From: Micromonospora sp. WMMD1155 | GTDB lineage: Bacteria; Actinomycetota; Actinomycetes; Mycobacteriales; Micromonosporaceae | Assembly (NCBI RefSeq): GCF_029581275.1 | Contig: NZ_CP120742.1 | Location: 5,952,501 to 6,016,500 of the forward strand | Direction: 5' to 3' | DNA: 64,000 bases | In this document: positions 1-64,000 of the stretch, piece by piece | How positions within the stretch are numbered: position 1 is the first letter of the stretch | Layout of the letters: each line of letters starts with the position of its first letter | Position numbers and translations under genes: made by a program | The notes under the pieces: model-generated | Told to the model about the DNA's origin: nothing | Seen by the model: only the letters and a program-made list of their open reading frames with translations | Database searches by the model: none

Positions 1-140
1 TCGTGGTGGCGTTCCTACCCGGCGGCCTGGCGTCGCTGTGGGCGCTGGCCCGCCGCCGTGACGGCAGCGACACACCAGGGCGGCGGTGGTGGTCCCCACC
101 GCGCCTGCGACGCGCCGAGCGGGAGGTGCCGGCGGCATGA
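1..140 (+). CDS. urtC: Urea ABC transporter permease UrtC, C-terminal end (partial)
   Basis: Only about 45 codons are in the window; the gene starts upstream. The reading frame beginning at base 3 gives a hydrophobic start (VVAFLPGGLASLWALARRR) followed by a basic, proline-rich tail, which is how the last membrane segment and cytoplasmic tail of a LivM/UrtC-type permease end. Its stop overlaps the ATG of the next gene (ATGA at 137-140). The assignment rests mainly on the two following ATPases, which carry UrtD and UrtE hallmarks. Alone it could be any branched-chain-type permease. Confidence 0.7.
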   Translation, partial: VVAFLPGGLASLWALARRRDGSDTPGRRWWSPPRLRRAEREVPAA

Positions 141-913
141 GCGACGACCGGTTGGACGGGCTCTCCGTCCGCGACGTGCGGGTCAGCTTCGACGGCTTCA
201 CCGCCGTCGACGGCGTGTCCCTGGAGGTGCCCGCCGGTGACATCCGTTTCCTGATCGGGCCGAACGGGGCCGGCAAGACCACCCTGGTCGATGCGATCAC
301 GGGCCTGGTCCGAGCCACCGGCTCGGTCCGGTTCGGCGACGACGAGCTGTTGGGCCGCCCGGTGCACCGGATCAGCCGGATGGGCATCGGCCGCACCTTC
401 CAGACCTCGACGGTCTTCGAGGAGCTGTCGGTGTTGCAGAACCTCGACATCGCGGCGGGCGCCCGGCGCGGCTGGGTGACCCTGGCGCGCCGCCGTCGGG
501 GCGTTCCCGACGAGGTGGCCGCCGCGTTGGACACCATCGGCCTGGCCGACCGGGCCGACCACCTCGCCGGGACGCTCGCGCACGGCCAGAAACAGTGGTT
601 GGAGATCGGCATGTTGCTGGTGCAGGACGCGCGGCTGCTGCTGCTCGACGAGCCGGTCGCCGGCATGAGCCACGAGGAACGCGACGCGACCGGGACGCTG
701 CTGGAGACGGTGAGCCGGGACCGCACCGTCGTCGTGATCGAGCACGACATGGACTTCCTCCGCCGGTTCGCGCGCAGCGTCACCGTGCTGCACGCCGGTC
801 GGGTGCTCAGCGAGGGCACCGTGGCGCAGGTGCAGGCGGACCCGCGCGTGCAGGAGGTCTACCTCGGCCACCCGGTCGATGCCGGGTCGGCCCGTACCGG
901 CCAGGAGGCGTGA
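137..913 (+). CDS. urtD: Urea ABC transporter ATP-binding protein UrtD
   Basis: 258-residue ATPase of the branched-chain amino acid/urea (HAAT) importer group; it powers urea uptake at the inner face of the membrane with UrtE. Walker A is GPNGAGKT (41-48). The signature loop is the atypical AHGQKQ near 148-153, followed by WLEIGM, and Walker B is LLLLDEPVAGM (167-177). DEPVAGM together with HGQKQWLEIGM is characteristic of UrtD rather than LivG. The ATG at 137 is preferred because it overlaps the upstream stop and begins right before the conserved domain; the frame is open further upstream. It is translationally coupled to both neighbours, as expected for a urt operon, usually under nitrogen control. 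Confidence 0.9.
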   Translation: MSDDRLDGLSVRDVRVSFDGFTAVDGVSLEVPAGDIRFLIGPNGAGKTTLVDAITGLVRATGSVRFGDDELLGRPVHRISRMGIGRTFQTSTVFEELSVLQNLDIAAGARRGWVTLARRRRGVPDEVAAALDTIGLADRADHLAGTLAHGQKQWLEIGMLLVQDARLLLLDEPVAGMSHEERDATGTLLETVSRDRTVVVIEHDMDFLRRFARSVTVLHAGRVLSEGTVAQVQADPRVQEVYLGHPVDAGSARTGQEA

Positions 914-1605
914 TGCTGACGTTGCGAGGGGTGCACGCGGGGTACGGCCGCAGCCGGGTGCTGCACGGTGTCGACCTGGCCGTCCCGCCCGACGGAGTCG
1001 CCGCGGTGCTCGGGCACAACGGTGCCGGTAAGAGCACCCTGCTGCGGGTCGCCGCCGGGCTGCTGCGCCCGAGCGCCGGCACGATCGAGTTGGACGGCGA
1101 GGACGTCACCCGCCTCGGCCCGCACGAGCGGGTGGCGCGGGGGATGGCGTACGTCCCGCAGGGTCAACAGTGCTTTCCGCACCTGACCGCCGCGGAGAAC
1201 CTGCGACTGGTCGCCGACGGTCGGCGCGACGGCGCGGTGGCCACCGCCGAGGTGCTGGACCTGTTCCCCGCGTTGCGGTCGCTGCTGCGGCGTCGCGCCG
1301 GGCTGCTCTCCGGAGGTCAGCGTCAGCAGTTGGCCATCGCCCGCGCTCTGATCACCCGGCCGAGGCTGCTGATGCTGGACGAGCCGACCGAGGGCATCCA
1401 GCCGTCGGTGGTCGCGGAGATCCAGGAGCGGATCGTCGAGCTGACCCGGCAGTCCGGGTTCAGCGTGCTCCTCGTGGAGCAGCACCTCGGGTTCGCGCTG
1501 CGGGTGGCGGACCGTTACCAGGTGCTGGAATCCGGCCGGGTCACCTCGCACGGCGACGGGGGTGTCACGGCGGAACGGGAGGTTCGCGCGGCCCTGGCCG
1601 TGTGA
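913..1605 (+). CDS. urtE: Urea ABC transporter ATP-binding protein UrtE
   Basis: 230-residue second ATPase of the urea importer. Walker A is GHNGAGKST (34-42), the signature is LSGGQRQQ near 133-140, and Walker B is LMLDEPTEGIQPS. The DEPTEGIQPS form after Walker B distinguishes UrtE from LivF-type proteins. The ATG overlaps the urtD stop (ATGA), so the two ATPases are translated as a coupled pair. This is the last gene of the operon: the next 283 bases carry no gene, only a palindrome at 1671-1718. Substrate specificity (urea rather than another amide) is inferred from family signatures. Confidence 0.9.
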   Translation: MLTLRGVHAGYGRSRVLHGVDLAVPPDGVAAVLGHNGAGKSTLLRVAAGLLRPSAGTIELDGEDVTRLGPHERVARGMAYVPQGQQCFPHLTAAENLRLVADGRRDGAVATAEVLDLFPALRSLLRRRAGLLSGGQRQQLAIARALITRPRLLMLDEPTEGIQPSVVAEIQERIVELTRQSGFSVLLVEQHLGFALRVADRYQVLESGRVTSHGDGGVTAEREVRAALAV

Positions 1606-1670
1606 GTCGCCGACCGTTCACGACGCGCTCGCGATCCACTTCGGCCAGCCCGCGAGGTTGGCATGGTGTC

Positions 1671-1718
1671 GAGCGGTATACCTCAGAGTCATAGTTATGA
1701 CTCTGAGGTATACCGCTC
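1671..1718. repeat. Perfect 23-bp-arm palindrome (ATACCTCAGAGTCATA family)
   Basis: Arms 1671-1693 and 1696-1718 are exact reverse complements separated by two bases. The core is ATACCTCAGAGTCATA / TATGACTCTGAGGTAT. A diverged relative lies at 29307-29348. It sits 66 bases after urtE and could act as a terminator, but it has no T-run and is far less GC-rich than its surroundings. On the minus strand a 24-codon ORF (ATG inside the right arm, stop at 1618) begins within it. The rest of 1606-1888 shows nothing else recognisable. Confidence 0.85.
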
Positions 1719-1888
1719 CCTCCCGCATCTGCCCCCGCTGAGGTGACCGACGGTCACTGCCCGCAGCACCCACAGCCCGAGGGCTTGCACGTCCAGACCG
1801 CTCCCCTAGTGAAGCGACAGCCCGGCGACGGCCCGGTCGTCCGTCGACCTGCTCCGCGAGGCCATGTCCGCTTCGTACAATTCCTGCC

Positions 1889-2371
1889 ATGCCGGAAATC
1901 GTCGAGTTGCTGGCCTCGCCCGTGCACCGTTTCCTGGGCCGGCCCGCCGACGGCCCGGCACCGGCGCCCCCCGGTGAGTTGGTCGACGCGGTCCGGATCC
2001 GGGCCGGCCTCGGCATCGTCGGCGACCGGTACTTCGGCCAGCAGGCACACCGCGACGCCAGCGTCACCGTCATCGCCCAGGAGTCGCTGCCGGTCGACAT
2101 CGGTCTGGCCGAGGTCCGGCGCAACATCCTCACCACCGGCATCGCCGTGGACGAGTTGATCGGCAGAGTGCTGGTGCTGGACTCCGGAGACGGCCCGGTC
2201 AGCCTCCGGGTCAATCGGGCGGCCCGGCCGTGCGCCTGGATGGACGTCACCGTCGGACCGGGTGCCTGGAAGGCCTTGCGCACCACCGGTGGCATCCGCT
2301 GCACCCCACTCACCGACGGCACCCTGCGCGTCGGGCCGATCGAGGTCAGCATCGAGCGGGCGTCCACGTGA
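1889..2371 (+). CDS. MOSC domain-containing protein
   Basis: 160-residue protein made almost entirely of a MOSC domain (molybdenum cofactor sulfurase C-terminal fold). These beta-rich domains are associated with sulfur transfer or molybdopterin-dependent detoxification. Visible motifs are GDRYFG near 51-56, RRNILTTGI near 75-83 and AARPCAWMD near 111-119, where the cysteine corresponds to the conserved MOSC cysteine. The ATG at 1889 gives the usual length for stand-alone bacterial MOSC proteins. It stands alone between the palindrome and a convergent gene. Substrate is unknown. Confidence 0.85.
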   Translation: MPEIVELLASPVHRFLGRPADGPAPAPPGELVDAVRIRAGLGIVGDRYFGQQAHRDASVTVIAQESLPVDIGLAEVRRNILTTGIAVDELIGRVLVLDSGDGPVSLRVNRAARPCAWMDVTVGPGAWKALRTTGGIRCTPLTDGTLRVGPIEVSIERAST

Positions 2372-2413
2372 GGTCGGCCGTCGACGCGACCGAGGAGACG
2401 ACCCCGACCCGGG

Positions 2414-2791
2414 TCAGACCGGGCTGATGTGCGCGGCGAGGACCCGCCAGCCGTGCGGGTCGTCGTGGATCCAGGTGCGGGTGTAGCGCAGGCGAGCCGA
2501 GAACGGCGACCCGTCGAAGGTCCCGGCGACCCGGCCCAGGAAGAACGTCACCCCGGTCGACCCGACGACGAGCAGGTCCAGCTCCTCCTCGACCAGCTCC
2601 CGGACCACCGAGCGGCGCTCCCGGTGTTCCGACAGGTCGTCCTGCTTGGTGTACGTGCGACCGTCCGGGCCGACGCAGATCAGTTGGTCGACGAGCAGTT
2701 GGTCGAGGGCGTCGACGTCACCGGCCCGCTGGGCGGCCTGGAGGGTGCGTTCGGCGTCGAGCAGCTCTGCCTCGCGTGCGCTGTCCGGCAT
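2414..2791 (-). CDS. DUF4440 / SnoaL-like (NTF2 fold) small protein
   Basis: 125-residue protein of the nuclear-transport-factor-2-like fold, DUF4440 group. Features are an acidic helical N-terminus (AERTLQAAQRAGDVDALDQL), the LICVGPDGRTYTKQD strand pair, and a C-terminal RYTRTWIHDDPHGWRVLAAH typical of this fold. The ATG at 2791 has a good Shine-Dalgarno (GGAGGA) just upstream; the longer open frame to 3010 is not needed. It lies 173 bases downstream of the SDR gene on the same strand and may be co-transcribed. No catalytic role can be read from the sequence; such proteins are enzymes, binding proteins or stress-related factors. Confidence 0.8.
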   Translation of the reverse strand: MPDSAREAELLDAERTLQAAQRAGDVDALDQLLVDQLICVGPDGRTYTKQDDLSEHRERRSVVRELVEEELDLLVVGSTGVTFFLGRVAGTFDGSPFSARLRYTRTWIHDDPHGWRVLAAHISPV

Positions 2792-2964
2792 CGTGCGGTC
2801 CTCCCGGTCAGGGTCGACCCGGTTCCACAGTCGGGCCGGTCTGTCCGCATTGTGGCAGCTCACCTGGCCGGGAAGGGAGTGGATCGCCGTGGCCACGCAC
2901 AGGGCCAGGCGAATCCGTACGACGGTCTCCCCGGCGCTGGTGAGCACGGTGACCTCGTCGCAGA

Positions 2965-3801
2965 TCAGGGTGCCGCGTCGAAGGCGATGGACTCGCTCAG
3001 CTCCCGCCACCGCGCGTCGGACGCCGCGAGCGCCTCGGCGGCCGCCGAGGCGGCCGCCACCGCGTCGGCGCCGAGCAGCAACCGCAGCGGCGGGTCGTCG
3101 ACCTGGGTGATCCGGATGATCGCCTGTGCGGCGCGGACCGGATCCCCGGGCTGGTTACCGCTGCCCTGACGCAGCCGCTGCACGGCCGGGTCGATGACCG
3201 GGCGGTACGGTTCGCTGATCGGCAACTCACTCATCGACGAGCCGGCCCAGTCGGTGCGCAGCCCGCCCGGCTCGATGCTGGTGATCCGGATCCCGAACGC
3301 CGCGACCTCCCTGGCGAGCACACCGGAGAAGCCGCTGACCGCCCACTTGGCGGCCTGGTACGCCCCCAGGCCGATGCTGGCGACCCGGCTGCCGACGCTG
3401 GAGATCTGCACGATGTGCCCCCGCCCCTGCTCTCGCATCGTCGGCAACGCGGCGCGGGACAGGTTGACCACCCCGTAGAAGTTCGCGTCGATCTGCGCGC
3501 GGAAGTCGTCCTCCGTGATGTCCTCGATCGCGGCGACGTCGGCGTACCCGGCGTTGTTCACCAGGACGTCCAGGCGACCGAACCCGTCCACGGCGGTGCG
3601 GACCGCGTCGCGGGCGGCGGCCGGGTCGGTGACGTCGAGGGCTATCGGCTGGACCTGGTCGCCGTACCGGTCGCGGAGGGCTTCGAGCTGTGCCGGGTTC
3701 CGTGCGGTGGCGACCAGTTGGTCGCCGTCGGCCAGCACGGCTTCGGCGAGGGCTCGGCCGAGACCTCGGGTACAACCGGTGATGAGCCATACTCGCGGCA
3801 C
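2965..3801 (-). CDS. Short-chain dehydrogenase/reductase (SDR)
   Basis: 278-residue classical SDR, an NAD(P)H-dependent oxidoreductase in the cytoplasm. The cofactor loop is TGCTRGLG (8-15), the NNAG motif is at 82-85, the catalytic serine lies in ISS (about 134-135), and YQAAK provides Tyr148 and Lys152. The arginine after the second strand (ATARN) favours NADP. It starts 31 bases after the stop of the SnoaL-like gene, so the two are probably one transcript. Substrate unknown; related actinobacterial proteins are generic oxidoreductases. Confidence 0.88.
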   Translation of the reverse strand: MPRVWLITGCTRGLGRALAEAVLADGDQLVATARNPAQLEALRDRYGDQVQPIALDVTDPAAARDAVRTAVDGFGRLDVLVNNAGYADVAAIEDITEDDFRAQIDANFYGVVNLSRAALPTMREQGRGHIVQISSVGSRVASIGLGAYQAAKWAVSGFSGVLAREVAAFGIRITSIEPGGLRTDWAGSSMSELPISEPYRPVIDPAVQRLRQGSGNQPGDPVRAAQAIIRITQVDDPPLRLLLGADAVAAASAAAEALAASDARWRELSESIAFDAAP

Positions 3802-3832
3802 GTCGCTTCTCCCGTCAGGCGGTCTCCAGCGG

Positions 3833-4165
3833 CTACGGGCGGATGTCCAGGGCGCCGATCAGGCCGTCGCGCAGGGTGAACCGGTATCGCAGCTCGACGG
3901 GGCTGCCGGGGAAGTCGCCGGTGACCCGGGTGAGGGCCAAGTACGAGTCGCCCGCCTGCGAGGTCACCCGGACCGGCTCGGCGGTGTACGCGTAGGCGTC
4001 CATCGTCTTCTGCCGCCACGCGCGGATCGAGGCCCGCCCGTCGTACAGCCGCTCCTCGTCGGCGACGGTCGCGTTGTCCGCGAAGCAGGCGACGAAGGCG
4101 TCCAGGTCCCGGTCGTTGACGGCCCGGAAGTACCTGTCGATCACGTCGGGTAGGTCGACGGCCAT
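3833..4165 (-). CDS. SnoaL-like / NTF2-fold protein
   Basis: 110-residue NTF2-like protein. It begins MAVDLPDVIDRYFRAVNDRD, followed by the CFADNATVADEERLYDGRAS segment, the usual SnoaL-like helix-strand arrangement, and ends with a beta-sheet half (LRYRFTLRDGLIGALDIRP). The ATG at 4165 is preceded by GCAGGAGGAGC, an excellent ribosome site; the open frame to 4414 is ignored. First gene of a probable operon with the SDR. Members include polyketide cyclases and ketosteroid isomerases, but pairing with an SDR is common in stress or detoxification loci. Function not assigned. Confidence 0.82.
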   Translation of the reverse strand: MAVDLPDVIDRYFRAVNDRDLDAFVACFADNATVADEERLYDGRASIRAWRQKTMDAYAYTAEPVRVTSQAGDSYLALTRVTGDFPGSPVELRYRFTLRDGLIGALDIRP

Positions 4166-4344
4166 CTGCTCCTCCTGCGGCACGGGCCACCGTCGGCAGC
4201 CGTCGGATTCCCGGTCCGACCTCACGGTACGAGACGGGGACGGTGCCGCGCGGAGCAACCACCAGAACGATCCCGCCGCGGCTGCCGGGGTTTGCCGTCG
4301 GGGGCCCCGGGTAGCCACGCGTCTCCGGGACGAAGGGCGGGGGC

Positions 4345-4731
4345 ATGGCCGAGCTGGGGTTCGTCGACAAGGTCGCGGCACGGGCGGGGGTCCCGCCGGA
4401 GCAGGCACGCCCACTGACCGAGGCCGTTCTGCGGACCCTCACCGAGCGGCTCAGCGGCGGTGAGGCGGGCGCGTTGGCCCCGCACCTGGCCGACGAGCTG
4501 AGCCCACTGCTGGTCAAGGCCGCCGAACCGCCGGAGGCGTTCGGCTTCGACGAGTTCCTGCGCCGGGTCGCCGACCGGGCCGGTATCGACCGCGCGGCCG
4601 CCGAGCGGGGCACCCGGGCGGTTCTCCAGACGATGCACCGGGTGGTCGGGCACCGCGAGTTCGAGGACGCGCTGGCCCAGCTCCCGGCGGATCTGCGGGC
4701 GCTGGCGCAGCCGCTGCCGCACGGCCCCTGA
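4345..4731 (+). CDS. DUF2267 domain-containing protein
   Basis: 128-residue all-helical acidic protein of the DUF2267 family: MAELGFVDKVAARAGV, then two helical repeats, with FDEFLRRVADRAGID in the second half and DALAQLPADLRALAQP near the end, a typical DUF2267 C-terminus. The ATG at 4345 follows a GGGCGGGGG stretch. It ends at a strong hairpin (4741-4770) shared with a convergent gene. The family's molecular role is unknown. Confidence 0.85.
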   Translation: MAELGFVDKVAARAGVPPEQARPLTEAVLRTLTERLSGGEAGALAPHLADELSPLLVKAAEPPEAFGFDEFLRRVADRAGIDRAAAERGTRAVLQTMHRVVGHREFEDALAQLPADLRALAQPLPHGP

Positions 4732-4740
4732 CGCGGGCGC

Positions 4741-4770
4741 GGGGCCGGACCGGTGATTCGGTCCGGCCCC
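4741..4770. terminator. Bidirectional hairpin terminator
   Basis: Perfect 12-bp arms GGGGCCGGACCG (4741-4752) and CGGTCCGGCCCC (4759-4770) with a 6-base loop, lying between two convergent genes whose stops are at 4731 (plus) and 4778 (minus). No T-run, as usual for high-GC actinomycete terminators. Confidence 0.8.
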
Positions 4771-4777
4771 TCCGTCG

Positions 4778-7609
4778 TCAGGTGGCGTTGACCACCCACT
4801 TCTGGTGGGCGGCACCGGTGTTGGTGCCGATCTGGATCTGCGTCCCGTCGGCGGTGCCACCGCCGGCGGCCTGGAGGACCTTGCCCGACTGCGGGTTGCG
4901 CAGCGACCCGTCGGACTGCGGCTGCCACACCTGCGAACCCGTGCCGTTGCAGGTCCACAGCTGCACCTTCGTGCCGTCGGCGGTGCCGGCGTTGTCCACG
5001 TCCAGGCACTTGCCCAGCGCACGGTACGTGTCACCGACGCGGCTCCACAACTGCGCTGCGGTGTTGTTGCAGGTCCACAGCTGCACCTTCGTGCCGTCGG
5101 CGGTGCCCGCGTTGTCCACGTCCAGGCACTTGCCGCCGACGCCGGTGATACTGCCCGGCGCGCCCGCGCTCGCGTACACCTCCAGCTCGTAGATCCGCGC
5201 GGCCGTGTCGGTCGTGCTGGTCGGTGCGGTGATCGCCAACCGAACGTGGCGGGTGCCCGGCGCGACCAGGTTGTGGGTGGTGGTGCTCGCGGTGTTGCCG
5301 GTGACCGTGGCGCGGGTGGTCCAGGTCGTGCCGTCAGCGCTGGACGCGATCGTGAAGTCCCGGGTGTTCCAGGCCGGGTCCTCACCGCCGGCCCCGGCGT
5401 GCTTGACCACCACCCGGTTCACCGTGTGGCTCGCGCCCAGGTCGACCTGGAGGTACCTGGTGGTGCCCTTCGAGCACCACTTGTCACTGTTGCCGCCGGT
5501 CACACTGCCGTTGACGGCCTTGGCCGGGCCCTCGCTCGTCGAGCAGGAGCTGTCCGCGACGGCCGGCTTGTTGAGCGCCAGGTTGGTCCCGTCACCGGGC
5601 GGTGGGGTGACGCCCGGGATGGCGTTGAGCGTGTACCACGCCTCGGTGCTCCACAGTGACTGACCGCTGGTGGAGCTGAACGGTCGTGGCGAGCGCAGGT
5701 GGACCACGTGGCCCGCCTTGCGACCGGCCACCGCCAGGTTGACCTTCCTGCCGTCCGACGAGAGGGTGGCCGAGGTGACGGTGAGCGTCTCCTCGTCGAT
5801 CTTCGGACCGCCGTAGTTCGACGTCGCCACGTACCTCCATTGCTTGATCTTGTAACGCGCGGCCAGGTCGGCGGCGGTCTCCGCCGACACGGGCTGGGTG
5901 TACTCCACCTCGAAGCCGGCGGTGGTGGCGCGTATGGCGAGCATCTCGAAGGTCGTGGTGCTGTTCGGGGTGAGCTTCTGCAGGCCGTACGCCAGTTTGC
6001 CGGTCTGGCCCCAGTTGCCGCCCGCGCCGAGCCCGCCGACGTAGATCGCGCCGTCCGGACCGACGTTGACCTCGGAGACACCCGCCTCCAGGCCCTGGGT
6101 GAGCCGGAACAGGGCGCCCTGGTACTCGCCGTTGACCTTCTCCACGTTCGCGCGCTGGAGACCGCCGTACGTCACGTCGCCGATGACGAACTGGCCCGCG
6201 TATCGGCCGCTGGTCAGGTACAGCGGGGTGCTGGGCGAGTTGGCGATCTCGTTCTGCGGCATCCACAGCACCGGAGGGGTGACCGGGTTGGTGTCGAACG
6301 GGCCGGCCGGGTTCGTGAAGTGGTTGAAGAAGCGGCCCTGCTTGACGTGCAGGAGCTTCGACGAGGGCAGCCAACCGCCCTGGTTGTCGGTGACGAAGAT
6401 GCCGCCCTCCGGGCCCCACCCGATGCCGTGCGGGGTGCGCAGGCCCCCGGCGACGTAGCTGACCGCGCCGGTGTCCTTGTTGACCTTGAGGGTGGTGCCC
6501 CGGTTGGTGGCGGGCTGCGGGTTGGTGGTGGCGCCGCCGGAGTTGATCGACACCGAGAGGTTCAGGTAGAAGAACCCGTCGGCGTAGAGCAGGCCGAAGG
6601 CGAACTCGTGGAAGTTGCCCCCGTACGGCCAGGTGGCGACCGTCTCCAGCCGCTCGGCCACCTCGTCGCCGCCGGTGTTCACCAGCCGGGTGAGCCGCTG
6701 CTTCTCCGAGACGTAGACCACTCCGTCGACGACCTTCAGCCCCATCGGCTCCTTCAGTCCACCGGCGATCTTCTTGGTGGTCACCGCGCCCGGAGTGGTC
6801 GCGCCGCCGGTGTTGCCGAGGATCCAGACCTCACCGTCCTGGGAGGTGCCGGACTGGTCGCTGCCGCCCCAGGTGGACACGACCAGTCGGCCGTCGGCCA
6901 GCCAGTCCATGCCGGTGACCTTCGGCTGGAACCCGCTGGGCCGCAGGTTGGTCAGCGTGTACCCGGGGTGCACCCCGGTCAGCGGCAGACCGTCGCCGGG
7001 AGTGTCGGCGATGCCCTCGCACTCCTTGCGGCCCGGCGCGGTCACCCGCACCACGCCGGCGTCGGTGCTGAGCGCCGAGTTCGGTACGACCACGAAGGAC
7101 GACGAGCCGGGCGTCTTCCACTCCAGGGTGATCTGCTGCCCACCTCCTCGCTCGAAGTGGTCGATGCGTAGCGGGTGCAGCCCGGCGGTGAGGGTGACGG
7201 TGCCCTCCTTGGGTGGGGTCGCGCCGTGCAACCCGTCGTGGTTGATCACCACGGTGTTGTCGATGGCCAGTTTGGACCCGTCGTCGCTGCTGAGCCGGAA
7301 CGTGTAGCTGCCGGCCTGGGTGGTGGTGATGTTGCCGAGCACCTGCGAGACGAAGTCGTCCTCGAAGCCGAAGTCGGCCGCCGAGGTCCAGTTGATCGTG
7401 GGCATCAGCTTGTCCACGTTGGGGGTCTGCGCCGGCTTGAGGGTGCAGATCTCGGACAGCGGCACCTGCACGTCGAAGACGCGCAGCGTGACACCCGGTT
7501 CCTGGGCGGGGGCGGCGGTGGCCGGAGCGGCCCAGAGGCCGGCGGTGAGGATGAGTGCGAGCGTACCGAGGGCGGGTTTGCGGAGTCGGCGTAGCAGGCG
7601 TGTGCCCAT
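4778..7609 (-). CDS. Secreted PA14 / glucose-sorbosone-dehydrogenase-like propeller / F5-8C / ricin-lectin protein
   Basis: 943-residue multidomain exported protein. A signal peptide spans about 1-33 (basic start, then LGTLALILTAGLWAAPATA). It is followed by a PA14 domain (about 45-190; FRLSSDDGSKLAIDN and LRIDHFERGGG), a sugar-dehydrogenase-type beta-propeller (about 215-560; GMDWLADGRLVVSTWGG, LRTPHGIGWGPEGG, VGPDGAIYVGGLG), and a linker. Then comes an F5/8 type C (discoidin/CBM32-like) domain (about 685-815) with a paired Cys, and a ricin-type beta-trefoil (about 820-943) with three QxW-like repeats. The architecture suggests a secreted enzyme or sugar-binding protein acting on polysaccharide or cell-wall glycans. 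Catalytic activity of the propeller is not proven; related proteins are often annotated heme- or PQQ-type sugar dehydrogenases, and no partner domain is seen. Confidence 0.88.
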   Translation of the reverse strand: MGTRLLRRLRKPALGTLALILTAGLWAAPATAAPAQEPGVTLRVFDVQVPLSEICTLKPAQTPNVDKLMPTINWTSAADFGFEDDFVSQVLGNITTTQAGSYTFRLSSDDGSKLAIDNTVVINHDGLHGATPPKEGTVTLTAGLHPLRIDHFERGGGQQITLEWKTPGSSSFVVVPNSALSTDAGVVRVTAPGRKECEGIADTPGDGLPLTGVHPGYTLTNLRPSGFQPKVTGMDWLADGRLVVSTWGGSDQSGTSQDGEVWILGNTGGATTPGAVTTKKIAGGLKEPMGLKVVDGVVYVSEKQRLTRLVNTGGDEVAERLETVATWPYGGNFHEFAFGLLYADGFFYLNLSVSINSGGATTNPQPATNRGTTLKVNKDTGAVSYVAGGLRTPHGIGWGPEGGIFVTDNQGGWLPSSKLLHVKQGRFFNHFTNPAGPFDTNPVTPPVLWMPQNEIANSPSTPLYLTSGRYAGQFVIGDVTYGGLQRANVEKVNGEYQGALFRLTQGLEAGVSEVNVGPDGAIYVGGLGAGGNWGQTGKLAYGLQKLTPNSTTTFEMLAIRATTAGFEVEYTQPVSAETAADLAARYKIKQWRYVATSNYGGPKIDEETLTVTSATLSSDGRKVNLAVAGRKAGHVVHLRSPRPFSSTSGQSLWSTEAWYTLNAIPGVTPPPGDGTNLALNKPAVADSSCSTSEGPAKAVNGSVTGGNSDKWCSKGTTRYLQVDLGASHTVNRVVVKHAGAGGEDPAWNTRDFTIASSADGTTWTTRATVTGNTASTTTHNLVAPGTRHVRLAITAPTSTTDTAARIYELEVYASAGAPGSITGVGGKCLDVDNAGTADGTKVQLWTCNNTAAQLWSRVGDTYRALGKCLDVDNAGTADGTKVQLWTCNGTGSQVWQPQSDGSLRNPQSGKVLQAAGGGTADGTQIQIGTNTGAAHQKWVVNAT
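4946..5134. repeat. Direct 69-base repeats inside the ricin-lectin region
   Basis: Segments 4946-5014 and 5066-5134 match at 68 of 69 bases. They encode two successive ricin repeats sharing GKCLDVDNAGTADGTKVQLW. The third repeat of the trefoil is clearly diverged, so the near identity points to a recent duplication or gene conversion. Confidence 0.85.
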
Positions 7610-7911
7610 CGTTCCTCCAGAGGCGGTGGAGTGTCCGACGGCCGGGCGAGGAGCAGCGGTGAGGGAGGCCGTCGGCCCGGTGCCGTAACGCCCTCGACGC
7701 CGACGAGTGACATTGCGGAAACACCGGGTGGATGGGTCGAGACATTAAGGGGTTTCGATCTGGGTGTCCATGTCTTCACCCCGATTCATCAAAAGTTGCC
7801 GATGCTCGTGCGAAAGTTCGCGGTAGTTGACACGGAATGCCCGGTGCGGCGGTCCCTACCTCCCACGGCCCCGACGTCGGGCCGTCGTCGTCCGCACGCC
7901 ACCATGAGCGC
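7610..7911. other. Divergent intergenic region
   Basis: About 300 bases between the start of the secreted PA14/lectin gene (minus) and the nucleotidyltransferase gene (plus). It should hold both promoters. GGAGG-like bases lie just upstream of the minus start. AT-richer patches around 7695-7830 (for example TTCATCAAAAG) are plausible promoter material, but I can place no boxes with confidence. Open frames crossing it lack codon bias. If the nucleotidyltransferase starts at the ATG 7837 the gap is shorter. Confidence 0.4.
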
Positions 7912-8742
7912 GTGGACTCCGTACTCGCGCACTACCTCGACAACCTGGTCGCCGCCGCCCGGGACGTGCTCGGGGCCGACCTGGTCGGCGCGTACGCCGC
8001 CGGCTCGGTGGGGCTGGGCGCCTACCAACCCGGCCGCAGTGACGTGGACGTGGCGCTGGTCAGCGCCGGGCCGCTCCCTGCGGCGGCCAAAAGGGAGCTG
8101 GTGGCGCGGCTGCGGCACGAGGCGCTGCCCTGCCCGGCACGAGGACTGGAGCTGGTGGTCTACGACCGGGCGGTGGCCGCCTCCGGCACACCCGAGCCCG
8201 GCTTCGAGGTCGAACTCAACACGGGCGCGGCCATGCCGTTCCGGCGCACACTCGACCCGGCCGACCGGCCGGCCGCCGACGGGCGCTTCTGGTACGGGCT
8301 GGACCGCAGCATCCTGCACCAGAGCGGTCTGCCGCTGCTCGGACCGCCGGCCGGGGAGGTCTTCGCCGACCTCACGGCGGCCGACCTGCGTCGGCTGCTC
8401 GTCGAGGCGCTGACCTGGTGGCTCGCCCTGCCGACACCACCGGACGACCAGCCCGCGCCCGGTACGGAGGACGCGGTGCTCGGCGCCTGCCGGTCACTGG
8501 TGCGGCACCGAGACGGCGTCTGGCTCGCCAAGGTCGCGGCCGGTCAGCGGTTGGTCGACACCGGTGACCGGACCGAGGTGATCCACCGCGCGGTCGCCGC
8601 CCGCCACGGCGGCCCGCCACCGACCGGCGCGCAGGCCCGCGCCTTCCAACAGCGGGTACGCGACGACATCGCCGGCCAGGAGCCCGTCGAGCCCGAGGTC
8701 AGCGGACCGGGCGGGACTGTAACGAGGCGAAGAGCAGGTTGA
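7912..8742 (+). CDS. AadA-like nucleotidyltransferase (DUF4111)
   Basis: About 276 residues from the GTG at 7912 (VDSVLAHYLDNLVAAARDV). The polymerase-beta-type nucleotidyltransferase core is GAYAAGSVGLGAYQPGRSDV followed by DVAL: a GS motif with the DxD metal-binding pair. A helical DUF4111-like C-terminal half (LRRLLVEALTWWLALP; ACRSLVRHRDGVWLAKVAAG) follows. This matches the ANT(3'')/ANT(9) adenylyltransferase superfamily, which modifies aminoglycosides, but chromosomal actinomycete members often have unknown substrates. An in-frame ATG at 7837 would add 25 low-complexity residues; I prefer 7912 from family alignment, although no strong ribosome site is seen. The 3' end overlaps the convergent flavoenzyme gene by 44 bases. 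Confidence 0.75.
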   Translation: MDSVLAHYLDNLVAAARDVLGADLVGAYAAGSVGLGAYQPGRSDVDVALVSAGPLPAAAKRELVARLRHEALPCPARGLELVVYDRAVAASGTPEPGFEVELNTGAAMPFRRTLDPADRPAADGRFWYGLDRSILHQSGLPLLGPPAGEVFADLTAADLRRLLVEALTWWLALPTPPDDQPAPGTEDAVLGACRSLVRHRDGVWLAKVAAGQRLVDTGDRTEVIHRAVAARHGGPPPTGAQARAFQQRVRDDIAGQEPVEPEVSGPGGTVTRRRAG

Positions 8743-10093
8743 GACCCTCGGTCATGGTCGGGTGGGTGATGACCGCGTCGCGCAGAGCGGTCCACGGCAT
8801 CCCGGCGAGCATGGCCAACTGCACCGACGTGATCACCTCGCCGGCCTCGGGGCCGAGCAGCGCCGCACCGAGGATCCGGTCGGTGCCCGCGTCGACGACC
8901 GCCTTCCACATGCCCTGGGTCTGCCGCAGGGTGCGTGCCCGGGGGATCGCGGCGACCGGTAGGCGGGCCACCTGGACGTCGTACCCGGCGCGACGCGCCT
9001 CGGTCTCGGTGAGCCCGACCCGGGCCAGCTCCGGGGTGGTGAAGACGGTGTACGGGACGAGCCGGTCGGCGGTGCTGCGCTGTCCACCCGCGAGGTTCGC
9101 CCGGATGATCCGGTAGTCGTCCAGCGAGACGTGGGTGAACTGCGGGCTGCCGGCGACGTCTCCGGCCGCCCAGGTGCGCTCGGCGCTGGTGCGCAGGTGC
9201 TCGTCGACCTCCACGAAGCCCCGCTCGCTGAGGCGTACGCCGGCCGCGTCCAGGTCGAGGGAGTCGGTGACCGGTTCCCGGCCGGCGGCCACCAGCACGT
9301 CGTCCCCGATCACCGCGCTGCCGTCGTCGAGCGTCACCCGCAGCGTGCCGTCGGCGTCCCGGTCGACCCGCGCCACCGCGACACCCACCCGTACGTCGAT
9401 GCCGTCGTCGACGAAGACCCGCATCACCGCGTCACTGATGTCGGGATCCTCGCGGGTGAGCAGCCGCGGCCCGCCCTCGACCAGCGTCACCGCGCTGCCG
9501 AACGACGCGAACATCTGCGCGAACTCCACCCCGACGGTGCCGCCGCCGAGCACCACCAACCGGGCCGGAACCCGGTCCAGGCGCAGCAGCGTGTCGCTGG
9601 TCAACACCCCGGCCTCGGCCATCCCGGGCACCGAGGGCAGGTGCGGACGCGTACCCGTGTTGATCACCACGTCCGCGCCGCGCAGCACCCGCTCGCCGCC
9701 GTCGGCGAGCGACACCCGCACCGTCCGTGGACCGACGAACCGGGCCTCGCCGATCACCAGGTGCAGGCCGGAGTCGAGGAACTGCTGCCGGTTGGCGGCC
9801 ACCATCCCCTCGACCACATCCTGCTTGTGCGCCCGCAGCAGATCGACGTCGACCTGGCCGCCCTGCACCACCAGGCCGAGCGCGCCCGCGTCGCGCAGCT
9901 GGCGGGCCGCCCTTGCGCTGGTCACCAGTGCCTTCGTCGGGATGCACGCCACGTTGATGCAGCTGCCGCCGATCATGCCGCGTTCGACCATGGCGACCCG
10001 CTGCCCGGACCGGGCGACGTCCATGCTCAACGTCTTGCCGGCCTTGCCGCCGCCCACGACGAGCAGGTCGAACTCCTCCGGTCGGTCGGTCAC
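8699..10093 (-). CDS. Pyridine nucleotide-disulfide oxidoreductase (MerA/RclA-like)
   Basis: 464-residue class I flavoprotein disulfide reductase. FAD-binding VVGGGKAGK (12-20), redox-active pair Cys45/Cys50 in GGSCINVACIPTK, NAD(P)-binding VVLGGGTVGVEFAQ in the middle, the second FAD motif WAAGDVAG, and a C-terminal dimerisation domain ending HPTMTEGLNLLF. The terminal His-Pro-Thr-x-x-Glu is the usual active-site base region. It lacks a MerA N-terminal metal-binding domain and the C-terminal vicinal cysteines, so a reductase of the RclA/soluble-disulfide type is more likely than a true mercuric reductase. Single gene; its 3' end overlaps the nucleotidyltransferase on the other strand. Confidence 0.88.
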   Translation of the reverse strand: MTDRPEEFDLLVVGGGKAGKTLSMDVARSGQRVAMVERGMIGGSCINVACIPTKALVTSARAARQLRDAGALGLVVQGGQVDVDLLRAHKQDVVEGMVAANRQQFLDSGLHLVIGEARFVGPRTVRVSLADGGERVLRGADVVINTGTRPHLPSVPGMAEAGVLTSDTLLRLDRVPARLVVLGGGTVGVEFAQMFASFGSAVTLVEGGPRLLTREDPDISDAVMRVFVDDGIDVRVGVAVARVDRDADGTLRVTLDDGSAVIGDDVLVAAGREPVTDSLDLDAAGVRLSERGFVEVDEHLRTSAERTWAAGDVAGSPQFTHVSLDDYRIIRANLAGGQRSTADRLVPYTVFTTPELARVGLTETEARRAGYDVQVARLPVAAIPRARTLRQTQGMWKAVVDAGTDRILGAALLGPEAGEVITSVQLAMLAGMPWTALRDAVITHPTMTEGLNLLFASLQSRPVR

Positions 10094-10229
10094 CGGCTGC
10101 TCCTCTCGGCGGGCGGGCAGGCTGGCGCACGCCGCTGGCTGGTACGCGACGGCCAGCCCAGCCTGACAGCTCCGACGTGCGTGGCGACCGGGTTCTCCGC
10201 AGAATCCGCCCTAGCCGCCACCCGTCCCT

Positions 10230-10291
10230 TGATCAAGTGATGAAAAGGAGGTCTTCCGGCCCTTTCCGAGCTACTTCTCATCACTTGATCA
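10230..10291. repeat. Inverted repeat TGATCAAGTGATGA
   Basis: 18-base arms 10230-10247 and 10274-10291 pair with one mismatch around a 26-base loop. They share TGATCAAGTGATGA / TCATCACTTGATCA. It lies upstream of the flavoenzyme start (10093) and just beyond the stop of the coiled-coil gene (10339, minus), so it could serve as that gene's terminator. AT-rich relative to the surroundings; resembles dispersed intergenic elements of this genus. Confidence 0.7.
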
Positions 10292-10338
10292 CCGCTGGTG
10301 ACCGGGGTGTCCGGGGCCCGGTCCCACCGCCGCGAAGG

Positions 10339-12003
10339 TCAGTGGCGGGCGGAGCCGTTCTCGCTGACCGGCTGCCCGAAGGCGAGGAACGGTACGGGCG
10401 TCGGCGCGTCAGTGCCGATGTGCCGAGGGAAGGTCGGCTCGGGGCGTACCTCCTGCGTCGCCGGACGCTCGGCGGCCGGTTCGTCGGTCGACTCCGGCGT
10501 ATCGACAGGGTCGCCGGTCCGCTCGGCGGGCTCGGCCGCGACCTCGTCGGGTGAGTGGTCCGCCACCTGGTGGACCGAGTACGCCGGTGCCTGGTCGGCC
10601 GGAGCCGGGTCAGTGCCCGCGTCCTCGTCGGCGGGCCGCTCCGCGAGGACCGGTGGCACTCCGGTGCGGTCGACGGTGAGCCGCTCGACCCCCGCCCGCT
10701 CGGCAGTGGGCCGGTCCGTGTCGGAACGGGGGCCGACCATCGGGTACTCGGCGGTCTCCGTCCCGCCGGCGGCCGCGGCCATGACCGCGGCGGCGGCGAG
10801 GTCGGCCACCCGCTTCGCCTCCCGTTGCACCCGGGCACGGACCTCTTTGGCGTGTCGCTCGGCGGAGTCCCCGGCCCGTCGGGCCTCCTCCAGCCGGGCG
10901 CTCTCGGCGGTGAGGTCCCGGCGGACCTCGCCGAGCCGCTGCTGCATCCTCGACAGCTCGTCCTCCAGCGTCTCGCCCTCCTGGCGGATCTCGGCGAGCT
11001 GCTGACGGGCGGTGTCCAGCTCGGCGTTCAGCTCGGTGGCTTCCTGCTGGCGCTCCTCGATCTCCTGTTGAAGCGCGGTGAGCTTCTCCTGGTGGATGGC
11101 CGCCTGCTCGTCGGCGCGGTTACGCAGCTCGGTCACGTGCTGCTGCGCCTCGGCCAGCAGGGCGGCGATCTGCTGCTCCGTCGCGCTGCTCTGCTCGGCG
11201 AGCTCGCGCTCGGCGGCGGCCTGCTGCTCGGCGATGTCCCGCTCGGCGGCGGCCCGCCGTTCGTTGACCTCCCGCTCCACGCTGGCCTGCCACTGGGCCA
11301 TCTCCTGCTGGTTCTTCGCGCGGGCCGACTGGAGTTCCTGCTGGATCTGCGTACGCGCCGACTTCATCAGCGCGTCGGCGGCCACCCGGGTCTGGTTGAG
11401 CTGCTGGGCGCTCTGCTCGGTGATCCGCTTCGCCTCGTGCTGGGCGCGCTCGTGCGCCGCCTCACCGTCGGCGCGCAACTGCTCCGCGTGCTCACGGATC
11501 GCCGTCAACTCGGCCTCGGCCAGCGTGCGCCGCTCCTCGTGCGCCTGCTCCTGCTCGGCCCGCCGGGTCGTCAACTCCTCGGCCAGATCCTGGCGTGCCT
11601 GCGCCGCGCGTTCCCGGGTGTCGGCGAGGATCTGCTCCGCCTCGCTGCGCAGCTCGTTCGCGCGGTCGGTGGCCGACTCGGTGATCATGGTGGCCTGCTT
11701 GTCGGCGAGAGCCATGATCTCGGCGACCATCGGGCCCAGGTCGTGGATCGTCGCGCGGTCCACCTGCACCGGTTTCTCCTGAAGGTCGGCTAGTTCGGTT
11801 CGCAGGCGCTGCACCTCGGCGGTCAACTCACGGACCCGGACGGCGGAGCGCCCGTGCTCCCCACTGAGCATCGCGATCTGGCCGTCGAGCTGCTCCAGGT
11901 GTCGGTCCACCTGGCGTTTGTCGTAGCCGCGCAGGGCGAGCTCGAAGGTCGGCCGCGAGGCCGCATCGTCGCGTCCTGCGCGCGGCTCAGCGCCGATGGA
12001 CAT
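10339..12003 (-). CDS. DivIVA-like / FilP-Scy-type coiled-coil protein
   Basis: 554 residues. A short N-terminal DivIVA-type segment (about 18-45: TFELALRGYDKRQVDRHLEQ) carries the membrane-curvature-associated motif RGYD..QVD. A continuous, strongly predicted coiled coil rich in Glu/Gln/Arg/Ala follows (about 45-410), then an acidic, proline-rich disordered tail (about 420-554). In filamentous actinomycetes such proteins (DivIVA, FilP, Scy) form polar or cytoskeletal assemblies; Streptomyces FilP relatives were once called cellulose-binding proteins. The ATG at 12003 has GGAGGATGGTGC upstream. Length lies between FilP (about 300) and Scy (over 1000). Single-gene unit. Confidence 0.82.
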   Translation of the reverse strand: MSIGAEPRAGRDDAASRPTFELALRGYDKRQVDRHLEQLDGQIAMLSGEHGRSAVRVRELTAEVQRLRTELADLQEKPVQVDRATIHDLGPMVAEIMALADKQATMITESATDRANELRSEAEQILADTRERAAQARQDLAEELTTRRAEQEQAHEERRTLAEAELTAIREHAEQLRADGEAAHERAQHEAKRITEQSAQQLNQTRVAADALMKSARTQIQQELQSARAKNQQEMAQWQASVEREVNERRAAAERDIAEQQAAAERELAEQSSATEQQIAALLAEAQQHVTELRNRADEQAAIHQEKLTALQQEIEERQQEATELNAELDTARQQLAEIRQEGETLEDELSRMQQRLGEVRRDLTAESARLEEARRAGDSAERHAKEVRARVQREAKRVADLAAAAVMAAAAGGTETAEYPMVGPRSDTDRPTAERAGVERLTVDRTGVPPVLAERPADEDAGTDPAPADQAPAYSVHQVADHSPDEVAAEPAERTGDPVDTPESTDEPAAERPATQEVRPEPTFPRHIGTDAPTPVPFLAFGQPVSENGSARH

Positions 12004-12152
12004 GCACCATCCTCCGTACGATTCGGGGGCGTCAGGGTCGGTGGTCGCCTGCCCCGTGGGCCGTCAGTGTGGCGCAACGCTACCGCCGAGCCGAGCTGAT
12101 GCGAAGTCCCGCCCCACCACCTCTCACGTTGTCGCCCCGCAGCCCGCTCTCT

Positions 12153-12237
12153 CCTGCGTCGATCATGGACTGGTGGTGCCGGAAAGCTGGGGATTCACCA
12201 CCTTTGCCACCCGACACGGCTCCATGATCGACGCAGG
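12153..12237. repeat. Inverted repeat, GTCGATCATGGA family (copy A)
   Basis: Perfect 17-base arms CCTGCGTCGATCATGGA (12153-12169) and its complement (12221-12237). An inner GGTGGTG/CACCACC pair could extend the fold. It ends 8 bases before the stop of the TrxR-methyltransferase gene (minus), suggesting terminator use. A second copy with the same outer core lies at 35005-35069. The remaining sequence to 12003 shows nothing else. Confidence 0.8.
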
Positions 12238-12244
12238 TCGCCCG

Positions 12245-13819
12245 TTAGCGGCGGCGTGCGAGGAGGACCGCGTCGTGGAGGATGACCTCGTTGCCGTCCG
12301 GGTCGGTGGCCGGGCGGGGGCGTGCCTCGGCCGTCAGCACCTCCCAGTGCGACGGGTCCAGGTCGGCGGCCACGCCCTCCGCCGTGTACATCATGTCCGG
12401 CATGTGCATCCGCCGGACCGTCGTCCACAGATCCGACGGGTGGTGCCCGACGATCAGCAGAACACCGCCGGGAGCCACCGCCGCCGCCAACCGGGCGAAC
12501 AGCTCCTGCCGCTGCACCGGCGGCAGGTGCATGAACTGCGCGGACACCAGGTCGTACGCCTCCTCGGCCGGCGGCTTGTCGCGCAGGTCGGCGTGCGTGA
12601 ACTCGATCCGGTCGCCGACGCCCACGGTGTCGGCGTTGGCGGCGGCCCGGGTCAGCGCGGTGGCGGAGATGTCCACCGCAGTGACCTGCCAGCCGCGCTC
12701 CGCCAGCCACACCGCGTCGGCGCCCTCCCCGCTGCCCACGTCCAGCGCACGCCCCGGCGGCAGGTCCGCGACCTCGGCGACCAACTGTGGGTTCGGTCGA
12801 CCACTCCACACCGCCGGTCGGGACTGGTAGCGCTCCTCCCACGCCGGCTCCTCGAACGCGGTGGCCACCAACTCCCGGTACGCGGCGACCGCGACACGGG
12901 TGTCCTCGGCGATCAGATCCGCGTTGATCGCGGCTCCGGCGTTGAGACCGGCCGCGGCGGACGTGATCACCTGAGCGCGCAGGTCGGCCACGTTGCCCGC
13001 CACCCAGACGCCCGGGACGCTCGTCGCGCCGGTGGCGTCGGCCGGGATCTGGGCACCGATCACGTGCTCACCCATCGTCACCTCCTCCGGGGCCAGACCC
13101 AGCCCCACCAGCAGCCCGGCGCGAGGGGTCAGCCGCGTCGCCACCACAACGGCGTCGAGCGCCACCACCCGGCCGTCGGCGAGCCGTACGCCGGTCAACG
13201 CGTCGTCGGTCACCTCCACCTCGGCGACCGGACCCGGCACCACCGCGATGCCCCGGGCGGCGAGCCGCTCGGCGACCTCCGCGTCCGGTGCGGGGGAGTC
13301 GTGCAGCAGGAGCAGCACGTCGGGGCTCCACTGTCGCCACATCTCCGCCTGGTGCACGGCCAGCGGCCCGGTCGCCAGGACGCCGATGCGCCGGTCCCGG
13401 ACCTCCCAACCGTGGCAGTACGGGCAGTGCAGCACGTCGCGCCCCCACCGCTGCGCCAGGCCGGGCACGTCGGGCAGTTCGTCGGTCAGGCCGGTGGTCA
13501 CCAGCAACCGCCGGGCCCGCACCGAATCCCCGCCGTCGAGGGTCAGCCGGAACCCGTCGTCGTCCCGGGTCGCGGCCTCCACCCGACCGGTGCGGAACTG
13601 CCCGCCGTACCCGGCCACCTCGGCCCGCCCGGTCGCGAGCAACTCGCCCGGCGGCGTCCCCTCCCGGCCCAGGTAGTTGTGAATCCGGTCGGCGGGCGCG
13701 TTGCGCGGCTCACCGGAGTCGACCACCAGCACCGACCGTCGGGCCCGGCTCAGCGCCAGGGCACCGCTGAGCCCCGCGGCGCCGCCGCCCACCACCACCA
13801 CGTCGTATGTCTCGTCCAC
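12245..13819 (-). CDS. Bifunctional thioredoxin-reductase-like flavoprotein / SAM methyltransferase fusion
   Basis: 524 residues from the GTG at 13819, which has AGAGGAGAGG upstream. Residues 1-310 form a low-molecular-weight thioredoxin-reductase-like domain: VVVGGGAAG FAD loop at 8-16, redox pair Cys132/Cys135 in HCPYCHGWE, and the terminal FAD motif VWVAGNVAD (about 271-279). Residues about 325-524 form a class I methyltransferase (ALDVGSGEGADAVWLA, 358-372; LFARLAAAVAPGGVLLIVG). The two halves are in one uninterrupted frame, so the fusion is genuine. Divergent from an XRE-cupin regulator with a short inverted repeat between. Electrons probably pass via the CxxC to an unknown acceptor; the methyl acceptor is unknown. 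A role in small-thiol or metalloid/chalcogen chemistry is speculative. Confidence 0.87.
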   Translation of the reverse strand: MDETYDVVVVGGGAAGLSGALALSRARRSVLVVDSGEPRNAPADRIHNYLGREGTPPGELLATGRAEVAGYGGQFRTGRVEAATRDDDGFRLTLDGGDSVRARRLLVTTGLTDELPDVPGLAQRWGRDVLHCPYCHGWEVRDRRIGVLATGPLAVHQAEMWRQWSPDVLLLLHDSPAPDAEVAERLAARGIAVVPGPVAEVEVTDDALTGVRLADGRVVALDAVVVATRLTPRAGLLVGLGLAPEEVTMGEHVIGAQIPADATGATSVPGVWVAGNVADLRAQVITSAAAGLNAGAAINADLIAEDTRVAVAAYRELVATAFEEPAWEERYQSRPAVWSGRPNPQLVAEVADLPPGRALDVGSGEGADAVWLAERGWQVTAVDISATALTRAAANADTVGVGDRIEFTHADLRDKPPAEEAYDLVSAQFMHLPPVQRQELFARLAAAVAPGGVLLIVGHHPSDLWTTVRRMHMPDMMYTAEGVAADLDPSHWEVLTAEARPRPATDPDGNEVILHDAVLLARRR

Positions 13820-13874
13820 TGGCCTCTCCTCTTGCTTGTCGTCTGGGACCACCATCCGTCGCCACCAGCCGGGT

Positions 13875-13890
13875 GGCAACTATCCTTGCC
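13875..13890. promoter_or_regulatory. Candidate operator GGCAA-N6-TTGCC
   Basis: Inverted repeat GGCAA (13875-13879) and TTGCC (13886-13890) in the 74-base gap between the TrxR-methyltransferase gene and the XRE-cupin gene, 3 bases upstream of the latter's ATG. A further GGCAA follows at 13896-13900. Position and symmetry fit an autoregulatory site of the adjacent XRE protein; this is inference. Confidence 0.45.
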
Positions 13891-13893
13891 GTT

Positions 13894-14490
13894 ATGGCAA
13901 AAGACGACGCCGTCGCGCTGGCCGGGGTCGGCCCCCGGCTGCGCGCCCTGCGCACCAAACGCGGGATCACGCTGACCCAGCTCGGCGACCTCACCGGCAT
14001 CTCGGTGAGCACCCTGTCCCGGCTGGAATCCGGCAGCCGCCGGCCCACCCTGGAGCTGCTGCTCCCGCTGGCCCGCGCGTACCAGGTGGCGCTCGACGAG
14101 CTGGTCGACGCACCGGACACCGGCGACCCTCGGGTACGCCCCAAACCGATCGTCAGGCACGGCATCACGTACCTGCCGCTGACCCGCCGACCCGGGGGTC
14201 TGCAGGCGTTCAAGCTGATCTTCCCGCCGGAGGCACCCAGCGGCGACCGGAGCCAGCAGACCCACGAGGGGTACGAGTGGCTCTACGTGCTCTCCGGCCG
14301 GCTGCGTCTCCTGCTCGGCGAGAACGATCTGATCCTGACGTCGGGCGAGGTGGCCGAGTTCGACACCCGGGTCCCGCACCGCGTCCTCAACCCCGGCCCC
14401 GGCACCGCGGAGGCCCTGATCCTCTTCGGGCCACAGGGGGAGCGGCTGCACGTCCGCGCCCGCCCGTCCGCGCCCGACGAGAATCTTTGA
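13894..14490 (+). CDS. XRE family transcriptional regulator with cupin sensor domain
   Basis: 198 residues. The N-terminal helix-turn-helix (about 10-66) reads VGPRLRALRTKRGITLTQLG and ISVSTLSRLESGSRRPTLEL, a clear XRE/Cro motif. The C-terminal half (about 95-190) is a small cupin (HEGYEWLYVLSGRLRLLLGE; LTSGEVAEFDTRVPHRVLNP), the usual ligand-sensing module. The ATG at 13894 begins the conserved domain; open sequence upstream is not used. It sits head-to-head with the TrxR-methyltransferase fusion and probably regulates it. The ligand is not predictable. Confidence 0.88.
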   Translation: MAKDDAVALAGVGPRLRALRTKRGITLTQLGDLTGISVSTLSRLESGSRRPTLELLLPLARAYQVALDELVDAPDTGDPRVRPKPIVRHGITYLPLTRRPGGLQAFKLIFPPEAPSGDRSQQTHEGYEWLYVLSGRLRLLLGENDLILTSGEVAEFDTRVPHRVLNPGPGTAEALILFGPQGERLHVRARPSAPDENL

Positions 14491-14509
14491 TCAACTCAGG
14501 TTCACCGAT

Positions 14510-14542
14510 GTCGGGGTATCCGGGCCACGTCGACACCCCGAC
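14510..14542. repeat. Small intergenic inverted repeat
   Basis: GTCGGGGT (14510-14517) and ACCCCGAC (14535-14542) with a 17-base loop, flanked by TTGATCAAC and GTCGATCAAC sequences. It lies in the 104-base gap between the XRE-cupin gene and the hydrolase gene and may terminate the former. Composition resembles the other GATC-containing elements in this window. Confidence 0.5.
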
Positions 14543-14594
14543 TTCCACGATCTCGTGTCGATCAACCGCACCGGACTGGTGCGAGGATGGGCCG

Positions 14595-15434
14595 ATGACC
14601 GATGCGGCATCCCGGCGTTGGCCCGACCGGATCGAGCACCGTGACATCGTCGTCAACGAGGTACCGGGCTTCCGCCCGCTGACGTTGGACCTTGTCGTGC
14701 CGGTGGCGGCACCCCGACCGGTCCCGGTCCTGGTGTGGATCCACGGCGGAGCATGGCTGTTCGGCTCGCCGAAGCGCCCGCCGGACTGGCTCATGGAGGC
14801 GGATCCGTTCACCGCCGCCATCCGGGCCGGGTTCGCCGTCGCCTCCGCTCAGTACCGACTGAGCGGCGAGGCGCCCTTTCCCGCCCAACTCGACGACGTC
14901 AAGGCGGCGGTGCGCTGGCTGCGCCGACACGGCGACACGGTGCGCGTGGACCGCGAGCGGATCGGGGTGTGGGGCGAGTCGGCCGGTGGGCACCTGGCCG
15001 CGATGGTCGCGCTGACCGGGGACGAACAGGACGACAGCGGCGTCCGGGCGGCAGTCTGCTGGTACGCGCCGTCGAACCTGCTGACCATGCAGTCGCAGGC
15101 GCACCCGTCCGGCACGATCGACCATGACGCGGCCGACTCGCCCGAGTCTCTTCTGATCGGCGCCCCGTTGGCCGACAACCCGGAGGTGGGCCGGGCGGCC
15201 AGTCCGATCACCTACGTGACCGACCAGGCCCCACCCATGCTGCTGGTCCACGGCGACCAGGACGTGGTCGTACCGGTGGGGCAGAGCGAGGAGCTAGCCG
15301 CGGCACTGACGGCGGCCGGCGCCGAGGTCGAGTTGTCGGTGGTGCAAGGGGCCGATCACTGCTTCGGCGGAGCGCCGCTGGAGCCGCTGGTCCGCGACAC
15401 CCTGGCGTTCTTCATCCGGGTCCTGACCGCTTAA
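14595..15434 (+). CDS. Alpha/beta hydrolase (HSL/carboxylesterase-like)
   Basis: 279 residues, cytoplasmic, no signal peptide. Oxyanion-hole motif HGGAW (50-54), nucleophile elbow GESAGG with Ser129, probable acid Asp223 in HGDQDVVVP, and His255 in GADHCF. The HGGxW plus GxSxGG combination is the hormone-sensitive-lipase/BD-FAE-like esterase group. The ATG at 14595 lies shortly after GAGGATGGG. Single gene between the XRE-cupin gene and a second XRE gene. Natural substrate unknown; carboxylic esters are likely. Confidence 0.87.
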   Translation: MTDAASRRWPDRIEHRDIVVNEVPGFRPLTLDLVVPVAAPRPVPVLVWIHGGAWLFGSPKRPPDWLMEADPFTAAIRAGFAVASAQYRLSGEAPFPAQLDDVKAAVRWLRRHGDTVRVDRERIGVWGESAGGHLAAMVALTGDEQDDSGVRAAVCWYAPSNLLTMQSQAHPSGTIDHDAADSPESLLIGAPLADNPEVGRAASPITYVTDQAPPMLLVHGDQDVVVPVGQSEELAAALTAAGAEVELSVVQGADHCFGGAPLEPLVRDTLAFFIRVLTA

Positions 15435-15731
15435 GGCGTGAGCTGGCATTTGCCGGTGGGGTGCGGTTTCCGTGCCTCCGGCGGGGCCGCAACGACTCCA
15501 AGACCGCCGGGAGTACGTCACGCGTCGGAGCGCCCAGATCTCACCAGCGAGGATCGACGTGCCTGCCCCGGGCCTGGGTTTGCCGAGGATCGGAGACGCT
15601 CGCCCGGCGGCTACGGTATTAGCCGTCGTGGTGGGGCGCGTCGGTGCGGTGTCGGGAGTACCGTCGACTGTAGTGGTCTGCCGTGTAGTGGCTGGGAGTC
15701 CGCTGCCCGGACCGCTACCTGGGAGACGATG

Positions 15732-16928
15732 ATGAGCGATCCTGCGGCCTTTGGTGCGCGTCTGCGGACGTATCGCGAGCGTGCGGGGAAGACCCGGCCC
15801 GTTCTCGGCGGGCTGGTCGGGCGTAGCGCGGAGTGGGTCAAGGCGTTGGAGAACGGCCGTCTACTGCCGCCACGCCTGCCCATGCTGTTGCGGCTGGCCG
15901 AGGTGCTCGACATTCCGGATCTAGCGGATCTGACCGGTGATCAGTCGTTGCCGGTGGCTTCGGTGACCAGGGCGGGGCATTCTGAGATCGGCAAGGTCGC
16001 TGCGGTGATGCAGCGGGCCTCGGTGCCGGTTGGCGCGGTGACGCCGGTCGTCGTGTTGCGTCATCTGGTGGATCAGGCATGGGCCTTGTGGCATCGGTCG
16101 ACGACCGAGCGTACGGCGGTGGCGGTGGTGCTTCCCGGGTTGCTGACGGATGCGCAGCGGAGTGCCCGGATGCTTGACGGCGGGGACCGTCGGCCAGCGT
16201 TGGTGGAGTTGGCGCGGGTGTACCACCTGGTGCAGTTGTACCTTGCGCACCAGCCGTTGCCGGAGTTGGTGTGGCTTGCTGCCGACCGGGCGCTGTCGGC
16301 GGCCCAGGACGCCGACGACCCGGCGGCGATGGCGGTGGCGGCCTGGTACTACGCGCACGTCTTTCGGGGCGCGAATCAGGCGGATGCCGCCGAGCAGGTA
16401 CTGGTCGAGGCCGGGGGTCTGGTTGACCCGGCCGCGGGTGGTGAGCAGTTGGCGCGATGGGGTCAGGTGCAGCTCGGGATCGCCTTGGGCCACAGCAAGG
16501 CTGGCCGGGCCGGTCGGGCGTGGCGGGCGTGGGATGCCGCTGACTCGGCCGCGAGCCGGCTCGGTGACGGGTACGTCCATCCGTGGCTGATGTTCGGATC
16601 GGCGGCCTGTGCGGCGTACGCGGTTTCCATCGAGACGGACCTGTGCCGCACGGGTGAGGCGGTGCGGCGGGCCGACACCACCGACTATCGGGGGTTGCCC
16701 TCGCAGACCCGCCGGGCTGCCGCGCTGATCGATGCTGCCCGGGCGCACATGCTGGACCGTGGGGAGGTCGCGGCGGTGCACCTGCTCGGTCGGGCACTGC
16801 GGGAGAGCGTTGACACGGTGCGATATAACCCGTACGCCCGTACTGTTGCGCTGGAACTGTCGAACCGGCCAGGAACGGTCGGTGAGGACGCCCGAGAGTT
16901 GGCTCTCGCCATCGGCATGATCGGGTAA
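15732..16928 (+). CDS. XRE family transcriptional regulator with large helical C-terminal domain
   Basis: 398 residues. An N-terminal helix-turn-helix (about 5-62; FGARLRTYRERAGKTRPVLG, then SAEWVKALENGRLLPPRLP) is followed by a long alpha-helical, TPR-like region (about 85-395; MAVAAWYYAHVFRGANQADA; IDAARAHMLDRGEVAAVHLL). This matches actinomycete XRE/WhiJ-type regulators. The ATG at 15732 is chosen over the ATG three bases earlier because GGGAG (15721-15725) is then 6 bases away. Three small genes follow on the same strand. The 294 bases upstream (15435-15728) contain no gene; codon use here is slightly less GC-extreme than the neighbours. Confidence 0.85.
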   Translation: MSDPAAFGARLRTYRERAGKTRPVLGGLVGRSAEWVKALENGRLLPPRLPMLLRLAEVLDIPDLADLTGDQSLPVASVTRAGHSEIGKVAAVMQRASVPVGAVTPVVVLRHLVDQAWALWHRSTTERTAVAVVLPGLLTDAQRSARMLDGGDRRPALVELARVYHLVQLYLAHQPLPELVWLAADRALSAAQDADDPAAMAVAAWYYAHVFRGANQADAAEQVLVEAGGLVDPAAGGEQLARWGQVQLGIALGHSKAGRAGRAWRAWDAADSAASRLGDGYVHPWLMFGSAACAAYAVSIETDLCRTGEAVRRADTTDYRGLPSQTRRAAALIDAARAHMLDRGEVAAVHLLGRALRESVDTVRYNPYARTVALELSNRPGTVGEDARELALAIGMIG

Positions 16929-17083
16929 CCCTCCCTGAGGTACAAAGTCTCCCTGCCGCAGCCGGTGACCACTCGTAGCGTCCCGGTCACTGGCGGCGGC
17001 GAGCGTGTGCCTGCTTGACACTCGAAAGAGCCGGACAGATGCTCGTCGCCGTCCCCTGTTGCTCGATCGAAGGGGGCGGGTCT

Positions 17084-17302
17084 GTGTCGATCTGGTCTGA
17101 GCTGTGCGCGTTGATACGGTGGCTGCTTCGGCGGCCTCAGCCGCCGCCACCGCCCGGGACCGGGCAGCGGTACCAGGATGTTGAGCAGTCGGCGGCGCAG
17201 CAGCGCCTACTCGACCACGCGAGGCGACTGCGGCGGTGCCAGGACGGCCATCATGAATCGGTGGACCAGCTCAGAGCACGCCGACCGGAGGGCCTCCGGT
17301 GA
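17084..17302 (+). CDS. Small hypothetical protein, XRE-associated
   Basis: 72 residues from a GTG preceded by AAGGGGGCGGG: MSIWSELCALIRWLLRRPQP, then a run of prolines and an Arg/Gln-rich helix (QQRLLDHARRLRRCQ). A short hydrophobic stretch at 5-15 may contact membrane or partner. Its stop overlaps the GTG of the next gene (GTGA at 17299-17302), which supports translation of both. Family not recognised; it belongs to the XRE-linked cassette. Confidence 0.6.
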   Translation: MSIWSELCALIRWLLRRPQPPPPPGTGQRYQDVEQSAAQQRLLDHARRLRRCQDGHHESVDQLRARRPEGLR

Positions 17303-17529
17303 CTCGACGCGTGGCCAGTTCGTCCGGCCGGTCAACGGTGAGCAACCGGCGCGTGTCGTATGACGAGTACATCTCGGCCACCGCGTTGACCTTGGCGCGG
17401 CGGCATCGGCCGGTGTGGTCCTCACAGCTCCAGCGGCGAACCTGTCGATGCGGGGTCGACCTGCCTTGCCGTGCCCGGCACCGGATACCGATCAATCGCG
17501 GGCACTGGCCGCAGGCAGGTGAGCAGTGA
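17299..17529 (+). CDS. Small hypothetical Cys-containing protein, XRE-associated
   Basis: 76 residues. The most protein-like part is the C-terminal half (SYDEYISATALTLARRHRPV; CRCGVDLPCRARHRIPINRG). A Cys-x-Cys and a further Cys in this basic segment could bind metal. It overlaps the previous gene by 4 bases (GTGA), so translation is coupled. Family not assigned. The following 171 bases to 17700 hold no convincing gene, only a weak frame that ends in an ATGA with the next start. Confidence 0.55.
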   Translation: MTRRVASSSGRSTVSNRRVSYDEYISATALTLARRHRPVWSSQLQRRTCRCGVDLPCRARHRIPINRGHWPQAGEQ

Positions 17530-17700
17530 GCGGTGCATTCGAAGGGGCGATCCTCGCGGTGCACGGTCGGGGCTGGACGGAGGGTGTGTCGATTGCCGTG
17601 TGTGGTGGGCGCGGTTGGCTCCGTACCCGTGTTGGCAGGTGGAGTGGGCGACCAGACGGCAGGTTAGCGCGCTCGTCGTTCGGTTTGTAGGCGGTGTGCG

Positions 17701-17979
17701 ATGACCAGCCACGGCCCGGTCATGCCGATCTGGAGCTGCGGCGGCTGCGACCTGCCGTGGCCGTGTCCGACGCGGCGGCGTGAACTGCGCGCGGAGTACG
17801 CAGACGCGCCGGTGTCGCTGGCTCTCTACCTCGGTGCCTACCTCATCCAAGCCTCCGAGGACATGGCCTGGGTACCCGTCGGCACCCTGCACCGCCGCTT
17901 CGTCGGCTGGACCAGGCAGCCGCCGGAAGTACAACAGCGAAGTGTCACGCGCAGGTCCCAGTCCAACTCGTTGCTCTGA
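17701..17979 (+). CDS. Small conserved actinomycete protein with CxxC and WPC motifs
   Basis: 92 residues. It opens with HGPVMPIWSCGGCDLPWPCP, continues RRRELRAEYADAPVSLALYL and LHRRFVGWTRQP. This pattern (W-x-C-x-x-C, PWPC, R-rich helix, LYL) is a recurrent small actinomycete protein sitting near XRE regulators; database entries often call it flavin reductase without support. The three cysteines suggest a zinc site. I recognise the type but not its function. The ATG overlaps the stop of a weak upstream frame. Confidence 0.65.
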   Translation: MTSHGPVMPIWSCGGCDLPWPCPTRRRELRAEYADAPVSLALYLGAYLIQASEDMAWVPVGTLHRRFVGWTRQPPEVQQRSVTRRSQSNSLL

Positions 17980-18024
17980 CGCTGAAGCGGATTGCCTGCT
18001 GTGTCGTGGTCGTCAGATGACGTG

Positions 18025-18065
18025 CCGCGAGGGCCGGACCGGTTCCCCTCCGGTCCGACCCTCGC
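18025..18065. terminator. Strong hairpin terminator
   Basis: 17-base arms (18025-18041 and 18049-18065; core GAGGGCCGGACCGG / CCGGTCCGACCCTC, one mismatch) with a 7-base loop. It is 12 bases past the stop of the large surface-protein gene (minus) and after the small-protein cassette (plus), so it serves convergent transcription. Confidence 0.8.
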
Positions 18066-18077
18066 GAACGCTCCGCG

Positions 18078-21000
18078 CTAGGCGCGGGTCCTGCGCTGCC
18101 GGACGATCAGCAGCAGAGTGGCGCCGAGGAGCACCGCCAGCACGCCCGCGCCCATCCATCCGCCGATCGGGAACGAATCACCGGTCACCGGGAGCTTGCC
18201 CTTCACCGGAATGGTGATCGTGGACTCGGGTGAGACCGGTGCCGGGCCCTCCGGCGGGGTGCCGGTCGCCGTCGCGGTGTTGCGTACCGAACCGTGGTGG
18301 TAGTCGGCCTTGCTGACCGTGTACGTCGCCGTGCAGGTGACGGCGGCACCGGCGGCGAGGGTGACGGAGCCGTTCGGTGTCCGTTCCGGACCACAGGTGA
18401 TCGGGCCGAGGTCGGTCGCCGAGGCCGGCGCGGTCAGGGTGTCGGTGATCGTCACGCCGGTCAGCGTCACCTGCCCGGTGTTGGTGACCACGAACTGGAA
18501 GGGCACGTGCTGGCCCGGCCGGTGGATCCGGTCGGTGCTGCTCGACTTCACGACGGTGATGGCCGCACCGCGGGTGGCGGTGACCTCGGCGGTGGCGGGT
18601 GTGGAGCGTACCGGTGCGGGTGGCTCCTGTCCGGGAATGGTCGGCGGCGTACCGACGGCGACTGCCGTGTTGGTGATCCGACCGGCCTCGATGTCCGCCG
18701 CGGTGACCGCGTAGGTCGACGTGCAGGTGGTGCTCTCGCCGGCGGCCAGAGTGACAGTGCCGCAGGTGACCGCGCCGGGCGTGCCGGTGCCGGAGAACTC
18801 CGTCTCGTCGACGGTCACCGCGCTGAGCGGGGTGTTGCCGGTGTTGCGCACCACGAACTGGTACGTGACCACGTCACCGGCCGCCGACACCACGCTGGGC
18901 GTCACCGACTTGGTGATGGCGATCGCGGGGTGCGGGATCGGAATGTCGAACGGAGACGGTGGCGACACCGGCGGCGGTCCGAGCGGCGGTGTGCCGGTGG
19001 CCGTGGCGACGTTGCGCAACGCCGAGCCGGTGAAGTCCTCAGCCGTCACCGTGTACGTCGTCCGGCACTCGATGGAGGCACCCGGCGACAGGGTCACCTC
19101 CCCGTTCGGGATGTTCTGCGGACCGCAGGTGATCGGCCCGAGCACGCCGCGTTCGGACGGCGGCAGCACCGTGTCGTTGATTGTCACCCCGGTGAGCGTG
19201 AAGCCACCGCTGTTGACGACCAGGAACGTGTAGGGCACCTGCTGACCCGGTGCGGTGATCGCCACGGTGGTGGACGACTTGACCACCTCGATGGCCGCCA
19301 CGACCCCCGACTCCGGGATCGTCAGCGTCGACGGCGGCGAGTCGACCGGCGTACCTCCGCCCGGCGGTGTGCCGTGTGCGGTCGCCACGTCGGTGACCCC
19401 GTCGTTGTCGAGGTCGGCCTGGGTGACGGTGTAGGTGGCGGTGCAGGTGGTGCTCGCCCCAGGGGCGAGGGTGGTGACCGGGCAGGTGATCGGGCCGAGG
19501 TCGGCGTTGGACGAGGGGGGCGTCTGCACGTCGGTCACGTTCACGTCGGTGAGCGTGTACCCGCCGGTGTTCACCACCAGGAAGCGGTACGGGACCTGTT
19601 GCCCGACCATGTCGATCGCCACGGTCGTGGAGGTCTTCACGACCTGGATGCCGGCGACGATCCCTGCGTCCGGGATGGTCAGCGTCGCCGGGGCCGAGTC
19701 GATGGGTGTCTCACTGCCCGGTGGTGTGCCGTGGGCGGTGGCGACGTCGGTGACCCCGTCGTTGTCGAGGTCGGCCTGGGTGACGGTGTAGGTGGCGGTG
19801 CAGGTGGTGTTCGCGCCGGGGGTGAGCGTCGCGTCGGCGCAGGTGATCGGGCCGAGGTTGGTGTTGGACGACGGTGGTGTCTGCACGTCGGTGACGTTCA
19901 CCGAGGACAACGTCACGTTGCCGGTGTTCGCCACCAGGAACCGGTAGGGCACCTGTTGCCCGACGGTGCTGATCGAGACGGTGGTGGAGGACTTGACCAG
20001 TGAGATCGACGGCATCAGGTCGGCCGCCGGAATGACGAGCGTCGAGGGCGTCGAGTCGATCGGGTTGTCACCGCCAGCCGGTGTGCCGTGGGCGGTGGCG
20101 ACGTCGGCGACCTGGTCGTTGTCGAGGTCGGCCTGGGTGACGGTGTAGGTGGCGGTGCAGGTGGTGTTCGCGCCAGGGGCGAGGGTGGTGACCGGGCAGG
20201 TGATCGGGCCGAGGTTGGCGTTCGATGACGGGGGTGTCTGCACGTCGGTGACGTTCACCCCGTTGAGCGTCACGCCACCGGTGTTGGCCACCAGGAACCG
20301 GTACGGCACCTGCTGCCCGACCGTGGTGATCGCCGTGGTGGTCGAGGACTTCACCAGCGAGATGCCGGGGGTGACGACGTCGGCCGGGATGGTCAGGGTC
20401 GCCGGTGGTGACTGCACGGGCGTGCCACCGCCGGGTGGCGTGCCCTGCGCGGTCGCGCTGTCCCGGACCGAGCCGAAGTCCAGGTCGGCCTGGGTGACGG
20501 TGTACGTGGCGGTGCAGGTGGTGGTCGCGCCCGGCGCGAGGGTGGTGACCGGGCAGGTGATCGGGCCGAGGTCGGCGTTGGACGACGGTGGTGTCTGCAC
20601 GTCGGTGACGGTCACGCCGGTGAGGGTGAACCCGCCGGTGTTGACGACGTGGAACTCGTACGGGACCTGCTGCCCGACCGTGGTGATCGACGTGGTGGTG
20701 GACGTCTTCAGGATCGCGATGGAGGCGACCAGGCCGCTCTCCGGGATGGTCAGCGTCGCGGGCGTCGAGTCGACAGGTGTGCCGCCGGGTGGTGTGCCGT
20801 GTGCGGTGGCGACGTTGGTGACGCCGTCGTTGTCGAGGTCGGCCTGGGTGACGGTGTACGCGGCCGTGCAGAGCGTCTGCGCGCCGGGCGCGAGGATGGT
20901 CGCGGCGCAGGTGATCGGGCCGAGGTTGGCATTCGACGATGGCGGTGTCTGCACGTCGGTCACGTTCACGTTGGTCAGGGTGAACCCGCCGGTGTTCAAC

Positions 21001-22898
21001 ACGTGGAACTGGTACGGCACCTGTTGCCCGACCGTGGTGATCGAGGTGGTGGTCGAGGTCTTCATGATGGCGATCGCGGCGATCAGACCGGCCTCGGGGA
21101 TCGTCAGCGTCGAGGGTGAGGAGGTGACCGGAGTGCCGCCGCCGGGTGGGGTGCCCTGGGCGGTGGCGACGTTGGTGACCCCGTTGTTGTCGAGGTCGGC
21201 CTGGGTGACGGTGTAGGTGGCGGTGCAGGTGGTGCTGGCGCCGGGAGCGAGGGTGGTGACCGGGCAGGTGATCGGGCCGAGGTTGGCGTTCGACGACGGC
21301 GGTGTCTGCACGTCGGTGACGGTCACGTTGGTCAGGGTCAGTCCGCCGGTGTTGGCAACCAGGAACCGGTAGGGAACCTGCTGCCCGACCGAGGTGATGG
21401 ACGTGGTGGTGGAGGATTTCACCACCGTGACGGCGGCGGTGAGCTCTTCCGCCGGGATGGTCAGGGTATCCGGGTCGGAGACGACCGGCGGGCCGGTGGG
21501 TGGGGTGCCCCGGGCGGTGGCGACGTTGGTGACGCCGTCGTTGACGAGGTCGGCCTGGGTGACGGTGTAGGTGGCCGTGCACGCGGTGCTCGCGCCGGGC
21601 GCGAGGGTGGTGGCGGCGCAGGTGATCGGGCCGAGGTTGGCGTTGGACGACGGCGGCGTCTGCACGTCGGTGACGGAGATGTCGGTCAGGGGCACGCCGC
21701 CGGTGTTGACCACGTGGAACGAGTACGGCACCTGCTGGCCGACGCTGCTGATCAACGCGGTGGTCGACGACTTGACCACCGAGATGTCGGCGGGTGTGGC
21801 TCCTTCACAGGCGAGTGTGGTGCTGAACGGGAAGTAGTGGATCTCGCCGCCGCGGTGGTCCAGCGTACGGGTGATGACGCTGCCCTCGGTGTTGCTCGCC
21901 GAGAGGTCGGTGAGGCTGGCGTTGGGAGCGTAGATGGTGCCTTCGACGGTTGCGGCGTTCTCGGTGAGGGTGAGCGCGGTGGCGGTGGGGAAGTTGAACA
22001 GGACGTAGCGCGCCTGCGGCCCGCCGATCCCGGCGAAGTTCGGGGCGGTCCAGGCGAAGGTGTTGCCGACGCCGCTGGTGTCCACGTTGACCAGCAGCGG
22101 GGTGTCGGCGGTGGGCTGGTTGGCGAAGGTCAGGATCTGGATGTTGGCCAGGTCCGTGGCGCTCAGGTTGAGCACGTTCGTCACGCCCGGGGTCAGCGTG
22201 ATCACGGCGTTGCTGCCCGGCGGGATCGGTCGGGGCAGCACGTCACCGTTCGGCGTCCGGAGCACCACCGTGTTGTCACAGGTGGCCAGGCTGGCGGTGG
22301 TGTCGCGGAAGGTGGCGAAGGCGGCGCCGAAGTTGATCGGTGAGGTCGGCCCGACGCTGGCGACCGGCTGCCGGGTGACCAGTTCGACCCGGGGCGAGGC
22401 GTCGTAGTCGTTCGCGGGCAGGATCCGGGTGTTGACCTGGGCGCCGTTGTTGTCGGTGTCGCGGACGAAGGTACCGGTCAGGTTGTTGACCTTGGCGTAG
22501 CCGTTGGAGAGCACCTGGAGGCGGCTGCCGCCGACGCTGCCGGCGAAGTTCACCCGTCCACCCACCACCAGGGCGCTCGGGTTGGCGTCGCCGGGCACCA
22601 CGAACGATCCGGCGGTCGCCCCGGCCAGCTGGTAGTTGCCGAAGGTGAGGTCGCCGCCGACGGCGAGGGTGCCCTCGTTCTCGTCGTTGATCACCCGGGC
22701 GTCGCCCTCGGTCATCACGCCGAAGCTCAGGGCCGCGCCGACCGGGTCGACCGGCCCGACGGCCTCGTCGACCGCCGCCAGCACGGGGTTGAGCCGGGCG
22801 GGTCCCGGCACCAGCAGACCGTTGAGCGCCAGGACGCCACCGGCGGCGATCATCGCTGCCACCCGTGACCTGCGGCCACTCCACCAGGAAATTCTCAT
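18078..22898 (-). CDS. Sortase-anchored surface protein: choice-of-anchor A domain plus ten DUF11-type repeats
   Basis: About 1606 residues, exported and wall-linked. A basic N-terminus and hydrophobic signal (AAMIAAGGVLALNGLLVPG) lead into a choice-of-anchor A domain (about 55-365; LSFGVMTEGDARVINDENEG; VEGTIYAPNASLTDLSASN). Then come ten Ig-like DUF11-type repeats of about 115 residues, recognisable by VKSSTT, VGQQVPYRF, NTGG, VTDVQTPPSSNANLGPITC and CTATYTVTQADL. Each has a Cys pair. The C-terminus has LPVTG about 38 residues from the end, a hydrophobic helix and a basic tail, the class E/C-like sortase signal. The ATG at 22898 has GGGGG upstream; a GTG one codon earlier is possible. Probably an adhesin or stalk for cell-surface interactions. 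Confidence 0.88.
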   Translation of the reverse strand: MRISWWSGRRSRVAAMIAAGGVLALNGLLVPGPARLNPVLAAVDEAVGPVDPVGAALSFGVMTEGDARVINDENEGTLAVGGDLTFGNYQLAGATAGSFVVPGDANPSALVVGGRVNFAGSVGGSRLQVLSNGYAKVNNLTGTFVRDTDNNGAQVNTRILPANDYDASPRVELVTRQPVASVGPTSPINFGAAFATFRDTTASLATCDNTVVLRTPNGDVLPRPIPPGSNAVITLTPGVTNVLNLSATDLANIQILTFANQPTADTPLLVNVDTSGVGNTFAWTAPNFAGIGGPQARYVLFNFPTATALTLTENAATVEGTIYAPNASLTDLSASNTEGSVITRTLDHRGGEIHYFPFSTTLACEGATPADISVVKSSTTALISSVGQQVPYSFHVVNTGGVPLTDISVTDVQTPPSSNANLGPITCAATTLAPGASTACTATYTVTQADLVNDGVTNVATARGTPPTGPPVVSDPDTLTIPAEELTAAVTVVKSSTTTSITSVGQQVPYRFLVANTGGLTLTNVTVTDVQTPPSSNANLGPITCPVTTLAPGASTTCTATYTVTQADLDNNGVTNVATAQGTPPGGGTPVTSSPSTLTIPEAGLIAAIAIMKTSTTTSITTVGQQVPYQFHVLNTGGFTLTNVNVTDVQTPPSSNANLGPITCAATILAPGAQTLCTAAYTVTQADLDNDGVTNVATAHGTPPGGTPVDSTPATLTIPESGLVASIAILKTSTTTSITTVGQQVPYEFHVVNTGGFTLTGVTVTDVQTPPSSNADLGPITCPVTTLAPGATTTCTATYTVTQADLDFGSVRDSATAQGTPPGGGTPVQSPPATLTIPADVVTPGISLVKSSTTTAITTVGQQVPYRFLVANTGGVTLNGVNVTDVQTPPSSNANLGPITCPVTTLAPGANTTCTATYTVTQADLDNDQVADVATAHGTPAGGDNPIDSTPSTLVIPAADLMPSISLVKSSTTVSISTVGQQVPYRFLVANTGNVTLSSVNVTDVQTPPSSNTNLGPITCADATLTPGANTTCTATYTVTQADLDNDGVTDVATAHGTPPGSETPIDSAPATLTIPDAGIVAGIQVVKTSTTVAIDMVGQQVPYRFLVVNTGGYTLTDVNVTDVQTPPSSNADLGPITCPVTTLAPGASTTCTATYTVTQADLDNDGVTDVATAHGTPPGGGTPVDSPPSTLTIPESGVVAAIEVVKSSTTVAITAPGQQVPYTFLVVNSGGFTLTGVTINDTVLPPSERGVLGPITCGPQNIPNGEVTLSPGASIECRTTYTVTAEDFTGSALRNVATATGTPPLGPPPVSPPSPFDIPIPHPAIAITKSVTPSVVSAAGDVVTYQFVVRNTGNTPLSAVTVDETEFSGTGTPGAVTCGTVTLAAGESTTCTSTYAVTAADIEAGRITNTAVAVGTPPTIPGQEPPAPVRSTPATAEVTATRGAAITVVKSSSTDRIHRPGQHVPFQFVVTNTGQVTLTGVTITDTLTAPASATDLGPITCGPERTPNGSVTLAAGAAVTCTATYTVSKADYHHGSVRNTATATGTPPEGPAPVSPESTITIPVKGKLPVTGDSFPIGGWMGAGVLAVLLGATLLLIVRQRRTRA
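18200..21790. repeat. Ten tandem DUF11-type coding repeats
   Basis: Roughly 350-base units within the surface-protein gene. Units 1-8 are highly similar, sharing for example GACGGTGTAGGTGGCGGTGC and TCGGCCTGGGTGACGGTGTA at regular spacing; units 9 and 10 are diverged. Limits are approximate. Confidence 0.85.
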
Positions 22899-23090
22899 CA
22901 CGCCCCCGTTGGTTCTGATGTGCCAGGGGAGCGTATAGGGGAATAAGCAGGGCTATGACCATTTTGTCCGGATTGGAGATCACCGGAGTCGGCTTCGAAC
23001 CGTGCACACCGTAGCGCCGTGTTTATGATCGACGACCCCGACCGGGGCACGGAAGCCGGACCGTCGGGTCTGGCCGGAGCAGGAGACGAG

Positions 23091-24083
23091 GTGCGCGACG
23101 TGAGCAGCGAGGCGTACGCCTGCTGGGTGCGCGAGCCCGGTGCGGCCGAGATCCGTCCGGTGACGCTGCCCGCACCCGGGCCCGACGAGGTGCTGGTCCG
23201 AGCCCGCTACTCCGGCGTCAGCCGGGGCACCGAGACGCTCGTCTTCGCCGGCCGGGTGCCCCCCGACCAGTACGCCGCGATGCGCGCCCCCTTTCAGGAC
23301 GGTGACTTCCCCGGCCCGGTGAAGTACGGCTACCTCAGCGTCGGCGTGGTCGAGCAGGGCCCCGCGGACCTGCTCGGGCGGACGGTGTTCTGCCTGCACC
23401 CGCACCAGAGCGCGTACGTCGTGCCGGCCACCGCCGTGGTGCCCGTACCGGACGGGGTGCCTCCGGCCCGGGCGGTGCTCGCCGGCACCGTGGAGACCGC
23501 CGTCAACGCGCTGTGGGACGCCGCGCCGCTGCTCGGCGACCGGGTCACCGTCGTGGGCGCGGGCATGGTGGGCTGCTGTGTCGCCGCGCTGCTCGCCCGG
23601 TTCCCCGGCGTGCAGGTCGAGTTGGTCGACACCGACGCCCGGAGGGCCGGGGTGGCCGGCGCGCTCGGCGTCGAGTTCGCCCAACCGGCCGACGCGACCG
23701 GCGACCGGGACCTCGTCGTGCACGCCAGCGCCACCGGCGACGGACTGCAACTGTCGCTGGACCTGCTCGCGTCGGAGGGCACCGTCGTCGAGCTGAGCTG
23801 GTACGGCGACCGCCCGGTGCAGGTGTCGCTGGGTGGAGCGTTCCACTCCGGGCGGCTGACCGTGCGCAGCAGTCAGGTCGGCATGGTCGCGCCCGCCCGC
23901 CGGGGGCGGCGCAGCTACACCGACCGGCTGGCGCTCGCCCTGGACCTGCTCGACGACCCGGCCTTCGACGCCCTGATCACCGGCGCGTCCCGGTTCACGG
24001 AGCTGCCCGACGTGCTTGCCCGACTGAGCAGCGGCGACCTGCCCGCGCTCTGCCACCTCATCACCTACGACGACGGGGAGTGA
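23091..24083 (+). CDS. MDR-family (zinc-type) dehydrogenase without visible zinc ligands
   Basis: 330 residues from the GTG at 23091 (AGGAG five bases earlier); the open frame to 23019 is unneeded. The medium-chain dehydrogenase fold shows [41 protein letters not shown], and a nucleotide-binding [20 protein letters not shown]. The catalytic-zinc Cys/His pattern (C-x-x-D, GHE) and the structural four-Cys lobe are absent, as in BchC-like and other zinc-free members. First gene of a seven-gene cluster and only 2 bases before the PTPS-like gene. Likely oxidises or reduces an alcohol on a pathway intermediate with NAD(P); substrate unknown. Confidence 0.8.
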
Positions 24084-24085
24084 CA

Positions 24086-24484
24086 GTGTTCAGCGTGACC
24101 GTTCGGGATCACATCATGATCGCCCACAGTTTCCGGGGCGAGGTGTTCGGTCCGGCGCAACGTCTGCACGGGGCGACGTTCGTCGTGGACGCGACGTTCC
24201 GCCGGCCCGACCTGGACGCCGACGGGATCGTGGTCGACATCGGCCTGGCCACCGAGCAGTTGCGGGCGGTGCTGGCCGACCTGACCTACCGCAACCTGGA
24301 CGACGAGCCGGCCTTCGCCGGGGTGAACACCACCACCGAGGTGCTGGCCCGCACGATCGCGGACCGGCTGGCCGAGCGGGTGCACGCGGGCGACCTGGGC
24401 GCCGGGGCGCGGGACCTGACCGGCATCGCGGTCACCCTGCACGAGTCGCACATCGCCTGGGCCGGCTACGAGCGGTCGCTGTGA
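24086..24484 (+). CDS. 6-pyruvoyl-tetrahydropterin synthase / QueD-like protein, atypical active site
   Basis: 132 residues from a GTG with GGGGAG five bases upstream. The T-fold pattern is clear: [62 protein letters not shown] and [12 protein letters not shown]. Compared with E. coli QueD, zinc ligands His14 and His28 are kept but the third (HGH) is Ala30. The catalytic Cys four residues before the first HGH His is Ala24, and the LDH histidine is Asp (NLDD). The glutamate near the end is kept. Canonical carboxytetrahydropterin or pyruvoyl-pterin synthesis is therefore doubtful; it may bind or convert a related pterin or pyrimidine. Coupled to the glycosyltransferase by a GTGA overlap. Confidence 0.8.
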
Positions 24485-25563
24485 TCGATGCCGGGCGGGC
24501 GGCGCCCGCCGACGGGTCGGCCACGACCGGCCGCCCGGTGCACGTCGTCCTGCCCGGCGACATCGACGACCCGGCCACCCCGAGCGGTGGCAACACGTAC
24601 GACCGGCGGATCTGTTCCGGGCTCGGCGAGCACGGCTGGTCGGTGCGTGAGCACCCGGTGCCCGGTGCGTGGCCGGACCCCGACCCGGTCGACCGGGCGA
24701 GGCTGGCCGAGGTCCTCGCCGCCCTGCCCGACGACGCCGTGGTGCTGCTCGACGGCCTGATCGCCTCGACCGTGCCCGACCTCCTCGCCCCGCACGCCCG
24801 GCGGCTGCGTCTGGTCGTCCTCGTCCACCTGCCGTTCGACGACGAGGCCGAGGCCCGCGCGCTGGCGACCGCGCGGGCCGTCGTGACCACCAGCGAGTGG
24901 ACCCGCCGCCACCTGGTGGCCCGCCACCGGACCCTCGCCGACCGGGTCCGGGCCGCGCCGCCCGGGGTGCGACCGGCGCCGCCGGCACCCGGCTCGGCCG
25001 CCGGCGGACGGCTGCTCTGCGTCGCGGCGGTCACCCACCACAAGGGGTACGACGTACTCGTCGACGCGTTGTCCACGGTGGTCGGGCTGCCCTGGACGAT
25101 GGTGTGCGCGGGCACCCTGGACCGGGAGCCGGATCTCGTGCGACGGCTGCGCGAGCGGCTCACCGGCGCGGGTCTCACCGAGCGGGTGCGATTCGCGGGT
25201 CCGCTGACCGGTGCGGCGCTGGACGCCGCGTACGCCGAGGCCGACCTGCTGGTGCTGCCGTCCCGGGGCGAGACGTTCGGCATGGTCGTCACCGAGGCGC
25301 TGGCCCGTGGCCTGCCGGTGCTGACCACCGAGGTCGGTGGGCTCCCGGAGGCCCTCGGGTACGCGCCCGACGGGGACCGGCCGGGCCTGCTGGTCGCGCC
25401 GCACGACCCGGCCGCGCTGGCCGGGGCGCTGGTCCGTTGGCTGACCGACGACGCGTTGCGGGCCCGGTTGCGGCATGCCGCCCTGGCCCGCCGCGACACC
25501 CTGACCGACTGGCCGGTGACGACCGCGCTGCTGGCCGCCGCGCTGAAGGAGGTGGCGGGATGA
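24481..25563 (+). CDS. Glycosyltransferase family 4 (GT-B)
   Basis: 360 residues. N-terminal GT-B half: [20 protein letters not shown] with the glycine-rich acceptor loop, then [12 protein letters not shown] and [13 protein letters not shown]-terminal nucleotide-sugar half: [40 protein letters not shown], and the E-x7-E signature [19 protein letters not shown]. These are GT4 retaining-transferase hallmarks (UDP- or GDP-sugars). The GTG overlaps the PTPS-like stop and the stop overlaps the methyltransferase ATG, so three proteins are translationally chained. It suggests the cluster product, or its lipid carrier, is glycosylated. No signal peptide; cytoplasmic. Confidence 0.87.
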
Positions 25564-26378
25564 CCGTCGAGGAGACCCTGTCGTTCGCCGACTGGCTGCG
25601 GCTGCGCGAGCCGGCCGACGCGGCGGCGCGTGCCGAGGACCTGCTGGACGCCGTCCGCCCCCGGCTGGCCGGCGCGACCCCGACCGTCATCCACGACCTG
25701 GGAAGCGGCACCGGCTCGATGAGCCGGTGGGTGGCCGCGCGCCTACCCGGCCCGCAGCACTGGGTGCTGCACGACCGGGACGGGGATCTGCTGGCCCGGG
25801 TCGCCGAGGGCATGACCGGGGTGGTGGCGGCCGACGGCGCCCCGGTGACCGTCAGCACCCGCTGCGGTGACCTCACCCGGCTCGACGCCGCCGACCTGGC
25901 CGATGCCTCCCTGGTCACCGCGTCGGCGCTGCTGGACATGCTCACCGCCGAGGAGGTCGACCGGGTGGTGGCCGCCTGTGTCGGCCGCCCCACCATCTTC
26001 GCCGTCTCGGTGACCGGGCGGGTCCGGCTCACCCCGGCCGACCCGCTGGACGAGGTGGTCGAGGCCGCGTTCAACGAGCACCAGCGGCGCACCGTCGACG
26101 GTCGCCGACTGCTCGGGCCGGACGCGGTCGCCGCCACCGCCGCCGCGTTCGCCCGGCACGGTGTCGACGTACGGGAGCGGCCCAGCCCGTGGCGGCTCGG
26201 CCCGGAGCAGGCCGACCTCGCCGCCGAGTGGCTGCGGGGTTGGCTGGGCGCGGCGTGCGAGCAGCGCCCCGACCTGGCCGGTCCCGCCCGGGCGTACGCC
26301 CGTCGTCGGCTGGACGAGGCGGCGGCCGGACAGCTCACCGTGCTGGTCGAGCACAGTGACCTCCTCGCCGGTGGATGA
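25560..26378 (+). CDS. Class I SAM-dependent methyltransferase
   Basis: 272 residues. The SAM-binding motif I is TVIHDLGSGTGSMSRWVAAR (about 42-61), an acidic second strand is HWVLHDRDGDLL, and ASLVTASALLDMLTAEEVDR follows as motif II/post-II. The C-terminal helical part (HQRRTVDGRRLLGPDAVAAT; AEWLRGWLGAACEQRPDLAG) is not from a family I can name. The ATG overlaps the glycosyltransferase stop (ATGA). Probably methylates the small molecule made by this cluster; position of methylation unknown. Confidence 0.83.
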   Translation: MTVEETLSFADWLRLREPADAAARAEDLLDAVRPRLAGATPTVIHDLGSGTGSMSRWVAARLPGPQHWVLHDRDGDLLARVAEGMTGVVAADGAPVTVSTRCGDLTRLDAADLADASLVTASALLDMLTAEEVDRVVAACVGRPTIFAVSVTGRVRLTPADPLDEVVEAAFNEHQRRTVDGRRLLGPDAVAATAAAFARHGVDVRERPSPWRLGPEQADLAAEWLRGWLGAACEQRPDLAGPARAYARRRLDEAAAGQLTVLVEHSDLLAGG

Positions 26379-26444
26379 ACCGTTCACGCCCGGGGTACGT
26401 GGACTAGGGCAAGTGGACGATCTTCAAGGGGAGGGCCGACGCCG

Positions 26445-27383
26445 ATGTTCTGGGCCTGGGCACGAGTGGTCGGTGGGGTGGGTCTGCTCGCCGTCCTGTT
26501 GTGGCAGGTGGGCAGCGGCCCGTTCCTCGCCGGGGTGCGGCTGATCGACGCGCCCGCGTTGGGCGCGGCGCTGGCCATCGGGGTGCTCACCACGGTCTGC
26601 GCGGCCTGGCGGTGGAGCCTGGTCGCCGGCGGCCTCGGCGTACGGCTGCCGCTGGCGACCGCGGTGGCGCACTGCTACCGGGCGGTGTTCCTCAACGCCA
26701 CCCTGCCGGGCGGGATGCTCGGCGACGTGCACCGGGCGGTCCGCCACGGCCGTGACGCCGGTGACGTGAGCCGGGGCATCCGCGCGGTGGTCTGGGAACG
26801 TACCGCCGGGCAGGTGGTCCTGGTCGGCGTCGCGCTGGTGGTGCTCGCGGCCTTCCCGTCGCCGGTGCGCCCGTACCTGCCGCTCGCCGCCGCGTTGCTT
26901 CTCGGAGGCGGGCTGGTCGCCGTGCTGGTGGCCCGGGCCGTGCCGAACGCCGGCCCCTCCCGCTGGGCGCGGGCGCTGCGCACCGCCGTCGCGGACGTAC
27001 GCTCCGGCCTGCTGGCCCGGCGCACCTGGCTCGGCGTGCTGATCGCCTCCGCGGTGATGGTCGCCGGTCACCTGGCCACCTTCCTGGTGGCGGCACGGAC
27101 CGCCGGGTCGGACGCCCCACTGTCGCGGTTGCTGCCGTTGACGCTGCTGGCCCTGCTCGCCATGGGCCTGCCGCTGAACGTCGCCGGCTTCGGGCCACGC
27201 GAGGGGGTGGCGGCGTGGGTGTTCGGCGCGGCCGGGCTCAGCGCGGCCGAGGGTGTCGCGACCGCCACTGTCTACGGAGCACTCGTGTTGGTCGCCAGCC
27301 TGCCCGGAGCCGCCGTGCTGCTCGCCTGGAAGACCCGGACCCCGGCCCCCGCCCGGGAAGCCGCCTCCGTCGGCGGGTGTTGA
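26445..27383 (+). CDS. Lysylphosphatidylglycerol synthase transmembrane-region-like (UPF0104) membrane protein
   Basis: 312 residues with about eight membrane helices. It carries the conserved UPF0104/AglD-MprF flippase-domain features RWSLVAGGLGVRLPL, FLNATLPGGMLGDVHRAVRH, AVVWERTAGQ and PLNVAGFGPREGVAAWVFG. There is no soluble lysyl-transferase domain, so only the transport-like module is present. The ATG at 26445 is preceded by AAGGGGAGG and lies 66 bases after the methyltransferase, so it could have its own ribosome loading on the same transcript. Suggests the glycosylated product or intermediate is moved across or embedded in the membrane; this is inference. Confidence 0.82.
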   Translation: MFWAWARVVGGVGLLAVLLWQVGSGPFLAGVRLIDAPALGAALAIGVLTTVCAAWRWSLVAGGLGVRLPLATAVAHCYRAVFLNATLPGGMLGDVHRAVRHGRDAGDVSRGIRAVVWERTAGQVVLVGVALVVLAAFPSPVRPYLPLAAALLLGGGLVAVLVARAVPNAGPSRWARALRTAVADVRSGLLARRTWLGVLIASAVMVAGHLATFLVAARTAGSDAPLSRLLPLTLLALLAMGLPLNVAGFGPREGVAAWVFGAAGLSAAEGVATATVYGALVLVASLPGAAVLLAWKTRTPAPAREAASVGGC

Positions 27384-27440
27384 GTGGGTGGTGAGACGTA
27401 CGCGTCGCCGTGTGTCGGTGACGCCGGACAGAGGAGTCCC

Positions 27441-28124
27441 ATGCCCGAAGCATTGCCGGTCGCCACGATCCGTACGCAGGTCACGGTGCCGTTGACGTTC
27501 CCCGACGGCTACGCCACGACCGTCCGGGTGTTCACGTTCAAGGGCCTGGTGGACGGTCGGGAGCACCTGGCCTTCGGCCTGGGCGACTGGGCGGGCGCAC
27601 TGGACCGGCTCGCCGCCGGGGGAGACCCCCCGCTGGTCCGCCCGCACAGTGAGTGCCTGACCGGCGACGTGTTCGGCAGCCAACGCTGCGACTGTGGGCC
27701 GCAGTTGCACGAGGCGGTGCAGCGCATCGCGGAGACCGGCGGTTTCCTGCTCTACCTGCGGCAGGAGGGTCGGGGCATCGGCCTGTACGCCAAACTCGAC
27801 GCGTACGCGTTGCAGGACGCCGGTCTCGACACCTACCAGGCCAACGTCGCGCTGGGGCGCGGTGAGGACGAGCGGGACTACACGGCCGCCGCGCAGATGC
27901 TGGCCACGCTGGGCGTGCCGCGGATCCGACTGCTCAGCAGCAATCCCGACAAGGCCGAGCAGTTGACGCGATTGGGCGTGGACGTCGCCGAACGGGTGCC
28001 CACCAGCGTGTTCCTCTCCCCGGCCAATGCCGGCTACCTGGCCGCGAAGGCGGCCAAGGCGGCGGAGACCGAGGCGGCGGAAGCGCGGACGACTCGCACC
28101 GCCGACCGGCCCGTCTCCCGATGA
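27441..28124 (+). CDS. GTP cyclohydrolase II (RibA type, single domain)
   Basis: 227 residues; converts GTP to 2,5-diamino-6-ribosylamino-pyrimidinone 5'-phosphate, formate and pyrophosphate. Zinc ligands Cys72, Cys83 and Cys85 lie in HSECLTGDVFGSQRCDCG, followed by YLRQEGRGIGLYAKLDAYAL and EDERDY. The tyrosine equivalent to E. coli RibA Tyr105 (Tyr122, in LDAYALQ) is present, consistent with the full RibA reaction. LLSSNPDK replaces the usual LLTNNP-K. The Ala/Glu-rich C-terminal tail is unusual. No RibB half. The ATG at 27441 has GAGGAG upstream. It is not in a riboflavin operon, so it is probably a dedicated paralogue feeding this cluster; stop and next ATG overlap (ATGA). Confidence 0.9.
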   Translation: MPEALPVATIRTQVTVPLTFPDGYATTVRVFTFKGLVDGREHLAFGLGDWAGALDRLAAGGDPPLVRPHSECLTGDVFGSQRCDCGPQLHEAVQRIAETGGFLLYLRQEGRGIGLYAKLDAYALQDAGLDTYQANVALGRGEDERDYTAAAQMLATLGVPRIRLLSSNPDKAEQLTRLGVDVAERVPTSVFLSPANAGYLAAKAAKAAETEAAEARTTRTADRPVSR

Positions 28125-28837
28125 ACGGCCGGTCGGAGTCCACGCGGCCGTACGTGCTGCTCAGTTGCGCCGCGTCGATCGACGGGTACATCGACGACGC
28201 CTCCGACCAACGGCTGTTGCTCTCCAACGAGGACGACCTGGACCGGGTCGACGCGGTCCGGGCCAGCTGCGACGCGATCCTGGTCGGCGCCGGCACGGTC
28301 CGCCGCGACGACCCTCGGCTGCTGGTGCGCTCGACGGACCGGCGCGCCGAACGGGTGGCGGACGGCCGACCCGCGTCGCCCGCCAAGGTCACGGTGACCG
28401 CCCAGGGTGACCTGGACCCGACCGCCCGCTTCTTCACCGCCGGTGAGTCGGCCCGACTCGTCTACTGCGCCACGGGCGCGTTGGAGAAGGCCCGGGAGCG
28501 CCTCGGCCGCCTGGCCACCGTGATCGACGCGGGAGACCCGGTCGACCCCGGGTGGATGCTGACCGACCTGGCCGCACGGGGCGTACGGCGGCTGATGGTG
28601 GAGGGCGGCGGGACGGTGCACGCCCAGTTCCTCGCCGCCGGTCTCGCCGACGAACTGCACCTGGTGGTCGCCCCGTTCTTCGTCGGCGACGGGCGGGCGC
28701 CCCGGTTCGTCGGCGACGGTCGTTTCCCCTGGCACCCCGGCCGTCGTGCCCGGCTCGCCGAAGCCCGTCAGATCGGCGACGTGGTCCTGCTCCGCTACGC
28801 CCTCTCCGACCGCTGCCCCGCCGACGACGCCACCTGA
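28121..28837 (+). CDS. RibD C-terminal (DHFR-like) pyrimidine reductase
   Basis: 238 residues: YVLLSCAASIDGYIDDASDQ, the DAILVGAGTVRRDDPRL cofactor/substrate loop, and VRRLMVEGGGTVHAQFLAAG, all standard for the RibD-C / dihydrofolate-reductase-like fold using NADPH. No deaminase domain is present. Directly coupled to the GTP cyclohydrolase II gene (ATGA), so it very likely reduces the ribosyl-pyrimidine product of that enzyme, or a later intermediate, to the ribityl form. Last gene of the seven-gene run; no clear terminator follows. Confidence 0.88.
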   Translation: MNGRSESTRPYVLLSCAASIDGYIDDASDQRLLLSNEDDLDRVDAVRASCDAILVGAGTVRRDDPRLLVRSTDRRAERVADGRPASPAKVTVTAQGDLDPTARFFTAGESARLVYCATGALEKARERLGRLATVIDAGDPVDPGWMLTDLAARGVRRLMVEGGGTVHAQFLAAGLADELHLVVAPFFVGDGRAPRFVGDGRFPWHPGRRARLAEARQIGDVVLLRYALSDRCPADDAT

Positions 28838-28878
28838 TCGTTCGCGCCTGGCTCGGCGCGATTATCGTGTCGACAGGC

Positions 28879-29222
28879 ATGCCGGTCTCCCGGATGTCCG
28901 TACCGTCCCTTGCCCTCCTGCGCTGGCAGTTCGACCTGTTGGTCCCTGCGGCGTGGCGCTGACGGCAGCTGGACCCCGGACTGGGCCGACACCGAGCCCG
29001 ACCCGATTCCGGTGCCGACGATCGGCTGGCTGACCTGGCACATGGGCTGGTGGTGGACGGTCACCATCGATCATCTTCGGGGCCGACCGCCACGGGACCG
29101 TCGTGTGGCTGCGGGGGACGCGTACCGAGTGTTGGGTGTTCTCGACAGTCTCACCGAGGCAGACCTCGACAGCGTCGCCACGTTCCCATGGCAGAACGCA
29201 GCCCATCTGATCACCAGATGCC
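28879..29222 (+). pseudogene. DinB/DUF664-family protein remnant
   Basis: Frame 1 gives the N-terminus MPVSRMSVPSLALLRWQFDL (28879-28938), then stops. A second frame continues with SLRRGADGSWTPDWADTEPD, PIPVPTIGWLTWHMGWWWTV, then VLDSLTEADLDSVATFPWQN. These are recognisable pieces of an actinobacterial DinB-like four-helix protein, but the segments that should join them (after FDL, and after RGRPPRDRR) are missing and the C-terminus is gone. A frameshift plus at least two deletions make it non-functional. Confidence 0.75.
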
Positions 29223-29306
29223 CCGGGGGCTCTGATGGGCGCGGGTGGCTTTTCGTCGCGTGGTGGTGTTCGGGTCGTTCGCTCCCGGGGCGGGTGTGGT
29301 CATGAC

Positions 29307-29348
29307 CGATATACCTCAGAGGTACATTTATGACTCTGAGGTATATCG
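29307..29348. repeat. Palindrome, ATACCTCAGAG family (second copy)
   Basis: 15-base arms CGATATACCTCAGAG (29307-29321) and CTCTGAGGTATATCG (29334-29348) pair exactly around a 12-base loop. The outer core matches the perfect palindrome at 1671-1718, with a diverged centre. It lies between two pseudogene remnants. Confidence 0.8.
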
Positions 29349-29433
29349 CTGCTCGGTAGGTCGACCTAGCCGGCGGCCGAACGCACGCTGGATACGGATT
29401 GCCGCAGCGGCCGTCACGGCGGTGCCGCGCCGT

Positions 29434-29635
29434 TCATCGGCCGGGTGGTCGTACCGACAGGTCGTGGTGGAAGAAGTCGCGGGGGTCCCAGCGGGCCTTG
29501 ACCTGTTGCAACTGTGGGTAGTTGGCGCCGTGGTAGAGGTCCGGCCAGGGGCGGGCGGCGGTGCGACGTGCGACTGGCGCTCGGTCAGCGGCGCGCGATG
29601 GTAGGCGGGCTTGGCCTTCAGCCGCCATCCCTTGC
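29434..29635 (-). pseudogene. C-terminal remnant of a berberine-bridge-type FAD oxidoreductase
   Basis: The minus strand encodes DLYHGANYPQLQQVKARWDP then RDFFHHDLSVRPPGR (29437-29541), the invariant C-terminus of BBE-like FAD-linked oxidoreductases. Just upstream, in another frame, is GWRLKAKPAYHRAPLTER, a piece normally lying well before it. The FAD-binding domain and most of the enzyme are absent. The remaining sequence between 29349 and 29880 shows no other gene I recognise. Confidence 0.7.
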
Positions 29636-29880
29636 CGTCGTCGGCCGCGTCGCCGAGTGTGGCCGCCCGCCTGCGGGCGGGAGAGGACCAGCTCGGCGTA
29701 GAGGGACCTCCCCGGGAGTCGGGTGCGCTGTGGCGGGCGCACCAGCGGCCGAAGTTGCCGACGAGCCGCCGGAGACCCGCCCGCCCACCGACCGGCCCGG
29801 CCGTCCTCGCCATGGTCGACCGCGTCGTGGCGGCGGTCTGCGCGCGCTGCTCGACGGCCCGCTGACGAATCCCGCTCGAT

Positions 29881-30345
29881 ATGGTGGCGGGCGTGCCCGA
29901 ACTGGTGAGGATCACTGAACACAACGTGGAAGCCGCGTGCCGGCTGAACGTGCGACCCGACCAGGAGAGGTACGTGTCGCCGGTCGCCTGGTCGCTCGCC
30001 GAGGCGTACGCGCAGCCGGAGATCGCCTGGCCACGTCTGATCGTCGAGGGTGACGAGATCGTCGGCTTCCTGATGGGCTTCTTCGACATCGAATGGGACC
30101 GACCGGACGACAAACGCTCGGGCCTCTGGCGGCTCAACATCGCCGCCGGGCAGCAGGGCCGGGGCTACGGCCGCTACGCGGTGGACGCCGTCCGTGCGGA
30201 GGCCCGCCGACGAGGGCACGACCGGGTCTACACGACCTGGGAGTCGGGGGAGGACGGCCCGGAGGGGTTCTACCTCAAGCTCGGGTTCCGCCCGACCGGG
30301 GAGACCAGCGGAGGTCAGGTCGTTGCCGCCCGGTCCGTCCACTGA
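29881..30345 (+). CDS. GNAT family N-acetyltransferase
   Basis: 154 residues of the spermidine/diamine-acetyltransferase-like GNAT branch: LVRITEHNVEAACRLNVRPD, LIVEGDEIVGFLMGFFDIEW, acetyl-CoA loop AAGQQGRGYGRYAVDAVRAE (Q/RxxGxG/A), and VYTTWESGEDGPEGFYLKLG with the usual C-terminal FYxKxGF. The ATG at 29881 is used; a GTG at 29893 is an alternative and neither has a strong ribosome site. Stands alone after the decayed stretch. Substrate is probably an amine; not determinable. Confidence 0.85.
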   Translation: MVAGVPELVRITEHNVEAACRLNVRPDQERYVSPVAWSLAEAYAQPEIAWPRLIVEGDEIVGFLMGFFDIEWDRPDDKRSGLWRLNIAAGQQGRGYGRYAVDAVRAEARRRGHDRVYTTWESGEDGPEGFYLKLGFRPTGETSGGQVVAARSVH

Positions 30346-30399
30346 GCGGCGGTCACCGCTGACGTCGGCGGCCGAGGAGCCGGCCCGTACGATGCTCCG

Positions 30400-30972
30400 G
30401 TGAATCTTCGGGGTACGGTCCGCGCCGATCGTCCGTTGGTGGTGCTCGCTGTCGGTGAGGAGGCCCGCTACCTGCCGCCCGACCTGCCGGTCCTGCTCAC
30501 CGGCATGGGCAAGGTGAACGCCGCCAGTGCCGTGGCCGCGGTGCTGGCCGCCGGGCCGCGCCCCTCCCTGCTGCTCAACCTGGGTACGGCCGGGGCGTTG
30601 CGGCCCGGGTGGGCCGGCATCCACGAGGTGGCCACCGTGCTCCAGCACGACCTGGACACCGAGCTGCTGCGGTCGCTCACCGGCGAGACCTACGGGGCGC
30701 CGCTGTCGCTGGCCACCGAGGGTGCGGTGCTGGCCACCGGTGACACGTTCGTGGCCGACGACGCGGCGCGGGACCGGTTGGCGCAGCGCGCCGACCTGGT
30801 CGACATGGAGGGGTACGCGGTGGCGTGGGCCGCCGCGCAGGCCGGTGTGCCGTGCCGACTGGTCAAGCAGGTCAGCGACGAGGCGGGGGAGGGCGCGGCC
30901 CGGACCTGGCGGGAGTCGGTGGACGCGTGCGCCCGCGACCTCGCCGAGTGGGCCGGTCGACACCTCGGCTGA
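30400..30972 (+). CDS. Nucleoside phosphorylase superfamily nucleosidase (MTAN-like)
   Basis: 190 residues from a GTG: LPVLLTGMGKVNAASAVAAV and PSLLLNLGTAGALRPGW are the PNP/MTAN phosphate- and base-binding motifs, and ADLVDMEGYAVAWAAAQAGV contains the M-E pair that binds ribose. LVKQVSDEAGE supplies the C-terminal catalytic aspartate. Shorter than the classic 230-residue MTA/SAH nucleosidase, matching the compact actinobacterial nucleosidases. Likely hydrolyses a purine or thio-nucleoside in the cytoplasm. Convergent with the LtrA gene, 3 bases apart. Confidence 0.83.
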   Translation: MNLRGTVRADRPLVVLAVGEEARYLPPDLPVLLTGMGKVNAASAVAAVLAAGPRPSLLLNLGTAGALRPGWAGIHEVATVLQHDLDTELLRSLTGETYGAPLSLATEGAVLATGDTFVADDAARDRLAQRADLVDMEGYAVAWAAAQAGVPCRLVKQVSDEAGEGAARTWRESVDACARDLAEWAGRHLG

Positions 30973-30975
30973 GGC

Positions 30976-32154
30976 TCAATCCCCGGGCCGCCGCACCCGT
31001 ACGCCCGGGGTGGTCTCCCGGACCGCCCCGGGGATCAGCACGTGCCCCGCCAGCCCCAGCGCGACGGCCACGACGACCAGCACCGGCGGCCAGCCACCGG
31101 CCCAGGGCAGCAGCAGCAGCGGCACGATCAGACAGGCCACCCGCCACCAGGGCACGCTCGTGGACACCAGCAGGGTGAACAACGCGCGGCCGACCACGAA
31201 CAGCGCCGGGCCGCCCACGAGCAGCACGAGCCACCGGACCGGCGTCGTCCCGGTCGGCCGGGAGACGACCAGGTCGAACGAGGCCGCCGTGGCGACCACA
31301 CCGGCCAACATCACCAGATGGGTGTACGGGGCCACCCGTGCCGGTCGCCCGCCCCGGGCCCCGGCCTCCAGCAACTCGCCGGCCCGGAAGACGTACACCT
31401 GCCAGAGCAGCAGCATGACGGCGAACGCGCAGAACAGCGAGACGACCCGGACGCCGTCGAGATCGGTACGGCTGACCCGCATGGTGGGCACCAGGATGAT
31501 GTCGCCGAGGGCCAGGATGACGAACTGCTGGTACCGCTCGCCCAGGTGCCCGGTCGTGTGTTCGTACTGGTCGATGGGCACCCGACCCAGCCAAGGCGTC
31601 GGATAGCGGGCCGCCGCGGACAGCAGGTCGATCAGGATGGCGATGGTCCAGAGCGTCCAGTTCACGTAGCCGTCCGCCGCGCCGGTGATCCAGAAGACGC
31701 CGGACGTGACGAACCAGAACAGGAACCGGCTGGCCCGGATGGTGGCCGCCCGGTGGCGCTGCCGGTACAGCGACGTGATCAGGATGATGCCGCGGAGCAC
31801 GTGCGTGCCGACGTACGAGACCGCGAAGATCAACGCGTGCCCCTCGGTGACCATGGGCAGTGACGCCGCCATCCCCACCGACCCGACCATGGCGATCATC
31901 AGGATGACCTGGATCGGTCGTTGCTGCGGATCGTAGAACTCGGTGGTGGTGGAGGTGACCGACCAGGTCCACCAGATGGCCGTCAGCATCAGCAGCACCT
32001 TCGCGCCGCCGGACCAGGACAGGTTCTCGGTGAGCAGCGTCGAGGTCAGTGCGAGGGCGGCCACGAAGACCACGTCGAAGAGCAACTCCAGCAGCGTGGC
32101 CCGGGTCGACCCGTCCGGCCGGCGTACCAGCGCCGCGGTTCCTGCGGTGGTCAT
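30976..32154 (-). CDS. Low temperature requirement protein A (LtrA) family membrane protein
   Basis: 392 residues, about eleven transmembrane helices. Family landmarks: ATLLELLFDVVFVAALALTS near the start, WWTWSVTSTTTEFYDP, and YEHTTGHLGERYQQFVILAL GD, the last being the conserved H-x-x-ER-x-x-x-x-I segment. The ATG at 32154 is preceded by GGGAGG; an open frame to 32295 is ignored. Function of the family is unclear; first linked to growth of Listeria in the cold. Confidence 0.88.
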   Translation of the reverse strand: MTTAGTAALVRRPDGSTRATLLELLFDVVFVAALALTSTLLTENLSWSGGAKVLLMLTAIWWTWSVTSTTTEFYDPQQRPIQVILMIAMVGSVGMAASLPMVTEGHALIFAVSYVGTHVLRGIILITSLYRQRHRAATIRASRFLFWFVTSGVFWITGAADGYVNWTLWTIAILIDLLSAAARYPTPWLGRVPIDQYEHTTGHLGERYQQFVILALGDIILVPTMRVSRTDLDGVRVVSLFCAFAVMLLLWQVYVFRAGELLEAGARGGRPARVAPYTHLVMLAGVVATAASFDLVVSRPTGTTPVRWLVLLVGGPALFVVGRALFTLLVSTSVPWWRVACLIVPLLLLPWAGGWPPVLVVVAVALGLAGHVLIPGAVRETTPGVRVRRPGD

Positions 32155-32325
32155 GCCCGGCCTCCCGCCGCCGCCTCCGAGGATTATCGGCGGCGGCGAC
32201 GCGGGCCGTCCCCGGATCGGCGATTCCCGCGGGTCGGGGAAGACGGCAACCGGAGGTTGCCACGGCGTCGGACGCCGGACGATGCTTGACCGCATCCATC
32301 AATCCCGATCTATTCGGAGGTTCGG

Positions 32326-33180
32326 ATGCGCCGCTCCCCGCTCGCCGCCCTCGTCCTGAGCGTTCTCCTGCTCGTCGCGCCCGGCGCGGCGCAGGCCGCC
32401 GTGCCCGACCGGGCCACCCCCGCCGACCCGGCGGCCGTGCTGGCCCAGGTGCGCACCGTGGGCACCTCCTGGGGGTTCGACCCGGCCAGCGGCCGGATGA
32501 CCGTCACCGTCGACGACACAGTGGCCCCCGCCGAGCTGACGGCGCTCCGGGCCGCGGCCGACCGGGCCGGCGCGGTGCTGCGCCGCGAGCCGGGAACGCT
32601 GCGCCCCCTGATCGCGGCCGGGCAGGGCATCTACGGCGGCGGGGCGCGCTGCTCGCTCGGCGCGAACGTGCGCAGCGGCAGCACCTACTACGTGGTGACC
32701 GCCGGGCACTGCACCGCTGCCGCCGCCACCTGGTACGCCGACAGCGCCCAGACCACGGTGCTCGGCGCGCGCACCGCCACCAGCTACCCGACCAACGACT
32801 ACGGCCTGATCCGCTACACCGGTCGGATCGCCCACCCGAGCGCCGTCTACACCTATCCCGGGCTGCTGACCGTCTACGGTTCCGGCAACGCGTACATCGG
32901 GCAGGCGGTGTGTCGCAGCGGTGTCACCACCGGGGTGCGCTGCGGCACCGTCACCGGGCTCAACCAGACGGTCAACTACTCCACCGGCGTGATCTACGGC
33001 CTCATCCGCACCAACATCTGCGCCGAACCGGGGGACAGCGGCGGACCGCTCTACGTGGCGTCCACCGGCACCATCCTCGGCATCCTCTCCGGCGGCACCG
33101 GCAACTGCACCGCCGGCGGCACCACCTACTACCAGCCGATCGCCGAGGTGCTGGCCGCGTACGGGCTGACGTTGCCCTGA
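32326..33180 (+). CDS. Secreted chymotrypsin-family (S1) serine protease, streptogrisin/alpha-lytic-like
   Basis: 284 residues. Signal peptide about 1-24 (AALVLSVLLLVAPGAAQA), a short propeptide (about 25-105; ADPAAVLAQVRTVGTSWGFD), then the mature domain. The triad is His128 (VVTAGHC), Asp158 (TNDYGLI) and Ser238 (EPGDSGGP). Two disulfides are expected (Cys near 109/129 and later pairs). GGAGGTTCGG precedes the ATG. Its short propeptide and small catalytic domain match the S1E group of exported actinomycete proteases. Alone, divergent from LtrA by 172 bases. Confidence 0.9.
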   Translation: MRRSPLAALVLSVLLLVAPGAAQAAVPDRATPADPAAVLAQVRTVGTSWGFDPASGRMTVTVDDTVAPAELTALRAAADRAGAVLRREPGTLRPLIAAGQGIYGGGARCSLGANVRSGSTYYVVTAGHCTAAAATWYADSAQTTVLGARTATSYPTNDYGLIRYTGRIAHPSAVYTYPGLLTVYGSGNAYIGQAVCRSGVTTGVRCGTVTGLNQTVNYSTGVIYGLIRTNICAEPGDSGGPLYVASTGTILGILSGGTGNCTAGGTTYYQPIAEVLAAYGLTLP

Positions 33181-33264
33181 CCGGTGACGCGACGGGTTGC
33201 CCGTCTCGGGCGCGACACCTAGGCTCGGCGACGCCCAGGACCCCGCCGCGAGGACGTGTGCCCG

Positions 33265-34290
33265 ATGCCGACCGACCCCCGACAGGTTCGCTCGACCACC
33301 CCGGCCGGCCGTACGCCGGTCGAGGTCGCCGCGGTGGGGGAGACGATGGTGGTGCTCTGCCCCGCGCCCGGTGAGCCGTTGGAGCACGCCGAACGGGTCG
33401 CCGTCTCGGTGGGCGGCGCGGAGTCCAACGTGGCCGGTTACCTGGCCCGGCTGGGGCACCGGGTGGCCTGGGTGAGCCGCGTCGGCGACGACCCCTTCGG
33501 CCGGGCGGTGGTCCGGCACGTCGCCGCCGCCGGCGTCCGGGTGGACCAGGTGGTCGTGGACCCCGCCGCCCCCACCGGCATGTACCTGAAGGACCCGGGC
33601 CCGGAGGGGACCGCGGTGCACTACTACCGGGCCGGGTCGGCGGCCTCCCGGATGGACCCGGGCACGCTGGCCGATCCGGGGCTGGCCGGTGCCCGGGTGC
33701 TGCACCTGTCCGGGATCACCCCGGCGCTCTCCGCCTCCTGCCTGGCGCTCGTCGAGCACGCGGTGACCGCCCGCCCGCTGACGGGCGCACTGGTCAGCTT
33801 CGACGTGAACCACCGGGCCCGGCTGTGGTCCGCCGAGCAGGCCGCACCGGTGCTGCGTGACCTCGCCGACCAGTGCGACCTGGTCTTCGTCGGTCAGGAC
33901 GAGGCGCAGACGCTGTGGGGCACCGCGGACCCGACGGCCGTACGCCGGTTGTTGCCCACCCCGGAGACGGTGGTGGTCAAGGACGGCGCGGTGGGCGCCA
34001 CCGCGTTGCGCCGCGACGCCGAGCCGGTCTTCGTACCCGCGCCCCGGGTGACCGTGGTCGAGCCGGTCGGTGCGGGAGACGCGTTCGCCGCCGGCTACCT
34101 GGCCGGGTTGCTGCGCGACCTCGACCCCGTGCGGCGGTTGCGCCTCGGCCACCTGATGGCGGCGCAGGCGTTGACCAGCAGCGGCGACAACGCCCCGGTC
34201 CCGCCGTGGGCCTGGTTCGAGGATCTGCTCGCCGCCCCCGTCGAGGCGTGGTCGCCGCTCGACCTGACCGGCGCGCCGACGCCGGTCTGA
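33265..34290 (+). CDS. kdgK: PfkB-family sugar kinase, probable 2-keto-3-deoxygluconate kinase
   Basis: 341 residues. Ribokinase fold: VAAVGETMVVLCPAPGEPLE, VSVGGAESNVAGYLARLGHR (substrate lid and N-terminal glycine pair), SFDVNHRARLW, and VVEPVGAGDAFAAGYLAGLL containing the GAGD anion hole and catalytic Asp. The adjacent KDPG aldolase (61 bases downstream) makes KDG the most likely substrate: KDG plus ATP gives KDPG. The ATG at 33265 is chosen over the GTG at 33256 because the GAGGA motif is too close to the latter. Confidence 0.85.
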   Translation: MPTDPRQVRSTTPAGRTPVEVAAVGETMVVLCPAPGEPLEHAERVAVSVGGAESNVAGYLARLGHRVAWVSRVGDDPFGRAVVRHVAAAGVRVDQVVVDPAAPTGMYLKDPGPEGTAVHYYRAGSAASRMDPGTLADPGLAGARVLHLSGITPALSASCLALVEHAVTARPLTGALVSFDVNHRARLWSAEQAAPVLRDLADQCDLVFVGQDEAQTLWGTADPTAVRRLLPTPETVVVKDGAVGATALRRDAEPVFVPAPRVTVVEPVGAGDAFAAGYLAGLLRDLDPVRRLRLGHLMAAQALTSSGDNAPVPPWAWFEDLLAAPVEAWSPLDLTGAPTPV

Positions 34291-34351
34291 GTCGTCGGGT
34301 TCCGGCCGGACCACCAGGCAACCGTTTCACCGCGATCGGATGGAGTGCATC

Positions 34352-34966
34352 ATGACCACACCGGATTTCGACCACATCTTCGGCGGCGCCCGGGTGATGG
34401 CCATCCTGCGCGGCCTGCCGGTCGCCGAGACCGTCCGGCTCGCCGAGCGCGCCTGGGACCTCGGCATCGACGTGGTGGAGGTCCCGGTCGCCACCGCCGA
34501 CGCGGTACCGGCGCTGCGCGCCGCCGTCGAGGCGGGCGTCGAGCGGGGCCGCATCGTCGGCGCGGGCACCGTGCTCGACGTCGAGCAGGTCGCCGCCTCG
34601 GCCGACGCGGGAGCCGCGTTCACCGTCGCGCCCGGGCTGGACCTGACGATCGCCGACGCCGCCGCCGCGCGGGGCCTGCCGCACCTGCCCGGTGTGGCCA
34701 CCCCCACCGAGGCCCAGCAGGCGTTGCGGCACGGCCTCACCTGGCTCAAGGCGTTCCCCGCGATCACCCTGGGCCCGGCCTGGTTCAAGGCCCTCGCCGG
34801 CCCGCTGCCCCAGTTGCGCTTCGTCGCGACCGGCGGCCTCGACGCGGGCAACGCCGCCCCGTTCCTGCAGGCGGGCGTACGGGTGGTGGCGGTCGGCTCG
34901 GCCCTGTCCGACCCGAGCCAGCTCGACCGCCTCGCCGAGCTGGCCCTGAAACCCCCCACCCCCTAA
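34352..34966 (+). CDS. eda: Bifunctional 4-hydroxy-2-oxoglutarate / KDPG aldolase
   Basis: 204 residues, TIM-barrel class I aldolase splitting KDPG to pyruvate and glyceraldehyde 3-phosphate. The VMAILRG start, Glu43 in DVVEVPVAT, GAGTVLDVEQV, and Schiff-base Lys133 in TWLKAFPA are all present. The LPHLPGVATPTE segment has L in place of the usual M-x-PG or C-x-PG pattern. The ATG at 34352 has ATGGAG six bases upstream; an earlier ATG at 34340 lacks this. Works with the kinase upstream as a KDG catabolic pair. No regulator or transporter for the pathway is adjacent. Confidence 0.88.
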   Translation: MTTPDFDHIFGGARVMAILRGLPVAETVRLAERAWDLGIDVVEVPVATADAVPALRAAVEAGVERGRIVGAGTVLDVEQVAASADAGAAFTVAPGLDLTIADAAAARGLPHLPGVATPTEAQQALRHGLTWLKAFPAITLGPAWFKALAGPLPQLRFVATGGLDAGNAAPFLQAGVRVVAVGSALSDPSQLDRLAELALKPPTP

Positions 34967-35004
34967 CCCACACCCCCACCCCTCCGCGCGGTCAGCCGCC
35001 CAGT

Positions 35005-35069
35005 GTCGATCATGGACTTGTGGTGGGTGAATTCCACCTGACGTCGGGCACCACCATTCCATGATCGAC
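35005..35069. repeat. Inverted repeat, GTCGATCATGGA family (copy B)
   Basis: 21-base arms (35005-35025 and 35049-35069) share GTCGATCATGGA and GTGGTG on one side and CACCAC and TCCATGATCGAC on the other, differing at three positions between. The loop is 23 bases. It lies 38 bases after the aldolase stop and before the protease start, so it may terminate the KDG operon. Same outer core as 12153-12237. Confidence 0.8.
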
Positions 35070-35194
35070 GGGGTTGGGGGTGGGGTGGCACGTTTGTGCC
35101 ATGGCTCAAACGCGCCGCGGTCGGGTGGGGGACGAGAGGTGGGCGTGGCGTCGATGCTGTGCTGCGTACCACTTCTCGACACAAAGAGGTCATC

Positions 35195-38100
35195 TTGGCT
35201 CTGTCTCACCGGCGTCGCCGATCCGGGCTGATCGCCCTCGGCGCCGCCCTCACCCTGGCGGCCGGGCTCACCCCACCCGCCGCGGGGGCGTCCGCCGCCC
35301 CGCCCACCAGCCCCGAGCGCCCGGCCGGGATTCCTCCCGCCGCCGCCGGACGCACGTCGACTGTCACCCTGATCACCGGTGACACGGTCACCGTCACCAC
35401 GGCGGCGGACGGCAGCACCGTCTCGACCGTGCGCCGGCCGGACGGCAGCACGCCGAGCTTCCACCGCACCGTGCTCGACGGCGACACCTACGTCTACCCC
35501 GACAGCGCGCTGTCGTACGTCACGAGCGGCGTGCTGGACCGGCAGTTGTTCAACGTCACCGAACTCATCGCCGACGGGTACGACGACGCGCACACCGACC
35601 AGTTGCCGCTGATCGTCACCATGACCGACGCGGCGGTGAAGGCCCGCACCCGACCCGGTGTGGACGGTGCCAAACTGGTCCGGCAGTTGGACAGCGTGCA
35701 GGGTGCGGCGCTGACCCGCGAGCGTTCCACCGCCGGCCGGTTCTGGGCCGCGCTGACCGCCGGCTCCGCCCGCCGTACGGGCGACGCCCCCGCCCTGGCC
35801 AACGGCATCGCCAAGGTGTGGTTGGACGGCCGGGTGCACGCCGACCTGGCCGAGTCCACCGCGCAGATCGGCGCGCCGAAGCTGTGGGCGGAGGGCAACA
35901 CCGCGGCCGGTGTCGACGTGGCGGTGCTCGATTCGGGTGCGGACGCCGAGCATCCGGATCTCGCCGGTCAGATCGCCGAGTCCAGCAGCTTCGTGCCGTC
36001 GGAGCCCGACATCCTCGACTACAAGGGCCACGGCACCCACGTCGCCTCGACGATCGCCGGCACCGGCGCCGCGTCCGGTGGTGCCGAGAAGGGCGTGGCC
36101 CCCGGTGCCCGGCTGCACATCGGCAAGGTGCTCAACAGCGAGGGCAGCGGGCAGGACTCGTGGATCATCGCCGGCATGGAGTGGGCGGCCCGCGAGCAGA
36201 AGGCCCGCATCGTCAGCATGAGCCTGGGCGGTGGGTCCACCGACGGCAGCGACCCGATGAGCCAGGCGGTCGACCGGCTCAGCGCCGAGACCGGCGCCCT
36301 CTTCGTGATCGCCGCCGGCAACAGCGGCCCGGCCACCATCGGCAGCCCGGGTGCCGCCGACGCCGCGCTCACCGTGGGCGCCGTCGACGCCAACGACCAG
36401 CTGGCCGACTTCTCCAGCCAGGGTCCGCGTGCCGGTGACGGCGGGCTCAAGCCCGAGATCACCGCACCCGGTGTGGACATCCTGGCGGCCCGCTCCCACC
36501 TGGTGCGGGGCGGTTCCGGGGACTACACGCTGATGAGCGGCACGTCGATGGCCACCCCGCACGTGGCGGGCACGGCCGCGCTGGTCGCCGCCGCGCATCC
36601 CGACTGGACCGGTCAGCGCATCAAGGAGGCGCTGGTCAGCACGGTCAAGGCCACCCCCGAGTACACCCCGTACCAGGCGGGTGCCGGTCGGGTGGACGCG
36701 GTCGCCGCCGCGCACGCCACCGTCTTCGCCACCCCGAGCGCCTACTCCGGCTTCCAGGGCTGGCCGCAGCAGCCGGGATCGACCGTCGACCGGACGGTCA
36801 CCTACACCAACGTCGGCGGCGCACCGGTCGCCCTGAAGCTGACCGTCGACGCGGCCACCGCACCCGCCGGCCTCTTCGCCCTCTCCGCCGACACGGTCAC
36901 CGTGCCCGCCGGTGGCACCGCCTCCCTGACGGTGACCGCGGCGTACGACAAGCTCCCGGTGGAGAAGCAGGTCAGTGGCATGATCGTCGCCACCGACGAC
37001 GCCGGAACCGTCCGTGGCCGCACCCTGATCGGCGCGGGCAAGGAGGGCCAGCGGCAGAACCTGACGCTGATCGCGAAGGACCGGGACGGCAAGCCTCTCG
37101 CCGGCAAGGTCATCCTCACCACCGAGGGTCTCTTCACCGCCGTGGACCTACCCGAGAGTGGCACCGCGACGCTGCGGCTGCCGGTGGCGAGCTGGACCGG
37201 CTGGATCTCCGCCGACGTACGCGGTGTCAACGGGCCGCGTTCCAAGGGCATGGCGATGCTCAGCTTCACCGACGTCAACCTGGACCGGGACCGCACCGTC
37301 ACCCTCGACGCGCGGGCCGCCCGGCAGGTGCGGGCCGTCGTGCCGCAGGACGCCACCGCCACCTCGCTGCGGATGGACATCCACCGGTCCACCACGACCA
37401 GCCTCACCGAGAGCCAGGTGCTGCCCGACGACTCGTACGACAGCATGTGGGCGTTGCCGACGAGCCGTGCGGTCACCGACGGCGAGTTCGAGTTCGGTGC
37501 CCGGTGGCGGCTGGAGGAGCCGGCGCTGACCGTCTCGGCCGGTAGTCGCGCGTACGACGATCTGCTGGTGAAGCGGGCGACCCCGGCGTTGCCGGCCGGT
37601 CGTCGCCAGCTGGACGCGGTCTACGTCGCCGACGCGTCGGCGGCCGGGCTGGCCAAGCGGCCGGTCCGCGACCGGGCGGTGGTGGTCCGCCGCAGCGACA
37701 CCGTGGACATCGCCGCCCAGGCGCAGGCCGCCGCGGCGGCCGGGGCCAAGCTGCTGCTGGTGGTCAACGACGGCGTCGGGCGGCTCCAGCCGTGGGACGA
37801 GTTCGCGTGGAGCCCGGAGAGCCCGGCCCCGGTGACCGTCGCGACGCTCGGCGCCGACGAGGGCGACCAGCTCGTCGCCGCACTGGAGCGCGGCCCGGTG
37901 CGGCTGACCGTCGAGTCGCACCCGGAGACCAGCTACCTGTACGACGTGGCGCACCACTGGACCGGCGCGGTGCCGGGCGACGTCACCTACCGGCCGACGA
38001 AGCGGGAGCTGGCCCGGGTGGACGTGGAGTTCCGCAACTACCGGCCGGGCAAGGCGCTGGAGTTCCGCACCGACATCTGGCGGGGCTGGGCGTCGAGCAA

Positions 38101-38908
38101 CCAGGAGGAAGCGCCGGCGCAGGGTCGGCGCACCGACTGGGTGAGCACCGACCAGCGGTGGGTCGACGACGCGTACATCGCCGGTGAGACCGGACAGCAC
38201 CTCCCGGCGGTGACGACGTACTCGGCCGGCAAGCCGAACAGCGTCACCTGGTTCGGGCCGATCCAACGCCCCCGGATGGGCGGAAGCTACACGCCCGTGC
38301 GGTACCTGGACACCGTCTACCTGCCCGCGCCCGGCTGGGGTGACGGGGGCGGCCACATCGGTGAGGCGTACGCCAACTTCGACATGGTCAACCGGACCAC
38401 CCTCTACCAGGGGGACAAGGAGCTGGACTGGGGCAACGCCGAGTACCTGCAGGTCGGCGGCCTGGCTGAGCAACGACTGCCGTACCGGCTGGTGGTGGAG
38501 AACGACCGGGCGGCCTGGACCAACCCGTACTCCCGGCAGACCCGCACCGAGTGGGGCTTCAGCTCGGCGGTCACCGGGGCGGAGTCGGCGGAGGTGCTGC
38601 CGATGATCCAGCTCGACTACCAGGTGGACATCGACCGGGACGGGAAGGCGTCCCGGCGGGCGCCGCTGACCGTGCTCGCCTCGCACCTGCCCGGCGTCGC
38701 GGGCACGGTCGGCCCGGTCACCGTCGAGGTGTCCTACGACGACGGTGCGACCTGGCAGAAGCCGCGCCTGACCCGGCACGGCGACGGATGGCGGGTCAAC
38801 CTGGCCGCACCGGCGAAGGCCGACTTCGTCAGCCTGCGGACCACCGCGCGCGACGCCGCCGGCAACACCGTGAGCCAGCGCATCACGCGGGCGTTCGGCC
38901 TGCGCTGA
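35195..38908 (+). CDS. Secreted S8 family serine peptidase (subtilase)
   Basis: 1237 residues. A TTG start at 35195 is favoured: AAAGAGGT is 4-5 bases upstream and the protein then begins with a classical signal (HRRRRSGLIALGAALTLAAG). An upstream in-frame ATG at 35096 would put 33 residues before the signal and overlaps the repeat/spacer area. Pro-region about 40-235. The catalytic triad is Asp246 (VLDSGAD), His279 (GHGTHVA) and Ser451 (SGTSMATPHVAG). Long C-terminal beta-rich regions (about 510-1237), including a Ser/Thr-poor Ig-like segment, follow. Resembles large actinomycete extracellular subtilisins. Ends at a hairpin. Confidence 0.88.
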   Translation: MALSHRRRRSGLIALGAALTLAAGLTPPAAGASAAPPTSPERPAGIPPAAAGRTSTVTLITGDTVTVTTAADGSTVSTVRRPDGSTPSFHRTVLDGDTYVYPDSALSYVTSGVLDRQLFNVTELIADGYDDAHTDQLPLIVTMTDAAVKARTRPGVDGAKLVRQLDSVQGAALTRERSTAGRFWAALTAGSARRTGDAPALANGIAKVWLDGRVHADLAESTAQIGAPKLWAEGNTAAGVDVAVLDSGADAEHPDLAGQIAESSSFVPSEPDILDYKGHGTHVASTIAGTGAASGGAEKGVAPGARLHIGKVLNSEGSGQDSWIIAGMEWAAREQKARIVSMSLGGGSTDGSDPMSQAVDRLSAETGALFVIAAGNSGPATIGSPGAADAALTVGAVDANDQLADFSSQGPRAGDGGLKPEITAPGVDILAARSHLVRGGSGDYTLMSGTSMATPHVAGTAALVAAAHPDWTGQRIKEALVSTVKATPEYTPYQAGAGRVDAVAAAHATVFATPSAYSGFQGWPQQPGSTVDRTVTYTNVGGAPVALKLTVDAATAPAGLFALSADTVTVPAGGTASLTVTAAYDKLPVEKQVSGMIVATDDAGTVRGRTLIGAGKEGQRQNLTLIAKDRDGKPLAGKVILTTEGLFTAVDLPESGTATLRLPVASWTGWISADVRGVNGPRSKGMAMLSFTDVNLDRDRTVTLDARAARQVRAVVPQDATATSLRMDIHRSTTTSLTESQVLPDDSYDSMWALPTSRAVTDGEFEFGARWRLEEPALTVSAGSRAYDDLLVKRATPALPAGRRQLDAVYVADASAAGLAKRPVRDRAVVVRRSDTVDIAAQAQAAAAAGAKLLLVVNDGVGRLQPWDEFAWSPESPAPVTVATLGADEGDQLVAALERGPVRLTVESHPETSYLYDVAHHWTGAVPGDVTYRPTKRELARVDVEFRNYRPGKALEFRTDIWRGWASSNQEEAPAQGRRTDWVSTDQRWVDDAYIAGETGQHLPAVTTYSAGKPNSVTWFGPIQRPRMGGSYTPVRYLDTVYLPAPGWGDGGGHIGEAYANFDMVNRTTLYQGDKELDWGNAEYLQVGGLAEQRLPYRLVVENDRAAWTNPYSRQTRTEWGFSSAVTGAESAEVLPMIQLDYQVDIDRDGKASRRAPLTVLASHLPGVAGTVGPVTVEVSYDDGATWQKPRLTRHGDGWRVNLAAPAKADFVSLRTTARDAAGNTVSQRITRAFGLR

Positions 38909-38922
38909 CGCCGCGGTCACCG

Positions 38923-38961
38923 GCCGCCGGTCGGACTGCCTCGCGCAGCCCGACCGGCGGC
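38923..38961. terminator. Bidirectional hairpin terminator
   Basis: Arms GCCGCCGGTCGG (38923-38934) and CCGACCGGCGGC (38950-38961) are exact complements with a 15-base loop, placed between the convergent subtilase (stop 38908) and acylase (stop 38988) genes. Confidence 0.8.
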
Positions 38962-38987
38962 TGTTCCGCACCAGGCTGCGGTGTCGA

Positions 38988-41042
38988 TCAGTGCTCGTCC
39001 GGCTCCTCGACGAGTCGGTCCCAGTCGGTGACGATCGGTAGCAGCTCGCCCGCCGACCAGGCCGGGCCCTGGTCGTCGTGGTGCCTGTCGCCGGGCACTC
39101 CACACGCGCCCAGCGGCACCACCCAACGGCTGTCCGTGCGCCGCGCCAGGTCCCAGACGAAACGCGCCGCCGGCCCGCGGAAGCACCGGTGGGTGACCCC
39201 GGGGACGCTGGAGGTGGACAGCACACAGTCGTGGTCGCCGTCGAGTCGGGGGCCGGGGCCGGCGTCCGGGTCGGGCAGCGCCCGCCAGGCCGCCAGCCGG
39301 TGCAGGTCCCCCCAGCGCGCCGGCCCGGCCGCCGCGTCGGCGACCTCCTCGACCGCCGCCCGCACCACCGCCGCCGGATCCACACCGGGCAGCGGGCTGC
39401 CGCCGAGCAGGTGCTCCAGCGCGTAGCCGACGCGCGGCGTCACCGCCAACCAGGGCGCGAACACCTCGGGGTACGCCGGCGGCTCGGCTAGCGCGGCCAG
39501 CGCCGGATGGGCGGCGATCCGCCGTACGACGGCCGCCCGCACGGTGGCGAAGGCAGCCGCGTCGACGCTGTCGGTTGTCATCAGTCGGTCCCAGCGCAGC
39601 AGCCGGTCGCGCAGGGCGGCGGCCTTCGGGCTGAGCCCGCTCGCCTCGGCCAGCACCGCCAGCAGCGGCCCGGCCGAGCCGAGGTACGTGTCGGTGTGCA
39701 CGGTGGCCATGTCGTCGGCCGTCCAGCCCCGACCGGCGTCGAGCAACTCGGCGATGCGGTGCGCCCGGTGCGGCGCGGCGAACTCCACCCCGAGCGGCGT
39801 CGCCAGGCCGCGCTCGTTGGCCATCACCGCCCGACCGACCACCTCGGCGCGGGGCATCGGCGCGTACCACCCCTGCCAGGTGTACGTGTCGTCCCAGCCG
39901 GGCACGACCCGACGCCCGTTGTCCGGATGCCGTACCGGCACCACCCCGGCGACCCGGTGCAGCAGCCCACCGGCGGTGTCCGCCGCCTGCACCACGTTGA
40001 CCGGCTCCACCCAGTGCCGCAGCGCGTGGTCCACATCGGTCACGGTGCGGGCGCGCAGCAGCTCCGGCAGCGCCGCGAACCCCAGCTCGGCGCGCACCCG
40101 GGGCGGGTAGCGCAGGCTGATCGCCGTCTCGTCACCGGACCCGCCGACGATCAGCGGACCCCGGTCGGTCTCCAGCACCTCGACCTCGACCGGGCTCGCC
40201 CCGGCCACCTCGATCGTCTCGACGTGGCGGTGCACGGGCTGCCAGCCGTCCGGGCCGAGGGCCTGCACCCGCCCGTCCTGGCGGCGCAGCCGCTCGGCGT
40301 ACAGGTCCTGGTAGTCGGCCATCGCGTTGGTGATGGCCCAGGCGACCGGACCGGCGTGCCCGAAGTGCGCGATGCCCGGCACGCCGGGCATCGCAAGCCC
40401 GATCACGTCGTACTCCGGGCAGGCCAACCGGATCTGCTGGTAGACCCCCGGGTCCTCGATGAACCGGTGCGGGTCACCGGCGAGCAGCGCGCCCCCGGTG
40501 CCGGTACGTTCGGCGGCGAGCAGCCATCCGTTGCTGCCGGCGACGGCCGGTCCGTCGGTGGCGAACGCCTCGATGAGGTCCGGGCCGAGCCGCTGCGCCA
40601 CGTGTTCCCGCCAGAGCTTGCTCGGGAACCCGGCGAACAGGATGTGATGGCCCAGCCAGACGGCGAGGGGCGTCCACGGCTCCCACCGGCCCGGGCGCAG
40701 CCCGGTCGCGGCGAACTCCGGCGCGCGGGCCGCCCCGGCGGCGAGGCCGTCGTTGACCCCGGCGACGTACGCGCCCACCCACTCGGCGGTCGCCGGGTCG
40801 AGCGCGGCGTGGCAGCGGCGTGCGGTGTCGTCGAGTCGTACCCGTCGGGCGAACCGGTCCCAGTCGAGCGCGTCGACGCCGAGGAACGCCGCGCTGGTGC
40901 CCTGCGACCGGTGTCGTTCCACCTCGATCTGCCAGGCCCGGTCGTACGCGGTCACCCGCCCCTGCGCCGTCACCAGCGTCAGGGGGTCGTCGGCACGCAG
41001 GTGCGGCACGCCCCACCGGTCGCGGAAACGCCCGGTGCTCAC
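38988..41042 (-). CDS. Penicillin acylase-family (S45) Ntn-hydrolase, apparently not exported
   Basis: 684 residues. The S45 pattern is RDRWGVPHLRADDP, QGRVTAYDRAWQIEVERHRS, and the autoprocessing site AVAGSNGWLL with nucleophile Ser170; cleavage would give an alpha chain of about 169 and a beta chain of about 515. GVPGIAHFGHAGPVAWAITN matches the beta-chain oxyanion/Asn region. Unusually there is no N-terminal signal peptide. The GTG overlaps the stop of the siderophore ABC ATPase (GTGA), so it is the fourth gene of the iron-regulated uptake operon. Role is probably amide hydrolysis of an acyl-siderophore or precursor. From memory, penicillin-amidase homologues occur in some desferrioxamine loci; I cannot confirm orthology. 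Confidence 0.85.
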   Translation of the reverse strand: MSTGRFRDRWGVPHLRADDPLTLVTAQGRVTAYDRAWQIEVERHRSQGTSAAFLGVDALDWDRFARRVRLDDTARRCHAALDPATAEWVGAYVAGVNDGLAAGAARAPEFAATGLRPGRWEPWTPLAVWLGHHILFAGFPSKLWREHVAQRLGPDLIEAFATDGPAVAGSNGWLLAAERTGTGGALLAGDPHRFIEDPGVYQQIRLACPEYDVIGLAMPGVPGIAHFGHAGPVAWAITNAMADYQDLYAERLRRQDGRVQALGPDGWQPVHRHVETIEVAGASPVEVEVLETDRGPLIVGGSGDETAISLRYPPRVRAELGFAALPELLRARTVTDVDHALRHWVEPVNVVQAADTAGGLLHRVAGVVPVRHPDNGRRVVPGWDDTYTWQGWYAPMPRAEVVGRAVMANERGLATPLGVEFAAPHRAHRIAELLDAGRGWTADDMATVHTDTYLGSAGPLLAVLAEASGLSPKAAALRDRLLRWDRLMTTDSVDAAAFATVRAAVVRRIAAHPALAALAEPPAYPEVFAPWLAVTPRVGYALEHLLGGSPLPGVDPAAVVRAAVEEVADAAAGPARWGDLHRLAAWRALPDPDAGPGPRLDGDHDCVLSTSSVPGVTHRCFRGPAARFVWDLARRTDSRWVVPLGACGVPGDRHHDDQGPAWSAGELLPIVTDWDRLVEEPDEH

Positions 41043-41851
41043 GCGGGCTCGACAGCGCGGCGGCGGGCGGCGGGGACGACCAGCGGGGTGCCGGTCTCCG
41101 GGTCGTCGATGACCCGGCAGGGCAGCCCGAACACCTCAGCCACCAGATCGGCGGTGACCACCGACGCCGGTTCACCGGCGGCCACCACGCGGCCGTCGCG
41201 CATGGCGATCAGGTGGGTGGCGTAGCGGGCCGCGTGGTTCAGGTCGTGCAGCACGGCGACCAGGGTGCGTCCCTGCTCCTCGTGCAGCCGGGCGCACAGG
41301 TCCAGGATCTCGATCTGGTGGGCGATGTCGAGGAACGTGGTCGGCTCGTCGAGCAGCAGCAGCGGGGTCTGCTGGGCCAGCGCCATGGCGATCCAGACCC
41401 GCTGCCGTTGCCCGCCGGAGAGTTCGTCCACCGGCCGGTCGGCGAGGTCGTCGACGCCGGTCGCGGCCATCGACTCCTCGACCACCCTCTCGTCCTCGCG
41501 CGACCACTGCCGCAGCAGCCCCTGGTGGGGGTAGCGACCCCGGGCGACCAACTCGGCGACGCTGATGCCGTCCGGCGCGATCGACGACTGGGGGAGCAGG
41601 CCGAGTGTGCGGGCGACGGTGCGAGCCGGCTGGTCGTGGATGTCGCGCCCGTCCAGCAGCACGGTGCCGGCGTTCGGCCGCAGCATCCGGGACAGCGCGC
41701 GCAGCAGTGTCGACTTGCCGCAGGCGTTCGGGCCGATGATCACCGTGAACGAGTTGTCCGGAACCGCGACGGTCAGGTCCTCGGCGATGGTGCGCTGGTC
41801 GTAGGCGAGGGTCAGCGCGGTGCCGCCGAGCCGGGAGGTGCCGGGGTGCAT
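41039..41851 (-). CDS. Ferric-siderophore ABC transporter ATPase (FecE/FepC type)
   Basis: 270 residues from the ATG at 41851 (GAAGGAG seven bases upstream). A GTG at 41884, overlapping the permease stop, is an alternative that adds 11 residues. Walker A is GPNACGKST, with NACGKST typical of the iron-siderophore group. The signature is LSGGQRQRVWIAMALAQ, Walker B LLLLDEPTTFLDIAHQ, and the switch His is in VAVLHDLNHAARY. Energises import of the ferric hydroxamate through the two adjacent FecCD permeases. Translationally coupled to the acylase downstream. Confidence 0.92.
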   Translation of the reverse strand: MHPGTSRLGGTALTLAYDQRTIAEDLTVAVPDNSFTVIIGPNACGKSTLLRALSRMLRPNAGTVLLDGRDIHDQPARTVARTLGLLPQSSIAPDGISVAELVARGRYPHQGLLRQWSREDERVVEESMAATGVDDLADRPVDELSGGQRQRVWIAMALAQQTPLLLLDEPTTFLDIAHQIEILDLCARLHEEQGRTLVAVLHDLNHAARYATHLIAMRDGRVVAAGEPASVVTADLVAEVFGLPCRVIDDPETGTPLVVPAARRRAVEPA

Positions 41852-41880
41852 GGGTGCTCCTTCGAGGGCTTCGCGGGTGT

Positions 41881-42909
41881 TCACAGCCGACCCGCCCGGC
41901 GTTCCGTCGCGAGCAGCCAGACCAGGTAGCCGCCGCCGATCACTCCGGTCACCACGCCGACCGGAAGCTGGTGCCCGGGGAATGCGCGCTGGGCCAGCAG
42001 GTCGGCGCCGACCAGCAGCGCCGCTCCGACGGCCGCCGACGGCAGCAGGTTCGGGCCGGGCGCCCGGGTGAGCCGTTTCGTCACGTGCGGCGCGACGAGC
42101 GCCACGAAGGACACCGGCCCGGCGGCAGCCGCCGCGAACGAGACCAGCAGGACCGCCGCCGCGAGCAGCACCAGGCGCAGCCGGCGCACCGGCACGCCGA
42201 GAGCGCCGGCCGTGTCGTCACCCAACTCCATCATCCGCAACGCCGGACCGCAGACGACGAGGACCACTGGTGCCACCACGACCAGGACGCCGAGCAGCGG
42301 CCCGGCGTTCGCCCAGCCCCGCCCGTCCAGGCTGCCGGTGAGCCAGAGCACCGCGCGGGCGGCGTCCATCAGGGGCGCCCGGGTCAGCAGGTAGCCGTTG
42401 ACTCCGGTCAGGATCGCGGCGATGCCGATGCCGACCAGGACGAGGCGGTAGCCGTGCACACCGCGCCGCCAGGCGAGCGCGTAGATCACCAGCCCGGTGG
42501 CGAGCCCGCCGGCGACCGCCGCGCCCGCGAGGGCCAGGCTGCTGCCGCCGAGGACGACCACCACCAGCGCGCCGGCCGACGCGCCCTGGGTGAAGCCGAG
42601 GATGTCCGGGCTGCCCAGCGGGTTGCGGACCAGCGACTGGAACACCGCACCGGCCAGTGACAGCGCCGCGCCCACCAGCAGGGCGGTGACCAGTCGGGGC
42701 AGTCGCAGGTCGTGCACGATGAACTGCTCCGCCGGGGTGCCACCGCCGACGAGCGTGCCCAGCACGTCGGCCGGGCCCATCGGATAGTCACCGCTGCCCA
42801 GGGCGACCAGGCCGAGGCCGACCGCGAGCGACGCCGCGCCGACGCCGACGGCCAGCGCCCGGGGACGGAACCGCAGCGACAAACCCCCGGGGGTACGCAG
42901 AACGGTCAC
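41881..42909 (-). CDS. Ferric-siderophore ABC transporter permease (FecCD)
   Basis: 342 residues from the GTG at 42909, which overlaps the upstream permease stop; the longer open frame is rejected. About ten transmembrane helices, with LRLPRLVTALLVGAALSLAG, VRNPLGSPDILGFTQGASAG and GPVSFVALVAPHVTKRL. The last is the cytoplasmic coupling region, and the NPL(A)xPxxLG motif is diagnostic of FecCD/BtuC permeases. Forms a heterodimer with the first permease. Confidence 0.9.
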   Translation of the reverse strand: MTVLRTPGGLSLRFRPRALAVGVGAASLAVGLGLVALGSGDYPMGPADVLGTLVGGGTPAEQFIVHDLRLPRLVTALLVGAALSLAGAVFQSLVRNPLGSPDILGFTQGASAGALVVVVLGGSSLALAGAAVAGGLATGLVIYALAWRRGVHGYRLVLVGIGIAAILTGVNGYLLTRAPLMDAARAVLWLTGSLDGRGWANAGPLLGVLVVVAPVVLVVCGPALRMMELGDDTAGALGVPVRRLRLVLLAAAVLLVSFAAAAAGPVSFVALVAPHVTKRLTRAPGPNLLPSAAVGAALLVGADLLAQRAFPGHQLPVGVVTGVIGGGYLVWLLATERRAGRL

Positions 42910-44018
42910 GGTTGCGCCACCCGTCGACGGGTGACCAGCCACAGGAAGAGCGGGCCGCCCAGCACGGCGGTCACCATGCCGACCTGGAGTTCTCCCGGTC
43001 GACCCAGCACCCGGCCGAGCACGTCGGCGCCGAGCAGCAGCGCGGGCGCGAGCACCGCACAGTACGGCAGGAGCCACCGCAGGTCCGGACCGGTCAGGGC
43101 GCGGACGAGGTGCGGCACCAGCAGCCCGACGAAGACGATCGGCCCGCAGGCGGCGGTCGCCGCACCGCACAGCAGCGTGACCGCCACGATCACGGCGGCG
43201 CGGATCAGCACCGGCCGGGCGCCCAGGGACCGCGCCGCGTCGTCGCCGAGGGCGAGCGCGTTCAGCGGGCGGGCGGAACCGAGCGCGACCAGCAGGCCGA
43301 CGAGGATGAACGGCAGCACCCGCTGCACTGTCGCGGTGTCCGCGCTGGCCAGCGAGCCGACCGTCCAGAACCGCAGCCGGTCCAGCGAGGCGGTGTCCAG
43401 CAGCATCACCGCCATCACGTAGGAGTAGAGGGTCGCGTTGAGCGCCGCTCCGGCCAGCGCGAGGCGGGCCGGGGTGGCCCCACGTCCGCCGCCGACGGCG
43501 TAGACGAGGGCGGTCACGGCCGCCGCGCCGAGCAGCGCGAACCAGACGTACCCGCCGACGGCGGTGACGCCCAGGAACGCGGCGGCGGTGGCGACGGCCG
43601 CGGACGCCCCGGCGTTGATGCCGAGCAGCCCGGGGTCGGCGAGGGGGTTGCGGGTGAGGGCCTGCATGACGGCGCCGGCCACGCCGAGCGCGGCGCCGGC
43701 GAGGAGCCCGAGGAGGGTACGCGGCAGGCGCATCCGGTGCACCACCGCGTACTCGGCGGCGTCGCGGTGCAGCAGGCCGGACCAGACGTCGGCGAGCGGC
43801 ATGGCCTTCGCCCCGACCGCGATGCTGAGCAGCACGATCACTCCGAGCAGTGTCACGGCGGCGATCAGACCGGCGGCGCGGGCCGCCTGACGGCCGCGTC
43901 GGACCGGGAAGACCGCCGGGGCCCGGTCCGGCACGCGTGGTGCCGGTCTGGTGACGGTGGGTGTGGCGTCCAGTGTGGGCTCCGGAGTGATGGCGGCACG
44001 ACCGGCCGCTGTTGACAA
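42906..44018 (-). CDS. Ferric-siderophore ABC transporter permease (FecCD)
   Basis: 370 residues from a TTG at 44018. The first 45 residues are a Pro/Thr/Ala-rich cytoplasmic lead, so a downstream GTG near residue 29 is possible. The rest is a FecCD permease: MRLPRTLLGLLAGAALGVAG, LTRNPLADPGLLGINAGASA and GPIVFVGLLVPHLVRALTGP. First gene of the leftward operon. Its start lies only 5 bases from the iron box at 44023-44041, so binding there would block transcription or initiation. Confidence 0.88.
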   Translation of the reverse strand: MSTAAGRAAITPEPTLDATPTVTRPAPRVPDRAPAVFPVRRGRQAARAAGLIAAVTLLGVIVLLSIAVGAKAMPLADVWSGLLHRDAAEYAVVHRMRLPRTLLGLLAGAALGVAGAVMQALTRNPLADPGLLGINAGASAAVATAAAFLGVTAVGGYVWFALLGAAAVTALVYAVGGGRGATPARLALAGAALNATLYSYVMAVMLLDTASLDRLRFWTVGSLASADTATVQRVLPFILVGLLVALGSARPLNALALGDDAARSLGARPVLIRAAVIVAVTLLCGAATAACGPIVFVGLLVPHLVRALTGPDLRWLLPYCAVLAPALLLGADVLGRVLGRPGELQVGMVTAVLGGPLFLWLVTRRRVAQP

Positions 44019-44022
44019 TGAC

Positions 44023-44041
44023 CGAGGTTAGGCTAACCTAA
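44023..44041. promoter_or_regulatory. Iron box (IdeR/DmdR-type operator)
   Basis: CGAGGTTAGGCTAACCTAA matches the 19-base IdeR/DmdR consensus TTAGGTTAGGCTAACCTAA at 17 positions; the GGTTAGGCTAACC core is a perfect palindrome except its centre. It lies between the divergent permease (44018, minus) and binding-protein (44092, plus) genes and should repress both directions when iron is plentiful. Confidence 0.88.
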
Positions 44042-44091
44042 CCCCGCTGCCCTGGTCGAGTCCGGCCAACCTTTGATCGAAAGACAACACC

Positions 44092-45123
44092 ATGCCCGAT
44101 GCCCTGTCCGCACGTCGTCTCTCCCGCCGTGGCCTCCTGGCCGCCGGTGGTGCCGCCACGTTGGCCACCCTGCTCGCCGGATGCGGCACTGACGACACCG
44201 CGAAGCCCGCCGCCGGCAACGGAAACGGCCCCTGGTCGTTCACCGACGACCGGGGCACGAAGGTCGAGGCGAAGGCCCGGCCGACGCGTGTGGTGGCCTT
44301 CACCGGCGTGGCGGCGGCCCTGATCGATTTCGGTCTCGACAGGCAGCTCGTGGGCGTGTTCGGTGAAACGAAGCGTGCCGACGGCACCGCCGACCCGCAG
44401 GCCGGTGACCTCGACGTCGAGGCCGTCGAGATCCTCGGCAACGTGTGGGGCGAGTTCAGCCTGGAGAAGTACGCGGCGCTGCGCCCCGAACTGCTGGTCA
44501 CCCACATGTACGACCCGGACGCGCTCTGGTACGTGCCGGACGAGAGCAAGGCGAAGATCCTTCCGCTCGCGCCCAGCGTGGCGGTCACCACCGCCCGGGT
44601 GCCGATGACCAAGCCGATCGAGCGCTACGCCGCGCTGGCCGAGTCGCTCGGCGCGGACCTGTCCGCGAAGAAGGTCACCGACGCGAAGGCCCGCTTCGAC
44701 GCCGCCGCCGAGTCGGTCCGGCAGGCGGTCAAGGCCAACCCCGGCATCAAGGTGATGGCCTGCTCCGGCAGCCCCGACCTCTTCTACGTCTCCAACCCGA
44801 AGGTCAGCACCGACCTGATGTACTTCGCCGAGCTGGGCGTCGACATCGTGGTCCCCACCAAGCTCGAAGCAGGCGACTACTTCGAGGCGCTGAGCTGGGA
44901 GAACACCGCCAAGTTCCCGGCCGACCTGATCCTGCTGGACAACCGCAGCACCGCCCTTCAGCCCAAGGACCTCGCCGCCAAGCCGACCTGGCAGCAACTG
45001 CCGGCGGTCAAGGCCGACCAGGTGACCCCGTGGGACGCGGTGCCCCGCTTCTCGTACGCCGGCTCCGCCCCGCTGCTGGAGAACCTCGCCACCGCCATCC
45101 GGAACGCGAAGAAGGTCAGCTGA
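44092..45123 (+). CDS. Siderophore-binding lipoprotein (ABC transporter substrate-binding protein)
   Basis: 343 residues. Twin-arginine-like start (RRLSRRGLLAAGG) and lipobox LAGC with Cys31 as the lipid-modified residue. A class III periplasmic-binding-protein fold follows: RPTRVVAFTGVAAALIDFGL, EKYAALRPELLVTHMYDPDA, and a long helical backbone. DesE/FhuD-like role: capture of ferric hydroxamates and delivery to the FecCD permeases encoded divergently. First gene after the iron box; a hairpin at 45135-45160 separates it from desA. Confidence 0.88.
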   Translation: MPDALSARRLSRRGLLAAGGAATLATLLAGCGTDDTAKPAAGNGNGPWSFTDDRGTKVEAKARPTRVVAFTGVAAALIDFGLDRQLVGVFGETKRADGTADPQAGDLDVEAVEILGNVWGEFSLEKYAALRPELLVTHMYDPDALWYVPDESKAKILPLAPSVAVTTARVPMTKPIERYAALAESLGADLSAKKVTDAKARFDAAAESVRQAVKANPGIKVMACSGSPDLFYVSNPKVSTDLMYFAELGVDIVVPTKLEAGDYFEALSWENTAKFPADLILLDNRSTALQPKDLAAKPTWQQLPAVKADQVTPWDAVPRFSYAGSAPLLENLATAIRNAKKVS

Positions 45124-45134
45124 ACAACCCACCG

Positions 45135-45160
45135 CCCCGGGCGCACCGCCGCGCCCGGGG
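45135..45160. terminator. Hairpin between binding-protein gene and desA
   Basis: CCCCGGGCGC (45135-45144) and GCGCCCGGGG (45151-45160) with a 6-base loop, 11 bases after the stop. It may be a partial terminator that lowers readthrough into desABCD. Confidence 0.6.
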
Positions 45161-45202
45161 TGGGTCTCCGCTGCCCTCGTCGAGAACGTGGAAGGACATC
45201 CC

Positions 45203-46741
45203 GTGACCGTGCCGACGTACCCCGTCGAGACCATCGCGCCGTCACCGACGCCCGCCGCCGCGCGGGCCCACCTGCTGCACGACGCGTCGGTGGAGCAGTA
45301 CCGCCGCTCGATCGCCGACGGCGTCGACCGGGTCGCCCGCCGGGTCGCCACCGCCGACCGGCCCGGCACCGGGATCACCCCGGCCGAGCTGGCCCCCCTG
45401 GTCGACCGGGTGGACCTGGACCGGCCGTTGGGTGACACCGGCGCCGCGCTGGACGAGTTGGAGGACGTCTACCTGCGCGACGCCGTCTGGTTCCACCACC
45501 CCCGCTACCTCGCCCACCTCAACTGCCCGGTGGCCATCCCGGCGCTGCTCGGCGAGGCGGTGCTCACCGCCGTCAACTCCTCACTGGACACCTGGGACCA
45601 GAGTGCCGGGGCGACGCTCATCGAGCGGCGGCTGATCGACTGGACCGCCGCGCGGATCGGGCTCGGCCCGGACGCCGACGGTGTCTTCACCAGCGGTGGC
45701 AGCCAGTCCAACCTCCAGGCGCTGCTGCTGGCCCGCGAGGAGGCGTGCGTCGGCGCGATCGGCCCGGCGGCCCGCGCCGAGCTGCTGCCCCGGCTGCGGG
45801 TGCTCACCTCCGCCGCCGGTCACTTCAGCGTGCAGAAGTCGGCAAAGCTGCTCGGGCTCTCCCCGGACGCGGTGATCGTGGTCCCCACCGACAGCCGTCG
45901 ACGGATCCGGTCGGCCGCCGTGAGCGCGGAGATCGCGCGGTGCCGGGAGGCCGGGCTGGTGGTGATGGCTGTCGTCGCCACCGCCGGCACCACCGACTTC
46001 GGCTCGATCGACCCGTTGACGGAGCTGGCCGCGATCTGCGGGTCGGCCGGGGTGTGGCTGCACGTGGACGCCGCGTACGGCTGCGGTCTGCTCGTCTCGC
46101 CGACGCGCCGGCACCTGCTCGACGGCATCGAGCGGGCCGACTCGGTCACCGTCGACTTCCACAAGTCGTTCTTTCAGCCGGTCAGCTCCAGCGCGCTGCT
46201 CGTCCGCGACCGGCGGGCCCTGCGGCACGCCACGTACCACGCCGACTACCTCAACCCGGCGCGGATGGTCGAGCAGCGCATCCCCAACCAGGTCGACAAG
46301 AGCCTGCAGACCACCCGCCGCTTCGACGCGTTGAAGCTGTGGCTCACGCTGCGGGTGATGGGCCCGGACGCGCTCGGCGCGCTCTTCGACGAGGTGATCG
46401 ACCGGGCCGCCGACGCCTGGCAGTTGGTCAGCGAGGACCCCCGGTTCGAGGTGGTCACCCGCTCGGAGTTGAGCACGGTGGTCTTCCGCTACCTGCCCAC
46501 CGGCCCCGGCCGGGAGCTGGCCGACGCGGCGAACCTGCACGCCCGGGAGGCCCTCGCGGCGTCCGGCCTCGCCGTGGTCGCCGGAACCCGGGTGGACGGT
46601 CACCACTTCCTGAAGTTCACCCTGCTCAACCCGGCGACGACCGTCGACGACGTCGACCACGTGCTGGAACTGATCGCCCACCACGCCGGCCGGTACGTGC
46701 ACGAGCGCACGGCCGCCGACCTGACCTGCCACGTCGGCTGA
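45203..46741 (+). CDS. desA: Lysine decarboxylase DesA (PLP-dependent)
   Basis: 512 residues; group II PLP decarboxylase that makes cadaverine from lysine, the first step of desferrioxamine synthesis. FHHPRYLAHLNCPVAIPALL, GVFTSGGSQSNLQALLLARE (phosphate contact), LHVDAAYGCGLL, and the Schiff-base Lys321 in TVDFHKSFFQPV are visible. The GTG at 45203 is used because GGAAGGA lies six bases before it; a GTG at 45188 is worse placed. A 28-base tandem duplication covers the stop codon. Confidence 0.92.
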   Translation: MTVPTYPVETIAPSPTPAAARAHLLHDASVEQYRRSIADGVDRVARRVATADRPGTGITPAELAPLVDRVDLDRPLGDTGAALDELEDVYLRDAVWFHHPRYLAHLNCPVAIPALLGEAVLTAVNSSLDTWDQSAGATLIERRLIDWTAARIGLGPDADGVFTSGGSQSNLQALLLAREEACVGAIGPAARAELLPRLRVLTSAAGHFSVQKSAKLLGLSPDAVIVVPTDSRRRIRSAAVSAEIARCREAGLVVMAVVATAGTTDFGSIDPLTELAAICGSAGVWLHVDAAYGCGLLVSPTRRHLLDGIERADSVTVDFHKSFFQPVSSSALLVRDRRALRHATYHADYLNPARMVEQRIPNQVDKSLQTTRRFDALKLWLTLRVMGPDALGALFDEVIDRAADAWQLVSEDPRFEVVTRSELSTVVFRYLPTGPGRELADAANLHAREALAASGLAVVAGTRVDGHHFLKFTLLNPATTVDDVDHVLELIAHHAGRYVHERTAADLTCHVG

Positions 46742-46770
46742 CGCCGACCTGACCCGCCACGTCGGCTGAC
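46715..46770. repeat. 28-base tandem duplication across the desA stop
   Basis: 46715-46742 and 46743-46770 match at 27 of 28 bases and a third partial unit follows. The first copy ends in the desA stop TGA; the second therefore lies in the 52-base leader of desB. Confidence 0.85.
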
Positions 46771-46793
46771 GCCGACCGCGCCTGGAGACTCGC

Positions 46794-48071
46794 ATGTCCA
46801 CCCACGACTTCGTCGCCATCGGGCTGGGCCCGTACAACCTGGGCCTGGCCTGCCTCACCGCGCCGATCGACGACCTGGACGGGGTGTTCCTGGAGGCCCG
46901 CCCCAGCCTGGCCTGGCACCCCGGCATGCTGCTGGAGTCGGCCCGGCTGCAGACCCCGTTCATCGCTGACCTGGTCAGCCTCGCCGACCCGACGTCGCCG
47001 TACTCCTTCCTCAACTACCTCAAGGAGATCGGCCGGCTCTACCCGTTCTACATCCGGGAGAGCTTCTACCCGCTGCGCAGCGAGTACGACGCGTACTGCC
47101 GGTGGGCGGCGGCGAAACTGCCGAACCTGCGCTTCGGTCAGACCGTGACCACCGTGGAATACGACGACGCCGACGAGCGGTACGTGGTCCGGGCCGACAC
47201 CGGCGCGGGCGAGACGGTGGAGTACCGGGCCCGGCACCTGGTGCTCGGCACCGGCACCCCGCCCTACCTGCCCGACGCCGTCGCCGCGCTGCCCGGCGAC
47301 GCGGTGCACAACTCCCGCTACCTGGAGCACCGCGACGCGCTGCGCACCAAGCGCAGCATCACCGTCGTGGGCAGTGGGCAGAGCGCCGCCGAGATCTACC
47401 ACGACCTGCTCGGCGACATCGACCGGTACGGCTACCAGCTCAACTGGGTGACCCGTTCGCCGCGGTTCTTCCCACTGGAATACACCAAGCTGACGTTGGA
47501 GATGACCTCACCGGACTACGTGGACTACTTCCACGCGCTGCCCGAGGCGACCCGCTACCGGCTGGAGAGCGAGCAGAAGGGGCTGTTCAAGGGGATCAAC
47601 TCCGACCTGATCAACGACATCTTCGACCTGCTGTACGCGCACAGCGTCGACGGGCCGGTGAACACCCGCCTGCTCACCAACACCGAGCTGGTCGGCGCCG
47701 ACCACCAGGACGGGACTTACACCCTCGGGTTGCGTCAGGTGGAGCAGGAGCGCGACTTCACGCTGCGGACCGAGGGCCTGGTCTTCGCCACCGGCTACCA
47801 CTACCGGGTGCCGGAGTTCCTCGACCCGGTGCGCGAGCGGATCCGCTGGGACGCGCACGGCCGCTTCGACGTGGCCCGCAACTACAGCATCGACCACAGC
47901 GGGCGGGGGATCTTCCTGCAGAACGCGGGCACCCACACGCACAGCATCACGTCACCGGACCTGGGCATGGGCCCCTACCGCAACTCCTGGATCATCCGCG
48001 AGCTGCTCGGCCGGGAGCACTACCCGATCGAGAAGAGCATCACCTTCCAGGAGTTCGGGGTGCCGTCGTGA
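46794..48071 (+). CDS. desB: Cadaverine N-monooxygenase DesB
   Basis: 425 residues, flavin-dependent N-hydroxylating monooxygenase of the IucD/PvdA family that makes N-hydroxycadaverine. FAD loop [17 protein letters not shown] near the start, the [20 protein letters not shown] segment, NADPH loop [18 protein letters not shown], and the C-terminal [12 protein letters not shown]. Ends in a GTGA overlap with desC. Confidence 0.93.
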
Positions 48072-48676
48072 GCGTCGTCTTCGCCCGCGTCGACGACCGG
48101 CTCGGTGAGTTCGCTCTGCGTACGCTCGACCCGGACGCCGACGCCGCGCTGCTGCACCGGTGGGTGACCCACCCGAAGGCGGCGTTCTGGCTGATGCAGG
48201 ACGCCGACGAGGCCCGGGTGACCGAGGAGTACGCGCGCATCGCCGCGCACCCGCACCACGACGCGTACCTCGGGCTGTGGCGGAGGAGTCCCGCCTTCCT
48301 CGCCGAACGGTACGACCCGGCCCACGTCGAGCTGGTCGGCCGCTACGACCACGAACCCGGTGACGTGGGCATGCACTTCCTCTGCGCCCCGGTCGGCACG
48401 CCGGTGCACGGCTTCACCCGGGCGGTGCTGACCACCGTCATGGCCTGGCTCTTCGCCGACCCGACGACCCGGCGGGTGGTGGTCGAACCGGACGTCCGCA
48501 ACACCGCCGTGCACGCGCTGAACGCGGCCGTCGGGTTCGAGGTCGTCGGCCCGATCGCCAAACCGGAGAAGGACGCCCTGCTCAGCGTCTGCACCCGTGC
48601 ACAGTTCGAAGCCGCCGTCGCCCGCGCCGCAGCGGATCGCGCCGCCACCACCCGAACCGAAGGAGCCCCGGCGTGA
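48068..48676 (+). CDS. desC: N-hydroxycadaverine acyltransferase DesC
   Basis: 202 residues, GNAT-fold siderophore acyltransferase (AlcB/IucB-like). It contains [40 protein letters not shown] and [20 protein letters not shown], then [18 protein letters not shown], as in DesC/AlcB proteins. It transfers succinyl or acetyl (or other acyl) groups from CoA to N-hydroxycadaverine. DesC enzymes are known for acyl tolerance, relevant to the acylase in the divergent operon. Both ends overlap neighbours by 4 bases. Confidence 0.9.
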
Positions 48677-50517
48677 CCGCCACCGCCGTCCCCACCCCGA
48701 CGTCCGCCACCGCCGGGAACGCCGCCGGCAGCCCGGTCGGCCACCTCACCCCGGAGCGCTGGGCCCGGGCCAACCGGCTGCTGGTCCGCAAGGCGCTCGC
48801 CGAGTTCACCCACGAGCGGCTGCTCACCCCGCAGCCCGTGCCCGGCTCCGACGACCGCCAGTGGTACGAGGTCCGCAGCGACGACGACACGGTCAGCTAC
48901 CGGTTCGCCGCCCGGGTGCTCGCCCTGGAGCACTGGCAGATCGACGCGGACAGCATCACCCGGCACCGCGACGGCACGTCGCTGCCGCCCGACGCGGTGG
49001 ACCTCGTCGTCGAGCTTCGCGGCACCCTCGGGCTCTCCGCGCGGGTGCTCCCGGTCTACCTGGAGGAGATCACCTCGACGTTGGCCGGCACCGCGTACAA
49101 GCTGGCGCAGGCCGCGCCGAGCGCCGCCGAGTTGGCCGAGGCCGATTTCCAGACCATCGAGACGTCGATGACCGAGGGCCACCCGTGTTTCGTGGCCAAC
49201 AACGGTCGGCTGGGCTTCGGCGTGGACGAGTACCACAGCTACGCCCCGGAGGTCGCCGCGCCGGTCCGGCTGGAGTGGCTCGCCGCGCACCGGGACCACT
49301 CGACGTTCAGCAGTGCCGCCGACCTCGACTACGAGCGGCTCATCGAGGGCGAGCTGGACGCGGAGACCCGGGCCCGCTTCGCCGCCACGATGACCGCTCT
49401 GGGCCTGGACCTGGCCGACTACCACCTGATCCCCGCGCACCCGTGGCAGTGGTGGAACAAGCTGGCGGTCACCTTCGCCGGGGAGCTGGCCGAGCGCCGC
49501 CTGGTGCACCTCGGCCCCGGACCGGACGTGTACCTGGCCCAGCAGTCCATCCGCACGTTCTTCAACGTCAGCGAGCCGAGCCGGCACTACGTGAAGACCG
49601 CGCTGTCGGTGCTGAACATGGGCTTCATGCGGGGCCTGTCGGCCGCGTACATGGCGGCGACCCCGGCGATCAACGACTGGTTGGCCGACCTGATCGCCGG
49701 CGACGAGGTGCTGACCGGCACCGGTCTGACCGTGATCCGGGAGCGGGCCGCGGTGGGTTACCGGCACCGGCAGTACGAGGCGGCGACCGACCGCACCTCC
49801 CCGTACCGCAAGATGTTGGCCGCCCTGTGGCGGGAGAGCCCGGTGCCCGACCTGGCGCCGGGGCGTCGACTGTCCACCATGGCCGCGCTGCTGCACGTCG
49901 ACCCCGACGGCGGGTCGCTCGCGGCGGCGCTGATCGCCCGGTCCGGGCTGACGCCCGAGGTGTGGCTGCGCCGGTACCTGGACGCCTACCTCACCCCGTT
50001 GCTGCACAGCTTCTACGCCCACGACCTGGCGTTCATGCCGCACGGCGAGAACGTCATCCTCGTCCTCGACGAGAACGACACCGTCGAGCGGGTGATCTTC
50101 AAGGACATCGCCGAGGAGATCGCGGTGATGAGCGCCGACGTCGAGCTGCCGGAGGCGGTCGAGCGGATCCGGGTCGACGTGCCCGACGACACCAAGCTGC
50201 TGAGCATCTTCACCGACGTGGTGGACTGCTTCCTGCGCCACCTCAACGCGGTCCTGGTCGAGGCCGGCGTGATCGCCGAGGACGACCTCTGGCGTACCGT
50301 CGCGGCCTGCGCCGTCGACTACTTCGACCGGGTGCCGCACCTGGCCGAGCGGGTCCGCCACTACGACCTGTTCGCACCGGAGTTCACGTTGTCCTGCCTC
50401 AACCGGCTCCAACTGCGCAACAACCAGCAGATGGTCGACCTGGCCGACCCGTCGGCGGCTCTGCAGTTCGTCGGCACCCTCACCAACCCCCTCGCCGCCC
50501 ACGCCCCGGCCCGGTGA
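48673..50517 (+). CDS. desD: NRPS-independent siderophore synthetase DesD (IucA/IucC family)
   Basis: 614 residues; ATP-dependent oligomerisation and macrocyclisation of N-hydroxy-N-succinylcadaverine to desferrioxamines. TMTEGHPCFVANNGRLGFGV is the ATP-binding motif of IucA/IucC synthetases. HPWQWWNKLAVTF, LAQQSIRTFFNVSEPSRHYV, KTALSVLNMGFMRGLS and HAHDLAFMPHGENV-like SFYAHDLAFMPHGENVILVL complete the family pattern, with the C-terminal FhuF-like half (LSCLNRLQLRNNQQMVDLAD). The GTG overlaps the desC stop. Confidence 0.93.
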   Translation: MTATAVPTPTSATAGNAAGSPVGHLTPERWARANRLLVRKALAEFTHERLLTPQPVPGSDDRQWYEVRSDDDTVSYRFAARVLALEHWQIDADSITRHRDGTSLPPDAVDLVVELRGTLGLSARVLPVYLEEITSTLAGTAYKLAQAAPSAAELAEADFQTIETSMTEGHPCFVANNGRLGFGVDEYHSYAPEVAAPVRLEWLAAHRDHSTFSSAADLDYERLIEGELDAETRARFAATMTALGLDLADYHLIPAHPWQWWNKLAVTFAGELAERRLVHLGPGPDVYLAQQSIRTFFNVSEPSRHYVKTALSVLNMGFMRGLSAAYMAATPAINDWLADLIAGDEVLTGTGLTVIRERAAVGYRHRQYEAATDRTSPYRKMLAALWRESPVPDLAPGRRLSTMAALLHVDPDGGSLAAALIARSGLTPEVWLRRYLDAYLTPLLHSFYAHDLAFMPHGENVILVLDENDTVERVIFKDIAEEIAVMSADVELPEAVERIRVDVPDDTKLLSIFTDVVDCFLRHLNAVLVEAGVIAEDDLWRTVAACAVDYFDRVPHLAERVRHYDLFAPEFTLSCLNRLQLRNNQQMVDLADPSAALQFVGTLTNPLAAHAPAR

Positions 50518-50690
50518 CCGTGCCGGGGTCTGGCCAGCGGGCGGGCGAACGGGTGCAATGGGGCGCGGCGGTGCGGGAGCGCTTCGAGACCACCTGGGTA
50601 CGCGACAACGTGGTGCGGGCCGTCGCGTCGACCGGCGCGTTCGGGCTGCTGGCCTGGGCCCTGGTGGTGTCGGCACGGCACTCCGGCTGA
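50514..50690 (+). CDS. Small single-span membrane protein coupled to desD
   Basis: 58 residues from a GTG overlapping the desD stop (GTGA at 50514-50517). The N-terminal half is polar (GERVQWGAAVRERFETTWVR), then comes one likely membrane helix at about 33-53 (VVRAVASTGAFGLLAWALVV). The overlap matches every other junction in this operon, which argues for real translation. No family recognised. Could be a membrane anchor or exporter accessory for siderophore assembly; unproven. Confidence 0.55.
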   Translation: MTVPGSGQRAGERVQWGAAVRERFETTWVRDNVVRAVASTGAFGLLAWALVVSARHSG

Positions 50691-50702
50691 GCCGGTCGCG
50701 GC

Positions 50703-51182
50703 TCAGTCGGTCGGCTCCGCCGCACCGGCCTGCCGGAACGCGCGTGCCAGCCGGGCCAGGTCGTGACCCTCGAAGTGTTGGAGGAACCGGCGACGGACGG
50801 CGGCCAGGTGGCTGGGCCAGGACTCTTCCAGGCGGGCGAAGCCCGCGTCGGTGAGGACGGCGTTCCAGCCCCGGGCGTCCTCCTCGCAGCGTTCCCGCTT
50901 GACCAGGCCCTGCGTCTCCAGGCGGATGATCGTGCGGGTCATGCCGCTGAGCGACAGGTAGCAGAGCGCGGCGAGTTCGTGCATGCGCAGCCGCCGGTCC
51001 GGTGCCTCGGAGAGGTTCATCAGGGCGGTGTACTCGGTGAGTGGTAGCTGACGGTCACCGACCATGTCCGCGTCGATCGTGCGGGGCAGCGTGTACATCA
51101 CCTGCCCCAGGGCGCGGACCAGGGCCTCCTCGTCAGGGGTGAGGGGTTGCGGAGTCTCCGCGGAGGGGTTGGACATCCTCAT
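50703..51182 (-). CDS. MarR family transcriptional regulator
   Basis: 159 residues. Winged-helix core: LPLTEYTALMNLSEAPDRRL, RMHELAALCYLSLSGMTRTI and IRLETQGLVKRERCEEDARG, then the wing NAVLTDAGFARLEE. The ATG at 51182 is used; a second ATG is at 51176. Divergent from an FMN reductase gene, with two related inverted-repeat sites between, so it likely represses both in response to a quinone or phenolic. Convergent with the desD accessory gene (12 bases apart). Confidence 0.88.
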   Translation of the reverse strand: MRMSNPSAETPQPLTPDEEALVRALGQVMYTLPRTIDADMVGDRQLPLTEYTALMNLSEAPDRRLRMHELAALCYLSLSGMTRTIIRLETQGLVKRERCEEDARGWNAVLTDAGFARLEESWPSHLAAVRRRFLQHFEGHDLARLARAFRQAGAAEPTD

Positions 51183-51188
51183 ACCATA

Positions 51189-51264
51189 CTTGTTTGACTG
51201 AGCAAATGGTTACCCTCCGTGTGACGACGACCATAGGCGAGGTATTTGCTTGACCAATCAAGCA
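51189..51264. promoter_or_regulatory. Candidate MarR operators (two sites)
   Basis: Site 1, 51189-51206, reads CTTGTTTGACTGAGCAAA. Site 2, 51247-51264, is TGCTTGA-CCAA-TCAAGCA with 7-base arms. Both share TTTGCT and TCAA half-sites when oriented alike. They lie in the gap between the MarR start and the FMN reductase start. Confidence 0.55.
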
Positions 51265-51314
51265 CCGGTTAGCGTTCTCGCCGTCAGGTAAGGACCCTCT
51301 GAAAGGCGCCACAC

Positions 51315-51875
51315 ATGACCAGGATCGGGATCATCCTCGGAAGCACCCGTCCGGGGCGTAACGGCGAAGCCGTCGCCCGTTGGGTGCTCGAGATCGCCAA
51401 GCAGCGCAACGACGCGGAGTACGAACTGATCGACCTGCTCGACTACCAGCTGCCGCACCTCGACGAGGCGTACCCGCCCTCGATGGGCCAGTACTCCCAG
51501 CCGCACACCAAGCGGTGGGCCGAGACGATCGCCTCGTACGACGGCTTCGTCATCGTCACCCCGGAGTACAACCACTCCACCTCAGGCGCCCTGAAGAACG
51601 CCATCGACTTCCTGTACGCCGAGTGGAACAACAAGGCCGTCGGCTTCGTCAGCTACGGCTCGGTCGGCGGCGCCCGCGCCGTGGAGCACCTGCGGCTGAT
51701 CTCCGGTGAGCTGCAGATGGCGGACGTGCGCTCGCAGGTCGCGCTGTCGCTGTTCACCGACTTCGAGAACTTCAGCACCTTCAAGCCCGGCCCGTTCCAG
51801 CAGGACGCGCTGACCACCACGCTCGACCAGGTGGTCGCCTGGAGCGCCGCGCTCGCTCCGCTGCGCAAGGCCTGA
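51315..51875 (+). CDS. NADPH-dependent FMN reductase / quinone-type flavodoxin-fold reductase
   Basis: 186 residues: IGIILGSTRPGRNGEAVARW (FMN phosphate loop, GSTRPGR), IVTPEYNHSTSGALKNAIDF (the conserved PEYN motif), and FVSYGSVGGARAVEHLRLIS. This is the chromate/azo/quinone reductase (ChrR/YieF-like) branch of the NADPH-dependent FMN reductase family. Divergent from a MarR gene that probably controls it. Followed by a strong terminator. Confidence 0.9.
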   Translation: MTRIGIILGSTRPGRNGEAVARWVLEIAKQRNDAEYELIDLLDYQLPHLDEAYPPSMGQYSQPHTKRWAETIASYDGFVIVTPEYNHSTSGALKNAIDFLYAEWNNKAVGFVSYGSVGGARAVEHLRLISGELQMADVRSQVALSLFTDFENFSTFKPGPFQQDALTTTLDQVVAWSAALAPLRKA

Positions 51876-51888
51876 GCGTTCCGCTCCT

Positions 51889-51925
51889 CGGAAACGGCCG
51901 CGGGACCATCCCGCGGCCGTTTCCG
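51889..51925. terminator. Strong hairpin terminator
   Basis: Perfect 17-base arms (51889-51905 and 51909-51925; core GGAAACGGCCGCGGGA / TCCCGCGGCCGTTTCC) with a 3-base loop, 13 bases after the FMN reductase stop and before the convergent sigma-factor gene. Confidence 0.85.
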
Positions 51926-51966
51926 TGCGTTCCGGCGTCCAGTGCGCGCCCCCAGCCCTGCTGCGC

Positions 51967-52884
51967 TCAGCGCGTCGCCAGTGGGTGGGTGGTGCCCTCG
52001 GCGACCGCCCGAAGCTTGTCCGGGTTCGCGACGTTGTGGATGGTGACGATCCGGCCGCCGGCGTCGATGTCGAAGGAGACGGTGGCGACCACCCGGCCGG
52101 CACCGCTGAACACCAGTCCCGGTCCACGGTTGATCTCGACCAGGTCGGCGCGCATGTCGTGCGGCTGAACGCCCTGGTAGGGGACGGTGCCGATGGCCGC
52201 GAACCAGGCGGCGACCGTATCCGCGCCCCGGATGGGACGCAGGGCCTGGCGAACCTTCCCACCACCGTCCGTCCACAACGTGACGTCCGGGGACAGGAGT
52301 TCCAGCAGGGTGTTGATGTCGCCACCGGTCGAGGCGGCGAGGAATCGCTCGGTGACGCCGCGCTGCTGCGACGGGTCGGCGGTGAAGCGTGGCCGCTGGG
52401 CCCGTACGTGCTCGCGGGCGCGGTGGGCGGTCTGCCGGACCGCGGCCTCGGAGCGCTCCACCGCCACCGCGATCTCCGCGTGGCTGAACGCGAAGACCTC
52501 CCGCAGGACGAACACCGCCCGTTCCAGTGGGCTGAGAGTCTCCAGCACCACCAGCATCGCCATCGACACGGACTCCGCGTCGGTGACGGCGTCGGCGGTG
52601 TCCCCGTCGGTCAGGATCGGCTCGGGCAACCACGGTCCGACATAGGTTTCGCGTTGTCGTCGGGCCGAGCGCAATCGCTGCATCGCGAGGTTCGACACGA
52701 TGCGGGCGAGGTACGCCTTGGGATCCGCGACCTGGGAACGGTCCGCCGAGGACCATCTGATCCAGGCGTCCTGCACCGCGTCCTCGGCATCGGCCGCGGT
52801 CCCGAGAATCCGGTAGGCCACCGAGAACAGCAGGTTGCGATGGCTGTGGAACATCTGCTCGTCGACGTCGGACGGGTGGGTCAC
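51967..52884 (-). CDS. ECF RNA polymerase sigma factor, SigJ/ECF41 type with SnoaL-like C-terminus
   Basis: 305 residues from the GTG at 52884. Sigma region 2 (FSVAYRILGTAADAEDAVQD, WIRW), region 4 (LSPLERAVFVLREVFAFSHA, EIAVAVERSEAAVRQTAHRA), then a SnoaL-like domain (about 175-295). The ECF41 signatures are visible: DGGGK in VTLWTDGGGKVRQ and NPDKL in NVANPDKLRAV. In this family the C-terminal domain replaces an anti-sigma factor. The gene is translationally coupled (GTGA) to the upstream FAD oxidoreductase, fitting the ECF41 habit of neighbouring an oxidoreductase-type target. It probably drives its own operon. Confidence 0.88.
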   Translation of the reverse strand: MTHPSDVDEQMFHSHRNLLFSVAYRILGTAADAEDAVQDAWIRWSSADRSQVADPKAYLARIVSNLAMQRLRSARRQRETYVGPWLPEPILTDGDTADAVTDAESVSMAMLVVLETLSPLERAVFVLREVFAFSHAEIAVAVERSEAAVRQTAHRAREHVRAQRPRFTADPSQQRGVTERFLAASTGGDINTLLELLSPDVTLWTDGGGKVRQALRPIRGADTVAAWFAAIGTVPYQGVQPHDMRADLVEINRGPGLVFSGAGRVVATVSFDIDAGGRIVTIHNVANPDKLRAVAEGTTHPLATR

Positions 52885-54083
52885 CGCGCGTCCCGCACCC
52901 GAGTGAAGCGACCGCCGCGTGGCCAGAAAGCACCGGAGGCGGGCAGCCGGGACATGCGGCGGTAGGTCGGCCAGGGCGAGGCGCTCACGGTCTCCTTGTA
53001 CCAGACCGCCGTCCGCCCGGTCAGGCATCCTCGGCGAGGGCTGTCGTCGGGGCGGGTGAACTGAACGACCGCATCGTTGCGGCCCAGGCTCACCGGCGTG
53101 TGGTAGTAGCCGAACCGGAACGGCTTGGGCCGCCGACCCCGCAGCGTGCGGGCGATCGACACCGCCGCGTGCACGCCGGTCGGCATGCCGCTCTGGCAGG
53201 TGCCGTGCAGGACTCCGTAGCCCTGCCGGATCGCGGCCGTATCGCCGATCGCGTACACGTCGGGGTGCGACACCGACCGCAACGTGGTGTCGGTGACCAC
53301 CCGGCCGCGTTCGTCGACGGTCAGACCTGCGGCGGCCGCCAGCGGCGCCGCCCGTGTCCCGGCCGTCCAGAGGACGACGTCCGCCGCCACTGTCTCCGCA
53401 CCGGCCAGCACCACCCCGTCGGGAAGGACCGCCGTGACTGGGGCGCCGCTGAGCACGCGGACACCGAGGCGGGTGAGCGCGGCCCGCAGGTACGCTCGGG
53501 CCTTCGTGTTCATGGCCGCGCCGGGATCCTGCCGGCCCACCAGCGTGACGTCGAGCCCCGGGTGTCGGTCCGCGATCTCCGCAGCCGCCTCCACACCGGT
53601 CAACCCGCTGCCGACGACGACGACGGTGCCGCCGCCGAGCCGGGCCAGCCGGTCGGCCAGCGCTGGCGCGCCGCTCGGGCCGTCCAGGGTGTACGCGTGG
53701 TCCTCGGCGCCCGGCACGGCCGCCGTGTCAGTCACGCTGCCCAACGCGTAGACCAGGGTGTCGTAGCGCAGCTCCCGGCTGTCGTCGACCCGGACGGTCT
53801 TCGCCTGCGCGTCGACTGCCGTGACCCAGCCGCGCACGAACTGCGCACCGGTCACCGCCAGCAGTTCGGGGATGTCCAGCTCGGCGAACTGCTGCCCGGT
53901 CGCCGCCATGTGCAGCCGGAGGCGCTCGGTGAACCGTTCCCGCGCGTTGACGACGGTCACCTGTACGTCGGCCCGCCTGGTCCGTGCCGCGAGTTGGGTC
54001 GCCGCGGCCATGCCCGCGTAGCCCGCACCCAGGATCAGAACGCGATGCGGGCCCGCCGTGGCCTGTGGATGTGACGCACTCAT
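52881..54083 (-). CDS. FAD-dependent pyridine nucleotide oxidoreductase (NDH-2-like)
   Basis: 400 residues. Dinucleotide loop VLILGAGYAGMAAATQLAAR, second loop VVVVGSGLTGVEAAAEIADR, and FAD contact SHPDVYAIGDTAAI. Resembles type II NADH dehydrogenases/FSP1-like flavoproteins, but no clear C-terminal membrane anchor is seen. The ATG at 54083 (GAGAGGCGAAAC upstream) is used rather than the extended frame to 54146. Overlaps the sigma-factor gene, the likely regulator of this pair. Confidence 0.87.
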   Translation of the reverse strand: MSASHPQATAGPHRVLILGAGYAGMAAATQLAARTRRADVQVTVVNARERFTERLRLHMAATGQQFAELDIPELLAVTGAQFVRGWVTAVDAQAKTVRVDDSRELRYDTLVYALGSVTDTAAVPGAEDHAYTLDGPSGAPALADRLARLGGGTVVVVGSGLTGVEAAAEIADRHPGLDVTLVGRQDPGAAMNTKARAYLRAALTRLGVRVLSGAPVTAVLPDGVVLAGAETVAADVVLWTAGTRAAPLAAAAGLTVDERGRVVTDTTLRSVSHPDVYAIGDTAAIRQGYGVLHGTCQSGMPTGVHAAVSIARTLRGRRPKPFRFGYYHTPVSLGRNDAVVQFTRPDDSPRRGCLTGRTAVWYKETVSASPWPTYRRMSRLPASGAFWPRGGRFTRVRDAR

Positions 54084-54208
54084 TGTTTCGCCTCTCTGAT
54101 CAGGTTGACGACCACGAGATGCGGGGCGCACGCCGGTTCGTGACATCGGTGCGATGTGACGCCCGCCACGGCCTGCGTCGTACGGCTGTGCCCACTAGCG
54201 TTGACGCG

Positions 54209-55489
54209 ATGAGCCGATCAGGCGCCGCTGGTAGGGCACCGCTGTGGCGGGACCGCACCTTCGGCACGTACTGGGTCGCGCAGTCGCTCTCGGCGGCCGG
54301 CGACTCGTTCGCCTATCTCGCGGTGCCGCTGCTGGTCCTCCAGGCGACCGGGTCGGTGGCGCGGATGGGCCTGCTCACCGCCGTCGCGGGTGCGGCGTCC
54401 GTCGCCGCCGGGGTCTTCGGCGGCGTGCTTGTCGACAGGTACGACCGCCGCACCCTGATGATCGTGGCGGACCTGACCCGGTTGGTGCTCTACGGCCTGG
54501 TGCCGCTGGCGTGGCTCGCCGGCCCACAGGTGTGGCTGCTCTTCGTGGTGCTGCCGATCTGCGAGGCCGCCGGCATGGTGTTCCAGGTCGCCGCGGTGAC
54601 CGCGGTGCGCAACCTCGTCGACCGGGATCGGATCACCGAGGCCAACGGCCGGTTGCAGGCGACGTACGCGGCGGCCGCCGTGCTCGGGCCGCTGCTCGCC
54701 GGTGTGGTGGCGGCCCGCTTCGGCCCGGCGACCGCCGTCGCCGTCAACGCGGCGAGCTTCGCGCTCTCCTCCGCCGGACTGTGGCTGATCCGTCTGCGCC
54801 CCGCACCTGTCGACACCGGCACCCGGGAGCGCCCGTTGGTCGAGTTCCTCGCCGGTGCGCGGTTCCTGTGGCGGCAGCCCGTCCTGCGCGCGCTGACCGT
54901 CCTGCTGTCGGTCTTCATCTTCCTGACCTACGGCTTCGTCGACGTGCTGATCTACCACGTCACCCATGACCTCGGCCGCTCCGAGGGCACCGTCGGCACG
55001 GTGCTCGGGCTGGCGGCGCTGGGCACGGTCACCGGTGCGCTGTTGGTGGCCCCGCTGCGCCGACGACGCGGATTCGGCGCCACCTGGATCGGCGCGCACG
55101 CCGTCTGCGGCTTCGCGGTGGCGGGCGTCGGCCTCGCGACGAGCGTGCCGGCGGTCACCGCGCTGACCGCCGTGTACCTGTGTTGTCTGAGCGTCGGCGG
55201 GATCTGCTCGATGTCGCTGCGCCAGGAGATCACCCCCGACCACCTGCTCGGCCGGGTCACGTCGGCCTTCTGGAGCACGCACTACGCCCTCGGCCCGGCC
55301 GGTGCGGTCGTGCTGACCTGGGCCGCCGGTCGATACGGTGTGGCGGTGGTCACCCTCGCTGCGGGCGCGGGATGCCTGCTGGTCGCGGTCGGCGGCCTCT
55401 TCAGCCCGATCCGCCGCGCCGGAGCGGAGCCGACCGCGGCGCCGTCGGGGCTGAGCGCGGCCCCGGCCGGCGGCACCATCGGCGGTTGA
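54209..55489 (+). CDS. MFS transporter
   Basis: 426 residues, about twelve membrane helices, of the MFS_3/enterobactin-exporter-like group: LWRDRTFGTYWVAQSLSAAG at the start, GGVLVDRYDRRTLMIVADLT (loop 2-3 signature), and VRNLVDRDRITEANGRLQAT, the family motif between helices 5 and 6. EITPDHLLGRVTSAFWST is the corresponding second-half motif. An efflux role for a drug-like or siderophore-like molecule is plausible but not indicated by neighbours. Divergent from the FAD oxidoreductase. Confidence 0.88.
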   Translation: MSRSGAAGRAPLWRDRTFGTYWVAQSLSAAGDSFAYLAVPLLVLQATGSVARMGLLTAVAGAASVAAGVFGGVLVDRYDRRTLMIVADLTRLVLYGLVPLAWLAGPQVWLLFVVLPICEAAGMVFQVAAVTAVRNLVDRDRITEANGRLQATYAAAAVLGPLLAGVVAARFGPATAVAVNAASFALSSAGLWLIRLRPAPVDTGTRERPLVEFLAGARFLWRQPVLRALTVLLSVFIFLTYGFVDVLIYHVTHDLGRSEGTVGTVLGLAALGTVTGALLVAPLRRRRGFGATWIGAHAVCGFAVAGVGLATSVPAVTALTAVYLCCLSVGGICSMSLRQEITPDHLLGRVTSAFWSTHYALGPAGAVVLTWAAGRYGVAVVTLAAGAGCLLVAVGGLFSPIRRAGAEPTAAPSGLSAAPAGGTIGG

Positions 55490-55498
55490 GGCCCTGTC

Positions 55499-55716
55499 GA
55501 GCTGATGCCACAAACGATTCACCTGTCTGAGAGGGCCGGCCCGGGCAGCGGCGAGGCGATCGCGCGGGGTGGCGGGGCGATCGCGGCCGGGAGGCCGGGG
55601 GCGGTCGCGCCGGGGTGGCGGGAGGCGGTCGAGCCGGGGTGGCGGGATCGATCGCGCCGGGTGGCGGCAGACGCAACGGCGGCGCGGCGGGTCCCGATTC
55701 GTTTGTGACATCAGCT
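55499..55716. repeat. Inverted repeat enclosing G-rich tandem units
   Basis: 19-base arms 55499-55517 and 55698-55716 (GAGCTGATG, CACAAACGA) pair with one mismatch and bracket about 180 bases. The inside consists of four or five imperfect 24-base units of the form CGATCGCGCCGGGGTGGCGGG. It carries no gene and lies between the MFS gene and a convergent GNAT gene. The strand is strongly G over C biased. Confidence 0.75.
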
Positions 55717-55760
55717 CCACAGGACCCGACCACCGCCACGGGGCCCCGAGCGAGAGTCGA

Positions 55761-56255
55761 TCAGAACTCCTGGTACATGACGTGCAGACCGACCCGGCCG
55801 AGGGTGGGGTGACGGAATGCGCCCGGCACCGTGCCGATCACCGCGAAGCCCTCCCGCCGGTACAGCTCCACCGCCGACCTGTTGCTCTCCGCGACGGCGT
55901 TGAACTGCATGCCCGCGTACCCCTGCTCGCGGGCCCAGGTCAGGGCGTCGCGGCACAGCGCGGTGCCGACGCCCCGGCCCCGGGTGTCGGCGGCGACCAT
56001 GAAGCTCGCGGTGGCGACGTGCCCTCCCGGCCCCGGCTTGTTGGCGCCCATCTTCGCGGTGCCCAGCACCCGCTCGCCGTCCACCGCGACGACCGTCCGG
56101 CCCGGTGCCATCTCCACCCACACGGCGTACGCCTGCTCGGCGGTCATCGCCGGGTCGTAGGTGAAGGTCTCCTCCGCCCGGATCACCTCCTGGATGATCG
56201 GCCACACCTGCGACCAGTCCGCCGCTTCGAAATCCCGAATCCGCACGGTCGGCAC
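55761..56255 (-). CDS. GNAT family N-acetyltransferase (phosphinothricin-acetyltransferase-like)
   Basis: 164 residues from a GTG: IRDFEAADWSQVWPIIQEVI, FTYDPAMTAEQAYAVWVEMA, the acetyl-CoA loop DTRGRGVGTALCRDALTWAR, and FNAVAESNRSAVELYRREGF. This pattern resembles the Pat/ArsN-like GNATs. The start codon is only 4 bases from the edge of an IS element at 56260, so native upstream signals are lost. Before insertion the gene would have begun about 40 bases after the APH gene stop on the same strand. Confidence 0.87.
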   Translation of the reverse strand: MPTVRIRDFEAADWSQVWPIIQEVIRAEETFTYDPAMTAEQAYAVWVEMAPGRTVVAVDGERVLGTAKMGANKPGPGGHVATASFMVAADTRGRGVGTALCRDALTWAREQGYAGMQFNAVAESNRSAVELYRREGFAVIGTVPGAFRHPTLGRVGLHVMYQEF

Positions 56256-56259
56256 GCTA

Positions 56260-57147
56260 AGGGATGTCTCGTAACCCTGGCGTCTGTCCGTTGAGGATGG
56301 TCGGGCAGGATGCCGGGGTGCAGGTGATCACGGCAGCTCGCTCGGAGTGGATCTTTCCGTTCACCGGGTTGCAGCCCGCTCAGTTCCGCAAGCTGGTCCG
56401 GCTGGTCGCCGAGCGTGGCGGTGAGGGCATCGCCGATGGCCGGCCGGGCCGGCAGTGGGCTCTTGACCTCGCCGATCGGGTGTTGCTCGTCGCCGCGTAC
56501 TGGCGCACGAACCTGACGATGCGCCAGATCGGTCCGCTGTTCGGGGTGTCGCACTCCGCGGCGCATCGGGTCATCGACACCCTCGCGCCGCTGTTGGCCC
56601 TGGCGCCGGTGCGCAAGCGACCGGTCGAGCAGATCGCGATCGTCGACGGGACTCTGGTCCCGACCCGCGATCACCGGCTGGCCGCCCGGAGCAAGAACTA
56701 CCGGTACTCGACGAACCTGCAGGTCGCCATCGACGCCTCCACCCGCCTGGTCATCGCCGTCGGCGACCCGCAGCCGGGCAACCGCAACGACACGATCGTC
56801 TACCGCACCTCGGGCATCGCCGAGACGTTGGACGGGCGGCCGGTGATGGCCGACGGCGGCTACCGGGGCAACCCGGAGGTGATCATGCCGTACCGCAAGC
56901 CCTCCGACGGCAGTTCCCTGCCGGACTGGAAGGAAGCCCTCAACGTCGAACACCGCACGGTTCGAGCAGGGGTAGAACACGCCCTGGCCAGGATGAAGAA
57001 CTTCAAGATCCTGCGCGACTACCGCCGCGCCGGCCACACATTGGCCGAAGCCGCTTCCGGCATCGCCAACCTCCACAACATCATCCTGACCGGCTGACCA
57101 CCGGCCCGGTCCAGGGCAACACCTTCACCCAGTTACGAGACATCCCT
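56260..57147 (+). mobile_element. IS5-family insertion sequence
   Basis: Perfect terminal inverted repeats: AGGGATGTCTCGTAAC (from 56260) and GTTACGAGACATCCCT (to 57147). Including the flanking CTA/TAG the palindromy is 19 bases. A TA duplication (56258-56259 and 57148-57149) fits insertion into CTAG. About 888 bases with one transposase gene. The perfect ends and intact frame suggest a recent, possibly active insertion. Confidence 0.9.
56264..57097 (+). CDS. IS5-family DDE transposase (DDE_Tnp_4 type)
   Basis: Up to 277 residues; the ATG at 56264 lies within the terminal repeat, so the ATG at 56297 or GTG at 56318 may be the true start. A helix-turn-helix (LTMRQIGPLFGVSHSAAHRV) precedes the DDE catalytic core: Asp in IAIVDGTLVPTRD, Asp in PVMADGGYRGN, and Glu in VRAGVEHALARMKNFKIL. 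Cut-and-paste transposition of the surrounding element. One uninterrupted frame with no programmed frameshift. Confidence 0.9.
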   Translation: MSRNPGVCPLRMVGQDAGVQVITAARSEWIFPFTGLQPAQFRKLVRLVAERGGEGIADGRPGRQWALDLADRVLLVAAYWRTNLTMRQIGPLFGVSHSAAHRVIDTLAPLLALAPVRKRPVEQIAIVDGTLVPTRDHRLAARSKNYRYSTNLQVAIDASTRLVIAVGDPQPGNRNDTIVYRTSGIAETLDGRPVMADGGYRGNPEVIMPYRKPSDGSSLPDWKEALNVEHRTVRAGVEHALARMKNFKILRDYRRAGHTLAEAASGIANLHNIILTG

Positions 57148-57184
57148 TAGGCGGCGGCCCGGCGTCGGAGCAACGAGAATTCGG

Positions 57185-58204
57185 TCAGCTCGTGGCGAGC
57201 GCGGCGATCTCCTCATCGAGCAGACTCGTCAGTCGGGCGTGCCGCCCCGGGTGGGTGCGAGCAGTCATGCCACGGCTGGGCATCTCCACTGTCATCAGCA
57301 GGTACAGATGCAGCCGGTACAGACCCAGCCGACGACGCGCCGAGGCGTCCAGCAGCAGCGGCTCGGCGGCGGCAGCCCGGTAGCCGCGCAGCAACGGATG
57401 CTCCGGGTCGTCCTCGACCCGCCGGTACAGCAGCGGCGAGACCAGGTCCAGCAGCGGATCGCCGTAGAGGAACCGTTCGCCGTCCACCAGACCGCGCAGC
57501 CGCAGCCGGCCGTCCGCGTCGGGCGCGGCCAGCACGTTGCCGTCCCAGCAGTCGAAGTGCAGCAGCGCCGGGCGACGCACCTCGTCCAGCACGTCGGCGT
57601 GCCGATCCACCAACGTGTGCAGGCGCTCCGGGGAGAACGGCAGCCGGACGTCCCAGTCGGACGCGTCGGCGAGCAGCGCGTCGAGCATCGCCGTTAACGC
57701 GGCCCGCCAGGTCGACCCGGACGGCCGGTCTCCGTCGTAGCCGAACCGGTCGCCGGTGATCCGGTGCACCGCGGCGAGGGCCGCCCCGAGATCGTGGCGA
57801 GCCGGGCCGTCGTCGCCCGCGACACCGGCCCCGGCCAGGTCGGACAGCGACCGGCCGGGCAGCATCGTGGTGACCAACCACTCGCCGTACGCCGCGTCGG
57901 CGCCGTGATGCAACACGACCGGCGTCGGCACCTCGGGCGCACGGTCGGCGACGAGCCGGAAGTAGTCGGCCTCGGCCGCGCAGAGCCCGCGCTCGTAGCG
58001 CAACAGCGGAGTCCCGGCCGGCGGAGCCACCTTCAGCACCACCCGGCGGTCGTCGTCGAGCGACGCCCACCAGACCGTGGCGTATCCACCTCCGGTCAGC
58101 GGCCCGGTGTCCCGGACCCGGGTGTGCGGCCCGAACGACGCACTGATCAGATGCGCCACGTCGGTGCTGGTGAGAGGCCGCTGGGTCGGGCTGACCTCGG
58201 TCAC
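57185..58204 (-). CDS. Aminoglycoside phosphotransferase (APH)-family kinase
   Basis: 339 residues from the GTG at 58204, overlapping the LacI stop. Kinase-like fold: GGGYATVWWASLDDDRRVVL K, ATP contact in GEWLVTTMLPGRSL, catalytic loop LLHFDCWDGNVL (His216, Asp218, Asn223), and the metal-binding segment LVDGERFLYGDPLLDL (Asp241). Substrate unknown; in sugar-linked operons such proteins may phosphorylate sugars or small metabolites rather than antibiotics. Part of a LacI-APH-(IS)-GNAT transcription unit. Confidence 0.86.
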   Translation of the reverse strand: MTEVSPTQRPLTSTDVAHLISASFGPHTRVRDTGPLTGGGYATVWWASLDDDRRVVLKVAPPAGTPLLRYERGLCAAEADYFRLVADRAPEVPTPVVLHHGADAAYGEWLVTTMLPGRSLSDLAGAGVAGDDGPARHDLGAALAAVHRITGDRFGYDGDRPSGSTWRAALTAMLDALLADASDWDVRLPFSPERLHTLVDRHADVLDEVRRPALLHFDCWDGNVLAAPDADGRLRLRGLVDGERFLYGDPLLDLVSPLLYRRVEDDPEHPLLRGYRAAAAEPLLLDASARRRLGLYRLHLYLLMTVEMPSRGMTARTHPGRHARLTSLLDEEIAALATS

Positions 58205-59274
58205 GTCGCCGCCTCCCCCCGCCGTGCGCGCGGCATCGCGCCGGCGGTGGCGCGGACGGCAGGCGGAACGGGCCCGGCGCTGGCCCGGCGGACCAGCTCG
58301 GCGGCGAGCACCTCGACCCGGGGCGCCGGTGCCCCGGGACCGAGCACCAGGGACATCGCCCGCGCTCCCATGTCGACGAGGGGCAGTCGGACGGTGGTCA
58401 GCGCCGGGGTCACGTCGCGGGCGATCGGCATGTCGTCGAAGCCCACCACTGACGTCTGCTGCGGCACGGCCAGCCCGCGCGCTCGCAGGGTGGCGAGCGC
58501 GCCGATGGCCATCGAGTCGTTGAGCGCCACGATCGCGGTCAGCTCCGGATCGGCGTCGAGCAGTCGAGCGGTCGCCTCCGCGCCGCCGTCGCGGTCGAAC
58601 TCCGCGTACCGGATGCGCCGTTCCGGCAGCTCGCGGCCCTGCTCGGTGAGGGCCTGACGGAGGCCGGCCAGCCGATCGGTCGTGGTGGTCAGGATCCGTG
58701 GCCCGGCGACGACACCGATCGCCCGGTGCCCCAGCCCGCACAGTTCCCGACCGGCCAGGTAGCCGCCGGTCCGGTTGTCCGGCATCACCGCGTCGCCGGA
58801 GTGCTCGTGTCGGCCGATCACCGCGACCCGCCCGCCGGTCGCCTCGTACGCGGCGAGCTTCTCGTTGAGCTGCCTGGTGAACGCCTCGTCGTGGTAGCCG
58901 GAGCCGGCCAGGATCAACGCCGCCACCTGGTGCCCGCGCAGCAGCTCCACGTACTCCAACTCCCGGTCCGGGTCCCGGTAGCTGTTGCAGATCATCAGCA
59001 GCCGGCCCTGGTCGGTGGCGACGCGTTGCAGCCCACGGGTGATCTCGGCGAAGTACGGGTCGGAGACGTCGTGCACGATCACGCCCACCGCGCTGCGGTG
59101 TGAGCGCGCCAGCAGTTGGGCGTGCGCGTTCGGCACGTACTGCAACTCGGCGACGGCGGCGAGCACCCGCTCACGCAGCTCGTCGGTGACCGGTTTGCTG
59201 CTGCCGTTGATGACACGGGAGGCGGTGGCGGGTGAGACGCCCGCGCGGCGCGCCACATCGGACAGGGTCGCCAT
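58201..59274 (-). CDS. LacI family transcriptional regulator
   Basis: 357 residues. The N-terminal LacI helix-turn-helix and hinge (ATLSDVARRAGVSPATASRV, INGSSKPVT) are followed by a periplasmic-binding-protein-like sensor (VGVIVHDVSDPYFAEITRGL; VVGFDDMPIARDVTPALTTV). Divergent from the transport/catabolic operon starting at 59368, with a promoter and GAAAG-CC-CTTTC site between, so it probably represses that operon. Inducer likely a sugar or related polyol; unknown. Confidence 0.9.
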   Translation of the reverse strand: MATLSDVARRAGVSPATASRVINGSSKPVTDELRERVLAAVAELQYVPNAHAQLLARSHRSAVGVIVHDVSDPYFAEITRGLQRVATDQGRLLMICNSYRDPDRELEYVELLRGHQVAALILAGSGYHDEAFTRQLNEKLAAYEATGGRVAVIGRHEHSGDAVMPDNRTGGYLAGRELCGLGHRAIGVVAGPRILTTTTDRLAGLRQALTEQGRELPERRIRYAEFDRDGGAEATARLLDADPELTAIVALNDSMAIGALATLRARGLAVPQQTSVVGFDDMPIARDVTPALTTVRLPLVDMGARAMSLVLGPGAPAPRVEVLAAELVRRASAGPVPPAVRATAGAMPRARRGEAAT

Positions 59275-59293
59275 GGCCCGCCCCCTCGATCTG

Positions 59294-59349
59294 TTGACGG
59301 CGTTTCGTCGTGCCGACTAGCGTCACGGTACCGCAGAGAAAGCCCTTTC
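59294..59349 (+). promoter_or_regulatory. Promoter and LacI-type operator for the rightward operon
   Basis: TTGACG (59294-59299), 18 bases, then TAGCGT (59318-59323) fit a sigma-70-like promoter. The palindrome GAAAGCCCTTTC (59338-59349) just downstream resembles LacI-family half-sites GAAA/TTTC and would overlap the transcript start region. GGGAGG precedes the next start. Confidence 0.55.
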
Positions 59350-59367
59350 CCGCAGGGAGGCCCGGCC

Positions 59368-59553
59368 GTGTCCGACAGCTTCGCGGTACTTCAACTCGAC
59401 GAACTTCCCGCCCGGCGCTGCTCGTGCGGGACCACCCGCCGAGGCTTCATCGCCGAGAGCGACGGCCAGGCCAGCGTCCACCTGCTCCAGGTGCAGGACG
59501 CGGTCACCCACCACCACCGGATCGCCACCGAGTACGGGCCGGCGTGTCCCTGA
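59368..59553 (+). pseudogene. Truncated cupin-domain protein
   Basis: 61-residue frame: FAVLQLDELPARRCSCGTTR, RGFIAESDGQASVHLLQVQD, AVTHHHRIATEYGPACP then stop. The first two-thirds look like the beginning of a small cupin up to its first metal-binding HxH motif (HHH...E), where a YYVLEG-type strand and the second His motif should follow. The rest is missing, so it is either a remnant or a deliberately short peptide. First reading frame of the operon, with GCAGGGAGG before its GTG. Confidence 0.6.
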
Positions 59554-59587
59554 CCACCTCCTGACCGACCCCATCACGGAGGCACCG

Positions 59588-60592
59588 ATGAAACGCACCG
59601 CCACCACCATCCTGGTCACCGCCGCCCTGCTGTTCGCCGCCACCGGCTGCGGTGGGGACGACTCCGCCGGCACTACCGGCGCCGACGGCAGGAAGCAGGT
59701 CACCCTGACCCTGAACTGGGTGCCCTACGGCGAGCACGCGCCGTTCTACTACGGGCTGCAGAACGGCTACTACTCCGCCGAGGGCATCGACCTGAAGATC
59801 CTGCCCGGCAACGGGTCGGGCAACACGGTCAAGCAGGTCGCCCAGAAGCAGACCGACTTCGGCTGGGCCGACAGCCCGGTGCTGCTCAAGTCGGTGGCCA
59901 CCGGGATGCCGGTGCGCAGCCTCGGCGCGTACCTGGAGAAGGGCCCCTCCTCGGTGGAGTTCTTCGCCGACAAGGCCGTCAAGACACCGGCGGACCTCAA
60001 GGGCAAGACCGTCGGGGGTACGCCCGGCGACGCCCTCTACGCGACCTTCCCGGCCTGGCTGGAGAAGAACGGCCTCCAGCAGACCGACGTCAAGGTCGTC
60101 AACGTCGACGCCGCCGGCAAGATCGCAGCGCTGGCCGAGGGCAGGGTCGACGCCATCATGGGCTTCTTCCACGACCAGGCGCCCACCATCGAGAGCAAGA
60201 CCGGCAAGAAGGTCGACGTCCTGCTCTTCGCCGACTACGGGATGAACCTGCTCGGCACCGGCCTGATCGCCAACACCCAGACCCTGCAGAAGGACCCGGA
60301 GTTGGCCCGCAAGTTCGTCAAGGCCACCCAGAAGTCCTGGGCCGACGCCGCCCGCGACCCGGCCGGCGCGGTGACCGCGATGGCCGCGCTCGCCGAGAAC
60401 GAGCCGGCTCCCGAGGTGCTCACCAAACAACTCACCCTCGTGCTGCCGCTGCTCGGCGGCGAAGGGCCCCCCGGGGTGAACACCGAGGCCCAGTGGACCG
60501 AGACCATCGACCTGATGTCCCGCTACGCGGAGCTGAAGGACCCGGGCGCGCCCGACGCGTACTGGGACTCCTCGTACGCGGCGCAGGGGTGA
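59588..60592 (+). CDS. NMT1/THI5-like ABC transporter substrate-binding lipoprotein
   Basis: 334 residues. Lipoprotein signal with Cys21 (LLFAATGCGG). NMT1/THI5-like fold: VTLTLNWVPYGEHAPFYYGL, YYSAEGIDLKILPGNGSGNT, VKTPADLKGKTVGGTPGDAL and RVDAIMGFFHDQAPTIESKT. These proteins bind thiamine-precursor pyrimidines, taurine, nitrate or other small ligands. Here it starts an operon with an ATPase, a Gfo/Idh/MocA dehydrogenase and DUF993 protein, so the ligand could be an oxidisable sugar or cyclitol-like compound. Uncertain. Confidence 0.88.
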   Translation: MKRTATTILVTAALLFAATGCGGDDSAGTTGADGRKQVTLTLNWVPYGEHAPFYYGLQNGYYSAEGIDLKILPGNGSGNTVKQVAQKQTDFGWADSPVLLKSVATGMPVRSLGAYLEKGPSSVEFFADKAVKTPADLKGKTVGGTPGDALYATFPAWLEKNGLQQTDVKVVNVDAAGKIAALAEGRVDAIMGFFHDQAPTIESKTGKKVDVLLFADYGMNLLGTGLIANTQTLQKDPELARKFVKATQKSWADAARDPAGAVTAMAALAENEPAPEVLTKQLTLVLPLLGGEGPPGVNTEAQWTETIDLMSRYAELKDPGAPDAYWDSSYAAQG

Positions 60593-60596
60593 CCCG

Positions 60597-61391
60597 GTGA
60601 CCGCCGCGCCGGCAGCCACCGGCACCGCCATCGGGATGTCCGGGGTGACCGTCCGGTTCACCTCCCGGCGGTCGCAGACCACCGCGTTGGACGACGTGTC
60701 GCTGGACATCGAACCCGGCGAGTTCGTCACGATCGTCGGCCCGTCCGGCTGCGGCAAGTCCACCCTGCTGAAGATCGTCGCCGGGTTGGTCACGCCGACC
60801 AGCGGCGCGGTGTCGCTGCTCCGACGCCCGGTACGCGGCCCGCAGAAGGAGATCGGCTTCGTCTTCCAGAAGGCCGCCCTGTTGGAGTGGCGCGGTGCCC
60901 GGGCCAACATCCTGCTCCAGGCCGAGATGCGCGGCATGGACCGCGCGCAGGCGGCCCGCCGGGCCGACGAGCTGATCGAGATGACCGGCCTGACCGGCTT
61001 CGAGAAGGCCCTGCCACACGAGTTGTCCGGCGGCATGCAGCAGCGGGTGGCGCTCTGCCGCGCGCTGCTGCACTCCCCGCCGGTGCTGCTCATGGACGAG
61101 CCGTTCGGCGCCTTGGACGCGCTGACCCGGGAGCAGATGAACGCCGAGCTGCACCGGATCTGGCGGGAGACCGGCACCACCGTCGTGCTGGTCACCCACT
61201 CCATCGCCGAGGCGGTCTTCCTCGGCACCCGGGTCGTGGTGATGAGCCCCCGGCCCGGCCGGATCATCCGCACCTTCCCGGTCGACCTGCCGGCGCACCG
61301 CGACTACGCCACGGTGATGTCGGATCCCCGTTTCGACCGGCTCGCCACCGACCTGCGTGGGTTGCTCGGCAGCGCGGCCGCCAACCACTGA
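60597..61391 (+). CDS. ABC transporter ATP-binding protein (SsuB/TauB/ThiZ-like)
   Basis: 264 residues from a GTG 5 bases after the binding-protein stop. Walker A GPSGCGKST, Q-loop in IGFVFQKAALLEWR, signature ELSGGMQQRVALCRALLH, Walker B VLLMDEPFGALDALTREQMN and switch His in VVLVTHSIAEAV. Pairs with the NMT1-like binding protein. No permease gene is found next to it or elsewhere in the window. Confidence 0.9.
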   Translation: MTAAPAATGTAIGMSGVTVRFTSRRSQTTALDDVSLDIEPGEFVTIVGPSGCGKSTLLKIVAGLVTPTSGAVSLLRRPVRGPQKEIGFVFQKAALLEWRGARANILLQAEMRGMDRAQAARRADELIEMTGLTGFEKALPHELSGGMQQRVALCRALLHSPPVLLMDEPFGALDALTREQMNAELHRIWRETGTTVVLVTHSIAEAVFLGTRVVVMSPRPGRIIRTFPVDLPAHRDYATVMSDPRFDRLATDLRGLLGSAAANH

Positions 61392-61429
61392 GCGCGGATC
61401 GGCACGACCAGCACGACGGAAGGAACACC

Positions 61430-62581
61430 ATGACCCGCAGGTCGATCGGCATCATCGTCAACGGTGTGACCGGACGGATGGGCTACCGCCAGCACCTCGT
61501 CCGGTCGCTGCTGGCCATCCGCGAGTCCGGCGGCGTGACGGTGGCCGACGGCACGACCATCTGGCCGGAACCGGTCCTGGTCGGGCGCAACGAGACGAAG
61601 CTCCGCGAGATCGCCGAGCGGCACGGGCTGACCGACTGGACCACCGACCTGACCGCCGCGCTGGCCCGCGACGACGTCGAGATCTACTTCGACTCCCAGG
61701 TCACCCAGCAGCGGGAGAAGGCGATCCGGCAGGCCATCGAGGCCGGCAAGCACATCTACACGGAGAAGCCCCTCGCTGAGGACACCGCCGCCGCGCTCGA
61801 CCTGGCCCGGGCGGCGGACGCGGCCGGCGTACGCACCGGCGTGGTGCAGGACAAACTCTTCCTGCCGGGTCTGCGCAAGCTCAAGCGCCTCGTCGACGGT
61901 GGCTTCTTCGGCCGGATCCTCTCGGTGCGCGGCGAGTTCGGCTACTGGGTCTTCGAAGGTGACTGGCAGCCCGCCCAGCGACCGTCGTGGAACTACCGGG
62001 CCGAGGACGGCGGCGGCATCGTGGTCGACATGTTCCCGCACTGGCACTACGTGCTGGAGGAGCTGTTCGGCCGGGTGCGGGCGGTGTCCTGCGTGACCGC
62101 CACCCACGTGCCCGAGCGCGTCGACGAGGCCGGTCAGGCGTACCCGGCCACCGCCGACGACGCCGCGTACGCCGTCTTCGAACTCGACGGCGGGATCATC
62201 GCGCAGATCAACTCGTCCTGGAACGTGCGGGTGTACCGCGACGAGCTGGTGGAGTTCCAGGTCGACGGCACCGAGGGCAGCGCGGTGGCCGGGCTGCGCA
62301 CCTGTCGGGTGCAGCACCGGGCGGTCACCCCGAAGCCGGTGTGGAACCCGGACCTGCCGGCCACCGAGGACTTCCGGGCCCAGTGGGCCGAGGTGCCCGA
62401 CAACGAGGAGTTCGACAACGGCTTCAAGGTGCAGTGGGAGGCGTACCTGCGGCACGTCGTCGCCGGTGAACCGTTCCGCTGGGACTTCCTGGCCGGCGCG
62501 CGCGGCGTGCAGCTCGCCGAGTTGGGGCTGCGCTCCGCCCGCGAGGGTGCCCGGGTCGAGGTGCCGGAGCTGCGCTCATGA
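61430..62581 (+). CDS. Gfo/Idh/MocA family oxidoreductase
   Basis: 383 residues, NAD(P)-dependent dehydrogenase of sugars or cyclitols. Rossmann start (SIGIIVNGVTGRMGYRQHLV), conserved EKPLAEDTAAALDLARAA, and catalytic-side residues in DGGGIVVDMFPHWHYVLEEL (D-x3-H). The N-terminal GxTGRMGxR stretch is typical of a subset of this family. The ATG at 61430 follows GGAAGGAA. Overlaps the DUF993 gene by ATGA. Confidence 0.9.
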   Translation: MTRRSIGIIVNGVTGRMGYRQHLVRSLLAIRESGGVTVADGTTIWPEPVLVGRNETKLREIAERHGLTDWTTDLTAALARDDVEIYFDSQVTQQREKAIRQAIEAGKHIYTEKPLAEDTAAALDLARAADAAGVRTGVVQDKLFLPGLRKLKRLVDGGFFGRILSVRGEFGYWVFEGDWQPAQRPSWNYRAEDGGGIVVDMFPHWHYVLEELFGRVRAVSCVTATHVPERVDEAGQAYPATADDAAYAVFELDGGIIAQINSSWNVRVYRDELVEFQVDGTEGSAVAGLRTCRVQHRAVTPKPVWNPDLPATEDFRAQWAEVPDNEEFDNGFKVQWEAYLRHVVAGEPFRWDFLAGARGVQLAELGLRSAREGARVEVPELRS

Positions 62582-63753
62582 CGGCCGAGGTGATGCCACC
62601 GGTGACGGCCGAGGTGGTGCTGCCGGGCGGGCGGCGGCACCGGTTCAGCGCCGCCGAGGGCTTCGCCCGCCCGACCGCTCCGGCGACCAGCCGCATCGCG
62701 TACGCCGCCGCGCACGTCGTCGCCGACCCGACGGCGGAGAACGTGCCGGGTGCCCCGGCGGCCGTGGACTGGGACACCACACTCGCGTTCCGGCGGCACC
62801 TCTGGTCGTACGGGCTGGGGGTCGCCGAGGCGATGGACACCGCCCAGCGGGGGATGGGGTTGGACTACCCGGCCACCCGGGAGTTGATTCGCCGCAGCGC
62901 CGCCGAGGCCCGCGCGGTGGGTGGTCGGATCGTCGCCGGGGTGGGCACGGACCAGCTGCCGACCGGTCCGGCGACCCTGGCGGCGGTCACCGCCGCGTAC
63001 CTCGAACAGCTCGGCGACGTCCGCGCGGCCGGCGCCCGCCCGGTGCTGATGTGCAGCCGGCACCTGGCCGCCGCGGCGCGCGGCCCGGATGACTACCTCC
63101 GGGTGTACGACGAGCTGCTGAGTGCCGCCGACGAGCCGGTGGTGCTGCACTGGCTGGGCCCGATGTTCGACCCGGCGTTGACCGGCTACTGGGGTGCCGT
63201 CGACCTGGACCCGGCCGCCGACACGGTGGTCGAGCTGATCAAGGCGCACCGGTCCACGGTGGACGGCATCAAGGTGTCGCTGCTGGACGCCGACCGGGAG
63301 GTCGCGCTGCGCCGTCGGCTCCCCGCCGGGGTGCGCCTCTACACCGGTGACGACTTCCACTACCCGGAGCTGATCCGGGGCGACGAGGTGGGGCACTCCG
63401 ACGCGCTGCTCGGGGTGTTCGCGGCGATCGCGCCGGCCGCCGCCGCCGCGTTCGCCGCCCTGGACCGGGGGGATCTGGCGGCGTACGACGAGATCTTCGC
63501 GCCGACCGTGCCACTGGCCCGGCACCTGTTCGCGGCCCCGACCTGGCACTACAAGACGGGCATCGTGTTCCTGGCCTGGCTGGCCGGGCACCAGGACCAC
63601 TTCACCATGGTCGGCGGTGCGCAGTCCGGCCGGTCCCCGGCGCACCTGGCCACCCTGCTCACCCTGGCCGACGCGGCCGGGCTGTTGCCGGACGCGGACC
63701 TCGCCGCGGCCCGGGCGCGGGCGTTCTTCAGCGTGGCGGGAGTATCGCAATGA
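62578..63753 (+). CDS. DUF993 family (dihydrodipicolinate-synthase-like) protein
   Basis: 391 residues of the DUF993 family, thought to have a TIM-barrel aldolase/DapA-like fold. Landmarks: WDTTLAFRRHLWSYGLGVAE AMDTAQRG, DYPATRELIRRSAAEARAVG, GIKVSLLDADREVALRRRLP (with the Lys expected of a class I aldolase) and YTGDDFHYPELIRGDEVGHS DALLG. The chain overlaps both neighbours (ATGA each side). Commonly adjacent to Gfo/Idh/MocA and isomerase genes; probably cleaves a keto-sugar acid. Confidence 0.85.
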   Translation: MTAEVMPPVTAEVVLPGGRRHRFSAAEGFARPTAPATSRIAYAAAHVVADPTAENVPGAPAAVDWDTTLAFRRHLWSYGLGVAEAMDTAQRGMGLDYPATRELIRRSAAEARAVGGRIVAGVGTDQLPTGPATLAAVTAAYLEQLGDVRAAGARPVLMCSRHLAAAARGPDDYLRVYDELLSAADEPVVLHWLGPMFDPALTGYWGAVDLDPAADTVVELIKAHRSTVDGIKVSLLDADREVALRRRLPAGVRLYTGDDFHYPELIRGDEVGHSDALLGVFAAIAPAAAAAFAALDRGDLAAYDEIFAPTVPLARHLFAAPTWHYKTGIVFLAWLAGHQDHFTMVGGAQSGRSPAHLATLLTLADAAGLLPDADLAAARARAFFSVAGVSQ

Positions 63754-64000
63754 GCCTCGCGCGCTTCTCGTTCAACCAGGCCACCGCCCAGCGTTGGCCG
63801 CTGCCGGACGTGGTGGCCGGCTGCGTGGCGGCCGGGGTGCCGGGCATCGGGTTGTGGCGCGAGCCGGTCGCCGAGTACGGGTTGGCCCGCTCGGCGAAGC
63901 TGGTCCGCGACGCCGGTCTCGCCGTCACCTCGCTGTGCCGGGGCGGGTTCTTCTCCGCCGACGACTGGCGCGCGGAGAACCTGCGGGCCATCGAGGAGGC
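63750..64000 (+). CDS. Sugar phosphate isomerase/epimerase (partial, runs off window)
   Basis: First 83 residues of a xylose-isomerase-like TIM-barrel protein: SLARFSFNQATAQRWPLPDV, AGVPGIGLWREPVAEYGLAR, LAVTSLCRGGFFSADDW. The pattern matches AP_endonuc_2-type sugar isomerases/epimerases. ATG overlaps the DUF993 stop. Continues past 64000, so the operon extends further. Confidence 0.85.
   Translation, partial: MSLARFSFNQATAQRWPLPDVVAGCVAAGVPGIGLWREPVAEYGLARSAKLVRDAGLAVTSLCRGGFFSADDWRAENLRAIEE

Follow-up and report, generated by a model that had tools for sequence, protein, structure and literature searches.

The early riboflavin pathway (RibA, then RibD or an archaeal Rib7-type reductase) leads from GTP to a diaminopyrimidinone nucleotide, followed by reduction. 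Two other systems that serve riboflavin, the BrbF formamidase of Sinorhizobium meliloti and archaeal ArfA-ArfB, remove the formyl group separately; BrbF, annotated as a creatininase, deformylates a FAPy-type intermediate according to PMC9478397. PTPS and QueD (6-carboxytetrahydropterin synthase) belong to the T-fold family. The toxoflavin cluster combines GTP cyclohydrolase II (GCH II), a RibD-like protein and a methyltransferase, and the tetrahydrobiopterin glucoside (BH4-glucoside) of cyanobacteria is a glycosylated pterin. To our knowledge, neither of these two systems has the combination of an MDR, a triad-less PTPS, a GT4, a UPF0104 protein and a CDP-alcohol enzyme.

The nearest relatives lie in Streptomyces coelicolor (SCO6650-SCO6655), where the reaction of the GCH II homologue SCO6655 reportedly stops at the formyl compound. 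Many Streptomyces loci carry PTPS, GT4, methyltransferase, UPF0104, creatininase and GCH II genes in this order, consistent with the numbering from 6650 to 6655, the S. coelicolor order being taken from that numbering. Judged by locus order, SCO6652 would be the methyltransferase. According to Table 3 of PMC3610822, its level in second versus first mycelium was log2 0.8 at 24 h, 4.3 at 48 h and 4.1 at 72 h, a rise of about 20-fold at 48 h and 17-fold at 72 h. Our literature search, which covered open-licence papers, found no described pathway, product or loci of this cluster.

Here we analyzed a related locus in a 64,000-nucleotide stretch of the Micromonospora sp. WMMD1155 genome (the window). 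An earlier note on this DNA had described seven genes on one strand, as the ORF coordinates bear out (Table 1), with four 4-base overlaps; the actual count is three, at PTPS/GT4, GT4/methyltransferase and GCH II/RibD_C. The remaining genes are separated by 2 bases (MDR/PTPS), 66 bases (methyltransferase/UPF0104) and 57 bases (UPF0104/GCH II). Its family assignments hold in Pfam and NCBIfam, with the caveats that the MDR has no ADH Pfam match and the methyltransferase falls just below the cut-off. Alternative starts of the MDR gene could be GTG 23019 or 23100. No TTA (bldA) codon was found in any of the seven window genes. The earlier note did not mention a CDP-alcohol phosphatidyltransferase, the variant with a creatininase, the missing catalytic residues of the PTPS-like protein or the studies of two orthologues, namely the structure of SCO6650 (3d7j) and the enzymology of SCO6655.

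Table 1. The seven open reading frames at positions 23091-28837 of the window, with the basis of each assignment
Feature	Position	Strand	Basis
MDR dehydrogenase/reductase-like	23091..24083	+	weak NCBIfam matches and predicted fold
PTPS-like T-fold protein, SCO6650 type	24086..24484	+	Pfam PTPS, PDB 3d7j
GT4-family glycosyltransferase	24481..25563	+	Pfam Glyco_trans_1_4, Glycos_transf_1
SAM-dependent class I methyltransferase	25560..26378	+	Pfam Methyltransf_25 below cut-off; fold
UPF0104 / LPG_synthase_TM membrane protein (flippase-like)	26445..27383	+	Pfam PF03706
GTP cyclohydrolase II (GCH II)	27441..28124	+	Pfam PF00925
RibD_C reductase, archaeal diaminopyrimidinone-reductase-like, without deaminase domain	28121..28837	+	Pfam RibD_C

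The cyclohydrolase is a member of PF00925 (189 bits, cut-off 23.3). Aligned with GCH II 2bz0, it keeps the zinc cysteines and Tyr122, and it contains CLTGD...RCDCG and RQEGRGIGLYAKLDAYALQD, which we take to be the zinc Cys set and the RxEGRGIGL motif with the catalytic Tyr. Since this Tyr is kept, release of formate to give the diaminopyrimidinone is predicted. In the reductase, RibD_C (154.8 bits, cut-off 24.1) was the sole domain found, with no deaminase. Its best NCBIfam match, rib_reduct_arch, scored 132.8 bits, below the equivalog cut-off of 186.45, and the protein may at most work like an archaeal Rib7-type diaminopyrimidinone reductase, without being classed as a member. The closest PDB chains were 5xux and its kin, then 6p8c; 4xrb (Rv2671, presumably DHFR-like) and the dihydrofolate reductase 1cz3 were also among the matches. 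GCH II together with an archaeal-type RibD_C that lacks a deaminase is consistent with the phosphate of the ribityl-diaminopyrimidinone that the earlier note had derived from these two genes.

Unlike the Streptomyces cluster, whose GCH II as examined has Met in place of Tyr, the window carries a Tyr-type GCH II together with RibD_C, and a sequence match search found no creatininase in it. Cluster GCH II with Met or His at the catalytic Tyr was accompanied by a creatininase-family gene at the locus in 48 of 48 cases, and cluster GCH II with Tyr in none of 39 (L118 and L121, where GCH II lies 5.3 kb off and both MDR and GT4 are missing, were excluded, and L135 yielded no residue). On the GCH II tree this association reduces to a single split, and on the core-gene tree to two pairs that are independent of each other (p 0.5), so the link is descriptive and is not statistically independent evidence; a statistical claim of co-switching was dropped for too few independent tree events. 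By analogy with BrbF (PMC9478397), the deformylation that Met/His-type clusters would otherwise lack is probably provided by the creatininase; unlike the riboflavin-serving enzymes, it accompanies the cluster GCH II. RibD_C was absent from the locus in 30 of 37 Met/His-type clusters, which counts against the pathway proposed below. All 11 Streptomyces-like and f15 genomes checked have a RibD_C 55-62% identical elsewhere, fused to a deaminase; it could therefore belong to riboflavin, with the clusters of these genomes not needing RibD_C.

The PTPS-like protein matched Pfam PTPS (81 bits) and, over its full length, SCO6650 (PDB 3d7j, 219 bits), and scored 37 bits against TIGR03367, below the cut-off of 89. 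It resembles PTPS and QueD in the T-fold and the anchoring Glu, but differs at the catalytic residues. A residue alignment of actinomycetes and Rubrobacter has Ala, Thr/Asn/His and Tyr instead of the Cys-Asp-His triad, at what we take to be the triad positions, placed by alignment to 2oba. At the three-His zinc site, HGH has become HGA, His being replaced by Ala, in the window and six other actinomycete rows; HGH is retained in the Rubrobacter row, and HxH in five PTPS-like proteins of other families. Glu120, presumably the pterin-anchoring Glu that holds a 2-amino-4-oxo-pyrimidine, is invariant in all eight aligned rows.

The dehydrogenase had no match to the ADH_N or zinc-binding Pfam domains at E 0.001, and its best NCBIfam match, BchC, scored 53.5 bits where the cut-off is 291. 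Its predicted fold is MDR, the nearest structures including xylitol, L-idonate and sorbitol dehydrogenases, with general alcohol dehydrogenases ranking almost equally high, so the fold ranking leaves its substrate unfixed. It does not qualify as a zinc-dependent MDR alcohol dehydrogenase, having SGVSRGTE at the site where zinc MDRs have the catalytic Cys. We propose that it is an oxidoreductase acting on the ribityl side chain. GT4 matched Glyco_trans_1_4 (102.7 bits) and Glycos_transf_1 (97 bits). The methyltransferase scored 25.8 bits against Methyltransf_25 (cut-off 27); its AlphaFold model (pLDDT 92) has a generic methyltransferase fold, and a fold search returned generic matches only. The UPF0104 protein belongs to LPG_synthase_TM (PF03706, 96.8 bits, cut-off 33.4) and scored 21.4 bits against NCBIfam TIGR00374 (cut-off 43.2).

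Conservation of the gene neighbourhood, on which the earlier note had staked its reading, came out in its favour in 80 actinomycete loci and in further families. At a distance of no more than 7 kb from the PTPS-like gene, these 80 loci, several of them truncated, carried MDR in 79, GT4 in 78, methyltransferase in 78, UPF0104 in 76, GCH II in 70 and RibD_C in 42 cases; GCH II was not found in 10, in some owing to truncation. One RibD_C query used for the counts (L042) had 255 residues; minus-strand matches from a longer L042 query were discarded as antisense of UPF0104. Because some shared PTPS-like neighbours were retained in all 80 loci, the grouping is beyond chance. A second set of 25 loci had methyltransferase in 14, GCH II in 16 and RibD_C in 12. 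The methyltransferase is thus an optional member. The loci L056 and L061, both from Amycolatopsis, are pared down to the CDP-alcohol enzyme, MDR, PTPS-like protein and methyltransferase.

Other families showed rearranged and fused versions. RibD_C, MDR, PTPS and GT4 adjoin at 28-42% identity in seven of seven Rubrobacter loci (f32) and in an eighth locus, L164; the Rubrobacter methyltransferase did not match that of the window. In L113 and L116, a single fusion combines GT4 with a methyltransferase. One open frame next to MDR-PTPS encodes both GCH II and RibD_C in L136 (by Pfam) and in eight of nine further loci (families f23, f29 and f34), the ninth, L171, having MDR only. Tyr was read in six of the eight fused GCH II proteins, the motif pattern being unmatched in L165 and L173, and no creatininase matched in these nine loci. 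Common to the reduced versions are RibD_C, MDR and the PTPS-like protein, and each of them except f32 also has GCH II. Six weak PTPS matches among 20 loci (L118-L123) had no adjoining MDR or GT4. That the seven genes form one co-inherited system is well supported.

In 73 of the 80 actinomycete loci, a CDP-alcohol phosphatidyltransferase gene was found at most 7 kb away from the PTPS-like gene, usually adjoining the cluster in divergent orientation; in the window's genome it lies ~161 kb from the cluster. Among 101 genomes, the enzyme (E 1e-20) was present in 29 of 30 with the PTPS-like gene and in 3 of 71 without it, and the co-occurrence includes genomes in which the two are unlinked.

We favour, at somewhat less than even confidence, the reading that the cluster encodes a dedicated GTP-consuming pathway whose product is a metabolite of pterin or pyrimidine type, glycosylated and in many cases methylated. 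The GTP-derived pathway of the earlier note stands in being conserved and distinct from riboflavin synthesis; its overlap count did not. As a well-supported prediction from the enzyme families, GCH II would open GTP to 2,5-diamino-6-ribosylamino-4(3H)-pyrimidinone 5'-phosphate, and RibD_C would reduce the ribosyl to a ribityl chain. MDR may then oxidize a secondary hydroxyl of this chain, most likely the 2'-OH, the two redox steps amounting to the Amadori rearrangement carried out by GTP cyclohydrolase I. The keto intermediate may be bound by the PTPS-like protein, with the pyrimidine anchor Glu but without PTPS chemistry, which would help the 5-amino group to close the ring to a 7,8-dihydropterin phosphate, bypassing GTP cyclohydrolase I. 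Tailoring would follow, perhaps in the order of a phosphatase, GT4 and, if present, methyltransferase. UPF0104 and the distantly encoded CDP-alcohol phosphatidyltransferase may anchor or move the product; handling at the membrane is probable, and a link to development possible. The whole specific version is rather doubtful. In it, dihydropterins would arise independently of GTP cyclohydrolase I: GCH II, a reductase of Rib7-like kind and a dehydrogenase of polyol type would between them yield the Amadori intermediate, and a triad-less T-fold protein would close the ring. A wide range of actinobacteria would thus place a glycosylated, methylated pterin in or across the membrane, and Streptomyces would switch on its synthesis in the second (aerial/sporulating) mycelium.

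With the supply steps unchanged, the ring may instead never close. The product would then be a glycosylated, methylated ribitylaminopyrimidine, or a ring condensed with some further carbon unit, and the role of the PTPS-like protein would be to bind the unclosed pyrimidine for another reaction of the side chain. Exactly such a pyrimidine is predicted from GCH II plus RibD_C, the triad and, in actinomycetes, a zinc ligand are lost, any 2-amino-4-oxopyrimidine would fit Glu120, and the fold comparison would allow other MDR substrates. Open 5,6-diaminopyrimidines are nevertheless reactive and seldom end products, and every lineage examined has kept a T-fold protein from a family of pterin enzymes; we consider this reading somewhat unlikely. 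Quite unlikely, in our view, is that PTPS-like protein, MDR, GT4 and methyltransferase act on a pterin from GTP cyclohydrolase I, with RibD_C as a DHFR-like pterin reductase, GCH II as a side supply and a tetrahydropterin glycoside, as made in cyanobacteria, as product. GTP cyclohydrolase I was present in all eight genomes searched, including that of the window, so a second dihydropterin route needs a reason, which weighs against our pathway; the 4xrb and 1cz3 matches of RibD_C and the HGH and HxH motifs of Rubrobacter and five other-family proteins also fit. A single Streptomyces-type GTP cyclohydrolase I query, however, matched none of the 80 loci at E 1e-5, against GCH II in 70, and 9 other loci have a GCH II-RibD_C fusion. 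FolB lies next to the Rubrobacter clusters, but it is single-copy in seven of eight genomes, therefore probably a plain folate gene, and was rejected as a sign of pterin chemistry.

The earlier note had denied a riboflavin operon, and we agree: RibBA (C1:254187) and RibD (C1:256670) lie elsewhere in the genome, RibB, deaminase, RibE and RibH were not found among the seven proteins by Pfam/NCBIfam, and that reading was rejected. GCH II and RibD_C might still be a backup riboflavin supply beside an unrelated glycolipid operon. A second locus in Streptomyces-like genomes encodes a deaminase fused to a RibD_C that is 55-59% like that of the window; this fusion adjoins a Tyr-type GCH II in three loci examined, and the locus looks riboflavin-related. 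Yet a deaminase of this fusion type matched neither the window nor the 80 loci, and the association of GCH II and RibD_C with MDR-PTPS-GT4 is found again in several families, in altered gene order and with fusions, which makes a backup role very improbable.

The cluster, which recurs in widely differing actinobacteria, seems to encode an uncharacterised pathway. If the proposed pathway is right, it would explain both the odd GCH II (SCO6655) and the PTPS homologue without PTPS catalytic residues (SCO6650) in S. coelicolor, and it predicts the activities of creatininase as a FAPy deformylase, of RibD_C on APy and of MDR plus SCO6650 in ring closure. Many actinobacteria, including Streptomyces and Micromonospora, would then make an unrecognised GTP-derived glycoconjugate, a metabolomics target that would be tied to development through the second-mycelium expression of SCO6652 in the table of PMC3610822.

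The cluster's seven genes comprise those for a medium-chain dehydrogenase/reductase-like protein (MDR), a T-fold protein (PTPS-like), a GT4 glycosyltransferase, a methyltransferase, a membrane protein of family UPF0104, GTP cyclohydrolase II (GCH II) and RibD_C. Three 4-base overlaps join them, where the earlier note had counted four. The host genome, a single 7.34-Mb contig, belongs to a Micromonospora, judging by the relatives of the window's GCH II and PTPS-like proteins. It separately encodes RibBA-like and RibD-like proteins and GTP cyclohydrolase I; loci outside the cluster thus appear to supply riboflavin and folate.

Coordinates of the cluster and other features (C1, genome of the window; L-numbers, loci of other genomes)
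Feature	Position	Length	Identified by	Remarks
Seven genes head to tail	window 23091-28837 (+)			MDR-like dehydrogenase, PTPS-like, GT4, methyltransferase, UPF0104, GCH II, stand-alone RibD_C
Surface-type protein	window 18078-22901 (-)	1607 aa		
RibBA-like frame	C1:254187	696 aa		contains GCH II domain
RibD-like frame	C1:256670	367 aa		contains RibD_C domain
GTP cyclohydrolase I	C1:3092287			
CDP-alcohol phosphatidyltransferase	C1:5813781-5814464			
GT4-methyltransferase fusion	L113:6397-8322	642 aa	Pfam	f32 (Rubrobacter)
GT4-methyltransferase fusion	L116:9016-10938	641 aa	by sequence	f32 (Rubrobacter)
Second GTP cyclohydrolase I paralogue	L161:8216-9148			one Streptomyces-like genome

In a scan of named genomes, at least 461 of at least 595 stretches encoded a PTPS-like relative, and the best 80 were kept as loci. 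Genes up to 7 kb from the PTPS-like gene were counted as neighbours, with all 80 loci, some incomplete, as denominator. Among these best 80 of at least 461 stretches, MDR was found in 79, GT4 and the methyltransferase in 78 each, UPF0104 in 76, a CDP-alcohol phosphatidyltransferase in 73, GCH II in 70, RibD_C in 42, a creatininase in 39 and an inositol-monophosphatase-like gene in 7. Their sources include Micromonospora, Streptomyces, Pseudonocardia, Amycolatopsis, Actinomadura, Actinoplanes, Phytohabitans and Marmoricola. A second set of 25 loci gave MDR in 25, GT4 in 24, the CDP-alcohol enzyme and UPF0104 in 23 each, GCH II in 16, RibD_C in 12 and creatininase in 11; the methyltransferase, present in just 14, is thus optional. 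Two Amycolatopsis loci (L056, L061) are reduced to the CDP-alcohol enzyme, MDR, PTPS-like and methyltransferase genes. The PTPS-like gene occurs in 30 of 101 genomes of the window's order; across the phylum, a match of any strength occurs in 95 of 396 genomes, and in ten of these it reaches at least 56% identity.

The CDP-alcohol phosphatidyltransferase (PF01066) adjoins MDR divergently in most loci. No match to it was found anywhere within the window; the genome's copy lies about 161 kb off and shares 63% identity with the copy in a Micromonospora cluster. Among the same 101 genomes, the enzyme (E 1e-20) was found in 29 of the 30 that carry the PTPS-like gene and in 3 of the 71 that lack it (Fisher p 8e-21, kinship ignored). 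In three genomes (G000, G047, G091) it lies on the PTPS-like gene's contig but far off, indicating that the association is more than neighbourhood. In the window, its place upstream of the cluster is occupied by the 1607-aa protein, a predicted sortase-type surface protein with many near-identical, DUF11-like repeats, a C-terminal LPVTG and a hydrophobic tail.

More distant versions were also found. In f32, a Rubrobacter family of the same phylum, all 7/7 loci read have adjacent RibD_C, MDR, PTPS and GT4 genes in this order, with identities of 28-42%, and an eighth (L164) keeps the order. Locus L116 belongs to Rubrobacter indicoceani; a near relative occurs in R. radiotolerans. Divergent PlsC-like acyltransferase and FolB genes lie beside Rubrobacter clusters (L111, L115, L164 and kin). 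A single open frame encodes both GCH II and RibD_C, next to MDR and PTPS, in L136, a locus from the window's order, and in 8 of 9 loci (L165-L170, L172, L173) of the actinobacterial families f23, f29 and f34, all eight of the latter with GT4-type matches; the ninth, L171, had MDR only. Pfam was run on the L136 frame only, and the two domains of the L166 protein come from a precomputed table. This fusion family gave 2277 matches at E 1e-60 among 8000 candidates scored; among the matches listed, 119 of 120 relatives carry both domains, the named ones including an Acidimicrobiia protein. The MDR profile (E 1e-40) matched 42 of 396 phylum genomes, and comparison of match lists placed a PTPS-like match beside it in 37. 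Four of the remaining five were read, with PTPS-like beside MDR in L170, L172 and L173 and not in L171. The set common to these distant versions is RibD_C, MDR and PTPS-like, plus GCH II except in f32.

Leaving out two outgroup rows and L135, we read the residue equivalent to E. coli Tyr105 in 87 GCH II proteins of the clusters. The locus of every protein with Met (41) or His (7), 48 in total, contains a creatininase-family gene; the loci of the 39 with Tyr all lack one. The S. coelicolor member, SCO6655, reportedly ends its reaction at the formylated intermediate. Deformylation of this intermediate has been demonstrated for BrbF, a protein annotated as a creatininase (PMC9478397). We predict that Tyr-type GCH II performs both steps and that the steps are divided in the Met/His type, with diaminopyrimidinone as common end product. 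The switch is one split on the GCH II tree and two independent, concordant pairs on the core-gene tree; the association is a functional prediction, not statistical proof.

The window's RibD_C resembles the archaeal reductase acting before deamination, yet scores below that model's cut-off. RibD_C lies beside 33 of 34 Tyr-type versus 7 of 37 Met/His-type GCH II (71 of the 87). Genomes lacking it at the locus, Streptomyces-like (6/6) and of family f15 (5/5), carry a 55-62% identical RibD_C elsewhere, adjoining a deaminase domain in 11/11 (Pfam on L149 and L156). RibD_C could therefore be supplied in trans in those genomes, or their pathway may differ. In these loci (L149-L159) the RibD domain order is reversed, reductase then deaminase, in 11/11; GCH II lies beside it in L149 (Tyr-type), L151 and L152. 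In L161, the gene next to the GTP cyclohydrolase I paralogue encodes another RibD_C, about 30-34% like the window's.

The window's PTPS-like protein is of the SCO6650 type. Compared with QueD-type chains, both actinomycetes and Rubrobacter have Ala in place of the catalytic Cys and other residues in place of Asp-His; the zinc motif HGH reads HGA in actinomycete rows only, while Glu120 is invariant across the aligned rows. Five PTPS-like proteins of other families also lack the Cys and keep HxH. With Glu120 kept and the triad lost, a 2-amino-4-oxopyrimidine ligand is plausible from the alignment and PTPS chemistry is not.

RibD_C is predicted to convert C1' to CH2, giving the ribityl compound; the steps beyond that we infer. 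MDR would oxidise the 2'-OH to give a 1-deoxy-ribulosylamino compound, the established ring-closing intermediate of GTP cyclohydrolase I. The PTPS-like protein, a fold relative of that enzyme, would hold this compound while the ring closes to dihydroneopterin phosphate. GT4 and the methyltransferase, fused in some Rubrobacter, would tailor the product, for which UPF0104 and the CDP-alcohol enzyme would indicate a membrane fate. Phosphatase-family genes lie near some clusters; an inositol-monophosphatase-family gene near GCH II or creatininase (L053, L058, L065-L067, L076, L082, L137-L139, L144, L146) is a candidate for the pathway's phosphatase.

SCO6652 is probably the cluster methyltransferase, being the third gene counted from SCO6650. 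In one expression study, its log2 ratio of second to first mycelium was 0.8 at 24 h, 4.3 at 48 h and 4.1 at 72 h (PMC3610822), hinting at a role in development. The cluster is a real, conserved, uncharacterised biosynthetic system, and the supply chemistry of its pathway is fairly clear.
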